DNA of 64,000 nt. Source: Modestobacter roseus (GTDB lineage: Bacteria > Actinomycetota > Actinomycetes > Mycobacteriales > Geodermatophilaceae). The notes under the pieces were generated by a model. The model did not search any database and was not told where the DNA came from. It worked only from the letters and a program-made list of their open reading frames with translations. Shown piece by piece: positions 1 through 64,000 of this stretch. The number at the start of each line of letters is the position of its first letter. Within the stretch, counting starts at the first letter, position 1. Where the stretch lies: NCBI RefSeq assembly GCF_007994135.1, contig NZ_VLKF01000001.1, forward strand, positions 4,092,001 to 4,156,000. Reading direction: 5' to 3'. The position numbers were made by a program, and so were the translations under genes.

Positions 1-1085
1 AGCTTCGGCACGATCGTGTAGACCACCGCCTGGCCCAGCTCGCCGTCCCGGACCGAGGGCAGCAGCCGCTCGACCGAGCCGGCCCCGGCCCCCACGAGGA
101 AGCGCATCGGCTCGGCGATCATCGCGTTGGCGACCTCGGTGTAGGGCTGCACGAACCGGAGGTAGCCGCTGCTGCCGGTCTGGCCGGTCTCGCCCACGCG
201 CTCCAGGAGCAGCGGGGCGACCGGGCTGACCAGCACGCCGAGGGCCAGCGCACCCAGGGTGACCAGGTGCACCGGCCGGATCAGCCACCAGGCCCGCACC
301 AGCACGAGCACCCCGGCGCACAGGAGCAGGATGATCCCGGTGCCCGAGACCGCGGAGAAGACCCCGGCGACGAGGACGACCACCTGCCACGACGGCGCCC
401 TGGAGACCACGGCCACGATCGCCCCCAGCGCGCAGAACTGGGAGAGGAACGAGGGCTCGAGGAACACGAAGGCGTTGCCCTTGTGCACGTCCGAGCCGTA
501 GGCCAGCGGGATGTTGGTGTTGTACGTCTGGGAGTAGAAGTCCCGCGGCAGGAGCTCGCCCAGGTAGTCGGTGTAGCTCCACAGCCCGACCAGCTGGGAG
601 GCCAGCTGCGCGACGCCGATGAGGGCGAAGACGACCATCACCAGCACGAAGTTGCGGGCCACCCGCTGCAGCGTCTCGGTGTGGCCCGGGCCCACCCGCA
701 GGGTCCAGAGCAGGTAGAGCGCGAGCAGCAGGCCCAGTGAGGTCACCGACACGGTGGCGCCGGTGACCGAGGCGACCACGGTGGCCGCCAGGCAGAGCAC
801 GGCGGCGAGCCCGAGCAGCTCGGCGCGCAGCTGGTCGACCCGGAAGAGGCCGCCGATCACCAGCAGGCCGACGACGCCGTAGGTCAGCAGGAGGCTCACC
901 TGCACCGGGCTCGCGCCGACCGGGATCAGCAGCCGCTGGGTGAGCAGGACGAGGACCAGCAGGGTGGTGGTGCCGCGGACGACCAGGTCGGCCGTGCGGT
1001 CCGCACCCCCGGGGTCGGTGGTGGTGGTCTCCGCCGGCAGCGCCGTGGGTCCGTCCGGGGGCGCGCTGCCCACGGTGCGTGTCAT
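1..1085 (-). CDS. Wzy/O-antigen ligase-like exopolysaccharide polymerase, partial
   Basis: The reading frame starts at ATG 1085 and stays open to the window edge, so the C-terminus is missing; 361 codons are present. A polar N-terminus of about 40 residues is followed by many hydrophobic membrane segments (for example LLVLVLLTQRLLIPVGA and VVGLLVIGGLF). A large loop near the middle contains HKGNAFVFLEPSFLSQF; the EPSFLS part resembles loops of bacterial polysaccharide polymerases. This fits an integral-membrane polymerase or ligase acting on undecaprenyl-linked glycans at the outer face of the membrane. It is divergent from the Wzz-like gene at 1271 and belongs to the exopolysaccharide locus. 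Polymerase and ligase cannot be told apart from this fragment. Confidence 0.72.
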   Translation of the reverse strand, partial: MTRTVGSAPPDGPTALPAETTTTDPGGADRTADLVVRGTTTLLVLVLLTQRLLIPVGASPVQVSLLLTYGVVGLLVIGGLFRVDQLRAELLGLAAVLCLAATVVASVTGATVSVTSLGLLLALYLLWTLRVGPGHTETLQRVARNFVLVMVVFALIGVAQLASQLVGLWSYTDYLGELLPRDFYSQTYNTNIPLAYGSDVHKGNAFVFLEPSFLSQFCALGAIVAVVSRAPSWQVVVLVAGVFSAVSGTGIILLLCAGVLVLVRAWWLIRPVHLVTLGALALGVLVSPVAPLLLERVGETGQTGSSGYLRFVQPYTEVANAMIAEPMRFLVGAGAGSVERLLPSVRDGELGQAVVYTIVPK

Positions 1086-1101
1086 GCCGTCCCCTCGAGC
1101 T

Positions 1102-1202
1102 CGCGGTCGTGTGTGACCCGATCGTGGTACACCGCCGCCGGTCGGGTCGAGCGCGCGGTCGTGTGTGACCCGATCGTGTACGTGGCCGCCGATCGGGGTC
1201 AC
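1102..1202. promoter_or_regulatory. Divergent promoter region with 25-bp direct repeat
   Basis: A 25-bp sequence with core GGTCGTGTGTGACCCGATCG occurs at 1102-1126 and again at 1154-1178, a 52-bp step (about five helical turns). A shorter inverted version, GATCGGGGTCAC, lies at 1191-1202. The copies sit between the divergent starts at 1085 and 1271. Equal helical phasing suggests a regulator bound to one DNA face controlling both genes; this is inference. Confidence 0.5.
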
Positions 1203-1270
1203 CCGTCCGACAGTGCGTGCAACGATTGTCGCGGGCCGGCACCGGGTCGGTGGTAGGAGGACGTCGTTCG

Positions 1271-2737
1271 GTGACCAGTTTGAGGGACGAGTCCCGCCCG
1301 GGGCACGGGTCCGTCGTCGCGAGCGCCCTGTGGCGGGGCCGCTGGCTGATCGGCGGTGCGGCTGTCGTGGCGGGCCTGCTGGGGGCGCAGTTGAGCGCCC
1401 TGCAGGACGAGAGCTACACGGCGGAGAGCCGGATGGTGCTCTCGGCGACCGCGAACTTCGACCCGCTGGGTGGGAACTCGGGCAACAACGCCGGCAGGTA
1501 CCTCGCCAACCAGATGGCGATCCTGGACTCGGAGCCGGTGCTGGAGCTGGTGGCCGAGCAGCTGGGCGGCGACGCCGACCCGACCGAGCTCGCCGAGGCG
1601 GTGAGCGTGGCGACGCTGGCCGACAGCGACGTCGTGGTGGTCTCCGCCACTGCCCCCACCGCCGAGCTGGCCGCGGCCCGGGCGGACGCGGTGACCGCCG
1701 CGTACCAGCAGTACGTCACCCAGCGGGTGCAGGAGATCGCGGACGCCGCGGCGGAGGCCGTCGCGCTCGACCTCGCTGCGGTCGCGGACGTCCGCACCCA
1801 GGCCGCGGTGTACGGCGACGGTGTCGCCGTCGCCGAGCCGGCGGCGGTGCCGACGTCCCCGACGGCGCCCAACCCGGTTCGCGACGGTGCGCTGCTGGCC
1901 GTCCTCGCGGCCCTGGTGGCCGCGGGGGTGGCGATCCTGCGCCGCGGCCGCGGGCCGGTCAGCGGTGTGCAGCTGGCCGAGGGCGCCGGTGCACCGCTGC
2001 TGGGCGAGGTCGACCTGTCGCTGACCCGCTCGGGCCGGCTGGAGCCGGTCGGGGAGGCGTTCGGGATGCCGCTGGTCGCGCTGGACTACGCCACGGACGG
2101 ACGCGCCGGCTCGGTCCTGGTCACCGAGCTCGACGACCGCGAGCTGGGCGGCGGGGTCGCGCTCGGGCTGGCCGCCTCGGCGGCGCGCACCCGGCGGGTG
2201 CTCGTCGTGGACGCCGACAGCGCGGGTCACCGGCTCACCCGGATGACCGGGGTGACCCGGCCGCAACGCCCGCTCGACGACCTGGTCGGTGGGGTGCCCG
2301 TCGACGAGGTCACCACCCGCTGGCCGGCCGGCGGGGACCACGTGGTCGACGTCGCGCGGCTGGGCACCAGTGCCCTCCGGACGCACGGTGGCCACACCGT
2401 GCTGCGCCGGTGCCTCGAGCAGCTGGCCGGCTCCTACGACCTGGTGCTGTTCACCGCGGGCCCGGTCTTCGCCGACCCGGTGGCCTTCGCGCTGCTCCGG
2501 GAGGCCGCGTCCGTCGTCCTGGTCGTGGACCGGCGCGCCGGCAAGCGGCTGCCCGCCGCCCTCGCCAGCTTCCGCTACCGGCTCCAGCTGGCCGACCGCG
2601 ACTGCGACGGCGTGATCGTCGCCCGGCAGCGCCGCTCCCGCGGCGCCTCGGGTTCCACCGCGGCCCCGGCGGAGCCGGTGGCGCCGCCGCGCCAGGCGGA
2701 CCCGGCACCCGAGGCCACGCCCGTCGCCCAGCGCTGA
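1271..2737 (+). CDS. Wzz-like polysaccharide co-polymerase with degenerate kinase domain
   Basis: The start is GTG 1271, chosen because AGGAGG at 1255-1260 lies 10 bases upstream; GTG 1217 is a weaker alternative. The 488-residue product has a short cytoplasmic tail, a membrane segment near residues 22-42, an extracytoplasmic chain-length-determinant domain (VLSATANFDPLGG, then a helical region), a second membrane segment near 205-222, and a C-terminal domain with the fold of bacterial tyrosine kinases. The strand RRVLVVDADS resembles a Walker A-prime motif, but no GxxGxGKT P-loop is visible and the C-terminus lacks a tyrosine cluster. It probably controls glycan chain length rather than phosphorylating proteins. 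It is paralogous to the gene at 4538. Confidence 0.8.
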   Translation: MTSLRDESRPGHGSVVASALWRGRWLIGGAAVVAGLLGAQLSALQDESYTAESRMVLSATANFDPLGGNSGNNAGRYLANQMAILDSEPVLELVAEQLGGDADPTELAEAVSVATLADSDVVVVSATAPTAELAAARADAVTAAYQQYVTQRVQEIADAAAEAVALDLAAVADVRTQAAVYGDGVAVAEPAAVPTSPTAPNPVRDGALLAVLAALVAAGVAILRRGRGPVSGVQLAEGAGAPLLGEVDLSLTRSGRLEPVGEAFGMPLVALDYATDGRAGSVLVTELDDRELGGGVALGLAASAARTRRVLVVDADSAGHRLTRMTGVTRPQRPLDDLVGGVPVDEVTTRWPAGGDHVVDVARLGTSALRTHGGHTVLRRCLEQLAGSYDLVLFTAGPVFADPVAFALLREAASVVLVVDRRAGKRLPAALASFRYRLQLADRDCDGVIVARQRRSRGASGSTAAPAEPVAPPRQADPAPEATPVAQR

Positions 2738-2765
2738 CCCACCCGCGCTGGTCCGTCCCACCAAC

Positions 2766-2804
2766 GAGGCCGCGCCCGTCGCTGCGAGCGACGGGCGCGG
2801 CCTC
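2766..2804. terminator. Perfect 18-bp stem hairpin
   Basis: Arms 2766-2783 and 2787-2804 are perfectly complementary with a three-base loop. The hairpin begins 29 bases after the stop of the Wzz-like gene and lies before the convergent beta-helix gene, so it can serve both strands. There is no T-run. Confidence 0.75.
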
Positions 2805-2810
2805 GTGTCG

Positions 2811-2880
2811 TGGTCCTCAGGCGGTGGTCCTCAGGCGGTGGTCCTCAGGCGGTGGTCCTCAGGCGGTGGCCCTCAGGGCG
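2811..2880. repeat. 14-bp tandem repeat, about five copies
   Basis: The unit TGGTCCTCAGGCGG repeats four times exactly (2811-2866), followed by one degenerate copy (2867-2880) and decaying sequence. It fills the space between the hairpin at 2766 and the end of the convergent gene at 2902. No coding role is apparent. Confidence 0.85.
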
Positions 2881-2901
2881 TTGGTACTGAGGTCGTGGTG
2901 G

Positions 2902-4180
2902 TCAGAGCTTGGCGCCGTCGACCAGCGCGACCGTGCGGCTGCTGCCGGCCACCCGGGCCACCGTGGGCAGCACCACGGAGCTGACGTTGCTCAGCTTCCA
3001 GGTGGAGACCAGTCCGTTCCGGTAACCGGGGGCGACCAGGTTGTCGGAGAGGTCGACGTTGCGCGGGGTCCCCTTGGGGCCGTCGTGCACGTGGAAGGTG
3101 TAGCCGCCGCCCATGATCGCGGTCTGGTTGATCCGGGCGTAGGGGATCGGCGAGGCGTCGGGCTTGATCAGCGTCGCCGACGTGTGCGCGCCGGTCATGT
3201 CGATGTAGGACCGGCTGAACGCGGAGCCGCCACCGATGGTCTGGATGCCGTCCTGGTGGTGCTCGCGCGGGTTGTCCGGCGCGACGCCGTGGATGTAGAC
3301 GTAGCTGCCGGTCACCGAGGACGCGTAGGCGCGGATGCCGTCGTTGTGACCGGTGATCTCCACCCGGGAGATCTCGACCTGGGACGAGCCGCGCGCGGTG
3401 AAGACCCCGACCATCTCGGTGTCGTTCTTCCCGTCGATCAGCAGGTTGCGGACGTCGACGCGTCCCCCCTCGATGGTCAGCTGCGCGTGGACGAGGGCGA
3501 ACTCCTGCAGCACGCAGGTGCAGTCGACCGAGAGGTCCGAGGTGACGGTCTTCCCGGCCAGCCGGTCGGCGTCGGCCTGGCTGCGGATCTTCCCGCCGCC
3601 GGTGGTGCCGCTGATCGTCCGGGTCGGCCCGGTGTTCGCGTCGAACCAGCTGCGCAGCACCCGGGTGTCACCGGTGCTCCAGGCCTGCGCCCACGCGTCG
3701 GCGTCCAGGTCCGCGTTCGCCGGGGTGGCGGGGCCGGCCGGCGCCGGCTCGGGGTGCCGGCCGAGGGGCGGCGGCCGGCGCGGGGGTCGAGGACGGCGCG
3801 GGCGCCGCGGCAGCCGCGGGTGCGGGTGCCGGCGTGCCAGGTGCGGTCGAGGAGGACCCGGGGACGGTGCCGGCCACGTCGGCCGGGACGGACTCCGGCG
3901 TGCCCGGTGCCGCGGCGGCCGTGCTCGAGGTGTCGGTGGCGCGCTGGTCGCCGGCGCGCGACTGATCGGTGCCGGTGCCGCTCTCGGTGCCGGCACCGCC
4001 GGGGACGGTGGGCGCGGACGCCGCCGGCGTCGGCGCCCCGGCGGTGATCCCGGCCGCCGCGGCCAGCGACTGCAGCCCACCGGTGGCCGCGGCCAGCGAG
4101 AGGAGGCAGGTGAGCAGGGCGGTGAGGAGCGCGGGGAAGCGGAGGCGTCTCGAGGACGAGAGGTTCCGGCGGCGGTGCAT
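2902..4180 (-). pseudogene. Secreted right-handed beta-helix protein, frameshifted
   Basis: The gene starts at ATG 4180 (AAAGG 9 bases upstream) with a signal peptide containing RFPALLTALLTCLLSLAAA, followed by a long Ala/Pro/Thr-rich linker. The C-terminal 270 residues are in another frame and form a repeat-rich domain (VRNLLIDGKNDTEMVGVF, then VEISRVEITGHNDGIRAYA) typical of pectate-lyase-like parallel beta-helices. Frames join near 3751-3754: removing one base from the GGGG run restores the smooth linker PAPEPAPAG. The span is 3n+1 bases, in agreement. The protein probably sits outside the cell and may cleave or bind the exopolysaccharide made by the neighbours; substrate is unknown. The break may be a sequencing error. 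Confidence 0.7.
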
Positions 4181-4537
4181 GGAGGAGCCTTTCGCAGGTT
4201 CTTCGGTGGCGTCGGGGGAGCGGCGCGACCGGCTGGGCCACGGCGGTGTGGCGCATCGGCGGGGGTGTGTCCGGCCCGGGGGGGAGCCGGCCCGGAGGCC
4301 GACGAGCAGACTCTGACATAAGCGGTGCGCATCGAAAAGGTCACGCTGAGTACCAGTCAGCCACCCCGTCACACCAGTCACACGAGCACCACCGGTCGAC
4401 TGCCGCCTGCCGATGAGGGGTCGACGGAGGGTCGGCCGGAGGTGCAGCGCCGTGCCGCTCGCGGGGCGGGCGCCGCGCGGATGACACAGTGGAGGGCCTG
4501 GGCGGCCCCCGACCCCGCCCCCGGCCCGAGGAGAACG
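4181..4537. other. Divergent intergenic region of the beta-helix and second Wzz-like genes
   Basis: No convincing gene lies here. On the minus strand GTGACC (4339-4344), an 18-base spacer and TATGTC (4315-4320) could be a promoter for the beta-helix gene. At 4371-4389 GTCACACCAGTCACACGAG gives two copies of GTCACAC, the complement of GTGTGAC found in the 25-bp repeats near 1102, so the two control regions may share a regulator. Both readings are tentative. Confidence 0.3.
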
Positions 4538-6037
4538 GTGCCCGAGCAGCCGAGCACGACCGGCTGGACGTCCGGCACGACCGGCCCGTCCCGGTGGACC
4601 CCGTCGCTGGGATCCGTCTGGCGCGCTCGCTGGTTCGTCGTGGGTGCCGCCGTGGTCGCCGGGGTCGGCGGCTACCTGGTCAGCCAGGACCAGCCGCCCA
4701 CGTACACGGCCGATACCCGGCTGGTGCTGTCCGCCAGCGAGGACTTCGAACCGCTGGGTGGCCGCGCCACCAACGACGCCTCGCGCTTCGTGGCGAACCA
4801 GGCCTCGATCCTGGGCGCGCCGCGGGTGTTGCAGGCCGCGGCCGACGAATTGGGCGACGGGACGACGCTGGGCGAGCTCGCGGAGGCCGTGACGGTGTCG
4901 GCGTCGGCCGAGAGCGACGTGCTGGTCGTCGAGGCCGTGGCCGGTGACGCGGAGGAGGCGGCCGCGCGGGCCGATGCGCTCGCCACCGCCTACGTCCAGT
5001 ACCGCGCCGCGCGCGTGGTCCAGGAGGCAGAAGCCGCGGTGGCCGTCACCACGGACCCCGCGACCGCCGACCAGATCCGGACCGCGGCGGTCGTCTACGG
5101 CGACGGCATCGCCCTGGTCGACCCGGCCGAGGCGCCCGGGTCCGCCTCCACCCCGCGCCCGCTGCGCACCGCCGTTGTGCTGGCCGTCCTGGCGGCGCTG
5201 GCCGCGGCGGCGCTGGCCGCGGCGGTGGGCCGCCGGGGGCCGATCACCGACGCCACCGTGCTGGTCCGCGCGGCGGGCGCGCCGGTGCTGGGCGCCGTCC
5301 CCCTGGCGCGTGGCGCCGGCTCCGGGGCGGCGAGCGGCTCCGAGGCGTTCGCGCTGACGGCGGTGGCGCTGGACTACGTCCGGCCACCCGGTGCGGGGTC
5401 GGTGCTGGTGACCGGCGTGACCGACGACAGCGGGACCGCCCCGGTGGTGCGCGGGCTGGCCCTCGCGGCGGCCGACCGCGGGCAGCGGGTGCTCGTCGTC
5501 GACGCCGAGGCGGGGCACCCGCTCGTGGGGCTCCTCCCCGGCACGGCGCCGGCGCCCCGCCTCGACGAGCTCGAGACGGACCGGGCGGAGGCCGGCGAGG
5601 CCACCGGGCGCGGGGTCGAGGCCGGGCGGCCGGGCATCCGGCTGGCAGTCCTGGACCGGCCCGCGGGCCGGGGGTCCGGTGAGGACGTCGTGCGCCGTCA
5701 GCTGGAGCGGGCAGCCGCCGACCAGGACCTGGTCCTGGTCTCCGCCGGCCCCCTCTCGCTCAGCTCGTCCGCCTTCGCCCTGCTGCGGCAGGCGGCCGCG
5801 GTCGTCGCGGTGATCGCCGTGACCGAGGACCCGGTCGCGCTCGGCGACGTGCGGGACCGGCTCGCGACCGCCGGCCGCCCGCTGACCGGGGTCGTCGTCA
5901 CCCGGGCCGCCGCCACGGGCCGGCGCGGGCGCTCCCGCCGGCGACGCCCGGTCGGAGGTGGCTCCCGGGCCGCCGGGGACGGCACCGGCGCGACGTCGGG
6001 CGACCTCGTCGGCCCGAGGAGGCGGGCGTCCACCTGA
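4538..6037 (+). CDS. Second Wzz-like polysaccharide co-polymerase
   Basis: The start is GTG 4538 with GAGGAGA at 4528-4534; the frame is open further upstream but without ribosome-site or coding character. The 499-residue product mirrors the 1271 gene: N-terminal membrane segment (WFVVGAAVVAGVGGYLV), the block LVLSASEDFEPLGG, a helical extracytoplasmic part, a second membrane segment, then a kinase-like domain with QRVLVVDAEAG but no P-loop. The C-terminus is Arg/Gly-rich. It presumably shares the role of chain-length control. Two divergent paralogues in one locus suggest two products or a hetero-oligomer. Confidence 0.8.
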   Translation: MPEQPSTTGWTSGTTGPSRWTPSLGSVWRARWFVVGAAVVAGVGGYLVSQDQPPTYTADTRLVLSASEDFEPLGGRATNDASRFVANQASILGAPRVLQAAADELGDGTTLGELAEAVTVSASAESDVLVVEAVAGDAEEAAARADALATAYVQYRAARVVQEAEAAVAVTTDPATADQIRTAAVVYGDGIALVDPAEAPGSASTPRPLRTAVVLAVLAALAAAALAAAVGRRGPITDATVLVRAAGAPVLGAVPLARGAGSGAASGSEAFALTAVALDYVRPPGAGSVLVTGVTDDSGTAPVVRGLALAAADRGQRVLVVDAEAGHPLVGLLPGTAPAPRLDELETDRAEAGEATGRGVEAGRPGIRLAVLDRPAGRGSGEDVVRRQLERAAADQDLVLVSAGPLSLSSSAFALLRQAAAVVAVIAVTEDPVALGDVRDRLATAGRPLTGVVVTRAAATGRRGRSRRRRPVGGGSRAAGDGTGATSGDLVGPRRRAST

Positions 6038-6220
6038 GGGGGTGACCTGCTCCACGCACCCGGCCCGGCCGGTGGCCTGTGGCAGCATCGAGGGCAGGAG
6101 TGGTGCGTGTCGCGGCCACGGAACACCCCGGGAGTGCTGCGTGGACCAGTCGCCTGCCCATGACCGGGTGCCCGGCGGTGGACCGTCGCGCCCCGCCTGT
6201 CCGGCCGGCCGGCGGGGCCG

Positions 6221-7564
6221 GTGAGCGGATCGGGGCCGGCGGGCAGCCCGCCGGGTCCGTCGCTCACCCCCGCGCCCGAGGCGGTCGCGAGCAGCCCGGA
6301 CGGTGCCCGGGCCCGCACCCGTCGGCGGGCGAGCTGGTCGCTGCTGGACCAGGTGCTGTCCAGCCTGGCCAACTTCGGGCTGACCATCGCGGTGGCGCGT
6401 GCGGTCGACGAGCAGCTGGGCGGCGTCTTCACCTACGCCTTCCTGGTGTTCACCCTCGTGATCGGCCTGACCCGGGCGGTGTCCACCGATCCGCTGGTCA
6501 TCCGGTTCAGTGCGGCCGGGGCGGCTGAGCGGGGGCGGGCCGCCGCCCAGGCGGCCGGCGCCAGCACCGCGATGGGGCTGGCCGCGGGAGCGGTCTGCCT
6601 CGCCGTCGGCCTGGTCCTGCGCGGTGACCTCGGGACGGCGCTGGCGCTGCTGCTGCTCGTGCTGCCCGGCCACCTCCTCCAGGACAGCTACCGCAGCGCG
6701 GCCTTCGCCGGCGGCGCGCCGCGGCGGGCCGCGCTGAACGACGGCGTTCGGGTGGTCGTGCAGTTCACCGGGATCGGCCTGTGCGTGGCCGCCGGCACCA
6801 CCGGGCTGACCGGCTACCTGGTCAGCTGGGCCGCCGGCGCATGGGCCGGTGCGGCGGTGGGCGCCGTGCAGTTCGGCCCGCCGGCGCTCCTGCGCGGGAG
6901 CCGGTCCTGGCTGCGGGACCACGCCGGGCTGAGCGCCCGGCTGGGCAGCGACTACCTGATCAACATGGGTGCGTTCACGGCGGCCACCTCGGTGCTCGCC
7001 GCGCTGCTGGGGTTCGCGGCCACCGGCGGGCTCCGGTTCGCCCAGACGGTGCTCGGACCGATCCAGGTGCTGTTCGGGGCGACGACGGCGTTCCTGGTGC
7101 CGATGCTCGCCCGCCGGCTGGCCAGCGGTGGGCCGACCTCCCTGCGCCGTCCCTCGGCCCTGGCGTCGCTGGCCTGCTTCGGCGTCAGCGCGACGGTCGT
7201 CGGCGTCCTGCTCCTGATCCCCGCGTCCTGGGGCCGGGAGCTGCTGGGGGCGTCCTGGGACGAGGCGCGGGCGGTCATGGCCGCCGTCGGGTGGAGCCAG
7301 TGTGTGAACGCGATCGCCATCGGGGGGTCTCTGGCGCTCAAGGCGATGGGCCGCGCCGACCTGCTGCTGCGGGTGACGGCGGTGCAGGCCCCGCTGATCC
7401 TCGGGCTCGGGGTGGGGGGCGGTGTCTGGCTGGGCATCGAGGGGGCCGCCTGGGGCATGGCCGTGGCGCAGACGGCCGGGTGCGCCACGGTGATGGCCCT
7501 GGCCTGGCGGGCGATGTCCCGGCGCGCGGCGCGCCGGTCGCCGGACACCCCCGCCCGTCACTGA
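6221..7564 (+). CDS. Wzx-like polysaccharide flippase
   Basis: This 447-residue integral-membrane protein has about 12-14 hydrophobic segments and the layout of the MOP/MATE exporter superfamily (WSLLDQVLSSLANFGLTIAVA at the first helix, split here over the helix entry). It would flip undecaprenyl-diphosphate-linked repeat units across the membrane. GTG 6221 is the only usable start near the conserved region, as an in-frame TGA lies at 6161; its ribosome site is weak. A short frame with a better site (GTG 6107 to TGA 6163) lies upstream. It is paralogous to the gene at 9772. Confidence 0.8.
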   Translation: MSGSGPAGSPPGPSLTPAPEAVASSPDGARARTRRRASWSLLDQVLSSLANFGLTIAVARAVDEQLGGVFTYAFLVFTLVIGLTRAVSTDPLVIRFSAAGAAERGRAAAQAAGASTAMGLAAGAVCLAVGLVLRGDLGTALALLLLVLPGHLLQDSYRSAAFAGGAPRRAALNDGVRVVVQFTGIGLCVAAGTTGLTGYLVSWAAGAWAGAAVGAVQFGPPALLRGSRSWLRDHAGLSARLGSDYLINMGAFTAATSVLAALLGFAATGGLRFAQTVLGPIQVLFGATTAFLVPMLARRLASGGPTSLRRPSALASLACFGVSATVVGVLLLIPASWGRELLGASWDEARAVMAAVGWSQCVNAIAIGGSLALKAMGRADLLLRVTAVQAPLILGLGVGGGVWLGIEGAAWGMAVAQTAGCATVMALAWRAMSRRAARRSPDTPARH

Positions 7565-7869
7565 AAGTATCGGCTCCGCTTCGAACTGTTGATTCCTTCC
7601 GTCGTCCGGGGGAATCCCCCGGGACGGACGTCGTCTCGCCGTGACGCACGGTGAGACCTGTGAGAGCGTCACAGCCGCTCCCGGGTCACCGGTGCCCCTG
7701 GAGTCCCGGCACAGGGACGGCTCGTGCCGGGGGTCCGTGGCGGCTCCTCGGTGGGGGGGTGTGGCGTCACTGCGGGCAGCGCGCCGGGGCGCGATGTCCC
7801 ACTCGCTCGACCGGGCCCGGCGGGAGATCGCACAGCCAGGACTCCGAGGGGATGGAGGACACCGCACCG
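7565..7869. other. Long leader/intergenic region before the glycosylphosphotransferase
   Basis: No gene is supported. Two dyads are visible: a 7-bp stem at 7606-7622 with loop AAT, which could end the flippase transcript, and GTGACGC (7641-7647) paired with GCGTCAC (7666-7672), enclosing GGTGAGACC that can pair again internally. The second could be an operator or a 5-prime RNA hairpin. Confidence 0.35.
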
Positions 7870-9549
7870 ATGACCGAGAACACCGCACGTCCGGCGCTGC
7901 GCGTCCAGCAGGGCGGCGTCCAGCAGGGCGGCGTCCAGCAGGGCGGCGTCCAGCAGGGTGGCGTCCAGCAGGGTGGCGTCCAGCAGGGTGGCGTCCAGCA
8001 GGGTGGCGTCCAGCAGGGTGGCGTCCAGCAGGGTGGCGTCCAGCAGGGCAGCCTGCGGCCGGAGTCGGTCCGCCGGACCGGCGCCGAGGGGCGGGTGACC
8101 GCCCGCCCGGCCGGCGTCCGCGGGGCCACGGCGTCCGACGCGGAGCTGGAGGAGCCCGGCAGCGGTCTGTGGGCCCGCTTGGCCCGGCACGGGGTGCCGC
8201 CGTTCCTCGTCGCGCTGGACGTCCTCGCGGTCTGCCTCGGGGTCGTCGGCGTCGAGTGGTTCAGCAGCGAGGTCGGCTGGGACACCCCTGCCCGGAAGAT
8301 CGCCTTCTTCGGGCTGGCGCTGCTGGGGCTGTTCTGGCTCGCCGGCCTCTACCGCTCGCGGCTGTCGTTGTCCGTGCTGGACGACCTGCCGGTCATGGGC
8401 GGGCGCTGGCTCTCCGCGGCGGCCATCTCGATCATCGCCCAGATCGTCTGGACCCAGGCGGTGTGGCGGAACTACATCATCGACTGGCGCTTCCTGTGGG
8501 GGGCGGTCGTCACCGGCGTCTGCGCCGTGGTCTTCCGGGCGCTCGGGTACGCCCTGGTCCGCCGGCTGCGCAGCCGGCGATTGGTCGCACACCGGACGCT
8601 GATCCTCGGCGCCGGCACGGTCGGCAACCAGATCGCGGACATCCTCCAGGCCCACCCCGAGTACGGCCTGCACCCCATCGGCTTCCTCGACGCCGACCCG
8701 CGGATCACCGAGCCGCGGTCCGGGCTGCGCGTCCTCGGCGGACCGTCGTCGCTGGCGCCGGTGCTCACCGACGCGCGCGTGCGCAACATCGTCGTGGCCT
8801 TCTCCTCCATGAAGGAGGCGGAGATGGTCAGCGTCATCCGCACCTGCGACCGGATGAAGGCCGAGCTCTTCGTCGTCCCCCGGCTCTTCGAGCTGCACCA
8901 CGTGGACGGCGACATGGACACCGCCTGGGGGCTGCCGCTGGTGCGGTTGCGCCGGGCGGCGTACCGCAGCCCCGCCTGGCGGGTGAAGCGGGTCATCGAC
9001 GTGGTCGTCTCCGGCGGGGCGCTGCTCCTGCTGCTGCCGCTGCTGTCGGCCCTCGCCCTCGCCGTCCGGCTGGACGGCGGTCCCGGCATCCTGTTCCGCC
9101 AGCAGCGGATCGGCGTCGACGGGCGCCCCTTCGACGTGCTGAAGTTCCGCTCCCTGCGGCCGGTCGACGACACCGAGTCGGCGACGAACTGGAACATCTC
9201 GCACGACGACCGGCTCAGCCCGATCGGCCGGTTCCTGCGCAAGACGTCGCTGGACGAACTGCCGCAGCTGTACAACATCCTGCGCGGTGACATGAGCCTG
9301 GTCGGGCCGCGGCCGGAACGCCCGCACTTCGTCGACCAGTTCCGCAGCGCCTACCCCAGCTACGAGGCGCGCCACCGGGTGCCCTGCGGGCTGACCGGCT
9401 GGGCCCAGGTGCACGGGTTGCGCGGCGACACCTCGATCGCCGACCGGGCGCGTTTCGACAACTACTACATCCAGAACTGGTCGCTCTGGCTCGACATCAA
9501 GATCATCCTGCGGACGGTCAGCGCGGTCGTCCGGGGCGCCGGGAGCTGA
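7870..9549 (+). CDS. Exopolysaccharide polyprenyl glycosylphosphotransferase
   Basis: This enzyme transfers a hexose-1-phosphate from a nucleotide sugar to undecaprenyl phosphate, the first step of repeat-unit assembly. ATG 7870 is chosen with GGAGG at 7854-7858; ATG 7852 is possible. The 559-residue product has ten VQQGG repeats at residues 12-61, four to five membrane helices, a Rossmann-like CoA-binding domain (LILGAGTVGNQIADIL) and the C-terminal bacterial sugar transferase domain: RQQRIGVDGRPFDVLKFRS, KTSLDELPQLYNILRGDMS, LVGPRPERP, GLTGWAQVHGLRGD, DNYYIQNWSLWLDIKIILRT. All family catalytic blocks are intact. The substrate sugar cannot be read from sequence. Confidence 0.93.
   Translation: MTENTARPALRVQQGGVQQGGVQQGGVQQGGVQQGGVQQGGVQQGGVQQGGVQQGGVQQGSLRPESVRRTGAEGRVTARPAGVRGATASDAELEEPGSGLWARLARHGVPPFLVALDVLAVCLGVVGVEWFSSEVGWDTPARKIAFFGLALLGLFWLAGLYRSRLSLSVLDDLPVMGGRWLSAAAISIIAQIVWTQAVWRNYIIDWRFLWGAVVTGVCAVVFRALGYALVRRLRSRRLVAHRTLILGAGTVGNQIADILQAHPEYGLHPIGFLDADPRITEPRSGLRVLGGPSSLAPVLTDARVRNIVVAFSSMKEAEMVSVIRTCDRMKAELFVVPRLFELHHVDGDMDTAWGLPLVRLRRAAYRSPAWRVKRVIDVVVSGGALLLLLPLLSALALAVRLDGGPGILFRQQRIGVDGRPFDVLKFRSLRPVDDTESATNWNISHDDRLSPIGRFLRKTSLDELPQLYNILRGDMSLVGPRPERPHFVDQFRSAYPSYEARHRVPCGLTGWAQVHGLRGDTSIADRARFDNYYIQNWSLWLDIKIILRTVSAVVRGAGS
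7903..8052 (+). repeat. Ten in-frame 15-bp repeats encoding VQQGG
   Basis: The unit GTCCAGCAGGGCGGC or its GGT variant occurs ten times without interruption. The first three copies use GGC, the next six GGT, the last encodes VQQGS. Near identity suggests recent slippage expansion. The encoded segment is cytoplasmic and precedes the first membrane helix. Confidence 0.97.
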
Positions 9550-9688
9550 CCGTCGTCCTCACCCGCGGGGGCGGGGGAGGACCGGTGGGTGCTGACGGCC
9601 GCCCGCCGAGGGGTTAGCTTCCTCCCCGGACACCACGCGGGTGGTGGCCGGCAGCGGCGGTCCGGACGCCGGAGTGAGGAGGAACGTC

Positions 9689-9778
9689 GTGTCCACCCGC
9701 CCTCACTCGACGAGCACCCCGGTCCCGGTGCCCACGCGCGCCGGCCGACGCCGTATCGGTCCGGCGGGCCCGTGCTGA
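9689..9778 (+). CDS. Possible 29-codon leader peptide of the second flippase
   Basis: GTG 9689 is preceded by GAGGAGG at 9676-9682, the best ribosome site in this interval. The frame encodes 29 residues rich in Pro, Thr, Arg and Ser and stops at TGA 9776-9778, overlapping the flippase start GTG 9772. This is the geometry of translational coupling. It might instead be fortuitous. Confidence 0.35.
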   Translation: MSTRPHSTSTPVPVPTRAGRRRIGPAGPC

Positions 9779-11157
9779 GCCGATCGCGTCCCACCGAGCC
9801 GGTGCCCCCCGCCGTCGACGCGGAGGAGGAGGCGGTGGCCGGCGGGCAGCCCGCCGCGGAGGCGGTCGCCACCGGGCCGCCCGAGGGGGGCGGCAGCGGG
9901 CGGCAGGCCCTCTGGACGGTCGTCGACCAGGTGCTGTCCAGCGTCGCGAACTTCGGCCTGACCATCGCGGTGGCGCGGGAGGTCGACCAGGTCGCCGCGG
10001 GCGCCTTCGCCTACGCGTTCCTGGTCCTCAGCTTCGGCCTGGGCGTGTCCCGGGCGATCTCCACCGACCCGCTGGTGATCCGCTTCAGCGCGGCGTCGGC
10101 GGAGGCGCGCGCCCGCGCGGTCACCGCGGCGGCCGGGGCGATGATCATGCTCGGGCTGGTGGCCGGCCTGGTGTGCGCACTCGCCGGCGTACTGGTCGGG
10201 GACGTGCTCGGCGCGGCGCTGCTGCTGCTCGTGCTGGTGATGCCGGGCCAGTTCGTGCAGGACAGCTGGCGCAGCGCGGCGTTCGCCTCGCGGAACGCCC
10301 GCCGCGCGGCGGCGAACGACGCCGTCCGGGTCGTCGTCCAGTTCAGCGGACTCGGGCTGTGCGCCGCGCTGGGAGTCCAGGACCTGCGCTGGTTCATGGT
10401 CGCCTGGGCGGTGGGCGCGTGGACCGCCGGGCTGTTCGGCATGTGGCAGTTCCGGGCCGCCCTCTCCCCGCGGGCGAGCGTCGGCTGGCTCCGCTCCAAC
10501 GCCGGGCTCAGCGTGCGGCTGGGCGCCGGCTACGCCATCAACATGGGCGCCGTCACCCTGACGACCACGCTGCTCACCGGCATGCTCGGCCTGGTCGCCA
10601 CCGGCGGTCTGCGGTTCGCCCAGACGGTGCTCGGGCCGATGCAGGTTGCGTTTGGCGCCCTGACCTCGTTCATGATCCCGCTGCTGGCCCGGCGGCTGGC
10701 CGCCCGCGGGGCCCGCACGCTGCTCCGGCCGGCGGTGCTGGTGTCGGCCGGTGCCACCACGCTGTGCGTCCTGGTGGTCACGACGCTGCTGCTCCTGCCG
10801 TCGTCGGTGGGCGAGCAGCTGCTGGGCAGCTCCTGGGCGGGGGCCCGCGAGGTGATGGCCCCGGTGGGGGTCGGCCAGTGCCTGGTCGCGCTGGCCCTGG
10901 GCGGGTCGCTGCCGCTCCTGGCCATGGGCCGGGGTGATCTCATGCTGCGGGTCACCTCGGTGCAGGCGCCGCTGCTGCTGGGCTTCGGTCTGGGCGGGGC
11001 GGCCCTGGCGGGGATCAGCGGGGCAGCCTGGGGGATGGCCGCCGCGCAGGCCGTCGGGTGCGTGCTCGTGCTGGTGCTCGGCATCCGGGCGATGCGGTCC
11101 GGCGATGTCCGGACGGCCCCGGCCGACGAGCCCGCGGTCGACCTCGGAGCCGGCTGA
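9772..11157 (+). CDS. Second Wzx-like polysaccharide flippase
   Basis: The 461-residue product has a hydrophilic N-terminus of about 45 residues, then the multi-helix MOP-type core (DQVLSSVANFGLTIAVA onwards), closely similar to the protein at 6221 throughout, including STDPLVIRFSAA, GGLRFAQTVLGP and SGAAWGMAAAQAVGC. It probably exports lipid-linked glycan units. GTG 9772 has no good ribosome site of its own but overlaps the stop of the small frame 9689-9778, suggesting coupled translation. Confidence 0.78.
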   Translation: MLSRSRPTEPVPPAVDAEEEAVAGGQPAAEAVATGPPEGGGSGRQALWTVVDQVLSSVANFGLTIAVAREVDQVAAGAFAYAFLVLSFGLGVSRAISTDPLVIRFSAASAEARARAVTAAAGAMIMLGLVAGLVCALAGVLVGDVLGAALLLLVLVMPGQFVQDSWRSAAFASRNARRAAANDAVRVVVQFSGLGLCAALGVQDLRWFMVAWAVGAWTAGLFGMWQFRAALSPRASVGWLRSNAGLSVRLGAGYAINMGAVTLTTTLLTGMLGLVATGGLRFAQTVLGPMQVAFGALTSFMIPLLARRLAARGARTLLRPAVLVSAGATTLCVLVVTTLLLLPSSVGEQLLGSSWAGAREVMAPVGVGQCLVALALGGSLPLLAMGRGDLMLRVTSVQAPLLLGFGLGGAALAGISGAAWGMAAAQAVGCVLVLVLGIRAMRSGDVRTAPADEPAVDLGAG

Positions 11158-11172
11158 ACCGGGCGGCGACGG

Positions 11173-12200
11173 TCAGCCGAGGCCGAGGTGGGTCAGCACC
11201 GCCCGGGCGCTCTCGTCGACGCTGAGGGCCCGGGTGTCCAGGGTGACGTCCGCGTCGGTCGGCTCCTCGTAGGGGTCGCTGATCCCGGTGAACTCGGCGA
11301 TCTCCCCCCGCCGCGCCTTGGCGTACAGCCCCTTGCGGTCGCGCGCCTCGCACTCGGCCAGCGGGGTGGCCACGTGCACCAGGGTGAACGAGCCCGGGCC
11401 GGCCTGCTCCTCGACCAGCGCCCGGGCATCGGCCCGGGTGGCCGCGTAGGGGGCGATCGGGGCGCAGACGGCGATGCCACCGTGCTTGGCGATCTGCCCG
11501 GCCACCCAGCCGATCCGCCGCACGTTGGTGTCCCGGTCGGCCTTGGCGAAGCCCAGCCCGGCCGACAGGTGGGTGCGCACCTCGTCGCCGTCCAGCAGGG
11601 TGACCGTGCGGCCGGCCTCCAGCAGCAGCTCCACCAGCCGGGCGGCGATCGTCGACTTCCCGGCTCCGGAGAGCCCGGTGAACAGCACGGCACGCCCGCC
11701 GGTGGCCAGGGGTGCCGGCGTGCCGACCCCGGCCAGCTCCGCCGCTCCGTAGGCCGCGGCCAGCTCAGGCCACGCCACCTCCGGCGCCGTCGCGGTCACC
11801 GGCACCGGGACGACGAGCACCGCCCGGTCCCGGGCCACCGGCGCCCAGGCGGCCGCGAGGGTGGAGATCGCTGCGGAGTCGGGCGCCGTGCCGGCGACCG
11901 GCAGCAGCGCGAGCACCACGGCCGGCAACCCGGCGGCGTCGGGGGCGGGGCGCCCACCCACGCCGCGACCCCGGCCCAGCCGCGCCGCTCCAGCTCGGCC
12001 CGCACCGACTCCGGGGACCGCCAGCGCGGCACCTCGCGCACGGCGAGGGCGCCGTCGGTGCGGGTGGCGACCAGCACTCCCTCGGCGTCCTCGTACTCGT
12101 CGGCCCCGGGGAGCGCAGCTCCGCCCGCGGTCAGCCCGAAGGCGTGCCGGGCCAGGGCGGCGAGCTGGGGGTGCGTGAGCCGGGTGCGGGTCGGCGCCAT
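11173..12200 (-). pseudogene. Adenylylsulfate kinase (CysC-like) with N-terminal extension, frameshifted
   Basis: The C-terminal 190 residues are an APS kinase: P-loop GLSGAGKST, DGDEVRTHLSAGLGF, DRDTNVRRIGWVA, and KGLYAKARRGEIAEFTG. It would phosphorylate adenylyl sulfate to PAPS in sulfate assimilation or sulfation. The N-terminal ~150 residues (MAPTRTRLTHPQLAALARHA onwards) are an extra domain I do not recognise. The two parts are in different frames; adding one G to the short run at 11953-11955 joins them through VGRPAPDAAG. The span is 3n+2 bases. ATG 12200 has no ribosome site but CAGACT lies 6 bases upstream, fitting leaderless expression. A sequencing indel is a real alternative to decay. 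Confidence 0.75.
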
Positions 12201-12253
12201 GGGTGCAGTCTGGCAAGCGGGCCGACGGCGCCGGAGCGGGGTCGGTGAGCGGG

Positions 12254-12499
12254 TCAGAGAGCGGGGCGCTCCAGACCGCAACGGCAGGCGTAGAAGACCG
12301 AGCCGCTGAACGGGTCGTCGATGCGGGTCCGGAAGCGGTGGACGTGGGCCCGCGGCCGCGAGGGGGAGCTCGGCGTCGCCGGGCGGGTGACGGAGGTCGG
12401 CACGACCCGGAGCGTGGGCGCGGTGGGCGGCGGGCCGGCCAACGGCCGCCGTCCGGACGGCGAACTCGGCGCCACGGTCGTCCCCCGGGTGGGGGACAC
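12254..12499 (-). CDS. Small CxCG protein, copy A
   Basis: An 81-residue frame starts at GTG 12499 (GGGGAG just upstream); GTG 12403, giving 49 residues, is an alternative that matches its neighbour in length. The C-terminal part HVHRFRTRIDDPFSGSVFYA followed by CRCGLERP is shared with the protein at 12515-12655. The CxCG pair is half of a zinc-ribbon-like site, so metal binding would need another ligand pair or a dimer. Function is unknown. Confidence 0.55.
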   Translation of the reverse strand: MSPTRGTTVAPSSPSGRRPLAGPPPTAPTLRVVPTSVTRPATPSSPSRPRAHVHRFRTRIDDPFSGSVFYACRCGLERPAL

Positions 12500-12514
12500 C
12501 GGCTCCCCGGACGG

Positions 12515-12655
12515 CTACATGCCCGGTCGCACGACTCCGCAGCGGCACCGGTAGAGCGAGGCGCCGCTGAACGGGTCGTCGCCCAGCCGCCGCCACCGGT
12601 GGAGGTGCCGGGGCGCCGGGAGCGACGACCGCACGGTGCGCAGGAGCTGGGTCAC
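12515..12655 (-). CDS. Small CxCG protein, copy B
   Basis: GTG 12655 opens a 46-residue frame preceded by GGGCAG. Its end, LGDDPFSGASLYRCRCGVVR, aligns with copy A at DDPFSG, the Y/F pair, CRCG and RP. The two genes lie in tandem on the same strand, 15 bases apart if the long start of copy A is used, so they are a local duplication. No function is assigned. Confidence 0.55.
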   Translation of the reverse strand: MTQLLRTVRSSLPAPRHLHRWRRLGDDPFSGASLYRCRCGVVRPGM

Positions 12656-12712
12656 CTGCCCAGTGTGGGTGCCGACCGGCCGTCCCGGCACCCCCCCCCG
12701 GCGCAGAAATGG

Positions 12713-12746
12713 GCCGTGCCGGCGGCCGGGCGGCTGCCGGCACGGC
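12713..12746 (-). terminator. 11-bp stem hairpin
   Basis: GCCGTGCCGGC at 12713-12723 pairs perfectly with 12736-12746 across a 12-base loop. It lies 22 bases downstream of the gene ending at 12768 on the minus strand and separates it from the small CxCG genes. Confidence 0.6.
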
Positions 12747-12767
12747 CGTGGCCGCGGACGAGGTGGG

Positions 12768-12917
12768 TCAGCGCGTGCGGGCGAGGAGCTGCTCGGCCTG
12801 CCGTCCGGTGCGGCGCTGGTCGCTCGCCCGCTGCTCGGCGAAGCCGGACTGCAGGGCGTCGGCGAGGACGATCGCCGGGTCGACGGTCTCGTGCGCTCGC
12901 GTTGTGGTCTGCGTCAT
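12768..12917 (-). CDS. 49-residue hypothetical protein
   Basis: ATG 12917 opens a 49-residue, charged, probably helical protein beginning MTQTTTRAHETVDPAIVLAD and ending in an Arg/Gln-rich stretch. There is no Shine-Dalgarno sequence, but TAGCGT at 12925-12930 ends 7 bases before the ATG, the spacing expected for a leaderless transcript. A hairpin follows the stop. I do not recognise a family. Confidence 0.5.
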   Translation of the reverse strand: MTQTTTRAHETVDPAIVLADALQSGFAEQRASDQRRTGRQAEQLLARTR

Positions 12918-13014
12918 GCCCAGCACGCTAGGGCCTCCCGGGGTGCCACCGGGCCGGACACGAGCGCGTGGAGGTGACGGCTTCGTGACGTTCCGTCCCA
13001 CCCGGCCCCGGCGG

Positions 13015-14058
13015 TCAGAGCTGCGCGAGCAGGTCCGCCGCGGACCGGGTGTTGACCACCCGGTCGGCCGTGATGCCGCACTCGACGGCGCGGGTGCACC
13101 CGAAGTCCTGCCAGTCGAGCTGGCCGGGTGCGTGCGCGTCGGTGTCGATGGCGAAGTCGCAGCCGAGCTCGGCGGCGCGGGTGAGCAGCCGGCGCGGCGG
13201 GTCGAGCCGTTCGGGCCGGGAGTTGATCTCCACCGCGGTGCCGTGGTCGACGCAGGCACGGAACACCGCCTCGGCGTCGAAGTCGCTCTCCGGGCGCGGT
13301 CGCTGGGTGCCGTTGCGCTGCTTGCGCCCGATGACCAGCCGCCCGGTGCAGTGGCCCAGCACGTCGGTGTGCGGGTTGGCCACCGCGGCGAGCATCCGCT
13401 CGGTCATCTGCGCCCGCGGCGCCCGCAGCTCGGAGTGCACGCTGGCCACGACGACGTCGAGCCGGCCCAGCAGCTCCTCGGTCTGGTCGAGCGCCCCGTC
13501 GGCGAGGACGTCGCACTCGATCCCGGTCAGGATGCGGAAGGGCGCCAGCTCCTCGTTCAGCGCCGCCACCACGTCCAGCTGCCGCTCCAGCCGCTCGGGG
13601 GTGAGCCCGTTGGCGACGGTGAGCCGGGGGGAGTGGTCGGTCAGCGCGAGGTACTCGTGGCCGATCGAGATCGCCGCCTCGGCCATCTCCCGGATCGGGC
13701 TGCCGCCGTCGGACCAGTCCGAGTGCGCGTGCAGGTCGCCCTTCAGCGCCGCCCGGAGCGCGGCGGCGTCGTCGGCCAGCGGCGCCAGCTCGGCGTGGGA
13801 CTCCTCGAGCCGCTGCAGGTACGCCGGCAGCTCACCGCGGTGCGCCTCGGTGACGACGGCGGCGGTCTTCTCCCCGACGCCCTTCAGCTCGGTGAGCGTG
13901 CGGGTGCGCACCCGGCGGTCGAGCTCGGCGTCGTCGAGGCCGGCGACGACGGTCGCCGCGGTGCGGAAGGCCTGCACCCGGTAGGACGGCTCGCGGGCGC
14001 GCTCCAGGAGGAAGGCGATCCTCCGGAGCGCGTCCGCGGGGGTGAGCTGCTCGCTCAG
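13015..14058 (-). CDS. PHP-domain phosphoesterase with helix-hairpin-helix N-terminus
   Basis: The N-terminal ~80 residues resemble the beta-like domain of family X polymerases (LTELKGVGEKTAAVV is a helix-hairpin-helix). The PHP domain follows, with metal-ligand motifs GDLHAHSDWSDGG, LALTDHS, GIECDVLADG, ASVHSEL, VLGHCTGR, and DTDAHAPGQLD. A metal-dependent phosphoesterase or nuclease acting on DNA or nucleotides is likely. No ATG or GTG precedes the conserved start; the frame can begin at CTG 14058, which forms CTGA with the stop of the upstream DoxX-like gene, analogous to ATGA coupling. A later GTG would delete part of the first domain. Confidence 0.82.
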   Translation of the reverse strand: MSEQLTPADALRRIAFLLERAREPSYRVQAFRTAATVVAGLDDAELDRRVRTRTLTELKGVGEKTAAVVTEAHRGELPAYLQRLEESHAELAPLADDAAALRAALKGDLHAHSDWSDGGSPIREMAEAAISIGHEYLALTDHSPRLTVANGLTPERLERQLDVVAALNEELAPFRILTGIECDVLADGALDQTEELLGRLDVVVASVHSELRAPRAQMTERMLAAVANPHTDVLGHCTGRLVIGRKQRNGTQRPRPESDFDAEAVFRACVDHGTAVEINSRPERLDPPRRLLTRAAELGCDFAIDTDAHAPGQLDWQDFGCTRAVECGITADRVVNTRSAADLLAQL

Positions 14059-14603
14059 TGCGTGATCTTCTTCGCCTGCTTGGCCGCGCGCTTCTGCGCC
14101 TTCGCGGCCCGCTTGGACGCCCGCTCGTAGCTGGCCTCGGCGCCGTGCACCGCCTTCTCCGCGCTGCGGCGGGCCCGCCAGCCCACGGAGGGCTTCCCCT
14201 CGGTGTCCACCGCGGCGAGCAGCAGGCCACCGAGCATGCCGGCGTTCTTCAGGAAGTTGCTGGTCTGCCCGAAGCGCTCCTTCGGGTCCTCGTGCTCCCA
14301 GAACCGGTGCCCGGCGAGGGTGGTCGGCACCAGGGAGGTGGCCAGCGTGAGCGCCGTGAACCGGGGGAACCGGCCGAGCGCGAACAGCGTGGCGGCGCCC
14401 ACCTGGACGCCGGCGTTGACCTTGACCCACTGCTCGACGTCCTTGGGGACCTCGACGGGGAGCTGCTTGTCGGCGATCTCGCTGAGCTGCTCGACGATCG
14501 GGGTGGCCCCGGGCACGCGCGACTGCGGGTTCCGGAGGGTGCTGACCCCTCCGAAGACGAACGGTGCCGCGAGCAGCGGGCGGGCGATCCGGCGGACCAA
14601 CAT
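14055..14603 (-). CDS. DoxX-like membrane protein
   Basis: ATG 14603 is preceded by GGAAGAGG at good spacing. The 182-residue protein has about four hydrophobic segments beginning LVRRIARPLLAAPFVFGG, with the loop GHRFWEHEDPKERFGQTSNF and a following LKNAGMLGGLLL helix typical of DoxX family proteins. The C-terminal 45 residues are Lys/Arg/Ala-rich and probably cytoplasmic. DoxX proteins are small membrane proteins linked to redox stress; the exact role here is unknown. It overlaps the PHP gene by four bases, so both are probably cotranscribed. Confidence 0.8.
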   Translation of the reverse strand: MLVRRIARPLLAAPFVFGGVSTLRNPQSRVPGATPIVEQLSEIADKQLPVEVPKDVEQWVKVNAGVQVGAATLFALGRFPRFTALTLATSLVPTTLAGHRFWEHEDPKERFGQTSNFLKNAGMLGGLLLAAVDTEGKPSVGWRARRSAEKAVHGAEASYERASKRAAKAQKRAAKQAKKITH

Positions 14604-14738
14604 CTGCGACCTCTTCCTTCGGTGACGTGGCAGGTGCAGTGCCCTGGCCGGGGCGCGGACAACCACGCCGGCCAGGACGCCGACCTCTCCCTCGGACCGT
14701 AGTGAGGTGCGGGGCGCTCCGCTGGGCGAAGCCGCCGC

Positions 14739-14927
14739 TCAGCTGGTCGTGGTGCTCGGCCGCTCGGCGGCGAGGATGTCGCTGACGTACAGCGGCTGCC
14801 CCCCCAGGGTGGGCGCCGCGTCGTCCCGGTCCAGGGCGTGGTCGGCCACCGAGATGGTCCGTCCGAGCACGCAGCCCACGAGCACGCTCACCGTCAGCCA
14901 GGTCACGCCGATCACCGCGAGGATCAT
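14739..14927 (-). CDS. Small single-span membrane protein
   Basis: ATG 14927 opens a 62-residue product: one membrane helix at residues 2-22 (MILAVIGVTWLTVSVLVGCV), then a soluble, acidic tail of about 40 residues. The start has GCGAGG just upstream as a weak ribosome site. No family is recognised. Confidence 0.5.
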   Translation of the reverse strand: MILAVIGVTWLTVSVLVGCVLGRTISVADHALDRDDAAPTLGGQPLYVSDILAAERPSTTTS

Positions 14928-15083
14928 GCCTCTGTTTCTAGTGGAGGACCCTGCCCGTTCACGGCGCGCAATGCGGGCACAGGTTGCCAAGGCCGCGGGA
15001 GCCCGTTGGCGACATGTCGACCCGGTGGCATTCGCCGGTGGCGGATGTGGTGCCCGGTGCGTCCCGCTGCGGGTGCCCGGCCT

Positions 15084-15638
15084 TCAGCCGGCGGCGGAGT
15101 CCTGCTGCGGCGTGGAGCGCGCGGCGGGGAGCACCTTGGCCGGCGAGACCATCGCGGTGGCCCCCGCGGGCACGTTCTTGAGCACCAGGGAGTGGGCGCC
15201 GATGGTGGCGCCGTCGCCGATGGTGATGGCGCCGACGATGGTGGCCCCCGGCCCGACGTCGACCCGGTTCCCGAGGGTCGGCTGGTCGAAGGTGGACTCG
15301 CCCTGCTGCCCGAGGGTGACGTGCTGGCGGATCATGCAGTCGTCGCCGATCGTCGAGTGCTCGCCCAGGATCACCCCCATGTGGTGGGCGATCAGCAGTC
15401 GCCGCCCGATGACCGTGGTCGGGAACAGCTCCATGCCGTACACGTTCCGGATCACCAGGATGTTGACCGCGTGCAGCGCGGTCCGGAGGAGCTTCCCGAT
15501 GAGGCCGGGCCGGTCCCGGACCGCGACCTGCAGCCGGTGCACGGCGAGGGCGTGCACGGCCGGCGCGGTCGACCGGCGGTTGTGGGTCACCCAGTCCTCG
15601 CGGATCAGCTCGCGGACGGACGGCGTGGGTTCGGTCAC
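15084..15638 (-). CDS. Serine O-acetyltransferase-like hexapeptide acyltransferase
   Basis: GTG 15638 has AGGAGGGG upstream. The 184-residue protein has an N-terminal helical part and a C-terminal left-handed beta-helix. Residues such as IAHHMGVILGEHSTIGDDC and the downstream IGDGATIGAHSLVLKNVP match the CysE family, including the catalytic His-His region. CysE acetylates L-serine from acetyl-CoA. Here it is the last gene of an acyl-carrier operon, so it may acylate a different acceptor or use a carrier-bound acyl group; that is inference. Confidence 0.8.
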   Translation of the reverse strand: MTEPTPSVRELIREDWVTHNRRSTAPAVHALAVHRLQVAVRDRPGLIGKLLRTALHAVNILVIRNVYGMELFPTTVIGRRLLIAHHMGVILGEHSTIGDDCMIRQHVTLGQQGESTFDQPTLGNRVDVGPGATIVGAITIGDGATIGAHSLVLKNVPAGATAMVSPAKVLPAARSTPQQDSAAG

Positions 15639-15666
15639 GGTCGTTCCCCTCCTGGGCGTCGGGTCG

Positions 15667-16392
15667 TCATGCGCTCGAGCCGGCGTCGACCGTGACGGTC
15701 GTGCCAGTTGTCCCGGCGGAGTCGGGGCCGAGCAGGTGGGCCACCGCGGCGGCCACCTCCTCCGGGGTCGCGAACCGTCCCAGCGGGCTGCGCCGCTTGA
15801 TCCGGTCCAGGTTCCCCGACTCCAGGACCTCGGTCATCGCGGTGTCCAGGAAGCCGGGGGCGACGGCGTTCACCGTCACGCCACGGGCCCCGAGGTCGCG
15901 CGCGAGCGACCGGGTGAACCCCTCCACGCCGGCCTTGGCAGCGGCGTAGACCGACAGCCCGCGGAAGCCGGTGCGGGCCACGATGGAGGAGATGTTGACG
16001 ATGCGCCCGCGGCGGGCGGCGAGCATCGGCCGGCACAGGTACTTGGTCAGCAGCACGGGGGCGAGCAGGTCGAGCTCGACGACCGAGCGGATCTCGCTGT
16101 TGTGCATGGTCGGCAGCAGGCCGTCCAGCCCGCTGGCCGCGTTGTTCACCAGGCCGTACGGGCGGCCGTGCGCGGTGATCAGCTCCTTGGCCAGGGCCGG
16201 GATGCCGTCGAGGTCGGCCAGGTCGGCGCGGTGGTGGGCGTAGCCCTCGCCGATCGTCGCGGGGTCGACGTCGCGCCGGGAGAGCCCCACCACGCGGTAG
16301 CCGTCGGCGACCAGCCGCCGGGCGGTGGCGGCACCCAGCCCGCTGCTGGTGCCGGTGACCACGACGAGGTCGGGTGCTGCGGGGGCGGTCAT
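15667..16392 (-). CDS. Short-chain dehydrogenase/reductase (FabG-like)
   Basis: The 241-residue protein has the classical SDR layout: NAD(P) motif TGTSSGLG near residue 14, NNAAS, catalytic Ser in NISSIV, YAAAK with Tyr and Lys, and a C-terminal VTVDAGSS. It probably reduces a carbonyl on a carrier- or CoA-bound intermediate. ATG 16392 overlaps the stop of the upstream acyl-activating gene as ATGA, so translation is coupled. Confidence 0.87.
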   Translation of the reverse strand: MTAPAAPDLVVVTGTSSGLGAATARRLVADGYRVVGLSRRDVDPATIGEGYAHHRADLADLDGIPALAKELITAHGRPYGLVNNAASGLDGLLPTMHNSEIRSVVELDLLAPVLLTKYLCRPMLAARRGRIVNISSIVARTGFRGLSVYAAAKAGVEGFTRSLARDLGARGVTVNAVAPGFLDTAMTEVLESGNLDRIKRRSPLGRFATPEEVAAAVAHLLGPDSAGTTGTTVTVDAGSSA

Positions 16393-17642
16393 CGACGTCC
16401 GGCCTTCCCGGTGGCGGTGGTGACCATCTCGGCCACCACCTTGATGGACGCGGGGACGTGCGCGGCGGAGAGCCGGCCGGCCACCTCGGCGCGCAGGAGC
16501 GCGGGCAGGGCCTTCCGGTCGGCCGTGGGGCCGGGGACGACGTCGGCCACCAGGATGGTGCCGCTGAACGGGTTCGGCCGGGACCGGACGACGGCGTCGG
16601 TCACCTCCGGGTGACCGCGGAGCACGGCTTCGACCGACTCGGGGGAGACCATCACCCCGCCGACGTTGACCAGGCCCGATGCGCGGCCGAGGAAGCGGAC
16701 CCGGTCGCCGCCCACCTCGACCAGGTCGCCGGTGCTGACGAACCCGTCGGCAGCAGCCCCGGAGACGTCGGGGGCGTGGACGTGCAGCACGCCGTCCCGG
16801 ACGTCGAGCCGGACGCCCTTCGGCGGCGCGGTCAGGTAGCTGGCCGGGAAGCCCTCGCGGCCGTCGTTGACGGCGAAGGCGGCGCCGGTCTCGGTCGAGG
16901 CGAAGATGTGCGTGATGCGCGCGGCCGGGTAGGTGTGTGCCAGCGCGTCGAGCACCCGCTGGTCGGCGATCTCGCCGCCCAGCGTGATCTGGGTGAGCGG
17001 CAGCGCGGCGCGGTCGGGGCTCTGCAGCACCTGACGCCACACGGTGGGGGTGGCCGACAGCGCCTCGACCTCGCGGTCGGCCAGCCAGCGGAGGCGCTCG
17101 GGCAGGGTGGCCTGTGCGGTGGCGTCCAGCAGGTGGTCGCCGCCCGCGAGCGACTGGAGCAGGACCTGCAGGCCGGCCATCCTGGTGGGCTCGTAGAGGA
17201 GCCCCCAGCGGCGGGGTCCGCGGGCGGTGCCCGGGTCGGGTCGGCGGACGGTCCGGGTCAGGGACGCCAGCGTGTGCTCGACCGGCTTGGGGGTGCCCGT
17301 GGTGCCGGAGGTGAAGAGCCGCCAGCGGGTGGCCGTCGGCTCCGTCCCGCCCGGGATGCGCGGGGTGTCGTCGGGCACCGGGGCCTCGGTGGCGGCGTCG
17401 TCCAGCTGCACGGCGTCGGACGGGACCTCGCCGGGCTCCAGCGTGCCCACCAGGTCGACCCGTGAGGCCCAGCCCTCGAGTGCGCGCAGCGCGGCCGCGA
17501 CCGTGCGGGCCCGGCGGGCGCGCAGCACCACCACGGCGCCGGGGTGGACGCGCCGGCGCAGGCCGAACCCGTCGGCGGCGAGCAGCGCCTCCGGGACGGT
17601 GCCCCGGAGGTCCTCCACGGCGATCGGGGTCGCGTTCGTCAC
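16389..17642 (-). CDS. Compact ANL-family acyl-activating enzyme
   Basis: At 417 residues it is shorter than usual acyl-CoA ligases (500-550), mainly at the N-terminus. ANL motifs are present: LFTSGTTGTPKPVEHT, ASTETG, STGDLVE, and the C-terminal lysine region TATGKAGRR. It should adenylate a carboxylic acid and load it on a thiol, most likely the carrier protein encoded just upstream. GTG 17642 overlaps that gene's stop as GTGA. Confidence 0.85.
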   Translation of the reverse strand: MTNATPIAVEDLRGTVPEALLAADGFGLRRRVHPGAVVVLRARRARTVAAALRALEGWASRVDLVGTLEPGEVPSDAVQLDDAATEAPVPDDTPRIPGGTEPTATRWRLFTSGTTGTPKPVEHTLASLTRTVRRPDPGTARGPRRWGLLYEPTRMAGLQVLLQSLAGGDHLLDATAQATLPERLRWLADREVEALSATPTVWRQVLQSPDRAALPLTQITLGGEIADQRVLDALAHTYPAARITHIFASTETGAAFAVNDGREGFPASYLTAPPKGVRLDVRDGVLHVHAPDVSGAAADGFVSTGDLVEVGGDRVRFLGRASGLVNVGGVMVSPESVEAVLRGHPEVTDAVVRSRPNPFSGTILVADVVPGPTADRKALPALLRAEVAGRLSAAHVPASIKVVAEMVTTATGKAGRR

Positions 17643-17908
17643 TGTGCGTGCTGGGGGGCGTGCTTCGCGTAGATGGTCACGAAGTCACCGAGCGTGCTGG
17701 GGTAGACCGGCTCGTCCATCTCGGTGAACGGGTCGTACCCGAGGGTCTCCTCCAGCCGGGTGACCAGGACGGCGAAGCCCAGGCTGTCCAGGCCGCTCTC
17801 CAGCAGGACCAGGTCGTCGGTGAAGGTGGGCACCGGCTTGTCCTCCTCCTGGAGGAGGTCGGTGATCTCGGAGATGACGGTCTGTCGCAGGCTCGCGGGG
17901 TCGGTCAC
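17639..17908 (-). CDS. Acyl carrier protein
   Basis: The 89-residue acidic protein contains LLESGLDSLGFAVLVTRLEE; Ser42 in LDSLG is the expected phosphopantetheine site. GTG 17908 has a near-perfect AAGGAGGA site. It is the first gene of the operon 17908-15084, in which carrier, ligase and reductase overlap by four bases. It probably tethers the acyl substrate during reduction and transfer. Confidence 0.9.
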   Translation of the reverse strand: MTDPASLRQTVISEITDLLQEEDKPVPTFTDDLVLLESGLDSLGFAVLVTRLEETLGYDPFTEMDEPVYPSTLGDFVTIYAKHAPQHAQ

Positions 17909-18009
17909 GAGTTCCTCCTTGCGCTGGGAGCGGGCGGGCAGGTGACGTGTCGCCGGAGGGGTCGTACCCCTCGGCTGCGTGCTCACCCTGAGCGACCTTA
18001 CCCAGAACC

Positions 18010-18507
18010 TCAAGTTGGATGAGGGTTGCGTTCCGCACCCGCGAGCACCGCGGACCGGCGGCGTCGCGCGGCCAGGGCGAGGGTGGAGCCGACGGCGAGC
18101 CCGGCGATCACGTCGCTCGGTCGGTGCGCTCCGACGTGCACCCGCGAGTACCCGACGCCCAGCGCCAGGGGGACCAGGGCCGCGCCGAGTGCCGGGCTCT
18201 CGGCCGCGGCGCCGACGGCGAACGCCGCGGCCGAGGCGGCGTGCCCGCTGGGGAAGGAGTGGCCGCGTGGCGGCCGGGGGAGTGCACGCGGCGCGGCCAC
18301 GCCCGCCGGATCCGGCCGCACCCGGCCGAACACCGGCTTGAGCAGCAGGTTCACCAGTGCGCTGGAGGCGAGCTGGCACCCCACGCCCCGGACGGCGGCC
18401 CGCCGCAGGCGTCCCGGGCGCAGCCCCAGCAGCCCGGCGAGGCCGAGCCACAGCGCGCCCCGGTCGGTCGCGGTGGACAGTCGGCGCAGCCACCGGTCGG
18501 CCGGCAT
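18010..18507 (-). CDS. PAP2 family membrane phosphatase
   Basis: The 165-residue protein has several hydrophobic helices and the full PAP2 signature: KPVFGRVRPDP, GHSFPSGHAASAAAF, SRVHVGAHRPSDVIAG. It probably dephosphorylates a lipid phosphate or diphosphate (for instance undecaprenyl diphosphate or phosphatidic acid) at the membrane. ATG 18507 overlaps the stop of the CGNR gene as TGATG. Confidence 0.88.
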   Translation of the reverse strand: MPADRWLRRLSTATDRGALWLGLAGLLGLRPGRLRRAAVRGVGCQLASSALVNLLLKPVFGRVRPDPAGVAAPRALPRPPRGHSFPSGHAASAAAFAVGAAAESPALGAALVPLALGVGYSRVHVGAHRPSDVIAGLAVGSTLALAARRRRSAVLAGAERNPHPT

Positions 18508-19037
18508 CAGGTGCGCTGGCGGGCCCGGTAGGCGGCGACGGTGGAGCGGCTGGCGCAGGTGTTGGAGCAGTACCGGCGGCTGGCGTTGCGGGACGTGTCG
18601 ACGTAGACGTCGTCGCACCCCTCGGCCGAGCAGACGCCCAGCCGGCGCCAGCCGTGCTGCACCACGACCTGGGACAGCCCCATCGCCACGGTGGTGGTCA
18701 GCTGCTCGACCACCCCGGCGTCGGGCCGCGCGTAGTGCAGGTGGAGCTCGCCGTCGTGGTCGGTGGCGTAGGGGTGCGGGGCGGCCAGGTCGAGCAGGGC
18801 GTTGAGCCGCTCCTTGACCACCGGCTCGCTGTCGGCCAGGGCGACCTCGCGCACCAGCGTGGAGGTGCGGGCCACCGCGGTGGCCTCGGCGGGGCTGAGC
18901 TCCAGCGTCGTCCCGTCGGTGAACCACTCGTCGTGCCCGGCCAGGAAGTCGGCCACCCCGGCCGGGTCGTCGAGCGCCGCGTTGGCCAGGTCGATGGCCA
19001 GTTCGACAGCCGTCGACCCGTAGGTGTCGTAGTTCAT
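18507..19037 (-). CDS. CGNR zinc-finger regulator (ABATE-domain family)
   Basis: The 176-residue protein has an N-terminal ABATE-like domain and a C-terminal zinc finger whose four cysteines lie in GVCSAEGCDDVYVD and RRYCSNTCASRSTVAAYR; the name-giving CGNR is CASR here. Such proteins act as transcription regulators in actinobacteria. ATG 19037 has AGGGAG upstream. It is divergent from an MFS exporter with a palindrome between them, so it may control that gene and itself. Confidence 0.85.
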   Translation of the reverse strand: MNYDTYGSTAVELAIDLANAALDDPAGVADFLAGHDEWFTDGTTLELSPAEATAVARTSTLVREVALADSEPVVKERLNALLDLAAPHPYATDHDGELHLHYARPDAGVVEQLTTTVAMGLSQVVVQHGWRRLGVCSAEGCDDVYVDTSRNASRRYCSNTCASRSTVAAYRARQRT

Positions 19038-19076
19038 TTGACTCCCTACCCGCTCGGTCCGTAATCTCCGGAATGT

Positions 19077-19106
19077 GTAGGCGGTCAACGCACGTTCGAC
19101 GCCTAC
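19077..19106. promoter_or_regulatory. 30-bp palindrome between the CGNR and MFS genes
   Basis: Two 14-base arms, GTAGGCGGTCAACG and CGTTCGACGCCTAC, match at 11 of 14 positions around a CA centre. The left arm contains TTGACC on the minus strand (19083-19088), which may be the -35 box for the CGNR gene. Location and symmetry fit an operator. Confidence 0.55.
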
Positions 19107-19133
19107 GGATTCCCCACCTCGCACGACCCCGAA

Positions 19134-20357
19134 GTGAGCAGAGCCATGCGTTCGTACCTCGCCGTGTGGCGGCTTCCGTCCGCCCCGGTGCTGCTGCTGG
19201 CCGGGTTCGCCGGCCGGCTGCCGTCGTCCATGATCCCCCTCGCGCTGCTGCTCATGGTGCAGCGGCAGACGGGGTCCTACGCGATCGCCGGCGCGGTGTC
19301 GGCGATGTTCGGGATCGCCACGGCGGTGATGGCCCCGGTGCTCGGCCGGCTGGCCGACCGCCGCAGCCCCCGGCGGGTGCTGCTCGTCCAGGCCGTCGTC
19401 CACCCGGTGACGCTCGCGGGGGGCGCGCTCGTGGTGCTCGGCCGCGCCCCGACGTGGGCGATGCTGCTGGCCGCGGCCGCGATCGGCGCCAGCACGCCGC
19501 TGGTGTCGGGCACGGTGCGGGCGCTGTGGTCCCGGGTCGACCCGCGGGTGCGTCCGACCGCCTACGCGCTCGACGCCACCTCGACCGAGCTGGTCTTCGT
19601 CGCCGGTCCCACCCTGGTGGCCGCGCTGACCTTCCTGGCCCGGCCCGCGGTGGCCCTGGCCGTCGCCGGCGTCCTCGGGGTGGCCGGGGCGCTGGGCATC
19701 GCGACCAGCCGGGCGATGGCCGCCTGGCGGCCGGTGGCCGCCGACGGTCCGCGCCGGCTGTTCGCCACGGTCACCACCCCGGGCATGCCCCGCGTGCTGC
19801 TCAGTGGCACCGCGCTGATGGTCGGCATCGGCGGTCTCGAGGTCGCCGTCCCGGCGTTCGCCTCCGCCGCCGGTACCCCGGGGATGTCCGGCGTGCTGCT
19901 CGCGGTGTGGGCGCTCGGCTCGTCGCTGGGTGGGCTGTGGTTCGGCGCCCGGGTGCTGAGCGTCTCGCTGCCCCGCCAGTACCGGTGGGGGATGCTCGGG
20001 ATCACCCTCGGCCTCGCGCCGCTGGCCGCCGTCTCCAGCCCGTGGCTGCTCGGCGTGCTGCTGTTCCTGGGCGGGACGGCGATCGCCCCCACCCTGACCG
20101 TGCAGAACTCGCTGGTCGGCTCGATCGCCCCCGCATCGGCGACCACCGAGGCGTTCACCTGGCTGTCGACGGTCTCCTTCGGCGCCTCCGCGATCGGCGC
20201 GGCGGCCGGGGGTGCCCTGATCGAGACCTCGGCCGGGGTGGCCGGCGCGCTGGTCATGGCCACCGCGGCGGCGGGGGTGGCCGTCGCGGTCACGCTGCTC
20301 CCGGGGCGCCGCCCGGCGGCGTCGGCGGCGCCTCGGCGGGACGTCGTCCCCGCCTGA
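19134..20357 (+). CDS. MFS transporter
   Basis: The 407-residue protein has about 12 membrane segments and the MFS loop motif GRLADRRSPRR after helix 2. Long hydrophobic alanine-rich helices continue to a short charged C-terminus. It probably exports a small hydrophobic compound, as expected for a divergent regulator-exporter pair. GTG 19134 or ATG 19146 may be the start; neither has a strong ribosome site. Confidence 0.82.
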   Translation: MSRAMRSYLAVWRLPSAPVLLLAGFAGRLPSSMIPLALLLMVQRQTGSYAIAGAVSAMFGIATAVMAPVLGRLADRRSPRRVLLVQAVVHPVTLAGGALVVLGRAPTWAMLLAAAAIGASTPLVSGTVRALWSRVDPRVRPTAYALDATSTELVFVAGPTLVAALTFLARPAVALAVAGVLGVAGALGIATSRAMAAWRPVAADGPRRLFATVTTPGMPRVLLSGTALMVGIGGLEVAVPAFASAAGTPGMSGVLLAVWALGSSLGGLWFGARVLSVSLPRQYRWGMLGITLGLAPLAAVSSPWLLGVLLFLGGTAIAPTLTVQNSLVGSIAPASATTEAFTWLSTVSFGASAIGAAAGGALIETSAGVAGALVMATAAAGVAVAVTLLPGRRPAASAAPRRDVVPA

Positions 20358-20375
20358 GGGGCACCTGCTCCGACG

Positions 20376-20410
20376 TCGTGGTCTGCCCACCGGGAGTGGG
20401 CAGACCACGA
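20376..20410 (+). terminator. 15-bp stem hairpin after the MFS gene
   Basis: Arms 20376-20390 and 20396-20410 are perfectly complementary with loop CGGGA. It starts 19 bases after the MFS stop codon. Confidence 0.8.
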
Positions 20411-20536
20411 CCGTCTCGGGAGGTGGTGGTGGGGGGGTGCGCGGGCTGGTCCCGGCCGGTGGGGACCCCGGTTGGGGCTCGCCGCGAGGCGCTGGTAGCC
20501 TTCTCTCTCGGTGGTTCCGGGGACACTCGGAACCCG

Positions 20537-20626
20537 GGAGGCTTCGCCTAGTCCGGTCTATGGCGCCGCACTGCTAATGCGGTTTGGGGTAACCCCCCAT
20601 CCCGGGTTCAAATCCCGGAGCCTCCG
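20537..20626 (+). tRNA. tRNA-Ser(GCT)
   Basis: A 90-base class II tRNA with acceptor stem GGAGGCT/AGCCTCC, anticodon GCT at 20573-20575 in loop CTGCTAA, a long variable arm, T-loop GGTTCAAATCC and discriminator G. TTGGGG with TAGCCT about 18 bases later, roughly 30 bases upstream, may be its promoter. Confidence 0.97.
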
Positions 20627-20650
20627 CGCAACAGCACAACTGAACACCAC

Positions 20651-20723
20651 GCACCCGTAGCTCAACGGATAGAGCATCTGACTACGGATCAGAAGGTTAG
20701 GGGTTCGAGTCCCTTCGGGTGCA
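20651..20723 (+). tRNA. tRNA-Arg(ACG)
   Basis: A 73-base tRNA with acceptor GCACCCG/CGGGTGC, anticodon ACG at 20684-20686 (loop CTACGGA), T-loop GGTTCGAGTCC and discriminator A. It lies 24 bases after tRNA-Ser(GCT), so the two may share a transcript. The A34 should be edited to inosine by TadA, which is encoded at 49887. Confidence 0.97.
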
Positions 20724-20743
20724 CGTCTGGTTGAGACAGCGCG

Positions 20744-20773
20744 CGGCCCCGTTCTCCTCGGAGAGCGGGGCCG
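20744..20773 (+). terminator. Terminator of the tRNA pair
   Basis: CGGCCCCGTTCTC pairs with GAGAGCGGGGCCG (one G-T wobble) across loop CTCG, 21 bases after tRNA-Arg. Confidence 0.75.
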
Positions 20774-20795
20774 TTCGTGTTCCACCGGCGGGTGG

Positions 20796-21080
20796 TCAGC
20801 CGATCCGGCGGAAGCCGGTGACCCGCACCTCGCCGCCGTCGAAGCGGGCGGCGGCCCGCTCGATGCTCGTCAGAGTCGCCGCGGCCCGGCTGCACGGGAA
20901 GCCCCAGCGGGCCTCGACCCGGTGGCTCGCCTCCGCCATCGCGGCCCGGCTCAGCGCGAGGAACCGGTGCAACGGGTAGCCCGTGCCGACGTCGAACACC
21001 TCCTCGACCACGGTCGACGGCGAGTACACCTGCTGGTGGTCGCCGTCGGGCCACTGCACGTCGAACTCGACCTCGGGCAC
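20796..21080 (-). CDS. MSMEG_0570 family protein
   Basis: The 94-residue protein begins [20 protein letters not shown] and contains [16 protein letters not shown] and a Cys-containing [10 protein letters not shown] segment, as in the family named for mycobacterial MSMEG_0570, associated with nitrogen starvation. Its molecular role is unknown. In mycobacteria the family sits in a multi-gene locus; here none of those partners is adjacent. The start is GTG 21080. Assignment rests on recalled family sequence. Confidence 0.65.
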
Positions 21081-21207
21081 GCCGGTGAGCCTGCCGCACG
21101 CACATGACGGTCTCGTTGCGATCCCCGGACCGACGCATCACCGGCGCCGCGACCGAGCAGTGCCCACGGGTTGTCGTGGGCGCTGCCCACCCGTCGGAAC
21201 GCCGGAG

Positions 21208-23940
21208 GTGTCGGTCATCGCCAGGGAGTCGCAGCCGTGGCAGCTGCCGGACGAGGAGCGCCGGACCCGCAGCGGGGTACTGCTGAGACTGGCTCTCGCC
21301 GTCGTCCTGGCCGGCGGGCTGGTGGCCGGCGTGCTCGCCCCGTGGCTGGCCGGCGTCGGCCTGGCCGCCAAGCAGGGCGGTGCGCTGGTGCAGCCCATCG
21401 ACGACCCGGTCGTCGACGACCGGCTGCCCGGCACCACCCGGGTCCTCGCCGCGGACGGGTCGCTGATCACCCAGTTCTACCGGCGCAACCGCACCCCCGT
21501 CCCCGGCGAGCAGATCGCCGAGGTGGCCAAGGACGCGCTGGTGGCGATCGAGGACGCACGCTTCCGCGACCACCCCGGCGTGGACCCCCGCGGCCTGACC
21601 CGGGCGCTGGTGAAGAACATCGTCGCCGGCGAGGTCGCCGAGGGCGGCTCGACGATCACCCAGCAGCTGGTGAAGCAGCTGCGCCTGCAGACCGCGCAGG
21701 ACGACGCCGGCCGCTCCCAGGCCACCGCCGACACCCTCGGCCGCAAGCTCAGCGAGGCGCAGATCGCGCTGGCGCTCGAGCAGCAGTACAGCAAGGACGA
21801 GATCCTCACCCGCTACCTGAACACCGTCTACTACGGCAACGGGGCATACGGCATCGCCGCCGCCGCCCAGCGCTACTTCGCCACCACGCCCGACCAGCTG
21901 ACCGCCGCGCAGGCGGCGCTCCTGGCCGGGATGGTCCGCAGCCCCTCCGCCTACGACCCGGTGACCGCCCCGGAGCGGGCGCAGGGCCGGCGCGACCTGG
22001 TGCTCACCCGCATGGCCGAGGTCGGGCTGCTCGACCCGGCCGCGGCTGCGGCCGCCCGCGCCGAGCCGCTGGGCATCGTCGACGGCGGCGCCCCGCCCAA
22101 CGGCTGCGCCGACGCGCGGATCGGCGACTTCTTCTGCGGCCACCTGCTCGACGCGCTGGCCGAGCGCTACGGCCTCACCCGGGAGCGCCTGCAGGCCGGC
22201 GGGCTGACCATCCGCACCACCCTGGACCCCGCCGTGCAGCAGGCCGGGGACGCCGCCGTCCGGCAGGCGCTGGCCACCGACGACCCGCGGGCCGGCATCT
22301 TCGTCGCCGTGCAGCCGGGCACCGGGCGGGTGCTGGCGATGGCGGTCAACCGCGAGTTCGGTCTGGACGAGGCCGACCCGGCGCAGACCACCGTCGACCT
22401 CCCCGCCGCCGCCGGCCAGGGCACCGGCTCCACCTACAAGGTGTTCACCGCGGTCGCCGCGATGGAGGCCGGCTACGGCCTGGACCTGGAGCTGCGCACC
22501 TCCGACCCGTACGTCTCCGGCGTCTACGAGGACGGCGACGGGCCCTACGACGTGCAGAACGCCGGCCGCTACCCGTCCCGGCTGGACATGGAGGAGGCGC
22601 TCTACCGCTCCTCCAACACCTACTTCCTCGCGCTGGAGGACCTGCTCGGCAGCGTCGAGGCGCCGGTGCGCGCCGCCCAGCGGATGGGGCTGCGCAGCCT
22701 CGACCCGGTCGCCGACCAGGTGGTCGCGGAGAACCGCGGGTCGTTCACCTTCGGCGCCGAGCCGACCAGCCCACTGGCCCTGACCAGCGCCTACGCCACG
22801 CTCGCCGCCAACGGCACCGCCTGCCGACCGCAGCTGGTGACGGAGGTGCTCGACCGCACCGGCCAGCCGCTGACCGGCCCGGAGGGGCAGCCGCTGGGCG
22901 GGCAGCCGGAGTGCACGCCCGAGGCGATCGCGCCAGGCATCGCGGCCACGGTCAGCCAGGCGCTGCGCAAGGACGTCGAGCCGGGCCACCCCGGGCAGAC
23001 CGGCCGCCGGGCGTACGTGCCCGGGCACGAGATCGCCGGGAAGACCGGCACCTCCCAGGACAACTACTCGGCGACCTTCGTCGGGTACACGCCGGAGTTC
23101 GCGGCCACGGTCATGCTCTACGACCCGCGGGCGAACCGGGACGTCGGCAGCTTCGGGGGCGGGATCCCGGCGACCATCTGGCGGGAGGCGATGACGCCGG
23201 TGCTCTCCGCGCGCCCCGCGGTGCCCTTCCCGCCGGCCGACCCCGAGTACCTGCGCGGAGCCAGCGCCGCGGTCCCCGGCGGCTGCATCAGCAACGGTGC
23301 GACCGCCTGCGGGTCGCTGCTGGCCGAGGCCGGGTACGAGCCGGTGCGCCGCGTGGTCGACGCCGCGGTGCCGGCCGGTCGCGTCGTCGGCCTGCGGCCC
23401 GCCGCCGGGACGCCGCTGCCGCCGGGGCAGCAGGTGGTGCTGCTGGTGAGCAACGGCTCGCAGTACAGCCCGCCGCGCCCGGAGCCCGCGCCCGAGCCGT
23501 CGCCCGAGCCCGAGCCGTCGCCCGAGCCCGCTCCGGCCCCCGAGCCGTCGTCCGAGCCCGCTCCGGCCCCCGAGCCGGAGCCCGCACCTGAGCCGACGCC
23601 TGCTCCCACGCCGGAGCCGACGCCCACGCCGACGCCGACGCCGACGCCCACGCCGGAACCGGCGCCTGAGCCGGTGCCCGCACCTGAGCCTTCGCCGGAA
23701 CCGGCTCCCGAGCCGGAACCGGCTCCCGAGCCGGAACCGGCTCCCGAGCCGGAGCCCACGCCCGTGCCGGAGCCCACGCCCGTGCCGGAGCCCACGTCCG
23801 CGCCTGCGCCGGAGCCGGCCCCTGAACCCGCGCCCGAGCCGGCGCCCGAACCGAGCGCGGAGCCGGCACCTGAGCCGGCGCCGTCCCCCGAGCCCCAGCC
23901 GACGGCCGGGCCGGGCGAGAGCCCGGGACCGGGCGCCTGA
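21208..23940 (+). CDS. Bifunctional class A penicillin-binding protein with PASTA domain and Pro/Glu tail
   Basis: It polymerises lipid II glycan and cross-links peptides at the outer membrane face. After a short cytoplasmic part and a membrane helix (residues 27-50) comes the GT51 domain with [17 protein letters not shown] (catalytic Glu near 115) and [13 protein letters not shown]. The transpeptidase has GSTYK (Ser408, Lys411), SSN (Ser469) and KTGTS (Lys612). One PASTA-like repeat ends in VVLLVSNG near 745. The last ~155 residues are almost only Pro, Glu, Ala and Thr. GTG 21208 is chosen; GTG 21160 is an in-frame alternative and neither has a clear ribosome site. Length is about 910 residues. 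Confidence 0.92.
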
Positions 23941-24060
23941 GCTGAGTTGGCGGGCGGGGGGCCGGTCCTGGCGGTCTGGCCGCGTTGGTCGGTCCCTCCA
24001 GCAGTGGAGGGCCATTGGTAGCCGGCTTCCCCCGCCCGCGACCGACTGTGACTCAGCTCA
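23938..24060. terminator. Large nested hairpin between convergent genes
   Basis: Outer arms TGAGCTGAGT (23938-23947) and ACTCAGCTCA (24051-24060), middle arms GCGGGCGGGGG (23950-23960) and its complement (24029-24039), GCCGG (23961-23965) with CCGGC (24022-24026), and an inner CCCTCC/GGAGGG hairpin (23994-24011) all nest. The outer arm overlaps the stop codon of the penicillin-binding protein gene. It may be a bidirectional terminator or a folded RNA. Confidence 0.55.
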
Positions 24061-24070
24061 CTCGGCTACG

Positions 24071-24903
24071 TCAAGAGTGCGACGGCGTGCCGTCCGCGCC
24101 ACGCGGGACGACGAGCACCGGCACCGGCGCGACGCGCAGGATCTCGGCCGCCGCCGACCCGAGGGAGACCCGGCCCGCCGGACCGAGCCGCGACGAGCCG
24201 AGCACCAGGACGTCACCCGACTCCCAGGCGACGGCCGCCATCGCCCCCTCCCAGCCGGGGCCCTCGGCCAGCACCGTCTCCGGCGCGGGGCCCGGGTCCG
24301 GCCACGGCGCCGCGGGCGGCACCGTCACCGGCTCGGGCACGAAGGTGACCAGCCGCACCGGCACGCCCCACCGCCCGGCCGTCGCCCGGGCGCTGACCAG
24401 CGCCTCCCCGGAACGTGCCGGCCCCGCCCACGCGCAGGTGAGCCGGGTCGGCGGCGTCTGCCCGGCCCAGCCCCGCGGCGCCAGCGCGAGCGGCACCGGT
24501 GAGCTGTGCAGCAGCCGCTCGGCCACCGGCCCGGCGGCGAACCGGCCCGGCGGGGCGGTCGCCGCGGCGCCGAGCACCAGCACCCGGGCGCGGTAGTCGC
24601 CGACCGCCTCGATCAGCCCCGCCGGCACCGGGGCCCCGGCACGACCGCGGTGCGGACGTCGTCGACGCCCGCGCGGCGCAGCCCGGTCACCGCCTCCGCC
24701 TGGCGGGTCGCGGTCAGCGCGGCCCGCCACTGCAGGTACTCCCGGTCGATGCGGGAGGCGGTCGCGCTGATCGGGCCCGGCGGGACGACGGTGACCACCA
24801 CGGCGGGGGAGTCCTCGGCCAGCGCGAGCCCGGCGGCCAGCTGGAGCGCGGCGTCGTCCCCGGTGCCGTGCTCGGCGGCCCCCCAGCCCAGCAGCACGGT
24901 CAT
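24071..24903 (-). pseudogene. Tandem universal stress protein, frameshifted
   Basis: ATG 24903 begins MTVLLGWGAAEHGTGDDAAL, the first UspA domain. The second domain, in another frame, ends with GSSRLGPAGRVSLGSAAAEI, the ATP-binding GxxG-x9-G(S/T) pattern. Adding one base to the GGGG/CCCC stretch at 24630-24637 joins them as VPGAPVPAG. The span is 3n+2 bases. The intact protein would have about 277 residues and two Usp domains, a nucleotide-binding stress protein. Either a sequencing indel or an inactive gene. Confidence 0.75.
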
Positions 24904-25014
24904 GGCGGCGTCCACCGGCACAGCGGGGCACGCGACGACGGCTGGGGCACGAGGGCACTGTGGCGCGTCCACGCCCCGCCCACCAGCCGGGCGACGGAGA
25001 CCGGCCCCGGCAGG

Positions 25015-26496
25015 TCAGCCGGGCAGCGCGAGCCGCAGGCGGCGGAGCCGGCGGAGCGCGCGCAGCGCCCGGCGGGGGACGGGGGCGGCCAGCCGGGCGC
25101 GGTAGTCGCCGATCGCGGCCTGCCACACCGGGTCGGCGTAGGTCGGGTAGGGGTGGGTGGCGCCGGTCAGGTCGCTGGTGGTGAGGCCCTGCGTGACGGC
25201 GAGGGTGAGCTCGGCGAGGGTCTCCCCGGCGCGCGGCCCGACGACCGTCGCCCCCCGCACCCGGTGCCGGGAGTCGACCGCCAGGCGGGTGACCCCGTCG
25301 GTGCGCCGGTCGGTGATCGCCCGGTCGGCGTGCCGGTGGTCCTGCTCCACCACCCGCAGCCCGGCTTCCCCCGCCGATCCGGTGGGCGCGCCGACCGCGG
25401 CCACCTCCGGCTGGGTGAACGTGACCCGGGGCAGCGCGGTCAGGTCGACCGTGCGGCGCAGGCCCAGCACCGCGTTGGCGGCCACCGTCGAGCCGTGCAG
25501 GCCGGCGAGGTGGGTGTACGGCGGCTGGCCGGTGACGTCACCGGCCGCCCAGATCCGCGGGTTGCTGGTGCGCAGGTGCCGGTCGACGGTCACCCAGCCG
25601 GCCTCGTCGCAGGCCACCCCGGCGGCGGCCAGCCCGAGCCGGCCGCGCGCCGCCCGCCGCCCGGTGGCGACCAGCACCCGGTCGCACGCCAGCTCCGACC
25701 CGTCGGCGAGGGCGAGCCGGGTGCTCCCCGGCCCGCCGGTGACCCGGCGGACCTCCGCCCCGAGGTGGACGGTGACGCCGTCGCGCTCCAGGGCCGCGGT
25801 GACCAGGCCGGAGGCGGCCGGGTCCTCGGCCGGCAGCAGCCGGTCGGCGGTCTCCACGAGGTGGACGTCGACCCCGAGCCGGGCCATCGCCTGCCCCAGC
25901 TCGCACCCGGTGGTGCCGCCGCCCAGCACGACGAGCCGGCCGGGCAGCGCCGGCTCGTCCCACAGCGTCTCGGTGGTCAGCGGCCCGGCCTCGGCGAGGC
26001 CGGGCACCGGCGGCACGGACGGCGCCGACCCGGTGGCCACGACGGCCTGGCGGAACCGGAGCCGGTGGCCGTCGAGCTCCGCCGCGTCGGGCCCGGTGAA
26101 GACCAGGTCGCCGGTGGCCACGGCGATGCCGGCGTCCCGCTGGGCGCGCGGGGAGTCCACCGGCTCGATCGTGCGCACCGCTTCCCGCACCCGGTCCAGC
26201 ACCGCGGCCCCGTCGATGCGCACCCCGTCGGCGTGCACGCCGAACTCCGCGGCGCCCCGGGCCGCGGCCGCCGCCTCGCCGGCGGCGATCAGCGCCTTGG
26301 ACGGGACGCACCCGGTCCACAGGCACTCCCCGCCCCAGGTGCCGCGGTCGACGAGCAGCACCCGGACGCCGAACGACGCGGCGGTCTGGGCGGCGAGCAG
26401 GCCCGCGGTGCCGGCGCCCACCACCAGCAGCTCCCAGCGGCGCCGGCGGACGTCGGTGTCGGGCACGGTGCCGGCGGGATCGGGGACGATGTTCAC
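25015..26496 (-). CDS. Pyridine nucleotide-disulfide oxidoreductase (MerA/Lpd-like)
   Basis: The 493-residue flavoprotein has FAD motif LLVVGAGTAGLLAAQ, redox-active disulfide in GGECLWTGCVPSK, NAD(P) motif LVVLGGGTTGCELG, a second FAD motif IWAAGDVTGQ, and a C-terminal dimerisation domain ending HPYPTYADPVWQ. Lipoamide dehydrogenases carry a His-Glu pair near the end; here His is followed by Asp, so the substrate may differ from lipoamide. No paired C-terminal Cys as in mercuric reductase is visible. GTG 26496 has no ribosome site; CAGACT ends 7 bases upstream, fitting a leaderless start. Confidence 0.85.
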   Translation of the reverse strand: MNIVPDPAGTVPDTDVRRRRWELLVVGAGTAGLLAAQTAASFGVRVLLVDRGTWGGECLWTGCVPSKALIAAGEAAAAARGAAEFGVHADGVRIDGAAVLDRVREAVRTIEPVDSPRAQRDAGIAVATGDLVFTGPDAAELDGHRLRFRQAVVATGSAPSVPPVPGLAEAGPLTTETLWDEPALPGRLVVLGGGTTGCELGQAMARLGVDVHLVETADRLLPAEDPAASGLVTAALERDGVTVHLGAEVRRVTGGPGSTRLALADGSELACDRVLVATGRRAARGRLGLAAAGVACDEAGWVTVDRHLRTSNPRIWAAGDVTGQPPYTHLAGLHGSTVAANAVLGLRRTVDLTALPRVTFTQPEVAAVGAPTGSAGEAGLRVVEQDHRHADRAITDRRTDGVTRLAVDSRHRVRGATVVGPRAGETLAELTLAVTQGLTTSDLTGATHPYPTYADPVWQAAIGDYRARLAAPVPRRALRALRRLRRLRLALPG

Positions 26497-26553
26497 CACG
26501 TCGAGTCTGCCCGGGCGATCGCGCGGGTGCAGCGCTGCGACGGAGGAGGCGGC

Positions 26554-27195
26554 ATGGCGGGCCGGACCCGGCAGTACGAGCTGATCGCCCCCGTCTACGA
26601 CCTGGTCTCCGGGGAGTGGCCGGTCTACCGGCCCGGGCGGCTGGCGGGGATCGCCGGGCTCCGGCTGCGCCCCGGGAGCCGGTTGCTCGTCGTCGGCTGC
26701 GGCACCGGGCTGGACCTGCGGCCCGTGCACGAGCGGGTCGGCGACGGCGGCCGCTTCGTCGGCCTGGACGCCAGTCGGCAGATGCTCGCCCGGGCCGGCC
26801 GGCGGCCCGCCGCACGGGGCTGGCCGGGCGTGACGCTGGTCCAGGGCGATGCCACCGCGCCGCCGTCCGGGCGCCTGCTCGAGGCGCTCGGGGGCGACGG
26901 CGCGGACGCCGTGCTGTGCACCTACGCGCTCTCCCTGATCGACGACTGGCCGGCGGCCTGGCGGGCCGCGGTCGCCCTGGGCCGCCCCGGCGCCCGGGTG
27001 GCGGTGGTGGACATGCAGCCGGCGCAGCGCGGCCCACGGCCGGCGCGGGCGCTGGCCCGGCTGGCCATGTGGAGCGGCGGCGCCGACCCGGCCGCGCGCC
27101 CCTGGCGGGCCGTCGAGGAGCACTGCACCGACGTCGACCGGTGGGACCTGCGCGGCGGGCACGTGCAGGTGCGGGCCGGCACGCTCCCCGGCTGA
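26554..27195 (+). CDS. Class I SAM-dependent methyltransferase
   Basis: The 213-residue protein starts at ATG 26554 with GGAGGAGG upstream. RQYELIAPVYDLVSGEWPVY resembles the N-terminus of UbiE-like methyltransferases, LLVVGCGTGLDL is the SAM-binding glycine loop, and FVGLDASRQML follows as motif II. The acceptor is unknown; small-molecule or quinone/lipid methylation is possible. It is divergent from the flavoprotein gene, 57 bases away. Confidence 0.82.
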   Translation: MAGRTRQYELIAPVYDLVSGEWPVYRPGRLAGIAGLRLRPGSRLLVVGCGTGLDLRPVHERVGDGGRFVGLDASRQMLARAGRRPAARGWPGVTLVQGDATAPPSGRLLEALGGDGADAVLCTYALSLIDDWPAAWRAAVALGRPGARVAVVDMQPAQRGPRPARALARLAMWSGGADPAARPWRAVEEHCTDVDRWDLRGGHVQVRAGTLPG

Positions 27196-27202
27196 CCGGG
27201 GG

Positions 27203-28497
27203 TCAGGGCCGGCGGACCAGCACCTGGGGGGTGAGCTGGCCGACGGCGGTGTGGCCGGTGAGGCCCAGGGTCAGGTCGAACTCGCCGAGCACGTCCTCGA
27301 CCACCTGGCGGACGCCGGCCTCCCCGGCCAGCCCCAGGCCCCACACCCACGGCCGGCCCAGCAGCACCGCCCGGGCCCCGAGGGCGACGGCGACCAGCAC
27401 GTCGGCCCCGCTGCGCACCCCGCTGTCGAACAGCACCGGCATGCGGTCGTCCACGGCCTCGACCACGCCCGGCAGTGCGTCCAGGGCCGCGATCGAGCGG
27501 TCGACCTGCCGCCCGCCGTGGGTGCTCACCACCAGCCCGTCGACGCCCTCGTCCGCCGCCCGCCGCGCGTCGTCGGGGTGCAGCACGCCCTTGAGCACGA
27601 TCGGCAGCCGGGTGCGCTCGCGCAGCCAGGCCAGGTCGGCCCAGGTGATCGAGGGCCGGGAGTAGATGGCCAGGAAGGTCTCGACCGCGGCGCGGGGGAG
27701 CGGGGAGCGCAGGTTCGCCACCAGCGGCCCGGGCCAGGCGCGGGCGATGCCGACCAGCGCGCGCACCGCGGCGACCGTGGGGCGCGGCTGGGGGTCACGC
27801 GGGGCGCCGGCCGCGGCCGCCCGTTCCTCGACGAGCCGGCGGAACACCGGGTCGGAGGTGTACTGCGCGATGCCCTTGCCCAGCGCGAAGGGCAGGTGGC
27901 CCAGGTCCAGGTCGCGCGGGCGCCAGCCGAGCATGGTGGTGTCCAGCGTGACGACGACGGCCTCGCAGCCGCTGGCCTCGGCGCGGCCGAGCAGGCTCTC
28001 CACCAGCTCGTCGGAGGTCGACCAGTACAGCTGCATCCAGCGCGGGGAGTCGCCCATCGCCGCGGCGGTGGCCTCCATCGGCACCGAGGCCTGGTTGGAG
28101 AAGACCATCGGCACGCCGAGCGCGGCGGCCGCCCGGGCCACGGCGAGGTCCGCCTCGGGGTGCACCAGCTCCAGCGCGCCGACCGGGTCGAGCAGCACCG
28201 GCGCCGGCAGGCGCCGGCCGAACAGCTCCACCGACGTGTCCCGGGCACTGACGTCGCGCAGCACCCGCGGCACCACGGCCCAGCGGTCGAACGCCGCCCG
28301 GTCGGCGCGCTGGGTGTCCTCGTCGCCGGCGCCGCCGGCCACGTAGCCGTGCGCCCGGGGCCCAGCCGCCGCCGGGCCCGGTCGGCAAGCGCCCGGTAGA
28401 CGGTGGGCACCCGGGGGTGCCGGCCGTAGACGCCCGCCCGGTAGACGGTGTCCTGCCGCTGTCGTCCGGTGCCCGCCGCTGAGTCCACCCCGGTCAC
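27203..28497 (-). pseudogene. FMN-dependent alpha-hydroxy-acid oxidase (lactate oxidase/monooxygenase-like), frameshifted
   Basis: The body contains [15 protein letters not shown], the FMN-barrel strands, [17 protein letters not shown] and the catalytic-base motif STHGGRQVD, as in lactate 2-monooxygenase and related oxidases that turn L-2-hydroxy acids into 2-oxo acids. The first ~55 residues (from GTG 28497) are in another frame. Adding one G at the GGGG/CCC stretch 28357-28363 joins them as [12 protein letters not shown]. The span is 3n+2 bases. Substrate is not determined. As with the other broken genes, the shift lies in a G/C run. Confidence 0.78.
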
Positions 28498-28711
28498 CGT
28501 AGTGACGGGGTGTGACCGGAGTCTCGGTCACCTGCGTTCGCTGCTCACCGACCGGCGCGCCGGGCCGACACGCCGGTGACGCGCCCGCAGCCGGTGTGAC
28601 GATCGGACGACGAGGTGCCCGGGGCGCACATGATCGGTGCACCTCCGGGGCACTGCGGCGAGGATGTCGCAGCACAGCCGTCCGCCGGGGGCGCCAGAAC
28701 GGGGGCCAGGA

Positions 28712-29980
28712 GTGCCGACGACGACACCGCCCGGGCGCCGTGTGCCGCGCCCCGGTGGCGTGCTCGGGCTCACCGCCGGGGCCGTGCTGGTGGCCGGTGT
28801 CGCGCTCGCTCCGCCGGCGGCCGCGATCGACGACCCCCGCCAGCCCGGCGTCGAGGTCACCCACGGGCCCAGCTGCGGGCCGGCGGTCGTGCGGGTGGTG
28901 GTCACCAACGGCACCGAGCCGCACCGGGTCGCGCTGGTGTTCGACGGCACCACCGAGCAGGCGGCCGCCGACCTCCCGCCCGGCGGGCAGACCGAGCTGA
29001 CCAGCTCCGACGTCGACTGGGGGACCACCGTCGACGTCTCGGTCACCGTGACCGACCCCGACGGCGCCGCCGACGCCCCGGTGGAGCTGGGCACCTACAC
29101 CCGGCCCAGCGCCGAGGACTGCGCGGCGATCAGCGCGCCGCCGTCCGCGCCGGTCGAGCCCGTGCCGCCGACGTCGCAGGCGCCCCCGCCCTCGTCGTCG
29201 CCGCCCTCGTCGTCGCCGCCCTCGTCGTCGCCGCCCTCGTCGTCGCCGCCCTCGTCGCCGCCGCCCTCGTCGCCGCCGGCAACGCCGACTGCGTCCGGCC
29301 CGCCGACCTCGGAGGGACCCGGGTCGTCCGCCCCGCCGCCGTCGGCGGCACCCGAGTCGTCGGCGACGGTGCCGTCGTCGACGGCGCCCTCCACCCCGCC
29401 GTCCACCCCGCCGTCCACCCCGCCGTCCACCCCGCCGTCCACCCCGCCGTCCACCCCGCCGTCCGCCCCGGCGCCTGCCCCGGCGCCCTCGTCGGCGCCG
29501 GAACCGGAGGTGCCGGCGCCGCCTCCCTCGCCGCCGTCGGCGCCCGTCCCGGAGAGCCCGGTCACCCCCGGCCCCGCGACGTCCGCACCAGCGACCGACA
29601 GCGGTCCGGCCGTCCCCGTGACCGCCGGGGGCACGGTCACCGTGCAGGCCACCGGGTTCGCCCCCGGCGAGACGGTCACCGTCTCCATGACCGGTGTCGA
29701 GGCGCCGCTGGCCACCGTCAGCGCCGGTCCCGGTGGGCGGGTGGAGGCGGTCGTCCGGATCCCGCCCGGGGCTGCGCTCGGGCCGGCCCGCCTGGAGCTG
29801 GTCGGGAACCGGTCGACGGCCACCGCCGACCTGGCGCTGGAGGTCGCGGCGGCCGACGAGCCGGTTCCCGAGGACGCCGACTCCCGGCCGGCGCTGCTCG
29901 CCGGGATCGCCCTGCTGACCACCGCCGGCGCGCTCGGCGCGGTCGCCCGACGCCGATCCCGCGGCCACCCTGCCCCCTGA
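28712..29980 (+). CDS. Secreted, C-terminally anchored surface protein with Ser/Pro repeats
   Basis: The N-terminus carries a signal peptide ([20 protein letters not shown], cleavage probably near AAA-ID). A ~95-residue beta-rich domain follows with two cysteines, then a long Pro/Ser/Thr spacer with SSSPP and STPP repeats, an Ig-like domain ([20 protein letters not shown]) and a C-terminal membrane helix with an RRRSRG tail. No LPxTG is present, so anchoring is by the helix. GTG 28712 is chosen because it gives a normal signal peptide; ATG 28664 and GTG 28637 are in frame. The role is probably structural or adhesive. Confidence 0.7.
29191..29280 (+). repeat. In-frame 15-bp repeats encoding SSSPP
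   Basis: CTCGTCGTCGCCGCC repeats four times exactly at 29191-29250, then two variant copies to 29280. It lies in the spacer of the surface protein. Confidence 0.9.
29389..29460 (+). repeat. In-frame 12-bp repeats encoding STPP
   Basis: GTCCACCCCGCC repeats five times exactly (29401-29460) after one near-copy at 29389-29400, in the same spacer. Copy number is probably variable. Confidence 0.9.
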
Positions 29981-30043
29981 GCTCAGCCCATCACCTGCCC
30001 AGCCCACCACCTGCCCAGCCACCTCCGGAGGACCTGACCCGCC

Positions 30044-30559
30044 ATGGAGCAGCACACCGACCCGCGACCCGACGGCGCACCCGCCCGGGGTGTGCCACGG
30101 GACGTCAGTGGGCTCGCGGCCGCCGGGCCCACCGCCACCGAGACCTGGCTGCGGATCGTGCAGGTGCACGACCGGGTCACCCGCCGGGTCGACTCCGCCC
30201 TGCACCGGCAGCACGGCGTCTCGCTCACCGGCTTCGAGGTGCTGCGCCGGATCGCCGAGGCGCCGGAGGAGAGCGCCTCGATGGGCGACCTGGCCGAGGC
30301 GGTCGGGCTCTCCCGGCCCGGGATCACCAGCACGGTCAACCGGCTGGTCGCCGAGGGCCTGGTCACCCGCGAGCGGGTCGGCGGCGACCGGCGGCTGCTG
30401 CACGCCCGGCTCACCGACGTCGGCCGGGAGCGGGTGCGGGCCGCGGGCCGGACGCACGACGACCTCGTCGCGCACCTGCTGACCCTGCTGGGCGACGACG
30501 CCGGGGTGGTCACCGACGCGCTGGCCCGGGTCTCCGCGGCCGCCCGCCGCCCCCGCTGA
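30044..30559 (+). CDS. MarR family transcriptional regulator
   Basis: The 171-residue protein has a winged helix: [20 protein letters not shown], then [20 protein letters not shown] as helix-turn-helix and [19 protein letters not shown] as wing. Such proteins are ligand-responsive dimeric repressors. GGAGG lies 12 bases before ATG 30044. Upstream, CAGCCCA-CACCTGCC is directly repeated at about 29983-30016. Its target is not evident; the glycan operon starts 130 bases downstream on the same strand. Confidence 0.88.
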
Positions 30560-30691
30560 GCCCCGGCCGGACCGCCGCGTCCGCCTCCGACCAGCGGTGA
30601 CCGTCATCCGGACGGGTGGTCCCGGCCCCGGCTCCGGAGAACTTCAAGGCCGTAGTGTTTGGCGGCGATCTTGTCGGGCACCGACGCGGGC

Positions 30692-32191
30692 ATGACGGGT
30701 GCGCTGGACAACTGCACGCTGGTCGTGCCGAGCATCGGCCGACCGTCGCTCGACGTGCTCCTCGACGCCCTCGCCGGCGCCTCCGGCCCCCGCCCGGCCG
30801 AGCTGGTCGTGGTCGACGACCGGCTCACCGGTGCCCCGCTGCGGCCCGACCGTGCGGGGCTGCCCCCGGTCCGGGTGGTGCGCACCGGCGGCGGCGGTCC
30901 GGCGCGGGCGCGGAACCTCGGCTGGCGGGTGGCCCGCACCGAGTGGATCGCCTTCCTCGACGACGACGTGGTGCCCGACCCCGACTGGTACGAGCGGCTC
31001 GCCGCCGACCTCGCCGCGCTGCCGGCCGACGTCGCCGGGACCCAGGGACGGGTGCGGGTGCCGCTGCCCGCGGGCCGGCGCCCCACCGACTGGGAGCGCG
31101 GCACCGCGGGCCTGGCCACCAGCAGCTGGATCACCGCCGACCTCGCCTACCGGCGGGCCGCGCTCGCCGCCGTCGGCGGGTTCGACGAGCGCTTTCCCCG
31201 CGCCTTCCGCGAGGACTCCGACCTGGCGCTGCGGGTGATGGACACCGGCGCGGGGCTGACCCGCGGCGAGCGGTGGATCACCCACCCGGTGCGCCCGGTC
31301 GACCGCTGGGTCAGCGCCCGGGTGCAGGCAGGCAACGCCGACGACGTCCTGATGCGCCGCCTGCACGGCCCGGACTGGCGGGCGCGCGCCGACGCCGCCG
31401 TCGGTCGCCGCCCCCGCCACCTCGCCGTCACCGGGGCCGCCCTGGCTGCCCTCGGGCTCGCGGTCGCGGGGAGGCCACGGGCCGCCGCGCTGGCCGCGCT
31501 CGGCTGGGCCGCGGGCACCGCCGAGTTCGCCTGGGCACGCGTCGCGCCGGGTCCCCGCACCCGCCACGAGGTGACGACGATGGCGCTGACCAGCGCGGTC
31601 ATCCCGCCGCTGGCCACCTGGCACTTCCTCCGCGGCGCCGTGCAGCACCGCGATGTCCCGGCCTGGCGCGGGCTGCCCGACCTGGTGCTCTTCGACCGGG
31701 ACGGCACCCTCGTCCACGACGTCCCCTACAACGGTGACCCGGCGCTGGTCCGCCCGGTCGACGGTGCCCGCGAGGCGCTCGACGCGCTGCGCGCCCGCGG
31801 GGTGCGGATCGGGCTGGTCACCAACCAGTCCGGGGTCGGCCGCGGGCTGATCACCCGCGCGCAGGCCGACGCGGTCAACGCCCGGGTCGCCGAGCTGCTC
31901 GGCCCGTTCGACACGGTGCAGGTCTGCCCGCACGCGCCGGAGGACGGCTGCGACTGCCGCAAGCCCGCGCCCGGCATGGTGAAGGCGGCCTGCGCCGAGC
32001 TCGACGTCGCCCCGGCGCGCTGCGTGCTGATCGGCGACATCGCCGCCGACGTGCAGGCCGCCGCGGCCGCCGGCGCCGCCGGCATCCTGGTGCCGACGCC
32101 GGTCACCCGCCCCGAGGAGGTCACCGCCGCCGCGCACCGCGCGCCGACGCTCGCCGAGGCGGTCGACGACGTCCTGGCCGGCGCCTGGTGA
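30692..32191 (+). CDS. Fusion of GT2 glycosyltransferase and GmhB-like HAD phosphatase
   Basis: Residues 1-300 form a GT-A family 2 glycosyltransferase (LVVPSIGRPSLDVLLDAL, metal site FLDDDVVPDPDW, and FDERFPRAFREDSDLALRV), then a hydrophobic stretch. Residues 340-499 are a HAD-IIIA phosphatase: LFDRDGTL, TNQSGVGRG, the zinc-loop pattern CPHAPEDGCDCRKPAP, and IGDIAADVQAA. The zinc loop is characteristic of GmhB, which removes a phosphate from heptose 1,7-bisphosphate. ATG 30692 is preferred; TTG 30659 is in frame. The gene opens the heptose glycan operon and overlaps the next gene by four bases. Confidence 0.85.
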   Translation: MTGALDNCTLVVPSIGRPSLDVLLDALAGASGPRPAELVVVDDRLTGAPLRPDRAGLPPVRVVRTGGGGPARARNLGWRVARTEWIAFLDDDVVPDPDWYERLAADLAALPADVAGTQGRVRVPLPAGRRPTDWERGTAGLATSSWITADLAYRRAALAAVGGFDERFPRAFREDSDLALRVMDTGAGLTRGERWITHPVRPVDRWVSARVQAGNADDVLMRRLHGPDWRARADAAVGRRPRHLAVTGAALAALGLAVAGRPRAAALAALGWAAGTAEFAWARVAPGPRTRHEVTTMALTSAVIPPLATWHFLRGAVQHRDVPAWRGLPDLVLFDRDGTLVHDVPYNGDPALVRPVDGAREALDALRARGVRIGLVTNQSGVGRGLITRAQADAVNARVAELLGPFDTVQVCPHAPEDGCDCRKPAPGMVKAACAELDVAPARCVLIGDIAADVQAAAAAGAAGILVPTPVTRPEEVTAAAHRAPTLAEAVDDVLAGAW

Positions 32192-33246
32192 CCGCCGATC
32201 TCCCGGGTTCGGCGCCGACCCCCGTCCGGGTTCCGGCGCCGAACCCCGGACGGACGGTGCTCGTCGCCCGGCTGGACAACGCCGGCGACGTCCTGCTGCA
32301 GGGGCCGCTGGTCCGCGCGGTCGCGCACGGCGCCGACCGGGTGGTGTTCCTGGCCAGCCCGCAGGGCACCGCCGCGGCGCAGCTGCTGCCCGGCGTCGAC
32401 GAGGTGCTCACCTGGCACTGCCCGTGGATCGACGGCTCCCCGCAGCCGGTGGACGCCGCGGACATCGCCGCGCTCGCCGACCGGGTGCGCGCACTCGGCG
32501 TCGACGAGGCGGTGATCAGCACGTCCTTCCACCAGTCGCCGCTGCCGCTCGCGTTGGTGCTGCGCACCGCCGACGTCGTCAGGATCTCCGCGACCAGCGT
32601 CGACTACCCCGGTTCCCTGCTCGACGTCCGGCACCGGGTCGACGACGACCTGCCCGAGCCCGAGCGCGCCCTGTCGCTGGCCCGCGCCGCCGGGTTCGAG
32701 CTCCCCGACGGCGACGACGGCCGGCTCGCCGTCCGCCGCCCGCTGCCGGCGGTCGCCCACGAGCCCGGGTACGTCGTGCTCCACCCCGGTGCCTCCGTGC
32801 CCGCCCGCGCCTGGCCGGCCGACCGGTGCGCCGAGGCGGTCGAGGCACTGGCCGACGCCGGGTACCGGGTGCTGGTCACCGGCGGACCGGGGGAGCGGGC
32901 GCTCACCGCCGCCGTCGCCGGCACCCGGGGCACCGACCTCGGGGGCGCGACCACGCTCGCGGAGATGGCCGCGCTGCTCGACGGGGCCGCTGCGGTCGTC
33001 GTCGGCAACACCGGCCCGGCGCACCTGGCCGCCGCCGTCGGCACCCCCGTGGTCTCGCTGTTCTCCCCGGTCGTCCCGGCGGTCCGGTGGGCGCCGTACG
33101 GCGTGCCCACCGTGCTGCTCGGCGACCAGTCCGCCCCCTGCCGCGACACCCGCGCCCGCGAGTGCCCGGTGCCGGGGCACCCCTGCCTCACCTCCGTCAC
33201 CGCCGGCGACGTCGTCGCCGCCGTCGAGAAGCTGGTCACCGCATGA
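32188..33246 (+). CDS. GT9 family (heptosyltransferase-like) glycosyltransferase
   Basis: The 352-residue GT-B protein begins with a Pro-rich lead, then VLVARLDNAGDVLLQGPLVR, typical of GT9 N-termini, and carries VVLHPGASVPARAWPADRCA and VVGNTGPAHLAAAVGTPVVS in the donor half. The family transfers ADP-heptose in lipopolysaccharide cores. Its place between the GmhB fusion and other glycosyltransferases supports heptose as the donor. GTG 32188 overlaps the previous stop as GTGA. Confidence 0.87.
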   Translation: MTADLPGSAPTPVRVPAPNPGRTVLVARLDNAGDVLLQGPLVRAVAHGADRVVFLASPQGTAAAQLLPGVDEVLTWHCPWIDGSPQPVDAADIAALADRVRALGVDEAVISTSFHQSPLPLALVLRTADVVRISATSVDYPGSLLDVRHRVDDDLPEPERALSLARAAGFELPDGDDGRLAVRRPLPAVAHEPGYVVLHPGASVPARAWPADRCAEAVEALADAGYRVLVTGGPGERALTAAVAGTRGTDLGGATTLAEMAALLDGAAAVVVGNTGPAHLAAAVGTPVVSLFSPVVPAVRWAPYGVPTVLLGDQSAPCRDTRARECPVPGHPCLTSVTAGDVVAAVEKLVTA

Positions 33247-34235
33247 AGGTCCTCCTCTGGCACGTGCACGGCTCCTGGACGACGGCGTTCGTCCAGGGCC
33301 GGCACGAGTACCTGCTGCCCGTCGTCACGGGTCCCGACGGGGTGCGCAGCCCGGACGGCCTGGGCCGGGCCCGCACCTGGGACTGGCCGGCGTCCGCCCG
33401 TGAGGTGACACCCGAGCAGCTGCGCGAGGAGCAGCCCGACGTCGTCGTGCTGCAGCGCCCCCGCGACCTGGAGCTGGTGCGCGCGTGGCTGGGCCGTGAG
33501 CCCGGCCGCGACCTCCCGGCGGTCTTCCTCGAGCACAACGCCCCCGGCCCGGACACCGGCTCGGGTGCGGTGCCGGAGACCCGGCACCCGATGGCCGACC
33601 AGCGCGCGATCCCGATCGCGCACGTCACGTACTTCAACGAGCTGTTCTACGACAACGGCTCGGCGCCCACCGTGGTCATCGAGCACGGCATCGTCGACCC
33701 GGGCGAGCGGTACACCGGCGAGCTGGCCCGGGCGGCCGTCGTGGTCAACGAACCGGTGCGCCGCGGCCGGTACACCGGCGGCGACCTGCTGCCGCTGTTC
33801 GCCGACGCCGCGCCGCTGGACGTGTTCGGCATGGGGCTGGCCGGGCTGCACGAGCGCTACGGCCTGAGCCCCGAGCGGGTCGCCCTGCACGACGACCCGC
33901 CGCAGGCCGCGATGCACGCCGAGCTCGCCCGCCGCCGGGTCTACGTGCACCCGGTGCGCTGGACGTCGCTGGGCCTGTCGCTGCTGGAGGCCATGCACCT
34001 GGGCCTGCCCGTCGTCGGCCTGGCCACCACCGAGGCGGTCGAGGCGGTGCCCGCCGAGGCCGGGGTGATCTCCACCCGCCCGGACCGGCTGGCCCAGTCG
34101 GTCCGCGACTTCGTGCACGACCCCGACCGGGCCCGGCTGGCCGGGAAGGCCGCCCGCGCCGCCGCGCTGGAGCGCTACGGCCTCGACCGGTTCCTGGCCG
34201 ACTGGGATGCCCTGCTGGGAGAGGTCACCCGATGA
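33243..34235 (+). CDS. GT-B glycosyltransferase
   Basis: A 330-residue protein starting [20 protein letters not shown]. The C-terminal half has the GT1/GT4-like nucleotide-sugar region [20 protein letters not shown] and [18 protein letters not shown], including the Glu that contacts the donor ribose. The acceptor is presumably the operon's glycan. ATG 33243 overlaps the previous stop as ATGA. Confidence 0.82.
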
Positions 34236-35440
34236 AGATCGACATGGTCAGCGAGCACGCCAGCCCCCTCGCCGCCATCGGCGGGGTGGACGCCGGCGGG
34301 CAGAACGTGCACGTCGCGGCGCTGGCCGCGGGCCTGGCGATGCGCGGCCACGAGGTCACGGTGCACACCCGCCGGGACGACGCCGACCTGCCCGACCGGG
34401 TGGTCACCGCCGACGGCTACACCGTCGCGCACGTGACCGCCGGCCCGGCGCGGGCGGTGCCCAAGGACGACCTGCTCCAGCACATGGGCACCTTCGCGCA
34501 CGCGCTCGCCGCCGAGTGGGCCGCCGACCGGCCCGACGTCGTGCACGCGCACTTCTGGATGAGCGGGCTGGCCTCGGTGCAGGCCGCCGCGCCGCTGGGC
34601 GTCCCGGTGCTGCAGACCTTCCACGCCCTCGGGTCGGTCAAGCGCCGGCACCAGGGCGAGGCGGACACCTCGCCCGCGCAGCGCATCGACCTCGAGCGCG
34701 GGCTGTGCCGCGACGTCAGCCACGTCGTCGCCACCTGCACCGACGAGGTGTTCGAGCTGCGCCGCCTGGGCCTGGCCAGCGACCGGGTCTCGGTCGTGCC
34801 GTGCGGCGTCGACACCGGGGTCTTCACCCCGGACGGGCCGGTCGCGCCGCGCTCGGACCGCCCGCGCCTGCTCGTGCTCGGCCGGCTGGTCGAGCGCAAG
34901 GGCCAGGAGGACGCCGTCCGGGCGCTGGTGCGCGTGCCCGACGCCGAGCTGGTCGTCGTCGGCGGGCCGGAGACCGACCAGCTGGACACCGACCCGGAGG
35001 TCACCCGGCTGCGCGGCATCGCCGCGTCCCTCGGCGTCGCCGACCGGCTGGTGTTCACCGGCGCCGTGGCCCGCGACGACGTGCCCGGCTGGATCCGCTC
35101 GGCCGACGTGGTGCTCGCCGTCCCCTGGTACGAGCCGTTCGGCATCACCCCGCTGGAGGCGATGGCCTGCGGGCGCCCCGTGGTCGCCACCGCCGTCGGC
35201 GGGCTGGTCGACACCGTGGTCGACGGCCGCACCGGCCTGCTGGTGCCGCCGCGCGACCCCGCCGCCCTGGGTGGGGCGCTCGCCGGCCTGCTGGCCGACG
35301 ACGTCCGCCGCACCGCCTTCGGTGCCGCCGGGGTGACCCGCGCCCGTACCCGCTACCGCTGGTCCCGGGTCGTCGCCGACACCGACGCCGTGTACCGCCA
35401 GGTCCTCACCGCCCGCACGCCGGTGGAGGCAGCCCGATGA
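34232..35440 (+). CDS. GT4 family glycosyltransferase
   Basis: The 402-residue GT-B enzyme starts [40 protein letters not shown] is the usual GT4 acceptor-side loop. The donor side has [20 protein letters not shown] and the EX7E motif within [20 protein letters not shown]. It adds a sugar from a nucleotide donor with retention. ATG 34232 overlaps the previous stop as ATGA, consistent with a single transcript. Confidence 0.9.
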
Positions 35441-35460
35441 GCCCCCGTGGAGGGACCCCG

Positions 35461-36144
35461 ATGAGCGTCACCCCGTTCCGCCCGGCTCCGCTGACCGACC
35501 GCGAGGTCGTCTCGCCCGACACGTGCACCCACCTCACCGGGCACGAGCACGTGGCCTCGCTGACCTCGGCCCTGGGCGACCTCACCGCGCAGGTCGACAC
35601 GCTCAACCGCTGGGGCCAGCTGCTCGCCGACGTGCTGTGCTCCTCCGCCCGCGGCCGGTTGCTGGCCGCCGGCAACGGGGGCAGCGCCGCGCAGGCCCAG
35701 CACCTCACCGCCGAGCTGGTCGGCCGCTACCGCGCCGACCGCCCGCCGTTCTCCGCGATCTGCCTGACCGCGGAGACCTCGTCGCTCACCGCGATCGCCA
35801 ACGACTACCCGGCCGACGAGCTGTTCGCCCGCCAGGTCGAGGCGCACGGTCGCGCCGGCGACGTGCTGGTGCTGCTGTCCACCTCCGGCCGCTCGCCGAA
35901 CGCGGTGGCCGCCGCCCGGCGGGCCAAGGAGTGCGGCATCACCGTGCTGGCGATGACCGGCCCGGCGCCCAACCCGCTGGCCGCCGTCGCCGACGACACC
36001 GTCGCCATCGACTCGCCGTGGACCGCCACCGTGCAGGAGTGCCACCTGGTCGCGCTGCACCTGCTGTGCGCCGCCTTCGACGCCGCCGTGCTCACCGAGC
36101 CCAGCCGCATCCCCACGAGCAACCACGTCGAGGTGGTCCGGTGA
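35461..36144 (+). CDS. gmhA: Sedoheptulose-7-phosphate isomerase
   Basis: This SIS-domain protein has LLAAGNGGSAAQAQHLTAEL, the conserved ligand loop, ICLTAETSSLTAIANDY, and LLSTSGRSPNAVAAARRA with the Ser-Ser/Thr phosphate loop, all typical of GmhA. It converts sedoheptulose 7-phosphate to D-glycero-D-manno-heptose 7-phosphate, the entry to activated heptose. GGAGGG sits 7 bases before ATG 35461; ATG 35437 forms ATGA with the previous gene and is an alternative. The kinase needed next is encoded directly downstream. Confidence 0.9.
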   Translation: MSVTPFRPAPLTDREVVSPDTCTHLTGHEHVASLTSALGDLTAQVDTLNRWGQLLADVLCSSARGRLLAAGNGGSAAQAQHLTAELVGRYRADRPPFSAICLTAETSSLTAIANDYPADELFARQVEAHGRAGDVLVLLSTSGRSPNAVAAARRAKECGITVLAMTGPAPNPLAAVADDTVAIDSPWTATVQECHLVALHLLCAAFDAAVLTEPSRIPTSNHVEVVR

Positions 36145-37505
36145 AGCCGGTCGTGGTGGTCGGGGACGCGCTGCTGGACGTCGACCTGGTCGGCACCGCG
36201 TCCCGGCTGACCCCGGACGCCCCGGTGCCGGTGGTCGAGGACGTGCAGACCCACGAGCGGCCCGGCGGCGCCGCGCTGGCCGCCGTCCTCGCCGCCCGCT
36301 TCGCCGGGGACCGCGAGGTGGTGCTGGTCGCGCCGCTCGCCGACGACGAGGGCGCCCAGCGGCTGCGGGCCCTGCTCGAGGGCCGGGTGCGGCTGATCGC
36401 GATCCCGGCCGCCGGCGGCACCGCGGTCAAGCAGCGGGTGCGGGTCGGGGACCACTCCGTCGTCCGCATCGACAGCGGCGCCCCGTCGGCGACCCTCGGC
36501 GCGCTGCCGGCCGACGCCGCCGCGGTCATCCGGGACGCCGCCGCGGTGCTGGTGGCCGACTACGGCCGGGGGACGACGTCGGCGCCCGACGTGCGCGCCG
36601 CGCTGGGCACCGCCACGGGCCCGGTCGTCTGGGACCCGCACCCCCGCGGCGCCGACCCGGTGCCCAGCGCCCGGCTGGTCACGCCCAACAGCGCCGAGGC
36701 CGCGCGGGTGGTCGGCGGGGACGTGCCCGGCGACGGGCTGGCCGCCGTCGGCGCCCGCGCCGAGGCGCTCATCCGGCACTGGGGCGTCGGCGCGGTCGCG
36801 GTGACCCTCGGGGCCCGCGGCGCGCTGCTCTCCTACGGCGAGGGCGCCCCGATGGTCGTCCCGGCCACCCCCGTCACCGGCGGCGACCCGTGCGGCGCCG
36901 GTGACTCCTTCGCCGCCGCGGCCACCGTCGCCCTCGCCGGCGGCGCCGTCACCGGGGAGGCGGTGACCACCGCGGTCGCCACCGCCGGGGCCTTCGTCGC
37001 CCGCGGCGGGGCCTCGTCCTGGGACGCCGTCGCGCCCGAGCCGCCGGCGCCGGCCGCCGACGTCGCCGACCTGCTGGCGCGGGTGCGCCGGGCCGGGGGC
37101 ACCGTCGTCGCCACCGGCGGCTGCTTCGACCTGCTGCACGCCGGGCACGTCGCCACCCTGCGGGCCGCCCGCGGGCTGGGCGACTGCCTGGTCGTGTGCA
37201 TCAACTCCGACGCCTCGGTGTCCCGGCTCAAGGGGCCGACCCGGCCGCTCGTGTCGGCCACGGACCGGGCCCGGGTGCTGGAGGCGCTGGAGTTCGTCGA
37301 CGCCGTGGTCGTCTTCGACGAGGACACCCCCTCGGCGGTGCTGGAGCAGGTGCGCCCCGACGTGTGGGCCAAGGGCGGCGACTACGCCGGCGCCGACCTG
37401 CCCGAGGCGGCGGTGCTGCGGCAGTGGGGCGGCCAGGCCGTCGTCCTGCCGTACCTGCCCGGCCACTCGACCACCGCCCTGGTCGAGCGCTCCCGCGTGT
37501 GGTGA
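36141..37505 (+). CDS. hldE: Bifunctional heptose-7-phosphate kinase / heptose-1-phosphate nucleotidyltransferase
   Basis: Residues 1-300 are a ribokinase-fold kinase (VVVVGDALLDVDLVGTASRL, PGGAALAAVLAARFAG, catalytic VTGGDPCGAGDSFAAAATVA with the GAGD anion hole). Residues 325-454 are a cytidylyltransferase-fold domain (VATGGCFDLLHAGHVATLRA; VCINSDASVSRLKGPTRP; DVWAKGGDY). Both match HldE, which makes heptose 1,7-bisphosphate and later the nucleotide-heptose. In the known pathway GmhB acts between the two steps, here supplied by the fusion at 30692. GTG 36141 overlaps gmhA as GTGA. Confidence 0.93.
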   Translation: MKPVVVVGDALLDVDLVGTASRLTPDAPVPVVEDVQTHERPGGAALAAVLAARFAGDREVVLVAPLADDEGAQRLRALLEGRVRLIAIPAAGGTAVKQRVRVGDHSVVRIDSGAPSATLGALPADAAAVIRDAAAVLVADYGRGTTSAPDVRAALGTATGPVVWDPHPRGADPVPSARLVTPNSAEAARVVGGDVPGDGLAAVGARAEALIRHWGVGAVAVTLGARGALLSYGEGAPMVVPATPVTGGDPCGAGDSFAAAATVALAGGAVTGEAVTTAVATAGAFVARGGASSWDAVAPEPPAPAADVADLLARVRRAGGTVVATGGCFDLLHAGHVATLRAARGLGDCLVVCINSDASVSRLKGPTRPLVSATDRARVLEALEFVDAVVVFDEDTPSAVLEQVRPDVWAKGGDYAGADLPEAAVLRQWGGQAVVLPYLPGHSTTALVERSRVW

Positions 37506-37578
37506 AGGACCCCTCTTCCCCCCACGACTCGCAGGCTCGCCGCGGGCCCCTGCAGCAGGGCCGTTCCAGCAACTCACC
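37504..37578. repeat. Dispersed ~75-bp element, copy A
   Basis: The element begins at the hldE stop codon and aligns with 60818-60894: GAAGGAC, a CCCCCCAC block, CTCGCAGGCTCG, GGGCCCCTGCAG, then CCGTTCCAGCA and TCACC in the same order. GGCCC/GGGCC and other short arms allow hairpins. It looks like an intergenic, post-stop element rather than coding DNA. Confidence 0.7.
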
Positions 37579-37585
37579 AACGGCG

Positions 37586-38497
37586 GTGGTGCTGCGGCCG
37601 CTGGGGCTGGGGGACCTGCTCACCGGGGTGCCGGCGATCCGCGGGATCCGGGCGGCCGTCCCCGACCACCGGCTGGTGCTGGCGACCACCGCCGCGCTGC
37701 GACCGCTGGCGGAGCTGATCGACGCGGTCGACGAGGTGCTGCCCGCGGTCGAGCTCCAGCCGCTGGACTGGTCCGGCCCGCCCGCCGAGCTCGCCGTCGA
37801 CCTGCACGGCAAGGGCCCGCTGTCGCACGTCGTCGTCGGCGACCTCCGCCCGCGGCGGCTGCTCACCTTCGCCAGCCCCGGCTGGCCCGGCCCCACCTGG
37901 TACGCCGACGAGCACGAGGTGCGCCGCTGGTGCCGGCTGGTCTCCGAGGGCCTGGACGTCGCGTGCGACCCCGACGCGTTGGACCTGGCCGTCCCGGACG
38001 TCGACCCGGTCGTGCGGGACGTCGCGGTCGTGCACCCCGGGGCCGCGTTCCCCGGCCGGCGCTGGCCCCCGGAGCGGTTCGCCGCCGTGGCCCGGCACCT
38101 GGCTGCCGCCGGGCACCGGGTCGTGGTCACCGGCGGGCCCGCCGAACGGGAGCTGGCGGAGCGGGTCGCCGCCGGCGCCGGGCTCCCCGACGACGCGGTG
38201 CTGGCCGGCCGGACGACGTCGCTGGAGCTGGCCGCCGTGGTCGCCGCCGCCCGCGTGGTGGTGTGCGGCGACACCGGGGTGGCCCACCTGGCGACCGCCT
38301 ACCGCCGTCCGTCGGTGGTGCTGTTCGGCCCGGTGTCCCCGGCGCTGTGGGGGCCGCCGCCCCGCGAGCAGCACCGGGTGCTGTGGCACGGGGACGGCAC
38401 CGGCGACCCCCACGGCACCGAGCTCGACCCCGCGCTGGCGCAGGTGACCGTCGAGGAGGTCACCACCGCCGTCGACGGACTGCTGTCCCGGGTCTGA
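37586..38497 (+). CDS. Second GT9 family glycosyltransferase
   Basis: The core begins AVVLRPLGLGDLLTGVPAIR and continues with VVHPGAAFPGRRWPPERFAA and VVVCGDTGVAHLATAYRRPS, matching GT9/heptosyltransferases. The donor is inferred to be nucleotide-heptose from the operon. GTG 37502 forms GTGA with hldE and would add 28 residues encoded by a dispersed repeat; I prefer GTG 37586 just after that repeat, although it lacks a clear ribosome site. The length is 303 residues with this start, close to the family norm. Confidence 0.83.
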   Translation: MVLRPLGLGDLLTGVPAIRGIRAAVPDHRLVLATTAALRPLAELIDAVDEVLPAVELQPLDWSGPPAELAVDLHGKGPLSHVVVGDLRPRRLLTFASPGWPGPTWYADEHEVRRWCRLVSEGLDVACDPDALDLAVPDVDPVVRDVAVVHPGAAFPGRRWPPERFAAVARHLAAAGHRVVVTGGPAERELAERVAAGAGLPDDAVLAGRTTSLELAAVVAAARVVVCGDTGVAHLATAYRRPSVVLFGPVSPALWGPPPREQHRVLWHGDGTGDPHGTELDPALAQVTVEEVTTAVDGLLSRV

Positions 38498-38516
38498 GCG
38501 GTCCTGGCGTGCCGGG

Positions 38517-38603
38517 TTACTTCCGCCCGTAGAAGAACCAGATCCGCGCTCCGACTGCAGCCAGGACAGCGATCGTCGCGAGGACGATCAGGAGTGTCTC
38601 CAC
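38517..38603 (-). CDS. 28-residue single-span membrane peptide
   Basis: GTG 38603 has AGGAG nine bases upstream. The peptide is almost one helix: VETLLIVLATIAVLAAVGA followed by an aromatic/basic end, RIWFFYGRK. It lies 11 bases after the VWA gene on the same strand and is probably cotranscribed. The geometry (short lumen end, positively charged cytoplasmic end) fits a regulatory or assembly subunit of the VWA protein. No homologue is known to me. Confidence 0.5.
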   Translation of the reverse strand: METLLIVLATIAVLAAVGARIWFFYGRK

Positions 38604-38614
38604 GGTGATGGCTC

Positions 38615-40279
38615 CTACCCCCGGCGGCGGATGGCGTCGAAGAGGGTGGCCTGCAGGTCCTCGGGGTCCAGCGCCTGGTAGGCCGCACCGCCGGTCGCCT
38701 CGCCGATCTGCTCCAGCGCGGCGAGGTCGGCGTCCGGGCCGAGCGCGATGCCGATGACCTTCACCGGGCGGTCCGGGTCGGCCTCCGCGCGCAGCGTCTC
38801 CAGCAGCGCGTCCAGCTGCAGTCCGCTGCTGTCCTCGTTCTCCCCGTCGGTGATCAGCACGACCGAGTTCACCGACCCGGGGTCGTAGGCGTCCCGGGCG
38901 GCGCGCACCGCGGCCAGCGTCGTGTCGTAGAGGCCGGTGCCGCCGGGCCGCAGCCGGTCGGGGATGCTGCGCAGCTGCTCCTCGACGACCTGCCGGTGCG
39001 TGCGACCGTCGACCTCGGCGCCGAAGGTGCGCAGCGGGGCGAGCTCCTGCCAGTCCCGCTCGCCCTCCAGCTGGTAGGCGAAGGACCACACGCCGCCGGA
39101 GTGCGAGTCCGGCAGCAGGCCGAGCGCGCTGAGCGTCGCGTCCCGGGCCAGGGTGGCCCGCGTGCCGTCGCCGACCTCGGCCTCCATCGAGGTGGAGACG
39201 TCGACGACGGTCAGCAGCCGGGACGGTGTGGCCAGGCTGGCCACCCGGCCGAGCAGCGTCTGCGTCGCCGCCGGGTCCAGGGTCAGGGTCTCCGGGGCCT
39301 CCTCGCGCACCCCGGACCCCTCGCCGGCCCCGGCCGGCGCGGCGCCGGTGCGGTCGCGGAACCCGGCCTCGCGGACCGCCTCGTCGGCGGCGTCGGAGGT
39401 GAGGGCGGCGACCACCGCGTCGGTGGCGGGGCGCTCGGCCTCGGGGGTGGCGGTCACCCGCAGCACCGGGTAGTCCAGCGCGGGGGAGCCCTCGGTGGGG
39501 TAGACGGCGACGAGCGCGGCGTCCTCGGTGCCGGCGTTGGTGGCCAGCACCTCCTGCTCGCTGACCGGGACGAGCGGGGCGTCGGCGCCACCGGCCAGGC
39601 CGGCGGTGAGCCCGTCGCCGGCCGTCGGCACCTCACCGCGAGCCGCGGCGAGCACGGCCGAGACGACGGCGTTGTCGGCCTCCTCGTCGCCACCCAGGGA
39701 CTGGCGGACGGCGGCGAGGACGGAGAGCCCCTCGGCGCTGGCGGTCAGGTCGGGGACGGCCAGGGCGCGGTCGGTGTCCAGCACGTCACCCCAGCTGGGC
39801 GGGTTCTCCGTCCAGCCGAGCTCCTCCGCGGCCGCGCGGCTGGTGGCCAGCACCAGCGGGGAGGTGGCCAGCGACCCCGCCGGCTCCAGGCCGGCGTCGG
39901 CACCCGCGCGAGCGGCCCACAGCGAGGAGTCCGGCACCCACACGTCCGGGAGCTGCTCGGCGTCCAGGGAGCCCAGCCCGGCGAGGGTCTGCAGCGGCTC
40001 GCGGGCGGTCACCTCGGCGACGGCGCAGGCATCGCCGCCCAGCTCGATCGGCTCGGCGAGCAGCTGCTCGACCAGGTCACCGATCTCCGGTGCGACGGCC
40101 ACGCGCACGGTCTGCTCGTCGGCGCAGCCCTCGGCGGACGCGGTGTCGCCCGAGCCGGACAGCCCCCAGACGAGCAGGCCCCCACCGATCACGACGACGA
40201 GCAGGGCGGCGAGCCCGGCGAGCAGGGCCGGGCGGGCGGGCAGCCCGGATCCGGTGCGCGTCTGGGCGTGGCGCCCCAT
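38615..40279 (-). CDS. Membrane-anchored VWA protein with solute-binding-like domain
   Basis: ATG 40279 has GGAGAAG upstream. Residues 20-45 form a signal anchor (ALLAGLAALLVVVIGGGLLV). The middle ~300 residues resemble an extracellular solute-binding fold (DVWVPDSSLWAARAGAD; SPLVLATSRAAAEELG). The C-terminal ~200 residues are a von Willebrand A domain with MIDAS LTVVDVSTSMEAEVGDGTRA, TGLYDTTLAA and VLITDGENEDSS. Such proteins bind a divalent metal and a protein or carbohydrate ligand outside the cell. The partner is unknown. Confidence 0.83.
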   Translation of the reverse strand: MGRHAQTRTGSGLPARPALLAGLAALLVVVIGGGLLVWGLSGSGDTASAEGCADEQTVRVAVAPEIGDLVEQLLAEPIELGGDACAVAEVTAREPLQTLAGLGSLDAEQLPDVWVPDSSLWAARAGADAGLEPAGSLATSPLVLATSRAAAEELGWTENPPSWGDVLDTDRALAVPDLTASAEGLSVLAAVRQSLGGDEEADNAVVSAVLAAARGEVPTAGDGLTAGLAGGADAPLVPVSEQEVLATNAGTEDAALVAVYPTEGSPALDYPVLRVTATPEAERPATDAVVAALTSDAADEAVREAGFRDRTGAAPAGAGEGSGVREEAPETLTLDPAATQTLLGRVASLATPSRLLTVVDVSTSMEAEVGDGTRATLARDATLSALGLLPDSHSGGVWSFAYQLEGERDWQELAPLRTFGAEVDGRTHRQVVEEQLRSIPDRLRPGGTGLYDTTLAAVRAARDAYDPGSVNSVVLITDGENEDSSGLQLDALLETLRAEADPDRPVKVIGIALGPDADLAALEQIGEATGGAAYQALDPEDLQATLFDAIRRRG

Positions 40280-40439
40280 CTGGCTTCTCCGTAGGTCGTC
40301 GGCCCCGTGCGGCACACCGGTGCGCGTCGACGACGCCCCCGGGGCTCGGGTCGGCCGGAACTCTACCCAGCTCTGCTGTGCAGGGGGAGGCCTCAGATCG
40401 GCTCGCAGTGCCCAGGTGGTTACCCTGCGTGAGGAGGAG

Positions 40440-41420
<981 letters not shown>

Positions 41421-41498
41421 CGTCTGCCGCTCCCTCGTCCCGCCGTCCACTGCCGGGCACCCGGCCCCGGCGGGCCTACCCGGAGATCAACTCGGGAA

Positions 41499-41518
41499 AC
41501 ACTTCGGCCCCGAAGTGT
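41499..41518. promoter_or_regulatory. 20-bp palindrome upstream of the decarboxylase gene
   Basis: ACACTTCGG and CCGAAGTGT flank a CC centre perfectly, 79 bases before ATG 41420. It could be an operator, or part of the terminator set after the transporter operon. Confidence 0.4.
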
Positions 41519-41521
41519 CGC

Positions 41522-41551
41522 GGCCGCCGGCTCCCGGAGGAGCCGGCGGCC
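41522..41551 (-). terminator. 13-bp stem hairpin after the ABC transporter operon
   Basis: Arms 41522-41534 and 41539-41551 pair perfectly with loop CGGA, 10 bases after the stop of the solute-binding protein gene. Confidence 0.75.
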
Positions 41552-41561
41552 AGGGTCCTCG

Positions 41562-42917
41562 TCAGTCCACCGGCTCCTCGTCCGGGATGCCGTTGGGCGG
41601 CGGCGGCGCCTGCTCGCCGTCGAAGGGCTCGATCTCGGCGTCGCCGATGTCGGTGGTCATCACCGGCTGGACCTCCTCGGTGGAGGTGCCGGTGATCCGG
41701 CTGATCGACATCCCGCTGGTGCCCATGTGGCTGTCCGCGGAGTAGCGGAACGGCGCCAGCACCGGCCCCTCCCACTCGCTGCCGACCTCCTCGATGGCCT
41801 CCACCAGACCCTCCCGGGTCGGGTTCTGCCCGGCGGCCTGCAGCGCCTGCACGGTCGTGTACGCCTGCGCCATGCCGTAGATCCGGTAGTTGGTCAGCTC
41901 GCCCTCACCGCCGCACTCGTCCCAGATGCGCTGGAACTCCTGCACCCACGGGTCGTCGGGCTCGTCGACCGTCGGCAGGTAGTCGGTGGTCAGCGCGCCG
42001 TCGAGCAGGCTGGCGTCGCTCACCTGGCCCTGGGAGAAGTTGTTCAGCAGGCTGCCCACCAGCGTCGGGTCGGATCCGACGTTGGAGTAGAACCACTGCG
42101 GGTCGTAGCCCAGCTGCAGGGCGGCGAGCTGGGACAGCGCGGTGTAGCTGGGCACGTTGAAGCCGACGACGAAGTCGGCCCCGGCGGCCTGCAGCGCGGC
42201 GATCTGCGGGCCGATGTTGGTGTTGCCCGGGGTGTACCGCTCGGCGGCCACGACCTGGTCGTCGATGTACTCCCGGATGCCGGCCTCGCCGTCCTCGCCG
42301 AAGTCGTCGTCCTGCAGGAACAGCCCCACCTGGGCGTCGGGGAACTCCTCGGCGATGTACTGGCCGATGATCTTCCCCTCGCTCATGTAGTCGGTCTGCC
42401 AGCCGAACGTGTAGGGGTTGGTCTCCGGGTCCTCGCCCCACAGCAGCGAGCCGGAGGAGACGAACAGGTCGGGCACGCCCTCGCTGTTGAGGAAGTCCAG
42501 GACGGCGCTGTGCGTGGGGGTGCCCAGGCCGCCGACGATCGCGAAGACCTCGTCCTCCAGGACCAGCTGCTGCACCACCTGGCTGGTGTTCGTCGGGTTG
42601 TAGGCGTCGTCGCGGTAGACGTACTCGATCTCGCGGCCGTTGACCCCGCCCGCCTCGTTGACGCAGTCGTAGTAGGCCTGCGAGCCGGTCGGGATCTCGC
42701 TGTACCCCGGGGCGGCGACCCCGGTCAGCGGGAAGTGGGCGCCGAGCTTGATCGAGGTCTCGGTGACACCGATGTCGGAGGCCTCGTTGGCCCCGGCATC
42801 GCCACCGCCGCCACCCCCGCCACCCCCGCCGTCGTCACCACCGCCGCAGGCGGCGAGGGTGGCGACGGCGGCGGCCGCGGTCAGGGTGGTGGCGAGACGT
42901 CGGGAGGATCTGGACAA
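41562..42917 (-). CDS. Branched-chain amino-acid-type ABC solute-binding lipoprotein
   Basis: The 451-residue protein has a lipobox (VATLAAC at the cysteine) followed by a Gly-rich linker and a type I periplasmic-binding fold: KLGAHFPLTGVAAPGYSEIP, then GGVNGREIEYVYRDDAYNP. It captures an amino acid or related acid for the permease. It is the last gene of the liv-type operon. The ligand is not determined; members of this family also bind short amides, urea and aromatic acids. Confidence 0.88.
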   Translation of the reverse strand: MSRSSRRLATTLTAAAAVATLAACGGGDDGGGGGGGGGGDAGANEASDIGVTETSIKLGAHFPLTGVAAPGYSEIPTGSQAYYDCVNEAGGVNGREIEYVYRDDAYNPTNTSQVVQQLVLEDEVFAIVGGLGTPTHSAVLDFLNSEGVPDLFVSSGSLLWGEDPETNPYTFGWQTDYMSEGKIIGQYIAEEFPDAQVGLFLQDDDFGEDGEAGIREYIDDQVVAAERYTPGNTNIGPQIAALQAAGADFVVGFNVPSYTALSQLAALQLGYDPQWFYSNVGSDPTLVGSLLNNFSQGQVSDASLLDGALTTDYLPTVDEPDDPWVQEFQRIWDECGGEGELTNYRIYGMAQAYTTVQALQAAGQNPTREGLVEAIEEVGSEWEGPVLAPFRYSADSHMGTSGMSISRITGTSTEEVQPVMTTDIGDAEIEPFDGEQAPPPPNGIPDEEPVD

Positions 42918-42995
42918 CGGTGCTCCTCTGGTGCGGCCCGGGCGTCGTTGCCCGGGAGTGGGTGGGGGACGAGGGAGCGGGGCGCCGGGTCGACC

Positions 42996-44150
42996 TCACC
43001 CCCCGCTCGGACCGGCCGCCGACCGCGTGGCGCGGCGGGTGAGCCAGCGCCGGCGGACGGTGCCGACGACGCCGGCGGGCGCGAAGATCATCACGACGAC
43101 GAGCACCACGCCGTAGACGAACGGGGCCAGCTGGGCCGCCTCGGTGTCGTTCAGGCCCCAGTCGCTGCCGAGGTCGGTGACGAAGGGCGGCAGGAAGACC
43201 AGCAGGGCCGAGCCGAGCAGCGCGCCGAGCAGGCTGCCGAGCCCGCCGATGACGATCGCGGTCAGCAGCGACAGCGACAGCACCAGCGTGAAGCCGCTGG
43301 GGGCGGCGAGCCGCACGACCAGCGCCAGCACCCCGCCGGCCAGCCCGGCGGCGGCCGCGCTGACGGTGAAGGCGAGCACCCGCCACAGGCCGAGGTCGAT
43401 CCCGGCCAGCTCGGCGGCGACCTCCTGGTCGCGCACCGCGCGCCAGGTGCGGCCGATCCGGCTGTGCACCAGGTTGGCGAGCAGGAAGTAGGTGATCAGC
43501 AGGCAGATCGCCCCGAGGTAGGCCAGCCACTTGGTGTTGCTGGCCGCGTTGCCCGAGACGGCGCTGATGAACGAGTCGAACGCCTCCGGAGCCCGGGGCG
43601 CCCGCACCCGCAGGCCCTGCTCACCGCCGAGGAGGTCGTGGAAGTAGATCGCCAGACCGGGCAGGCCGACGGCGAGGGCGAGCGTGGCGCCGGCCAGGTA
43701 GGGGCCGTGCAGCCGGGCGGCGGCGACGCCGACCAGCGCACCGACCGCGGTGGCCACCACGACGGCGGCCAGCAGGATGAGCGGCAGGGGCAGCGGCTCC
43801 TCCGCGGAGAGGAACAGCGCGGTGGTGTACGCGCCGACCGCCATCAGCGCGCCGTGGCCGAGGGAGATCTGCCCGTTCATGCCGGTCAGCACGGTCAGCC
43901 CGCCGGCGGCGATGGCGTAGTAGCTCAGCGTCGCCAGCTGGGAGTTGGTGAACGGGTCGGTGATCTCCAGCAGCACCACCGCACCGACGGCGGCGACAGC
44001 CAGCACGAGCAGGTGCCGCAGCAGGGTCGAGCCGGGCAGCAGGGTGCGGCGTCCGGTGGGGGTGGGCTCGTCGGCAGCGGCGGTCGCCGGGCCGGGGGCC
44101 TCGTCGTCGGCGCGGCCGGCGGGCGCGGCCGGGCTCTGCAGGTCGCTCAT
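42996..44150 (-). CDS. LivM-type ABC permease
   Basis: The 384-residue protein has about ten membrane helices after a Pro/Ala-rich cytoplasmic N-terminus. MNGQISLGHGALMAVGAYTT is the LivM/LivH core motif and GGLGSLLGALLGSALLVFLP closes the fold. It pairs with the LivH-type subunit, whose stop lies only 3 bases upstream of this start, so translation is probably coupled. Confidence 0.9.
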   Translation of the reverse strand: MSDLQSPAAPAGRADDEAPGPATAAADEPTPTGRRTLLPGSTLLRHLLVLAVAAVGAVVLLEITDPFTNSQLATLSYYAIAAGGLTVLTGMNGQISLGHGALMAVGAYTTALFLSAEEPLPLPLILLAAVVVATAVGALVGVAAARLHGPYLAGATLALAVGLPGLAIYFHDLLGGEQGLRVRAPRAPEAFDSFISAVSGNAASNTKWLAYLGAICLLITYFLLANLVHSRIGRTWRAVRDQEVAAELAGIDLGLWRVLAFTVSAAAAGLAGGVLALVVRLAAPSGFTLVLSLSLLTAIVIGGLGSLLGALLGSALLVFLPPFVTDLGSDWGLNDTEAAQLAPFVYGVVLVVVMIFAPAGVVGTVRRRWLTRRATRSAAGPSGG

Positions 44151-44153
44151 GGG

Positions 44154-45038
44154 TCATGCCCTCCGGGCCGTGCTGCTGGCGAACAGGCCACCGGGGCGGA
44201 CCAGCAGGACCACCATCAGGATCGCCAGGGCGGCGACGTTGACCAGCGCGCTGCCGCGCTCGACGTAGCCGCTGACGTAGCTCAGCGCCAGGCCGAGCAC
44301 CAGCCCGCCGACGATGGCGCCGACGGGGGAGTCCAGCCCGCCGAGCACCGCGGCGACGAAGCCGAAGACGATGAGGCTGTCCATGTAGGCGGGGTAGACG
44401 AACTCCCCGCCGGCGATGAGCAGCCCGGCGAGCGAGCCGACGACGGCGGCCAGCGCCCAGCCCAGGGTGAGCATCCGGCCGACCCGGACGCCGAGCAGCC
44501 GGGCCACCTCCTGGCCGAAGGCCGAGGCCCGCATCGCCAGCCCGACCCGGGTGAACCGGAAGAGCACCACCAGCAGGGCCATGGTCAGCAGCACCGAGAC
44601 GATGACGAAGACGCTGTTGGGGGTCAGCGCGATCCGGTCGTCGCCGACCTGGAAGCCCTGCAGCCCGAACGGGGTGCCGAAGGACTGGAACGAGGAGCCG
44701 AACACGATCGCGATGCCGGCCTGGATGGCGACGAACAGGCCCAGGGTCACGATGACGGCGTTCAGCTCCGGGCCGCCCTCGACCGGCCGGATCACCACCC
44801 GCTCGACGACGGCGCCCAGCACGAACCCCGAGGCCAGCGCCACGACCAGCGCGACCCAGTAGGACTGCCCGTCCTGGATCAGCGCCAGCGCGATGAACGT
44901 CGTCGCGGCCGCCATCGAGCCCTGGGCGAAGTTGACGATCCGGGTGGACCGCCAGATCAGCACCAGGGCCAGGGCGAAGGCGGCGTAGACCATGCCCTCG
45001 GTCAGCCCGGTGAGGGTGACGTTCACGAAGTACTGCAC
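44154..45038 (-). CDS. LivH-type ABC permease
   Basis: The 294-residue protein has eight predicted helices starting YFVNVTLTGLTEGMVYAAFA, with TRIVNFAQGSMAAATTFIAL as the conserved LivH segment and GGLDSPVGAIVGGLVLGLAL near the end. It forms the membrane channel with the LivM-type subunit. Gene order LivG-LivF-LivH-LivM-binding protein is consistent with one transcript. Confidence 0.9.
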   Translation of the reverse strand: MQYFVNVTLTGLTEGMVYAAFALALVLIWRSTRIVNFAQGSMAAATTFIALALIQDGQSYWVALVVALASGFVLGAVVERVVIRPVEGGPELNAVIVTLGLFVAIQAGIAIVFGSSFQSFGTPFGLQGFQVGDDRIALTPNSVFVIVSVLLTMALLVVLFRFTRVGLAMRASAFGQEVARLLGVRVGRMLTLGWALAAVVGSLAGLLIAGGEFVYPAYMDSLIVFGFVAAVLGGLDSPVGAIVGGLVLGLALSYVSGYVERGSALVNVAALAILMVVLLVRPGGLFASSTARRA

Positions 45039-45064
45039 GGTGCGGGTGTCCTCCTGTCGGGCGG

Positions 45065-45820
45065 TCAGAAGCCGAGGTAGGCGTGCCGGAGCTGCTCGTC
45101 GGCCAGCAGGGCGGCGGCGGAGTCGGTGGCGACCACCCGGCCGAGGTTGAGCACGATGCCGACGTCGGCGACCGACAGCGCGCTGCGCGCGTTCTGCTCC
45201 ACCAGCAGCACCGACAACCCGTCGCGGTCGACCAGCTCGCGCAGCAGCGCGAAGATCTGCGCCACGATCCGGGGCGCGAGGCCGAGCGAGGGCTCGTCGA
45301 GCAGCAGCATCCGCGGCTGGGCCAGCAGCGCCCGGCCGATGACGAGCATCTGCCGCTCGCCCCCGGAGAGGGTGTGCGCCGGGTTGTCCCGCCGTTCGGC
45401 GATCCGGGGGAAGAGGTCGTAGACCCGGTCGAACTCCGCCCGGCCGACCTTGCCGCGGAACAGCGCGCCGACCCGGAGGTTCTCCTCGACGGTCAGCTCG
45501 GCGATCACGCCGCGGCCCTCGGGCACGTGCGCCATGCCCTTGCGCACCATCACCTCGACCGGGGCGGCGGTGATGTCCTCGCCGTCGAGGGTGACCCGCC
45601 CCGACGAGGAACGGACCAGCCCGCTGATCGTGCGCAGCAGCGTCGTCTTCCCGGCGCCGTTGGCGCCCAGCACCGCGGTGATCTCCCCGGTGCCGGCCCG
45701 GAGCGAGACGCCGTCCAGTGCCCGCACCGGCCCGTACGCGGCGGTGAGCTCGCTGACCTCCAGCAGCGTGGACCCGCGCCGGGGCGCGACCGCGGTGCTG
45801 CCGCCGGCCGGCTCAGTCAT
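45065..45820 (-). CDS. LivF-type ABC ATPase
   Basis: The 251-residue ATPase has Walker A GANGAGKTT, signature LSGGERQMLVIGRALL, Walker B MLLLDEPSLGLAP and the switch His region LLVEQNARSAL (Gln-Asn rather than His is usual in LivF). It powers uptake together with the LivG-type subunit. Its start overlaps the end of that gene by eight bases. Confidence 0.92.
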   Translation of the reverse strand: MTEPAGGSTAVAPRRGSTLLEVSELTAAYGPVRALDGVSLRAGTGEITAVLGANGAGKTTLLRTISGLVRSSSGRVTLDGEDITAAPVEVMVRKGMAHVPEGRGVIAELTVEENLRVGALFRGKVGRAEFDRVYDLFPRIAERRDNPAHTLSGGERQMLVIGRALLAQPRMLLLDEPSLGLAPRIVAQIFALLRELVDRDGLSVLLVEQNARSALSVADVGIVLNLGRVVATDSAAALLADEQLRHAYLGF

Positions 45821-46691
45821 GCCGCACCGGCTCGGCCGCGCCGGCCGTCCCGACCTCGTCCCCGAGGTAGGCCTCGGTGACGGCGGGGTCGGCCTGCACC
45901 TCGGCGGGCGTGCCGGCGGAGATCCGCCGGCCGGAGTCGAGCACGGTGATCCGGTCGCACACCCGCATCACCAGGTCCATGTGGTGCTCGACCAGCAGCA
46001 CGCTCATCCGGCCGGAGAGGGTGCGGATCAGCTCGCCCAGCTCGCGCATCTCGTCCTCGGCCAGTCCGCTGGCCGGCTCGTCGAGCAGCAGCAGGTCCGG
46101 GTCGCAGGCCAGCGCCCGGGCCAGCGCGACCCGCTTCTGCAGCGGGTAGGGCAGCCCGCCGGGGTACGCGCCGGCGTACCGCTCCGCGCCGAGGTCGGCC
46201 AGCGCGGCGGTGGCCCGGGCGCGCAGTGCCCGCTCGTCGCGATCCGAGCGCGGCAGGGCGAGCAGGGCGGAGGCGAACCCGGCCCGGGCGTGCCGGTGCG
46301 CGCCGACCATGACGTTCTCCAGCACGGTGAGCCCGGCGAAGAGGTTGACGCCCTGCAGGGTGCGGGCGATGCCCATGCCGGCCAGCTGGTGCGGGCGCAG
46401 CCGGCGCACCGGCTCACCCCGCCAGGTCATCTGCCCGCCGCTGGGGCGGACCAGTCCGCAGGCGACGTTGAACAGCGTGGTCTTGCCGGCTCCGTTCGGG
46501 CCGATCAGGCCGTGCACCTGGCCGGGCTCCACGGTGAGCGAGACGTCGGCGAGCGCGGTGACGCCGCCGAAGGCGACCGTGATGCCGGTCAGCTCCAGGC
46601 GGGACGTCCGAGGGTCCGCCCGCTGCCGTTTCCCGCGCGGGTGGACGGCGGTGCTGCCTGCGGTCGCTCTCGGCTCCGCCAACGGGCCCAC
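45813..46691 (-). CDS. LivG-type ABC ATPase with altered signature motif
   Basis: GTG 46691 follows AGAGGAG. The 292-residue ATPase has Walker A GPNGAGKTT and Walker B LLLLDEPASGLAEDE with switch VEHHMDLVM, plus the LivG insertion region (FAGLTVLENVMVGAHRHARA). The signature is unusual: GGLPYPLQKRVALARAL where LSGGQ or LSYGDQ is expected. One half-site of the transporter may therefore be weak, as in asymmetric ABC systems. It starts the operon. Confidence 0.9.
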   Translation of the reverse strand: MGPLAEPRATAGSTAVHPRGKRQRADPRTSRLELTGITVAFGGVTALADVSLTVEPGQVHGLIGPNGAGKTTLFNVACGLVRPSGGQMTWRGEPVRRLRPHQLAGMGIARTLQGVNLFAGLTVLENVMVGAHRHARAGFASALLALPRSDRDERALRARATAALADLGAERYAGAYPGGLPYPLQKRVALARALACDPDLLLLDEPASGLAEDEMRELGELIRTLSGRMSVLLVEHHMDLVMRVCDRITVLDSGRRISAGTPAEVQADPAVTEAYLGDEVGTAGAAEPVRHD

Positions 46692-46779
46692 GGCTCCTCT
46701 GCCTCGGGTCGACGCCGGCCCGCGGGGCCGGTCGCGTCGGGGAGTCCCGACGCCTCCGAGCCTGCGGTGTGGTGAGAGG

Positions 46780-46844
46780 GGTCACAATGGGCGCCCAGCA
46801 CAGTGATGACCCGCCGTGGTTGTGCACTGTGTCCAAGGTCACAA
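46780..46844. promoter_or_regulatory. Repeats in the divergent liv/PucR promoter region
   Basis: GGTCACAA occurs at 46780-46787 and 46837-46844, and between them CACAGTG (46799-46805) faces CACTGTG (46825-46831). The set lies between LivG (start 46691) and the regulator (start 46870) and could hold binding sites for that regulator. Confidence 0.4.
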
Positions 46845-46869
46845 CGAGGTGACGGTGAGGAGGTGGCCG

Positions 46870-48096
46870 GTGCAGCCCTTCCGGCCGCAGGTGGCAGCCC
46901 GGCTGGCGGAGCTCGCGCCGCCGCTGCTGGACCGGCTCGACGCGATGGCCGACCGGATGGCCGGCATCCTGACGCGCACCGAGAGCACCTACGCGGCCCA
47001 GTCGCCGGCCGTGCTGGCCGAACTGCACGCCTCCATCCGGGAGAACCTGGAGCGCGGGGTGCGGACCCTGGTCGCCGGCGGGGACGACGGGGGCGAGGCC
47101 GCGCTGGACGCCGCGCGCGAGGTGGGCCGGCGACGGGCGGTCCAGGGGATGCCGCTGGAGACGGTGCTGCGCGCCTACCGGCTCGGCGGTCAGGTCACCT
47201 GGGAGGAGCTCCGGCGGGCCGCCCAGGAGGCCGACGCCCCGGGGGACAGCGAGCTGCTGCTGGAGGTGGCCGGTTCGGTGTGGCACGTCAACGACCGGCA
47301 GTGCGCCGCGCTGGCCGAGGCCTACCGGTGCGAGGAGCGGCGGCTGGCGGGCATCGACGACCAGGCGCGGCAGCAGGTGCTCGACGGGCTGCTCAGCGGC
47401 CGGGGCGACGACCCGGTCTTCGTCCGCGCCGCGGCCGAGCTGCTCGCGCTGCCGCTGGACGGGCGGCTGGTCTGCGTCGTCGCGCCCCCGGACGGCGCCG
47501 GTGCCCCCATGCTGAGCGCCCCCGGGGCCCGGCTGCTCAAGCGCGGGGTGCGGTCGGTCTGGGGTTGGCGCTTCGGTGCCCAGGTCGGGGTGGTCGCGCT
47601 GGGGAACCGCGGGGCCGGGGAGCTGGCGGACTGGCTCGCGGAGCTGGCCGAGGGGCCGGTCGGGCTCTCCGCCGTCGTCGAGGGCGCGGCGGCGATCGCG
47701 GCCGCCTGGCGGCTGGCCGACACCGCGGCCCGGACGCTGCCACCCGGCAGCCGCGCGGTGGCGCCGATCGACGAGCGGCTGCCCGAGGCGTTGCTGATCA
47801 GCGCCCCGGAGATCGCCGACCGGCTGGTGGAGCAGACCCTGGGCCGGGTGCTGGCGCTGCCCGGCGACGAGTGCGAGCTGCTGCTGGGCACGCTCGCGGC
47901 CGTGCTGGCCGCCGACGGCTCACCGACCCGCGCCGCCGACGCGCTGTACTGCCACCGGAACACGGTCATGCACCGGCTGCGCCGGATCGAGCAGCTCACC
48001 GGCCGCTCGGCGACCGATCCCCGGGCCCGGTTGCTGTGGCAGCTCGCCCTGCTGGGCACCGGGCACCGGCGGCCGGCCGAGCGTCACTGCAGGTAG
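46870..48096 (+). CDS. PucR/CdaR-like transcriptional regulator
   Basis: GTG 46870 has GAGGAGG at proper distance; earlier in-frame starts lack one. The 408-residue protein has an N-terminal helical sensor-like region and a C-terminal helix-turn-helix of the PucR type (AADALYCHRNTVMHRLRRIE, followed by LTGRSATDPRARLLWQLAL). Such regulators respond to a metabolite and control nearby uptake or catabolic genes. It is divergent from the liv-type operon, which it may regulate. Confidence 0.83.
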   Translation: MQPFRPQVAARLAELAPPLLDRLDAMADRMAGILTRTESTYAAQSPAVLAELHASIRENLERGVRTLVAGGDDGGEAALDAAREVGRRRAVQGMPLETVLRAYRLGGQVTWEELRRAAQEADAPGDSELLLEVAGSVWHVNDRQCAALAEAYRCEERRLAGIDDQARQQVLDGLLSGRGDDPVFVRAAAELLALPLDGRLVCVVAPPDGAGAPMLSAPGARLLKRGVRSVWGWRFGAQVGVVALGNRGAGELADWLAELAEGPVGLSAVVEGAAAIAAAWRLADTAARTLPPGSRAVAPIDERLPEALLISAPEIADRLVEQTLGRVLALPGDECELLLGTLAAVLAADGSPTRAADALYCHRNTVMHRLRRIEQLTGRSATDPRARLLWQLALLGTGHRRPAERHCR

Positions 48097-48350
48097 TTCT
48101 CCACCTGCGGCTCCGGCCGCGGCTGCGCCTCGTCCGGGTCCTCGTCGTACTGGCGCTTGGCGTCCCGCTGGCGCTGCAGGTCCCACAGCTGGTCGCGCTC
48201 GTGCTCGATGTGGGTCAGCCGGGCGCGCTGCTCCTCGGTGTGGTCGCCGGTCTCGCGCAGCCGGCGCTCCTCCTCGGCCAGGTCGTGGATCCGCTGGTGG
48301 ATCTGCTCGTCGTCGAGGTGCTCGTGCTCGGAGTGCTCGTGCTCGGTCAT
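48084..48350 (-). CDS. DUF2630 family protein
   Basis: The 88-residue, strongly charged protein has a His/Glu-rich start and a helical body with EEERRLRETGDHTEEQRARL and HIEHERDQLWDLQRQRDAKR, ending PEPQVENYLQ as in DUF2630. Function is unknown. It overlaps the convergent regulator gene by 13 bases. Confidence 0.8.
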   Translation of the reverse strand: MTEHEHSEHEHLDDEQIHQRIHDLAEEERRLRETGDHTEEQRARLTHIEHERDQLWDLQRQRDAKRQYDEDPDEAQPRPEPQVENYLQ

Positions 48351-48400
48351 CTCGTCCTCTCCTCGTGCGTCGACGTCCCCTTGCCCCGTGAGCGGGGAGC

Positions 48401-49369
48401 TCACGCCTGGGGTGTCCCGGGCTCGGGTGTCCAGCCCTCCACGAACGCGGCCAGCCGGCGGGTGACCGCACCGCCGGACCGGCCCAGCGCCAGCAGGGCC
48501 GCCCGCTCGAGTGGCACCCGCACCGGGCGGCGCACCGGCTCCGGCGCGGCCCGGACGGCGTGCCCGGCGGCGACCAGCTCGGGCACGGGGCGGTCCAGCT
48601 GGGCCCGCACCCGGTCCAGCGCGGCGGCGGCCGGCCCGGCGTTGCCGGTCACCAGCGCGGTGACGAACGCGGGGTCGCTGCCGGCGACCCGCGTGCCGTC
48701 GCGGAAGCTGCCGGCGGCCAGCGACAGCGCCAGCGGCCCGGCCTCGCCGGCCGCGGCCGCGAGCGCGGCGGCCAGCAGGTGCGGGACGGCGCTGATCGCG
48801 GCGACGGCGTCGTCGTGCTCGGCGGCGGTCACCGGCACGACCTCCGCGCCGACGGCGAGGGCGATCTCGGCCACCCGCAGCCAGCGGCGCAGGTCGGTGC
48901 CCGGCTCCAGGCACAGCGCCCACCGGGCGCCGCGGAACAAGTCGGGGTCGACGGCGTCCGGGCCGGACCGCTCGGTGCCGCACATCGGGTGGCCGCCGAC
49001 GAACCGCTCCCCGAACGCGGCGCCCAGCTCGGCCAGGACCGGCGCCTTCACCGAGCCGACGTCGGTGACCGTGGCGCCGGGGTCGACCCGCAGCCCGTCG
49101 AGCGCGCTGCCCAGCGCCGGCAGCGGGACGGCGAGGACGACGACGCCGGTGAGCTCCTGGGTCACGAAGACGCCGTGCTCCTCGGCGGCGGCGCGGGCGG
49201 CCGGGTCGACGTCCCAGCCGGACACCGCCCGCCCGGCGGCGGCGAGCGCGGCGGCCAGCGACCCGCCCAGCTGGCCCAGGCCGACCACCGAGACCGGCGG
49301 GGCCGGCATGGTCGGCACGGGGAAGGGGCCCGGGCGCGCGGGGGTCGTGCTCACCGGGTCATCGGCCAT
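48401..49369 (-). CDS. tyrA: Prephenate dehydrogenase
   Basis: The 322-residue enzyme has the NAD motif VSVVGLGQLGGSLAAALAAA and catalytic region FVGGHPMCGTERSGPDAVD. It oxidatively decarboxylates prephenate in tyrosine synthesis. No ACT domain is seen. ATG 49369 has no ribosome site but TAGCCT ends 6 bases upstream, fitting a leaderless message; ATG 49309 is an internal alternative that would start just before the Rossmann motif. Confidence 0.9.
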   Translation of the reverse strand: MADDPVSTTPARPGPFPVPTMPAPPVSVVGLGQLGGSLAAALAAAGRAVSGWDVDPAARAAAEEHGVFVTQELTGVVVLAVPLPALGSALDGLRVDPGATVTDVGSVKAPVLAELGAAFGERFVGGHPMCGTERSGPDAVDPDLFRGARWALCLEPGTDLRRWLRVAEIALAVGAEVVPVTAAEHDDAVAAISAVPHLLAAALAAAAGEAGPLALSLAAGSFRDGTRVAGSDPAFVTALVTGNAGPAAAALDRVRAQLDRPVPELVAAGHAVRAAPEPVRRPVRVPLERAALLALGRSGGAVTRRLAAFVEGWTPEPGTPQA

Positions 49370-49383
49370 GATCAGAGGCTATG
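49367..49383. promoter_or_regulatory. Back-to-back start codons with overlapping -10 boxes
   Basis: The tyrA ATG (49369, minus) and the ATG at 49381 (plus) are 11 bases apart. TAGCCT on the minus strand (49376-49381) ends 6 bases before the tyrA ATG. On the plus strand CATGAT (49367-49372) ends 8 bases before ATG 49381. Both would give transcripts starting at or near the start codon. Confidence 0.45.
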
Positions 49384-49890
49384 ACGACCCTCCCGGACGC
49401 CGGCGCCGGACTGCGCCCGAGCTTCGCGGTGCGGGTGGCCCGCGCCGACGGCGGCTGGCGGTGCGAGCTGCTGGCCGCCGACGCCTCCGACGAGCTGCCC
49501 GTCCTCGAGCGCGCCCTCGCCGAGCCCGCCGCCGCGGGCTGGCCCGGCCCGTACGTGCTGGTCGTGGACAGCCGGCTGTACTTCGTCGTGCTGCGGCCCG
49601 GCCCCGGCGGGATGGTGCGGGCGCTGATCTCCGACGCCACCTTCCAGGAGTGGCTGCTGGCCGCCGAGACGGTCGAGCGCTACGGCATCCCGGTCGACGA
49701 CGCGACCTTCGACGAGGACGAGGAGGGCTGGCCCGGGGGCGACCTGGACCTCTTCGCCGACGCCGGGCTGCCCGCCGAGGAGCTCGCCACCCTGCTGTCG
49801 TCGGACGAGCTGTGGGCCGACGAGATGGTGCTGGCGATCGCCGCGCGGCTGGGGTTCGCCGACCAGCTGGCCGAGGTGGCCGCGCCGTGA
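49381..49890 (+). CDS. tRNA adenosine deaminase-associated protein
   Basis: The 169-residue acidic protein matches the family found beside tadA in actinobacteria (FAVRVARADGGWRCELLAAD; LEEALAEP-type segment; EDEEGWPGGDLDLFADAGLP). Its biochemical role is unknown; a link to TadA is suggested by conserved adjacency and by the GTGA overlap with that gene. Confidence 0.85.
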   Translation: MTTLPDAGAGLRPSFAVRVARADGGWRCELLAADASDELPVLERALAEPAAAGWPGPYVLVVDSRLYFVVLRPGPGGMVRALISDATFQEWLLAAETVERYGIPVDDATFDEDEEGWPGGDLDLFADAGLPAEELATLLSSDELWADEMVLAIAARLGFADQLAEVAAP

Positions 49891-50375
49891 CCGGCGTCGT
49901 CCCGGGGGTCGTACCGGACGCCGTCGACGCGGCGATGGTGCGCGCGCTGGAGCTGGCCGCGGCGGCGCAGCAGTGGGGTGACACCCCGATCGGCGCCGTG
50001 GTCCTCGGGTCGGACGGCGCGGTGCTGGCCGAGGCGGCCAACGAGCGGGAGAAGCTCGGCGACCCCACCGCGCACGCCGAGGTGCTGGCCCTGCGGGCGG
50101 CCGCGCGGGCGCACGGCGACGGGTGGCGGCTGACCGGCGCGACGCTGGTGGTCACGCTCGAGCCCTGCACCATGTGCGCCGGTGCGAGCGTGCTGGCCCG
50201 GGTGGCCCGGGTGGTCTACGGCGCGGACGACCCGAAGGCGGGCGCGGCCGGATCGCTGTGGGACGTCGTCCGGGACCGTCGGCTCAACCACCGGCCCGAG
50301 GTGACCGGCGGTGTCCGGGCCGAGGAGTCGGCGGCGCTCCTACGCGCCTTCTTCCGCGCGAAGCGGGGCCTGTAG
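49887..50375 (+). CDS. tadA: tRNA-specific adenosine deaminase
   Basis: The 162-residue zinc enzyme has PTAHAEVLALRAAARAHG (His ligand and catalytic Glu) and TLEPCTMCAGASVLARV (two Cys ligands). It converts A34 of tRNA-Arg(ACG) to inosine; that tRNA is encoded at 20651. GTG 49887 overlaps the preceding stop as GTGA; ATG 49935 is a shorter alternative. Confidence 0.95.
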   Translation: MTGVVPGVVPDAVDAAMVRALELAAAAQQWGDTPIGAVVLGSDGAVLAEAANEREKLGDPTAHAEVLALRAAARAHGDGWRLTGATLVVTLEPCTMCAGASVLARVARVVYGADDPKAGAAGSLWDVVRDRRLNHRPEVTGGVRAEESAALLRAFFRAKRGL

Positions 50376-50385
50376 TCTCTCCGGC

Positions 50386-50470
50386 GGTGGCGTGTCCGAG
50401 CGGCCGAAGGAGCACGCCTCGAAAGCGTGTGAGGTGCAAGCCTCCGTGGGTTCAAATCCCACCGCCACCG
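50386..50470 (+). tRNA. tRNA-Ser(CGA)
   Basis: An 85-base class II tRNA: acceptor GGTGGCG/CGCCACC, anticodon CGA at 50420-50422 (loop CTCGAAA), long variable arm, T-loop GGTTCAAATCC, discriminator G. A possible -10 box, TAGTCT at 50373-50378, overlaps the tadA stop codon. Confidence 0.97.
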
Positions 50471-50476
50471 CCAGCC

Positions 50477-50512
50477 GAGAGGGGCGGCGCCCAGCCGGGC
50501 GCCGCCCCTCTC
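50477..50512. terminator. 16-bp stem hairpin
   Basis: Arms 50477-50492 and 50497-50512 pair perfectly with loop AGCC. It sits 7 bases after the tRNA and 5 bases beyond the end of the convergent kinase gene, so it can stop both. Confidence 0.85.
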
Positions 50513-50516
50513 GCGT

Positions 50517-52211
50517 TCACACCGGCTCGTCGTAGTCGATGAGCAGCTGGCCGCCGTCGCCGCGGACCAGCTCGATCCGGTGCTGCTCGGGCGAGGTGCC
50601 GCCGTTGCGGGCGACGAAGGTCACCGGGGCGCGGGCCACCAGCGAGCCGTTCTCGGCCGACACCGCCCCGAGCCGCACCTCGCTGAACCGGTTCCAGAAG
50701 CGCACGTAGGCAGCCCGGCTGCCGATCGCCGCCCGCAGGCGCGGGCCGGTGCGCTCCCACGCCTGCTGCGGGTTGCCGGGCAGCAGTGCGTAGTACGAGG
50801 TCACCGCGTCGCGCACCGCAGCCGCGCCGTCCGGTGCGGGCGCCGGGGGCTCGGTGGTCGGTGGGGGAGCCGGCTCGCTGGTGGACGGCGGGGGAGTCGA
50901 GGGCGGCGCCGGGGTGGAGGTCGGTGTCGGCGTGGGGGTCGGCGTCGGTGTCGGGGTCGGCGTCGGTGTCGGGGTGGGCGTCGGGTCCGCGGTCGTCGCC
51001 CGCGCCTCGGTGGTGGGCTCCGGCGTGGGGCTGCTGCGCTGCGCCGTCGGCCCACCGGCGCCGTTCTCCCGCCCGGCGAGCGCGAAGCCGCCACCGACCA
51101 GCCCACCGACGACCAGCAGGGCGAGCAGCGCGACCACGAGCCGTCGGCCTGATCGGCGACGACGAGGCGCGGACGCCGGCCGGGCACCGGTCGACGTCCC
51201 GGCGGGCGGGGTGCGGGAGGACAACGGGGTGCTGGCGGACGGCGGGGCGGCGACCGGGGGCGGCGGCGCGTGCGCCGGGGCGGGCAGCGGCCGGCCGTCG
51301 TCGTCCACGGCCCGGAGGTCGGCCATCGTCGGGGGCAGCGCCGTCCGGGCGGCGAGCACCTCGGTGACGTCGCCGTCCTTCCCGGCCACCAGCCGGGCCA
51401 GCTGGTCGCGGACCTGGGTCATCGAGGGGCGCTTGCGCGGATCGGAGTTCAGCATCCGCATCAGCGGCCGGCCGAGCGCCCCGGCGTGCCGCGGCTTGGC
51501 GACGTCCCCGCCGGCCACCCGGTGGAGCATCTCCAGCGGGTTCTCGGTCATCCCGAACGGCGGGGTGCCCTCCAGGCAGGCGAAGAGCGTGGCGCCCAGG
51601 GAGAAGACGTCGCTGGCCTGGTCCGGCTCCCGGCCGCGCGCCACCTCGGGCGCCAGGTAGGCCGGCGTGCCCTTGACCACCCCGGTCTGGGTCAGCGACA
51701 CGTCGCCGGTGGCCCGGGAGATGCCGAAGTCGGTGATCTTGACCAGGCCCTCGCTGCGCTCGCCCTCGCCGATCAGCACGTTGCCCGGCTTGACGTCCCG
51801 GTGCACCACCCCGGCCGCGTGCACCGCGGCCAGCGCATCGGCCACCTGGGCGCCGATCTGGGCCACCTGGGTCACCGGCAGGGTGCCGCTGTCGTGCAGC
51901 ACCTGGGCCAGGCTGCGCGAGGGCAGGTACTCCATGACCAGCCACGGCGTGCCGCCGTCGTCGACCATGTCGTAGACGGCGACGGCGTGCGGGTGGCTGA
52001 GCCGGGCGGCGATCCGCCCCTCGCGCATCGCCGCCTCGCGGTGCCCGGCGGTGGCCTCCGGGTCGCTGCCGGCCGGGATGAGCACCTGCTTGACCGCGAC
52101 GTCGCGGCCCAGCAGCTCGTCACGAGCCAGCCACACCGCGCCCATCGAGCCGCCGCCGAGCCGGGAGCGCAGCAGGTAGCGCCCGGCCACCCGGGATCCC
52201 GGAGCGGTCAC
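50517..52211 (-). CDS. Membrane Ser/Thr protein kinase (PknB-type)
   Basis: The 564-residue protein has an N-terminal kinase domain: GGGSMGAVWLARD, VAVKQV, HRDVKPGNVLI, TDFGISRATGD, and GTPAYLAPEVARG. A Pro-rich juxtamembrane part leads to a helix (RLVVALLALLVVGGLVGGGF), then a Pro/Thr repeat spacer and an extracellular alpha/beta domain of about 100 residues with NRFSEVRLG. It resembles cell-wall-sensing kinases but has no PASTA repeats; the sensor domain is of SnoaL/NTF2-like size. All catalytic residues are present. Confidence 0.92.
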   Translation of the reverse strand: MTAPGSRVAGRYLLRSRLGGGSMGAVWLARDELLGRDVAVKQVLIPAGSDPEATAGHREAAMREGRIAARLSHPHAVAVYDMVDDGGTPWLVMEYLPSRSLAQVLHDSGTLPVTQVAQIGAQVADALAAVHAAGVVHRDVKPGNVLIGEGERSEGLVKITDFGISRATGDVSLTQTGVVKGTPAYLAPEVARGREPDQASDVFSLGATLFACLEGTPPFGMTENPLEMLHRVAGGDVAKPRHAGALGRPLMRMLNSDPRKRPSMTQVRDQLARLVAGKDGDVTEVLAARTALPPTMADLRAVDDDGRPLPAPAHAPPPPVAAPPSASTPLSSRTPPAGTSTGARPASAPRRRRSGRRLVVALLALLVVGGLVGGGFALAGRENGAGGPTAQRSSPTPEPTTEARATTADPTPTPTPTPTPTPTPTPTPTPTSTPAPPSTPPPSTSEPAPPPTTEPPAPAPDGAAAVRDAVTSYYALLPGNPQQAWERTGPRLRAAIGSRAAYVRFWNRFSEVRLGAVSAENGSLVARAPVTFVARNGGTSPEQHRIELVRGDGGQLLIDYDEPV

Positions 52212-52254
52212 CGGCGCCGTCCCGCGGGCGCTCGCAGCTGTCCGAGCACTGGGG

Positions 52255-52605
52255 TCAGGCGGAGGCCGGGGCCCCGTACCGGCGGGCGTACTCGGCCTGG
52301 GCCCCCTCGGGCAGGGCGTCGTACAGCTCGCCCAACTCGGCCAGCGACGCCTCGGGCAGCTCGTCGAACAGCTGCGACCAGCTCGGCGGCTCTTCCTGGT
52401 GGCTGCGGGTGAGCAGCAGCTCCCAGGCCCGGGTCTGCCGGTCGCGCTGCGCGCGCTCGGCGACCATGCCGGACAGGTAGGTGTCCTTCGCGGCGTCCTT
52501 CTCCGCGCGGGTCGCGTCGGCGGGGAGGTTGCTCGGGTCGGTCTCCCGCAGGGCGGTGACGATCGCGGCCACCACCTCGGGACGCACCTGCTCGGTCTCG
52601 CTCAT
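52255..52605 (-). CDS. Hypothetical acidic protein
   Basis: ATG 52605 follows GGAGGAG. The 116-residue protein is helical and acidic (RPEVVAAIVTALRETDPSNL; PPSWSQLFDELPEASLAELG). No family is recognised. It lies 43 bases upstream of the kinase gene on the same strand and may be cotranscribed with it. Confidence 0.7.
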   Translation of the reverse strand: MSETEQVRPEVVAAIVTALRETDPSNLPADATRAEKDAAKDTYLSGMVAERAQRDRQTRAWELLLTRSHQEEPPSWSQLFDELPEASLAELGELYDALPEGAQAEYARRYGAPASA

Positions 52606-52705
52606 CGGGCTCCTCCCGGTCGCTGCGGCTGCCGGCGGTCGCCCTCCGGTCCGGCTCACTCAACCACCCCCGTCCCGCGTCGGCCGGGCGGGTCGGGGGC
52701 GGCGG

Positions 52706-52734
52706 CTGACGCGCGTGTGGCTGCCCGGTAGAGT
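52706..52734 (+). promoter_or_regulatory. Promoter of tRNA-Ser(GGA)
   Basis: CTGACG (52706-52711), a 17-base spacer and TAGAGT (52729-52734) place the transcription start near 52741, just before the tRNA. Confidence 0.55.
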
Positions 52735-52744
52735 GCCCGGCACT

Positions 52745-52829
52745 GGAGGATTCGCCTAGTGGCCTATGGCGCTCGCTTGGAAAGCGGGTTGGGTGCAAGC
52801 CCTCGGGAGTTCGAATCTCCCATCCTCCG
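52745..52829 (+). tRNA. tRNA-Ser(GGA)
   Basis: An 85-base class II tRNA: acceptor GGAGGAT/ATCCTCC, anticodon GGA at 52779-52781 (loop TTGGAAA), long variable arm, T-loop AGTTCGAATCT, discriminator G. A small hairpin at 52838-52852 could end it. The EamA gene on the opposite strand runs 66 bases into it. Confidence 0.97.
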
Positions 52830-53747
52830 CAGGTAGAGCGCCGTCACGGCGCCGAGCATCAGGGCCCCCCCGGCCAGCGCGGTCGGGGCGAGCCGCTCGC
52901 CCAGCAGCGCGGTGGCCAGCGCCGTCGCGGTCAGCGGCTCGAGCAGCGTCACGATCGAGGCGACCGCCGCCGGCACCGTGCGCACCCCGGTGAAGAACAG
53001 GCCGTAGGCCAGCGCGCTGGGCACCACACCCAGGTAGACCAACGTGCCCAGCGCCAGCGGGTCGCCGGTCAGGTCGAGCCCGGCGACCAGCGCCACCGGG
53101 GTCAGCAGCAGCGCGCCGAGGGTGAACCCGGCCGTCGTCGTCGGCACGCCGTCGGGCACCCCGGCCGAGGCCAGCACCACCCCGGCGTAGGCCACCGCGC
53201 AGCCGACCGCGGCCAGCGCGCCCAGCAGCACGGTGTCCCCGGCGTCGGCACCGGCCGACACCCCGACCAGCAGCACCAGCCCGACCAGCGCCACCGCCAG
53301 CGCCGCCGTCGTCGCCCGGTCCGGCCGGCCGTGCCCGAGCACGGCCGCACCGACGGCGACCAGCAGCGGGGCCAGCCCCAGCGCCACCAGGGTGGCGATG
53401 CTCACGCCCGCGGTGGCGACGGCGGCGAAGTAGGCGCTCTGGTAGACCGCCAGCCCGGCGCCGACCAGCAGCAGCCGGGTGCGCACCGGGGCGGTCAGCG
53501 GCGCGCGTGGGGCGGTGCGACGACGGCGGGTCAGCGCATGCACGGCCAGCAGCGCGGCCGCCCCGATCGCCATCCGGTGCCAGGCGACGTCGAGCGGGTC
53601 GAGGTCGGTGCGCCGGGCGACCAGGTCGCCGCTCACCCCGGAGGTGCCCCAGCACAGGGCGGCGAGGACGACGAGGGCGAAGCCCCGGGCCGACGGGGCG
53701 GGCGTCGGCGGGGCCGACGCGACCGGGACCACGGGGCCGGGGGACAT
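52764..53747 (-). CDS. EamA/DMT family transporter with tail antisense to a tRNA
   Basis: The 327-residue protein has ten membrane helices in two EamA repeats (FALVVLAALCWGTSGVSGDL; LLGALAAVGCAVAYAGVVLA). It probably exports a metabolite. The natural end appears to be near AGGALMLGAVTALYLR; the last 21 residues (RRMGDSNSRG onwards) are read from the complement of tRNA-Ser(GGA) and carry no membrane or family character. ATG 53747 has TAGGCT 8 bases upstream, fitting leaderless expression. Confidence 0.85.
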   Translation of the reverse strand: MSPGPVVPVASAPPTPAPSARGFALVVLAALCWGTSGVSGDLVARRTDLDPLDVAWHRMAIGAAALLAVHALTRRRRTAPRAPLTAPVRTRLLLVGAGLAVYQSAYFAAVATAGVSIATLVALGLAPLLVAVGAAVLGHGRPDRATTAALAVALVGLVLLVGVSAGADAGDTVLLGALAAVGCAVAYAGVVLASAGVPDGVPTTTAGFTLGALLLTPVALVAGLDLTGDPLALGTLVYLGVVPSALAYGLFFTGVRTVPAAVASIVTLLEPLTATALATALLGERLAPTALAGGALMLGAVTALYLRRMGDSNSRGLAPNPLSKRAP

Positions 53748-53809
53748 GGCGCGGGAGCCTAGCCGCGGGCCGGAGGGGCGGCAGCCGGGTTCCCGGCGTC
53801 CTCTACAGT

Positions 53810-53905
53810 GGGACCCGACCCCTCGTACGGCGTCACCCTGTGAACCTCCCCAGGGCCGGAAGGCAGCAAGGATAAGCGGGCTCTGGCGGGTGTGCGGGGG
53901 GTCCC
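53810..53905 (+). ncRNA. ffs: Signal recognition particle RNA, small bacterial type
   Basis: The conserved core GTGAACCTCCCCAGGGCCGG, then AAGGCAGCAAGGATAAGCGG, is the SRP domain IV with the GGAA tetraloop and Ffh-binding internal loops. Terminal arms GGGACCC and GGGTCCC close the hairpin. TACAGT at 53804-53809 may be the -10 box, so the true 5-prime end could be several bases later. It works with Ffh in membrane protein targeting. Confidence 0.93.
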
Positions 53906-53950
53906 TTGCGTTCCCAGCCTCCTCCCAGGTCCGTGCGGTCCACTGCCCCC

Positions 53951-54616
53951 ATGACCCGTCGCACCTGGTGGATCGTGCTCGCCGTGGCGCTCGTGGTGGC
54001 GGCCGGAGCCGTCCTCGGCCCGCTGGTCTACGCCGCACTGCAGGACGACGCCGCACCCGCGCCCACCGTGCAGGCCCAGCCGGAGGACGTCGAGCTGACC
54101 GCCGACACCGACGGCACCTGGACGATCGGCCCCGGCTCCACGGCCGGCTACCGGGTCGACGAGGTGCTCAACGGCGCGGACGTCACCGTGGCCGGCACCA
54201 CGGAGGAGGTCACCGGCTCGGTGGTCGTCGCCGAGGGTGACCTGACCGAGGCCGAGGTGACCGTCGACGTCGCCTCGATCACCACCGACAGCGACCGGCG
54301 GGACGGCTACTTCCGGGACAACGTGATGGACGTCGCCGCGAACCCCACCTCGACCTTCACCGTGACCGAGCCGGTCGACCTGCCCGAGCTCACCGGCACC
54401 CCGGTGACCGTGCCGGTGACCGGGGAGCTCACCCTCGCCGGCGCGACGCAGCAGGTGACCGGCGACTTCTCCGTCGTCCGCACCGCCGACGGCGTCGAGG
54501 TCTCCGGCGCGGTGCCGGTGACCTTCGCCGACTTCGGCATCGAGCCGCCTGACCTGGGCTTCGTCCGGGTCGAGGACACCGGCGCCGTCGAGATGTTCCT
54601 CCGGCTGACCATGTGA
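53951..54616 (+). CDS. YceI family protein, membrane-anchored
   Basis: The 221-residue protein has a signal anchor at residues 6-30 (WWIVLAVALVVAAGAVLGPL) and a YceI lipocalin-like domain: WTIGPGSTAGYRVDEVLN, VTVDVASITTDSDRRDGYFR, and FTVTEPVDLPELTGTPVTVP. YceI proteins bind isoprenoid or other lipids outside the membrane. Ligand not determined. Confidence 0.87.
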   Translation: MTRRTWWIVLAVALVVAAGAVLGPLVYAALQDDAAPAPTVQAQPEDVELTADTDGTWTIGPGSTAGYRVDEVLNGADVTVAGTTEEVTGSVVVAEGDLTEAEVTVDVASITTDSDRRDGYFRDNVMDVAANPTSTFTVTEPVDLPELTGTPVTVPVTGELTLAGATQQVTGDFSVVRTADGVEVSGAVPVTFADFGIEPPDLGFVRVEDTGAVEMFLRLTM

Positions 54617-54623
54617 CCGCCGG

Positions 54624-55466
54624 TCACCACTGCTGCGCGGCCAGGTCGACCAGGGAGAGCAGTCCACCCGCCCCAGCGTCGGTGGACGCCCCGGGCTCCT
54701 CGGCCGCGGACAGGACCCAGTAGCCCGCACCCCCGCTGTCGGGCACCCGCAGGGTCCACACCGTCCGGTCGTCCTGCCCGGTCGGGCACAGGGTCAGCGG
54801 CGTCACGTCCACCGTGCTCGGCATCGCCTGGACGGTGCAGTCGCCGCGGGCGACCTCGACGTCGACCTCGCGCACCATCTCCTCCTCGTCCTGCCCCTCG
54901 GTCAGGGACAACGCGAGCGTCAGTCCGGGGGCCGACCACCGGCAGCCGTCGACCAGACCGGCGCCCTGCTCGGCACGCACCGCGCCGTCGACCGGTGCGT
55001 GGTCGGGGCAGGACAGGTCGGTGCCCGCGCGCAGCTCGAGCGAGGGGTCCCGGCCGGCGAGCGAGTCGGCGACCAGCGCGATGCGGGCTGCCAGGGCGGC
55101 CTCCTGTGCGGCGGCCTGGGCGCTGGCCTGTTCGGCCGCCGACCGTGCCGCCTCGGCCTCCCGCGCGTCACGCGCTGCCGACGAAGCGGCCCAGGCGGCG
55201 TCCTCCTCGGTGGGCGTCCTCGGGCCGAGGCCGGCGACCTGGCCGCCGGGCTCGGGGGCGGAGCTGAGCGCGCCCATCGTCGTCGGCACGCCGATCACGA
55301 TCGCCGCGACCGCCGCGGCCAGCCCGGCGATCCCGACCCGGGTCCGGCGCTGCCGCCGGTGCCGGGCGCGCGCGGCACCGGCCTGCGCGACCGGGTCGGT
55401 GTGCGGCGCGAGGTCGTCGGCCAGGTGGCGCAGCTGCGTGGGCAGGGTCTGCTCGAGGTCGTTCAC
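54624..55466 (-). CDS. Single-span membrane protein cotranscribed with a sigma factor
   Basis: The 280-residue protein has a cytoplasmic N-terminus of about 45 residues (LEQTLPTQLRHLADDLAPHT), a membrane helix (GIAGLAAAVAAIVIGVP), an Ala/Glu/Arg-rich helical stretch that may form a coiled coil, and a C-terminal domain with four cysteines. Its start overlaps the sigma-factor stop as ATGA. The layout is that of an anti-sigma or sensor partner, but no zinc anti-sigma HxxxCxxC motif is present. Confidence 0.7.
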   Translation of the reverse strand: MNDLEQTLPTQLRHLADDLAPHTDPVAQAGAARARHRRQRRTRVGIAGLAAAVAAIVIGVPTTMGALSSAPEPGGQVAGLGPRTPTEEDAAWAASSAARDAREAEAARSAAEQASAQAAAQEAALAARIALVADSLAGRDPSLELRAGTDLSCPDHAPVDGAVRAEQGAGLVDGCRWSAPGLTLALSLTEGQDEEEMVREVDVEVARGDCTVQAMPSTVDVTPLTLCPTGQDDRTVWTLRVPDSGGAGYWVLSAAEEPGASTDAGAGGLLSLVDLAAQQW

Positions 55467-55999
55467 GACTGCCTCCTCGCGGTGGTCGTCACGGTGGTGG
55501 TCGTCAGGTCGGGGTCGTCGGCGAGCAGCACACGCAGGGCGGCGAGCCCGCGGGTGACGTGGTTGCCGACCGTGCTGACCGAGCAGCCCATGAGGCGGGC
55601 GGTGTCGGCCTCGCTGAGGTCGTCGAAGTAGCGCAGCACCACGGCCGTGCGGACCCGCGGCGACAGCTGCAGCAGCGCCCGCCGGACGCGGTCGCCCTCG
55701 GCGTGCGCGGACTGGTGGTCACCGCCGCCCCGGTCGGGGAGGGTCTCCATCACCTGCTCGGTGCTGCTCAGCCGGCGCCGCCAGCTCAGGTGGGCGTTGA
55801 CCATGATCCGGCGGACGTACGCGGCCGGTTCGTCGGCCCGGGAGACCTTCGGCCACGCGCCGTAGGCCTTCGCCAGGGTGGTCTGCACCAGGTCCTCGCC
55901 GAGCCCGCGGTCGCCGGTCAGCAGGCAGGCGGTGCGCAGCAGCTGGCTGCCGCGTTCGACGACGAACTCGGTGAACTCGTCGTCCCGCTGGTCCCTCAC
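55463..55999 (-). CDS. SigE-family extracytoplasmic-function sigma factor
   Basis: The 178-residue protein has sigma region 2 (EDLVQTTLAKAYGAWPKVSR, then YVRRIMVNAHLSWRRR) and region 4 (SEADTARLMGCSVSTVGNHV as helix-turn-helix). It belongs to the actinobacterial SigE-like ECF group. GTG 55999 has AGGAGG upstream. It directs RNA polymerase to a small stress regulon, with activity probably set by the membrane protein encoded next. Confidence 0.9.
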   Translation of the reverse strand: MRDQRDDEFTEFVVERGSQLLRTACLLTGDRGLGEDLVQTTLAKAYGAWPKVSRADEPAAYVRRIMVNAHLSWRRRLSSTEQVMETLPDRGGGDHQSAHAEGDRVRRALLQLSPRVRTAVVLRYFDDLSEADTARLMGCSVSTVGNHVTRGLAALRVLLADDPDLTTTTVTTTARRQS

Positions 56000-56158
56000 G
56001 TGCGCCTCCTGACGTCCGTCTCCACCCGTGCAGACGCGGTGGACCCCCGGTGCGCCCCCATGTGCTCCGGATATCGGTTCGGCAACGGCCGGACGGGACC
56101 GGCGCACCGGGTGTGCCGGGGCGCCCGGAGCGTCGGTGCGGCCACGTAACCTCGCGGC

Positions 56159-58423
56159 GTGGCTCTGGCGCTCTACCGGAAGTACCGCCCGGCGACCTTC
56201 GCCGAGGTGGTCGGGCAGGAGCACGTCACCACCCCGCTGGTGAACGCCGTCGACGGCGGACGGATCAACCACGCCTACCTGTTCAGCGGCCCGCGCGGGT
56301 GCGGCAAGACCTCCTCGGCGCGGATCCTGGCCCGCTCGCTGAACTGCGAGCAGGGGCCGACGTCGACCCCGTGCGGTGTCTGCGCCTCATGCATCTCCCT
56401 GGCGCCCGACGGCCCCGGGTCGATCGACGTCATCGAGATCGACGCGGCCAGCCACGGTGGTGTCGACGACGCCCGCGAGCTGCGCGAGCGCGCGTTCTTC
56501 GCCCCGGTGCACAGCCGCTACAAGGTCTACATCGTCGACGAGGCGCACATGGTCACCACGCAGGGCTTCAACGCCCTGCTGAAGGTGGTCGAGGAGCCGC
56601 CGGAGTTCCTGGTCTTCGTCTTCGCCACCACCGAGCCGGAGAAGGTGCTGCCGACCATCCGGTCGCGCACCCACCACTACCCGTTCCGGCTGGTGCCGCC
56701 GAGCACGCTGCGCGGGCTGCTGGAGAAGACCTGCGCCGCCGAGGGCGTCACGGTCGAGCCCACGGTCTTCCCGCTGGTGGTGCGGGCCGGCGGTGGCTCG
56801 GTGCGCGACTCGCTGTCGATCCTCGACCAGCTGCTGGCCGGCGCCGGCACCGAGGGGGTCACCTACCGCGAGGCGGTCGGCCTGCTCGGCGTCACCGACG
56901 AGGCGCTGCTCGACGAGACCGTCGACGCGCTGGCCGCCTCCGACGCGCCCGGGGTGTTCCAGGCCGTCGACCGGGTGGTCGAGGCCGGGCACGACCCGCG
57001 GCGCTTCGCCACCGACCTGCTCGACCGGCTGCGCGACCTGATCGTGCTCAACGCCGTGCCCGAGGCCGGGGGCAACGGGCTGCTCGACTGCCCGCCCGAC
57101 CGGCTCGACCTGATGACGCGTCAGGCGCAGGCGCTGGGTGCGGCCACGCTGTCCCGGCTGGCCGACACGGTGCACGAGGGCCTCACCGAGATGCGCGGCA
57201 CGACGGCGCCCCGGCTGCTGCTGGAGCTGGTCTGCGCCCGGATGCTGCTGCCCGGCGTCGACGGCTCGGCCACCGCCACCCTGCAGCGCCTCGAGCGGCT
57301 CGAGCGGCGGATGTCGATCGCCGGCGAGCACGCCGGACGGCCCGTCGATGCGGTCGCCGCGCCTCCGGTCAGCGCACCCCCGGCCGCCGCTCCGGTCCGC
57401 GACGCCGCTCCGGTCCGCGACGCCGCCCCGGTGCGGGAGGCTGCCGCGCCGGTCCGCGAGGCTGCGGTGCCGGTCCGTGAGGCGCCGGCGCGTGAACCCG
57501 CCGCCGAGTCCGCCTCGTCCCGTCCGGCCTACGTGCGGCCGTCCCAGCGCGGGTCGGCCGAGCCGTCCCGGGCCGCAGCGCCGGCGCGGCCCGCGACCCC
57601 GCCGGCGGCTGCCCCCGAGGGGGACGACGGCTGGCCGGTGACTGCGCAGCCCGGCTCAGCCGCCCCTGCTCGGCCGGCCCCGGCCTCGGCCCCGGCCGCG
57701 CCGGCCCGCCCGGCCGAGGACGAACCGGCCCCGGCGCGGGAGGAGCCGCGGCGCCCGGCCCCGGCCGCCGGCGAACCGGACATCCCCCTGCCGCCCGAGC
57801 CCACCGACGACGAGGACTGGCCGCAGACCACCCGGCCGGCGGCGCCCGTCAGCCGGCCCGCGCCGCAGCGCGCTGCAGCGGAGTCGGCGCCCGCGCCCCG
57901 GGGTGGCGAGCCCACCCCGGTGGTCTCGGCCAACCCCGAGCCCGCCGCTGCCGACAGCGGCCAGCTGACCACCGCCGACGTCCGGCGGATCTGGCCGGAG
58001 CTGATGGGCGTGGTCAAGCGGCACAAGCGCACCACCGAGGCGCTGCTGAAGAACGCCCAGGTGCACGACCTCGCGGCCGGCACGCTCACGCTGAGCACCA
58101 CCTCCCCGGCGCTGGCCCGGCGGATCAGCGACGACCTCAACAAGGACGTGCTGCGCCAGTCGCTGGAGGAGCTGCTGGGCGTGCGCTGGAAGGTGCAGGC
58201 CGTCGTCGACACGCCCGGCCAGCCGGCCGCCGGAGGCCCCTCGGTCACCCCGGAGGCCGCCCGCGCGGCCGCCGAGGCAGCGGAGACCGCCGAGGCGAAC
58301 GAGCTGATGGCCGAGCGCGACGCCGCCCCCGGTTCGGACGACCACACCCCGGCCGTCGACGCCGAACAGGCCGCGCTGGCGCTGCTGCGCGCCCAGCTCG
58401 GCGCCCGCCCGATCGACAGCTGA
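56159..58423 (+). CDS. dnaX: DNA polymerase III subunit gamma/tau
   Basis: The 754-residue clamp-loader ATPase has P-loop GPRGCGKTSSARILA near residue 44, zinc-binding cysteines in CGVCASC, Walker B VYIVDEAHMVT and sensor 1 FVFATTEPEKVLPTIRSR. After about residue 390 a long Ala/Pro/Arg-rich linker precedes a tau-like C-terminal domain (LTTADVRRIWPELMGVVKRH). GTG 56159 has no ribosome site; TAACCT at 56147-56152 ends 6 bases before it, suggesting a leaderless transcript. Confidence 0.96.
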   Translation: MALALYRKYRPATFAEVVGQEHVTTPLVNAVDGGRINHAYLFSGPRGCGKTSSARILARSLNCEQGPTSTPCGVCASCISLAPDGPGSIDVIEIDAASHGGVDDARELRERAFFAPVHSRYKVYIVDEAHMVTTQGFNALLKVVEEPPEFLVFVFATTEPEKVLPTIRSRTHHYPFRLVPPSTLRGLLEKTCAAEGVTVEPTVFPLVVRAGGGSVRDSLSILDQLLAGAGTEGVTYREAVGLLGVTDEALLDETVDALAASDAPGVFQAVDRVVEAGHDPRRFATDLLDRLRDLIVLNAVPEAGGNGLLDCPPDRLDLMTRQAQALGAATLSRLADTVHEGLTEMRGTTAPRLLLELVCARMLLPGVDGSATATLQRLERLERRMSIAGEHAGRPVDAVAAPPVSAPPAAAPVRDAAPVRDAAPVREAAAPVREAAVPVREAPAREPAAESASSRPAYVRPSQRGSAEPSRAAAPARPATPPAAAPEGDDGWPVTAQPGSAAPARPAPASAPAAPARPAEDEPAPAREEPRRPAPAAGEPDIPLPPEPTDDEDWPQTTRPAAPVSRPAPQRAAAESAPAPRGGEPTPVVSANPEPAAADSGQLTTADVRRIWPELMGVVKRHKRTTEALLKNAQVHDLAAGTLTLSTTSPALARRISDDLNKDVLRQSLEELLGVRWKVQAVVDTPGQPAAGGPSVTPEAARAAAEAAETAEANELMAERDAAPGSDDHTPAVDAEQAALALLRAQLGARPIDS

Positions 58424-58450
58424 GCGCACCGCGCGCGAAGTCCTCTCCGG

Positions 58451-58493
58451 GATGTCGTGCACTGAGTCACCAGGTGACTCAGTGCACGACATC
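58451..58493. terminator. 43-bp perfect palindrome
   Basis: Two 21-base arms (58451-58471 and 58473-58493) are exact complements around one base. It lies between the convergent dnaX and MFS genes and could terminate both. Its perfection and TGACTCA-like centre could also indicate a protein site. Confidence 0.7.
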
Positions 58494-58507
58494 GCGCAGG
58501 ACACCGG

Positions 58508-59743
58508 TCAGGCCGGCGCCGGCTGCCGCGCCGGCGGGTCCAGGGCCCGGAAGCGGGCCAGCGCGATGACCGAGACCACCGGCCCGGCCGCCAGCAGCAC
58601 CAGCGTCCAGCGCCAGGTGACCAGCTCGGCCAGGTAGGGCAGCGCGCTGATGGTCACCACGGTGAGCAGGAAGCCGGTGGCGGTCTGCACGGTCAGCGCG
58701 GTGCCCACCCACCGGCGGTCGGCGACCTCGCTCAGCAGCGTCGAGTACATCGCGGAGTCGGCGATCACCGCCGCCCCCCACACGCACGCGAAGACCGCCA
58801 GCGCCGCCGTCGGCCACGACCACGCCCACGGCGAGAGCAGGCAGCAGACGCCGCTGGTGCCGACCGCGACCGCGGCCACCGGCGCCCGCCCCCGCCGTCC
58901 GGCCAGCCACCCAGCGAGCACGCAGCCGGCCGCCCCGCACAGCCCGAACGCGACCAATGCCAGCAACGCCACCGTCGAGGTCGAGGTGCCCGGCGCGACC
59001 TCCGCGCGGGAGGCCGTCAGCCAGGCCGTGGCCCAGGCCCACAACGCGTAGAGCTCCCACATGTGGCCCAGGTAGGCGAAGTTCACCAGCCGGGGGCGGG
59101 CCGCCCGGAACCCGTCCAGCGCCTGCGACGCGCGCGGTGGAGTGCCGACCGCCAGGTGCGGCCCGGCCCGCAACAGCGCGACCGCCAGCAGCCCGGCCAC
59201 GGCGCCGCAACCGGCCGCGATGCCCAGCACCGCCCGCCACCGCTCACCGATCAGCCCGACGAACAGCTGGGGGAGCAGCGACCCGAGGGTGAGCGCCCCG
59301 ACCAGCACCCCGAGCGCCAGCCCGCGGCCGCGCGCGCCGAACCACGAGGCCATCAGCTTCATGCCGATCGGGTAGACCAGCGCGAGGCCGGCCCCGGTGA
59401 GAAACCGCAGCGCCCCGCCCAGCAGCGGCCCGTCGGCGACCGTCGCCACCAGCAGCGTGCAGCCGGCCGAACCCAGCGCCCCGGCGGCGAACAGCCGCTC
59501 CGGCCGCACCCGGTCGGCCAGCCCGGTGACCGCCGAGGTGAGCGCCCCGGCGACGAACCCGAGCTGCACCGCGACGGTGAGCGCCACCCCGCCGCCGGTG
59601 CCCAGCCCCCAGTCGGTGCGCAGCAGCGGCAGCACCGCCGAGGCGGAGAACCACACCGCCAGCGCCAGCACCTGGGTCAGGGCGATCAGCCCCAGCTGCC
59701 GGCGCGGGCCGGTGCGCGGGACGTCGAGGGGTTCGGCCGGCAC
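58508..59743 (-). CDS. MFS transporter (CynX/NimT-like)
   Basis: The 411-residue protein has 12 hydrophobic helices ([40 protein letters not shown] followed by RGRGLALG). The [16 protein letters not shown] region fits the cyanate/nitrate-type MFS branch. The substrate is unknown. It separates dnaX from ebfC-recR, which normally lie together. The GTG start at 59743 has CACGCT 7 bases upstream and no Shine-Dalgarno sequence. Confidence 0.82.
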
Positions 59744-59821
59744 ACCGGTCAGCGTGCCCCGTCGCGGTCCGGCCGTCGCGCCCGGCGTCGGGTGTCGGTC
59801 CGAGCACCTACTCTCGGGGGC

Positions 59822-60163
59822 ATGGGACCCGGTGGACAGCCCGACATGCAGCAGATCCTCAAGCAGGCGCAGCAGATGCAGCAGCAGCTCGCCGCCGCGC
59901 AGGAGGAGCTCGCCCAGACCGAGGTCACCGGGTCCGCCGGTGGCGGCCTGGTCACCGCCACGATGACCGGCAGCGGTGAGATCACCGCGCTGACCATCGC
60001 GCCGGCCGCGGTCGACCCCGACGACGTCGAGACCCTGCAGGACCTGGTCGTCGCCGCGCTCCGGGACGCCCAGCGCGCCGTCGGCGAGCTGACCGCCTCC
60101 ACCATGGGGCCGCTCGCCGGCGGCCTCGGCGGTGGCGGCGGGCTCGGCCTGCCCGGCTTCTGA
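59822..60163 (+). CDS. ebfC: YbaB/EbfC nucleoid-associated protein
   Basis: The 113-residue protein has the helical N-terminus [20 protein letters not shown] and the [20 protein letters not shown] strand region of EbfC, plus a Gly-rich tail. It binds DNA as a dimer. TACTCT at 59809-59814 ends 7 bases before ATG 59822, so it may be leaderless. It is followed by recR as in most bacteria. Confidence 0.93.
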
Positions 60164-60216
60164 TCCACCCCCGCGGGCCCGGCCGCGGCCGGGCCCCGTC
60201 CCTTGCGAGGAGAACC

Positions 60217-60816
60217 GTGTACGAGGGCGCTGTCCAGGACCTGATCGACGAGCTCGGGCGGCTGCCCGGCGTCGGTCCCAAGAGCGCGCAGCGCATCGCC
60301 TTCCACCTGCTGGCCGCCGAGTCGGCCGACGTGGGCCGGCTGGTCGCCGCGCTGCAGCGGGTGCAGGCCGAGGTCCGCTTCTGCGTCACCTGCTTCAACG
60401 TCGCCGAGGGCGAGCAGTGCCGCATCTGCCGTGACCCGCGGCGCTCGCTCGACGTCATCTGCGTCGTCGAGGAGCCCAAGGACGTCGTCGCCATCGAGCG
60501 CACCCGGGAGTTCAAGGGCCGGTACCACGTGCTCGGCGGCGCGATCAGCCCGATCGAGGGCATCGGCCCCGACGACCTGCGGGTCAAGGAGCTGATGACC
60601 CGGCTGATGGACGGCACGGTGACCGAGCTGATCATCGCCACCGACCCCAACCTCGAGGGGGAGGCCACCGCGGCCTACCTGGCCCGGCTGGTCGGGCCGC
60701 TCGGCCTCGCGGTCTCCCGGCTGGCCAGCGGGCTGCCGGTGGGCGGTGACCTGGAGTACGCCGACGAGGTCACCCTGGGCCGCGCGTTCGAAGGCCGCCG
60801 CCGCATCGACGCCTGA
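60217..60816 (+). CDS. recR: Recombination protein RecR
   Basis: The 199-residue protein has the helix-hairpin-helix [20 protein letters not shown], a four-cysteine zinc finger ([16 protein letters not shown]) and a Toprim domain ([38 protein letters not shown]). It loads RecA at gaps with RecF/RecO. GAGGAGAACC lies before GTG 60217. Confidence 0.96.
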
Positions 60817-60817
60817 A

Positions 60818-60894
60818 GAAGGACCTCCCTGCCCCCCACCCGCTCGCAGGCTCGCGGGCGGGCCCCTGCAGGGAAGCCGTTCCAGCACGTCACC
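60818..60894. repeat. Dispersed ~75-bp element, copy B
   Basis: It begins 2 bases after the recR stop codon and aligns with 37504-37578 as described there. TCCCTGC and GCAGGGA can pair across the element. Both copies directly follow a stop codon on the plus strand, so it may act in transcript ends. Confidence 0.7.
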
Positions 60895-60966
60895 GGTGGT
60901 TGAGGGTTCAGTCACAACGGCGGTCCGGAAGTGGCGGCCGCGGTGGTCACGGGGGAGTCTGAACGG

Positions 60967-61035
60967 GTGGTCGAGCCGGGTTCGTTGACGCGTCGCCGCG
61001 CCATCGACCTGATGCGCGTCGCCAGCACGCTCTGA
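60967..61035 (+). CDS. Leader peptide of the metNIQ operon (RRxxDLxRVAS type)
   Basis: GTG 60967 has GGGGAG about 10 bases upstream and opens a 22-residue frame ending LTRRRAIDLMRVASTL. This matches short actinobacterial leader peptides upstream of sulfur genes, which read RRHVDLxRxSSA(I/L)C. At the place of the usual Cys codon there is TGA, the stop. A hairpin lies between this frame and metN. Cysteine- or methionine-responsive attenuation of the transporter is the likely purpose; the family match is from memory. Confidence 0.6.
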   Translation: MVEPGSLTRRRAIDLMRVASTL

Positions 61036-61054
61036 CGGGGTACTCCCCACGAGT

Positions 61055-61088
61055 CGGACGCGCCCGGTGGCTCCCGCCCCGGCGTCCG
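61055..61088 (+). promoter_or_regulatory. Hairpin between leader peptide and metN
   Basis: CGGACGC (61055-61061) pairs with GCGTCCG (61082-61088) around a 20-base G/C-rich loop that can pair further. It starts 19 bases after the leader stop and ends 43 bases before metN, a position suited to attenuation. Confidence 0.45.
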
Positions 61089-61131
61089 GTGAGCAGCGCC
61101 CGACCGCCCGCACCTGCCCGAGGACCCGCCC

Positions 61132-62220
61132 ATGATCGAGCTGTCCGACGTCCGCAAGGTCTTCCCCGCCCGCCGCGGTGCCGGCGAGGTGGTCGCCGTC
61201 GACGGCGTCAGCCTGTCGGTCGCCCGCGGTGAGTTCGCCGGCGTCGTCGGCCCCAGCGGCTCGGGCAAGAGCACCCTGGCCCGGCTGGTGAACCTGCTGG
61301 AGCGGCCGACGTCGGGCACGGTCGCCGTCGACGGGCAGGTGCTCACCGACCTCGACGAGGACGGCGTCCGCCAGGCCCGCCGCAGCGTCGGGATGATCTT
61401 CCAGCACTTCCACCTGCTCGACTCCCGCACCGCCGCCGGCAACGTCGAGCACCCGCTGGAGCTGGCCGGGATGGGCCGCGCCGAGCGCCGCCGCCGGGTC
61501 GCCGAGCTGCTCGACCTCGTCGGGCTGGCCGACCGGCACGGTTCCCGGCCCGCCCAGCTCTCCGGCGGGCAGAAGCAGCGCGTCGCCATCGCCCGCGCGC
61601 TCGCCGCCCGCCCCACCGTGCTGCTCTGCGACGAGGCGACCTCCGCGCTCGACCCGGCGAGCACCGCCGGCGTCCTCGACCTGCTGCGCACGGTCCGCGC
61701 GGAGCTCGGCCTCACCGTGCTGCTGATCACCCACGAGATGGCCGTGGTCAAGGCGGTCTGCGACAGCGCGGTGCTGATGAGCGACGGTCGGGTCGTCGAC
61801 GGCGGCCCGCTGGCCGAGGTGCTCACCCGCCCGGACTCCCCGCTGGCCGCCCAGCTGGTGCCCGCGCCGCCCGTCGACCCCGCCGACGGCGACCTGGTGG
61901 CGGTCACCGTCACCGACGCGGCCCCCGAGGGGCAGGTGCTCCGGGTGCTCGCCGGTGAGCTGGGACTGTCCGTCGAGGTGGCCGGCGGCTCGGTCGAGTC
62001 CGTCGCGGGGCACCGCTTCGGCCGGCTGCTGCTGCGCGTGCAGGGCGACGACGGCGGCCGGCTGGACACCGCGCTGGCCCGGCTCCGCGCCGACGGTGCC
62101 CTGGTCGAGCGGGCCGTGCCCGGCGGTCGGCGCCCGCTGCCCGGTGCCGACGACGAGCCGGAGCAGCCCGCCGAGCCCGACGTCCAGCAGCTCGCCGACG
62201 CCCCGGAGGTGCAGCGGTGA
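61132..62220 (+). CDS. metN: Methionine ABC transporter ATPase
   Basis: The 362-residue ATPase has Walker A GPSGSGKST, signature LSGGQKQRVAIARAL, Walker B LLCDEATSALDP and switch ITHEMAVVKAVC, followed by the C-terminal NIL domain that senses methionine (VLAGELGLSVEVAGGSVESV). It drives import of methionine. CCGAGGA precedes ATG 61132. Confidence 0.93.
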   Translation: MIELSDVRKVFPARRGAGEVVAVDGVSLSVARGEFAGVVGPSGSGKSTLARLVNLLERPTSGTVAVDGQVLTDLDEDGVRQARRSVGMIFQHFHLLDSRTAAGNVEHPLELAGMGRAERRRRVAELLDLVGLADRHGSRPAQLSGGQKQRVAIARALAARPTVLLCDEATSALDPASTAGVLDLLRTVRAELGLTVLLITHEMAVVKAVCDSAVLMSDGRVVDGGPLAEVLTRPDSPLAAQLVPAPPVDPADGDLVAVTVTDAAPEGQVLRVLAGELGLSVEVAGGSVESVAGHRFGRLLLRVQGDDGGRLDTALARLRADGALVERAVPGGRRPLPGADDEPEQPAEPDVQQLADAPEVQR

Positions 62221-62873
62221 ACTGGGACCGCATCGCGCCGCAGCTGGTCGACGCCACCGGCGAGACGCTCTACATGGTCGGCGTCTCCACCGCGCTCACC
62301 GTGCTGCTCGGCGTCCCGCTCGGGGTGCTGCTGACGGTGACCTCGCCGGGTGCGCTGGCGCCGCACCCGCTGCTGAACCGGGTGCTCGGCCTGGTGGTCA
62401 ACCTGGGCCGCTCGCTGCCGTTCATCATCCTGCTGGTGCTGGTCGCCCCGGTCACCCGCGGCATCGTCGGCACGACCATCGGGTCGACGGCGACGATCGT
62501 GCCGCTCACCATCGGCGCCGTCCCGTTCCTGGCCCGCCTGGTCGAGACCAGCCTGCGCGAGGTGGCGCACGGCAAGGTCGAGGCCACCCTCGCCATGGGC
62601 GCCCGCCGGCGCGACGTCGTCCGCACCGTGCTGCTCCCCGAGGCGCTGCCGTCGCTGGTCGCCGGCGTCACCGTCACCGTCGTCGCGCTGATCAGCTACT
62701 CGGCGATGGCCGGGGCGATCGGCGGCGGCGGGCTCGGCGACTTCGCCATCCGCTACGGCTACCAGCAGTTCCGCACCGACATCACCGTGGTCACGGTCGT
62801 GGTGCTCCTCGCCGTCGTCCAGGCCCTGCAGTGGGCCGGCGACCGCTGGGCGCGCCGCCTCGCCCACGCCTGA
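62217..62873 (+). CDS. metI: Methionine ABC transporter permease
   Basis: The 218-residue permease has five membrane helices and the EAA-type loop (VEATLAMGARRRDVVRTVLL PEALP split over the loop). SLPFIILLVLVAPVTRGIVG is typical of MetI. The GTG start at 62217 overlaps metN as GTGA. Confidence 0.93.
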   Translation: MNWDRIAPQLVDATGETLYMVGVSTALTVLLGVPLGVLLTVTSPGALAPHPLLNRVLGLVVNLGRSLPFIILLVLVAPVTRGIVGTTIGSTATIVPLTIGAVPFLARLVETSLREVAHGKVEATLAMGARRRDVVRTVLLPEALPSLVAGVTVTVVALISYSAMAGAIGGGGLGDFAIRYGYQQFRTDITVVTVVVLLAVVQALQWAGDRWARRLAHA

Positions 62874-62907
62874 ACCCCACCCGACCGAGCAACGACAGAG
62901 GACACCC

Positions 62908-63726
62908 ATGCGCTCGAAGCTGACCCTGACCGCCGCCGCGTTCACCACCGCCCTGACCCTGTCCGCCTGCGGGGGCGGCGACGCCGAGCTCTCCGCCGCC
63001 GACGAGCCGTTGCAGGTCGGCGCCTCGCCGGTGCCGCACGCGGAGATCCTGCGGTACATCGACGAGGAGCTCGCCGACGACGCCGGCCTGGACCTGGAGA
63101 TCGTCGAGTTCACCGACTACGTGCAGCCCAACACCGCGCTGGACGACGGGTCGATCGACGCCAACTACTTCCAGACCGTGCCCTACCTGGAGGAGCAGGA
63201 GGCCAGCGCCGGCTACGACTTCACCGCGCTGGAGCCGGTGCACATCGAGCCGCTGGGGCTGTATTCCGACACCCTCACCGACCTGGCCGACCTGCCCGAC
63301 GGCGCCACGGTGGCCATCCCCAACGACCCGACCAACGCCGGGCGCGCCCTGGAGCTGCTGGCCGCCAACGACCTGATCACGCTGGCCGACACCGGGGACT
63401 CCGCGCCCACCGCGCTGGACGTCGAGGGCAACCCGAAGAACCTGCAGATCACCGAGATCGAGGCCGCCCAGCTGCCCCGCTCGCTGGCCGACGTCGACGC
63501 CGCGGTGATCAACGGCAACTACGCGATCGACGCCGACCTGGTGCCGGCCGAGGACGCGCTGGCGCTGGAGGAGGCCGAGGGCAACCCCAATGCCAACCTG
63601 CTCGTGGTGCGCGCCGGCACCGAGGACGACGAGCGGATCCAGCAGCTGGAGGAGCTGCTGCACTCCGACGAGGTGCGCACGTTCATCGAGGACACCTACG
63701 AGGGCGCGGTCATCCCCGCCTTCTGA
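62908..63726 (+). CDS. metQ: Methionine-binding lipoprotein (NlpA family)
   Basis: The 272-residue lipoprotein has signal KLTLTAAAFTTALTLSAC with the lipobox cysteine, then the NlpA fold: LQVGASPVPHAEILRYIDEE, VEFTDYVQPNTALDDGSIDA NYFQ (split), and DVDAAVINGNYAIDADLVP. It binds L- or D-methionine for the MetNI transporter. AGAGGA lies before ATG 62908. Confidence 0.93.
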   Translation: MRSKLTLTAAAFTTALTLSACGGGDAELSAADEPLQVGASPVPHAEILRYIDEELADDAGLDLEIVEFTDYVQPNTALDDGSIDANYFQTVPYLEEQEASAGYDFTALEPVHIEPLGLYSDTLTDLADLPDGATVAIPNDPTNAGRALELLAANDLITLADTGDSAPTALDVEGNPKNLQITEIEAAQLPRSLADVDAAVINGNYAIDADLVPAEDALALEEAEGNPNANLLVVRAGTEDDERIQQLEELLHSDEVRTFIEDTYEGAVIPAF

Positions 63727-63734
63727 GCTGGTGC

Positions 63735-63765
63735 GCGGCCGGCCCGGGGGCGCCGGGCCGGCCGC
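63735..63765. terminator. 13-bp stem hairpin after metQ
   Basis: GCGGCCGGCCCGG (63735-63747) pairs with 63753-63765 around five bases. It sits between convergent metQ and the Rieske gene. Confidence 0.75.
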
Positions 63766-63768
63766 ACC

Positions 63769-64000
63769 TCACCCCTCGACGACGACGTCGTCGCCGCGGC
63801 GGACCGCCCGGCGCACCCGCAGCCGGGCCACCTGCCCGAACCAGCGCACCAGCGTGGTGTAGCCGGGGGTCGGGCCGTGCCAGCCGAGGAACCCGCGCGG
63901 GCCGGTGACCATCTCGCCGGTGGAGGTGTCGTAACGGGCCTGGTGCCACGGGCAGACCAGGCAGCCGTCGGCGTCCACCGACCCCTCGGCGAGGTCGGCG
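63769..64000 (-). CDS. Rieske [2Fe-2S] protein, C-terminal part
   Basis: The frame is open to the right edge, so the N-terminus is missing. CLVCPWHQARYDTSTGEMVT holds the second Rieske cluster motif (C-x2-H within CPWH). The tail RGFLGWHGPTPGYTTLVRWF and a short basic end follow. The first cluster motif lies outside the window. It could be a ferredoxin component or part of a fusion with a sulfur-carrier or oxidoreductase protein. Confidence 0.8.
   Translation of the reverse strand, partial: ADLAEGSVDADGCLVCPWHQARYDTSTGEMVTGPRGFLGWHGPTPGYTTLVRWFGQVARLRVRRAVRRGDDVVVEG

Follow-up and report, generated by a model that had tools for sequence, protein, structure and literature searches.

In the 64-kb stretch of the Modestobacter roseus genome analysed here (the window), the methionine transporter operon metN-metI-metQ lies on the plus strand behind recR, and between recR and metN we find a short leader ORF (Table 1). 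The NCBIfam matches of MetN, MetI and MetQ given in the table all fall under their curated cut-offs. The short frame that the original prediction had placed upstream of metN and read as ending RRRAIDLMRVASTL ahead of a stop does exist, from its GTG (60967) to its TGA (61033-61035), and 96 nt separate this stop from the metN start (61132). Elsewhere in the window are three tRNA genes and a small SRP RNA (20537-20723, 52745-52829 and 53814-53909).

Table 1. Features of the leader region and the metNIQ operon, in window coordinates.
Feature	Position	Strand	Description
Imperfect palindrome TGAG-N-TCACA	60901..60916	+	Putative operator or upstream element, 66 nt before the leader start
-35-like hexamer GTGGCG	60931..60936	+	18-nt spacer to the -10; found by eye in an ungapped promoter listing; weak
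-10-like hexamer GAGTCT (nAnnnT)	60955..60960	+	6 nt before the start codon
Leader ORF, MVEPGSLTRRRAIDLMRVASTL then stop	60967..61035	+	GTG start, TGA stop, 22 codons; NF042934-type, without its Cys
Asp codon of the (V/I)DLxR motif	61006..61008	+	Register point; D+9 is Cys or stop
Stop codon TGA at D+9	61033..61035	+	Position is Cys in every placed non-metN leader of the NF042934 kind
Leader-metN spacer	61036..61131	+	More C than G, no T-tract terminator, ordinary hairpin at 61056-61087
metN	61132..62220	+	Methionine ABC transporter ATPase with NIL domain; best NCBIfam TIGR02314; Pfam ABC_tran, NIL
metI	62217..62873	+	Permease; best NCBIfam match PRK10782
metQ	62908..63726	+	NlpA/MetQ-type lipoprotein; PRK11063 MetQ; Pfam Lipoprotein_9

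A sulfur-type leader with a stop at the cysteine position

The window leader is a short ORF with the core RRxx(V/I)DLxR, and the sulfur-related genes that it precedes are metNIQ. Searched in six frames, the pattern R[RHK]x[VIL]DLxR occurs a single time in the window, compared with a mean of 0.09 and a maximum of 2 in 100 mononucleotide shuffles of the same DNA. The leader shares its RRxxDLxR core, its register and its sulfur-gene context with NCBIfam NF042934 ("cis_reg_atten, putative leader peptide") and with the Ms5788A family NF042933; it differs from NF042934 in having a stop where that family has a Cys. It matches NF042934 with 26.8 bits as a peptide and 24.7 bits in a genome search (cut-off 27), a score that does not set it apart, because four of six Cys-bearing sister leaders also miss the cut-off in the genome search (26.8-27.3 bits, two of six over it; 29.0 bits as peptides). 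The alignment ends at model position 16 of 19, ahead of the Cys, and Cys-less leaders score lower because the model contains this residue; all 15 Cys-less metN leaders were found with it, 14 below E = 0.001 and one at 0.09. A Cys leader of another genus (the L010 type) matched no NCBIfam family. The NF042934 match and the core motif support the sulfur-type (Cys-type) family to which the leader had originally been assigned.

We used the conserved Asp as register point and call the codon nine codons past it D+9. Cys at D+9 as a trait of NF042934 leaders was recognised in the present analysis and does not come from a published definition. The window leader has TGA where its relatives read TGT, just as had been proposed from the sequence. 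We read 41 metN leaders in the family, two of which lack a legible core; the remaining 39 have Cys at D+9 in 24 cases, a stop in 15 and any other residue in none, a pattern of "only Cys or stop" that represents few independent changes. For comparison we read all remaining NF042934 matches (E no higher than 0.0185) of the clade, whose 21 genomes belong to the window's genus and the TAG species described below. All 68 of these leaders carry Cys at D+9, so that within the 21 genomes the difference between Cys and stop is confined to the metN leader. In the window genome the other leaders lie ahead of sulfite/nitrite reductase, TauE/SafE permease and rhodanese genes. A wider sample took in 41 genomes from the order, 37 of which gave a match, and 41 from the phylum, where 3 did. 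Of the 115 distinct places listed, 75 were read; a script placed the motif in 68 of these 75, with Cys at D+9 in every case, and one further match ending before the Cys (in genome G138) proved to contain it on reading.

A predicted leaderless promoter

The hexamer nAnnnT lies at -12 to -7 in 21/21 metN leaders of the clade, compared with 10 of the 1713 RTG positions on the plus strand of the window. Given the spacing of this -10-like element to the start codon, a leaderless transcript is therefore predicted, one that begins at the start codon of the leader itself. Farther upstream, TGAG-N(3-8)-TCACA is found at -62 to -67 in 21/21 metN promoters of the clade, and by its sequence it is a putative operator or upstream element.

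Conservation of the leader and selection on its core

Of 112 genomes searched in the family, 41 have a MetN orthologue at E <= 1e-60; the window's genus accounts for 23 of the genomes searched and for 9 of those with an orthologue. Each of the 9 metN loci detected in this genus carries the leader, which occurs there in two types. The TGA type is seen at three loci (the window, G004 and G017) and ends in L-stop, with TGA followed by CGN; the TGT type is seen at the other six and ends in LCR-stop, encoded as TGT CGG TGA. Since six species of the genus carry Cys, the stop is unnecessary for metNIQ control in general. At the six TGT loci (L004-L009) the Cys, Arg and stop codons fall inside a small hairpin, TGTCGG-TGAG-CCGACA/G, which is absent from the TGA and TAG sequences. 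The TAG type occurs in 12 species of two other genera, one locus each, and reads LT(R/K)RRA(I/V)DL(M/L)RTAS(R/L)L, then TAG. A lack of conservation of the short frame in close relatives would have spoken against the original prediction; the frame is kept at 9/9 metN loci of the same genus and at these 12 loci of two genera. In all 21 species of the clade an ATG or GTG lies exactly 9 codons ahead of the RR core, and the residues between them vary. Elsewhere in the family, the metN leaders that could be read carry Cys and differ in sequence.

We also searched genome contigs more widely for MetN and examined 15 of at least 80 loci for leaders; close relatives were absent among the matches listed. 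A SAM-I riboswitch (RF00162, 48-54 bits) lies directly ahead of the metN leader at 9 of 19 loci scanned (L043, L044, L046, L048, L069, L072, L074, L075 and L076). Behind this riboswitch the leader is of the Cys type in 8/9, forming a tandem SAM and cysteine control region, and G076 (L069) carries a deletion of the core.

The TAG group shows constraint on its Cys-less core at the protein level. The pN/pS of the core is 0.255 in frame among the 12 TAG leaders and 1.48 and 2.03 in the shifted frames; with all 15 Cys-less leaders the in-frame value is 0.332, and the shifted frames give 1.39 and 1.45. Substitution in these 15 leaders is thus not the random pattern that would have spoken against the original prediction, the excess of synonymous changes being found in the reading frame only. 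Cys-bearing leaders in these genomes have pN/pS values of 0.16-0.18 (sulfite reductase and rhodanese) and 0.28 (four TauE/SafE leaders). The three TGA leaders, the window's type, show few differences when taken by themselves, and no purifying signal (pN/pS 1.10). Genes in the neighbourhood mostly end in TGA, with TAG scattered among them, but several long antisense frames likewise end in a conserved TAG and a change from TAG to TGA takes two steps, so conservation of the TAG itself was discounted as proof of function.

We built trees of MetN (41 rows) and of RecR plus DnaX (18 rows). Both recover the six TGT species as a single clade (84/76 and 99/97), which is nested in a grade of TGA species, and place the TAG species beyond the genus. 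This allows either an old stop with a single return to Cys, or several losses of Cys, all of them to a stop. By parsimony the stop-first order and repeated Cys loss are one step apart (3 vs 4), and the CR-stop ending common to the TGT leaders and outgroup leaders argues the opposite way to this count.

The spacer between leader and metN

The hairpin described earlier behind the leader can be found at 61056-61087. However, the spacer is no more stably folded than shuffled sequence, and no hairpin was seen that is common to the other species of the clade. Compared with 200 dinucleotide shuffles the window spacer has z = +1.29, with 182 of the 200 folding at least as well, and a stem directly past the leader stop averages 5.0 bp in the 21 species, compared with 4.9 bp, with a lowest single p of 0.11. 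The window spacer contains no T-tract, and the stable hairpin plus T-tract of an intrinsic-terminator attenuator is not found there. Because the spacer is unexceptional against shuffles and its structure is unshared across species, we give the hairpin no weight, and a role for it as terminator or switch was rejected on its shuffle-level structure, the missing T-tract and the lack of an outstanding stem in 21 species. A first impression that the G000 and G017 spacers are specially alike was likewise not borne out. C exceeds G in the spacers of 21/21 clade loci.

With a ribosome modelled at codon 23, access to the metN Shine-Dalgarno sequence shifts by 0.05 or less in 17/21 sequences, and no sequence gains more than 0.10. 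This fold model of the 21 sequences lends no support to a stalled ribosome releasing the metN ribosome site. Altogether, the fold model and the shuffles detected no RNA switch in the leader-spacer region of the 21 species.

Interpretation of the stop codon

The safest statement is that the locus carries a leader of the sulfur type with a stop as its control codon, the protein-coding frame being kept at least in the TAG relatives. Beyond this, our preferred explanation, to which we assign a probability of roughly 0.45, is that an NF042934-type and probably leaderless leader had its control codon changed to a stop, at which ribosomes may pause during termination. The presence of a stop at the Cys position with the rest of the peptide kept suggests that the switch was rewired, not simply lost. 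In the non-metN leaders the Cys at D+9 presumably serves as a sensor of Cys-tRNA. The A-site codon that matters in the metN leader would be the one nine codons past the conserved Asp, and terminating ribosomes would pause just where Cys starvation would stall a ribosome, with help from the conserved nascent chain. A pause at the stop would uncouple metNIQ from the cysteine signal and allow constitutive or differently signalled expression, and it might act on the C-rich, terminator-free spacer, perhaps via Rho in a TnaC-like manner. We infer a termination pause because the register is fixed and no other codons are found at D+9; a Rho-type mechanism is compatible with these observations.

A serious rival, which we regard as quite possible, holds that cysteine control was lost and that no new mechanism took its place. 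The promoter with its TGAG-N-TCACA operator would run metNIQ, and the leader would survive solely as a leaderless entry point for ribosomes on the mRNA, or would be slowly decaying in the TGA species. The palindrome kept in 21/21 promoters fits such a loss, as do the pN/pS of 1.10 among the three TGA leaders, the RNA switch that was looked for and not detected, and the single base change that turns TGT into TGA. The TAG group fits it poorly, since its core is kept across two genera with a pN/pS of 0.255, near that of Cys-bearing leaders, and so does the replacement of Cys by stops only, never by other sense codons, among the 39 legible leaders. A broader version of the termination-pause explanation is that sulfur leaders are in general arrest peptides in which D+9 tolerates only the slow codons, Cys or stop, and that in this family the metN leader has shifted between these two codons, a Cys-tRNA sensor becoming a termination-arrest device, maybe one responsive to some other sulfur signal, for example methionine. 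We consider this version doubtful.

Methionine could also be sensed in place of cysteine, with Met at the x of DLxR and Met-tRNA read at codon 16. The operon encodes a methionine transporter, and 19/21 leaders of the clade have Met at this codon, which in those genomes reads Ala, Leu or Cys in the leaders of sulfite reductase, TauE/SafE and rhodanese. However, two TAG species (G062 and G067) have Leu there, only a single Met codon is involved, and Met is found at the same place in leaders that keep their Cys (L004-L009 of the genus, and L320 and L354), all of which makes sensing of this kind improbable.

The genomes carry SelB and a tRNA-Sec, and a selenocysteine reading of the stop was therefore suspected, in which Sec would replace Cys and the leader would sense Sec-tRNA. 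The tRNA-Sec has the anticodon CUA in 30/30 genomes checked and reads UAG; in G000 it is L183 (G000:C1:639892-639983), which ARAGORN calls a tRNA-Pyl. The formate dehydrogenase of the window genome (L197) contains an in-frame TAG with a GGTCT-loop hairpin behind it, and the Geodermatophilaceae case in the available text of PMC5330540 agrees with the CUA anticodon and in-frame TAG seen here. TAG is also the stop of 12/15 Cys-less leaders, compared with 2/41 other leaders of those 12 genomes, and in one of the TAG leaders, that of G059, a 6-bp stem closes a GGTAC loop 19 nt past the codon. Against this stand the GGTCT loop in 0/12 TAG leaders in the same scan that finds it in formate dehydrogenase, the 11/12 TAG leaders without any hairpin having a loop that starts with GGT, an unconserved frame past the TAG, and the two steps from TAG to TGA, which allow inertia to account for a shared TAG. 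In the window, G004 and G017 the codon is TGA, and no reader of UGA was seen in them, the second, weaker tRNA-Sec match over the cut-off in G000, G004 and G017 being a tRNA-Ser. Because the tRNA-Sec reads UAG and not UGA, the window UGA is an ordinary stop; with no hairpin like that of formate dehydrogenase past it, Sec at this codon was rejected. A Sec-sensing leader is very improbable altogether, and it keeps low odds in the TAG relatives, whose Cys position is occupied by the Sec codon.

Related leaders and implications

Mycobacteria reportedly carry leaderless cysteine leaders, the polycysteine leaderless short ORFs described by Canestrari and colleagues in 2020. Like the window leader, these are short ORFs that precede sulfur-related genes and probably open a leaderless mRNA, but they sense Cys by runs of Cys codons and the window leader has no Cys codon. 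The mycobacterial type works by translational release of the downstream ribosome site, to which the fold model of the metN leaders lends no support. TnaC of Escherichia coli works from its stop codon. By analogy the metN leader would share with it a conserved nascent chain, a pause at the stop codon and a Rho-type spacer without intrinsic terminator; the resemblance would lie in the proposed working only, not in the sequence.

The mycobacterial polycysteine short ORFs (Canestrari et al. 2020) are cited in the available portions of PMC9094748 and PMC13236596. For mycobacterial cys leaders Rho has been proposed, in a prediction graded weak in the available text of Seliverstov et al. 2005 (PMC1262725). 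The metL leader of Streptomyces lividans resembles the window leader in lying directly upstream of metNIQ with no typical terminator; it is leaderless, its transcript beginning at the start codon, as predicted for the window leader. It differs in that its peptide is another one, with Cys and Met codons at its end (available text of PMC8079986). Five Streptomyces metN loci that we examined among the matches listed carry relatives of metL. We found no description of a Cys-less leader of the NF042934 kind in the accessible parts of the literature searched, which covers subscription journals thinly.

The conserved part of these leaders is found in 37/41 sampled genomes of the order. Searches that require a Cys codon can miss members of the family. 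The natural Cys and stop versions in close relatives are a ready-made experiment that separates the peptide from the Cys codon. If the conserved part works without a Cys codon, the peptide itself, beyond the hungry Cys codon, would be part of the switch.
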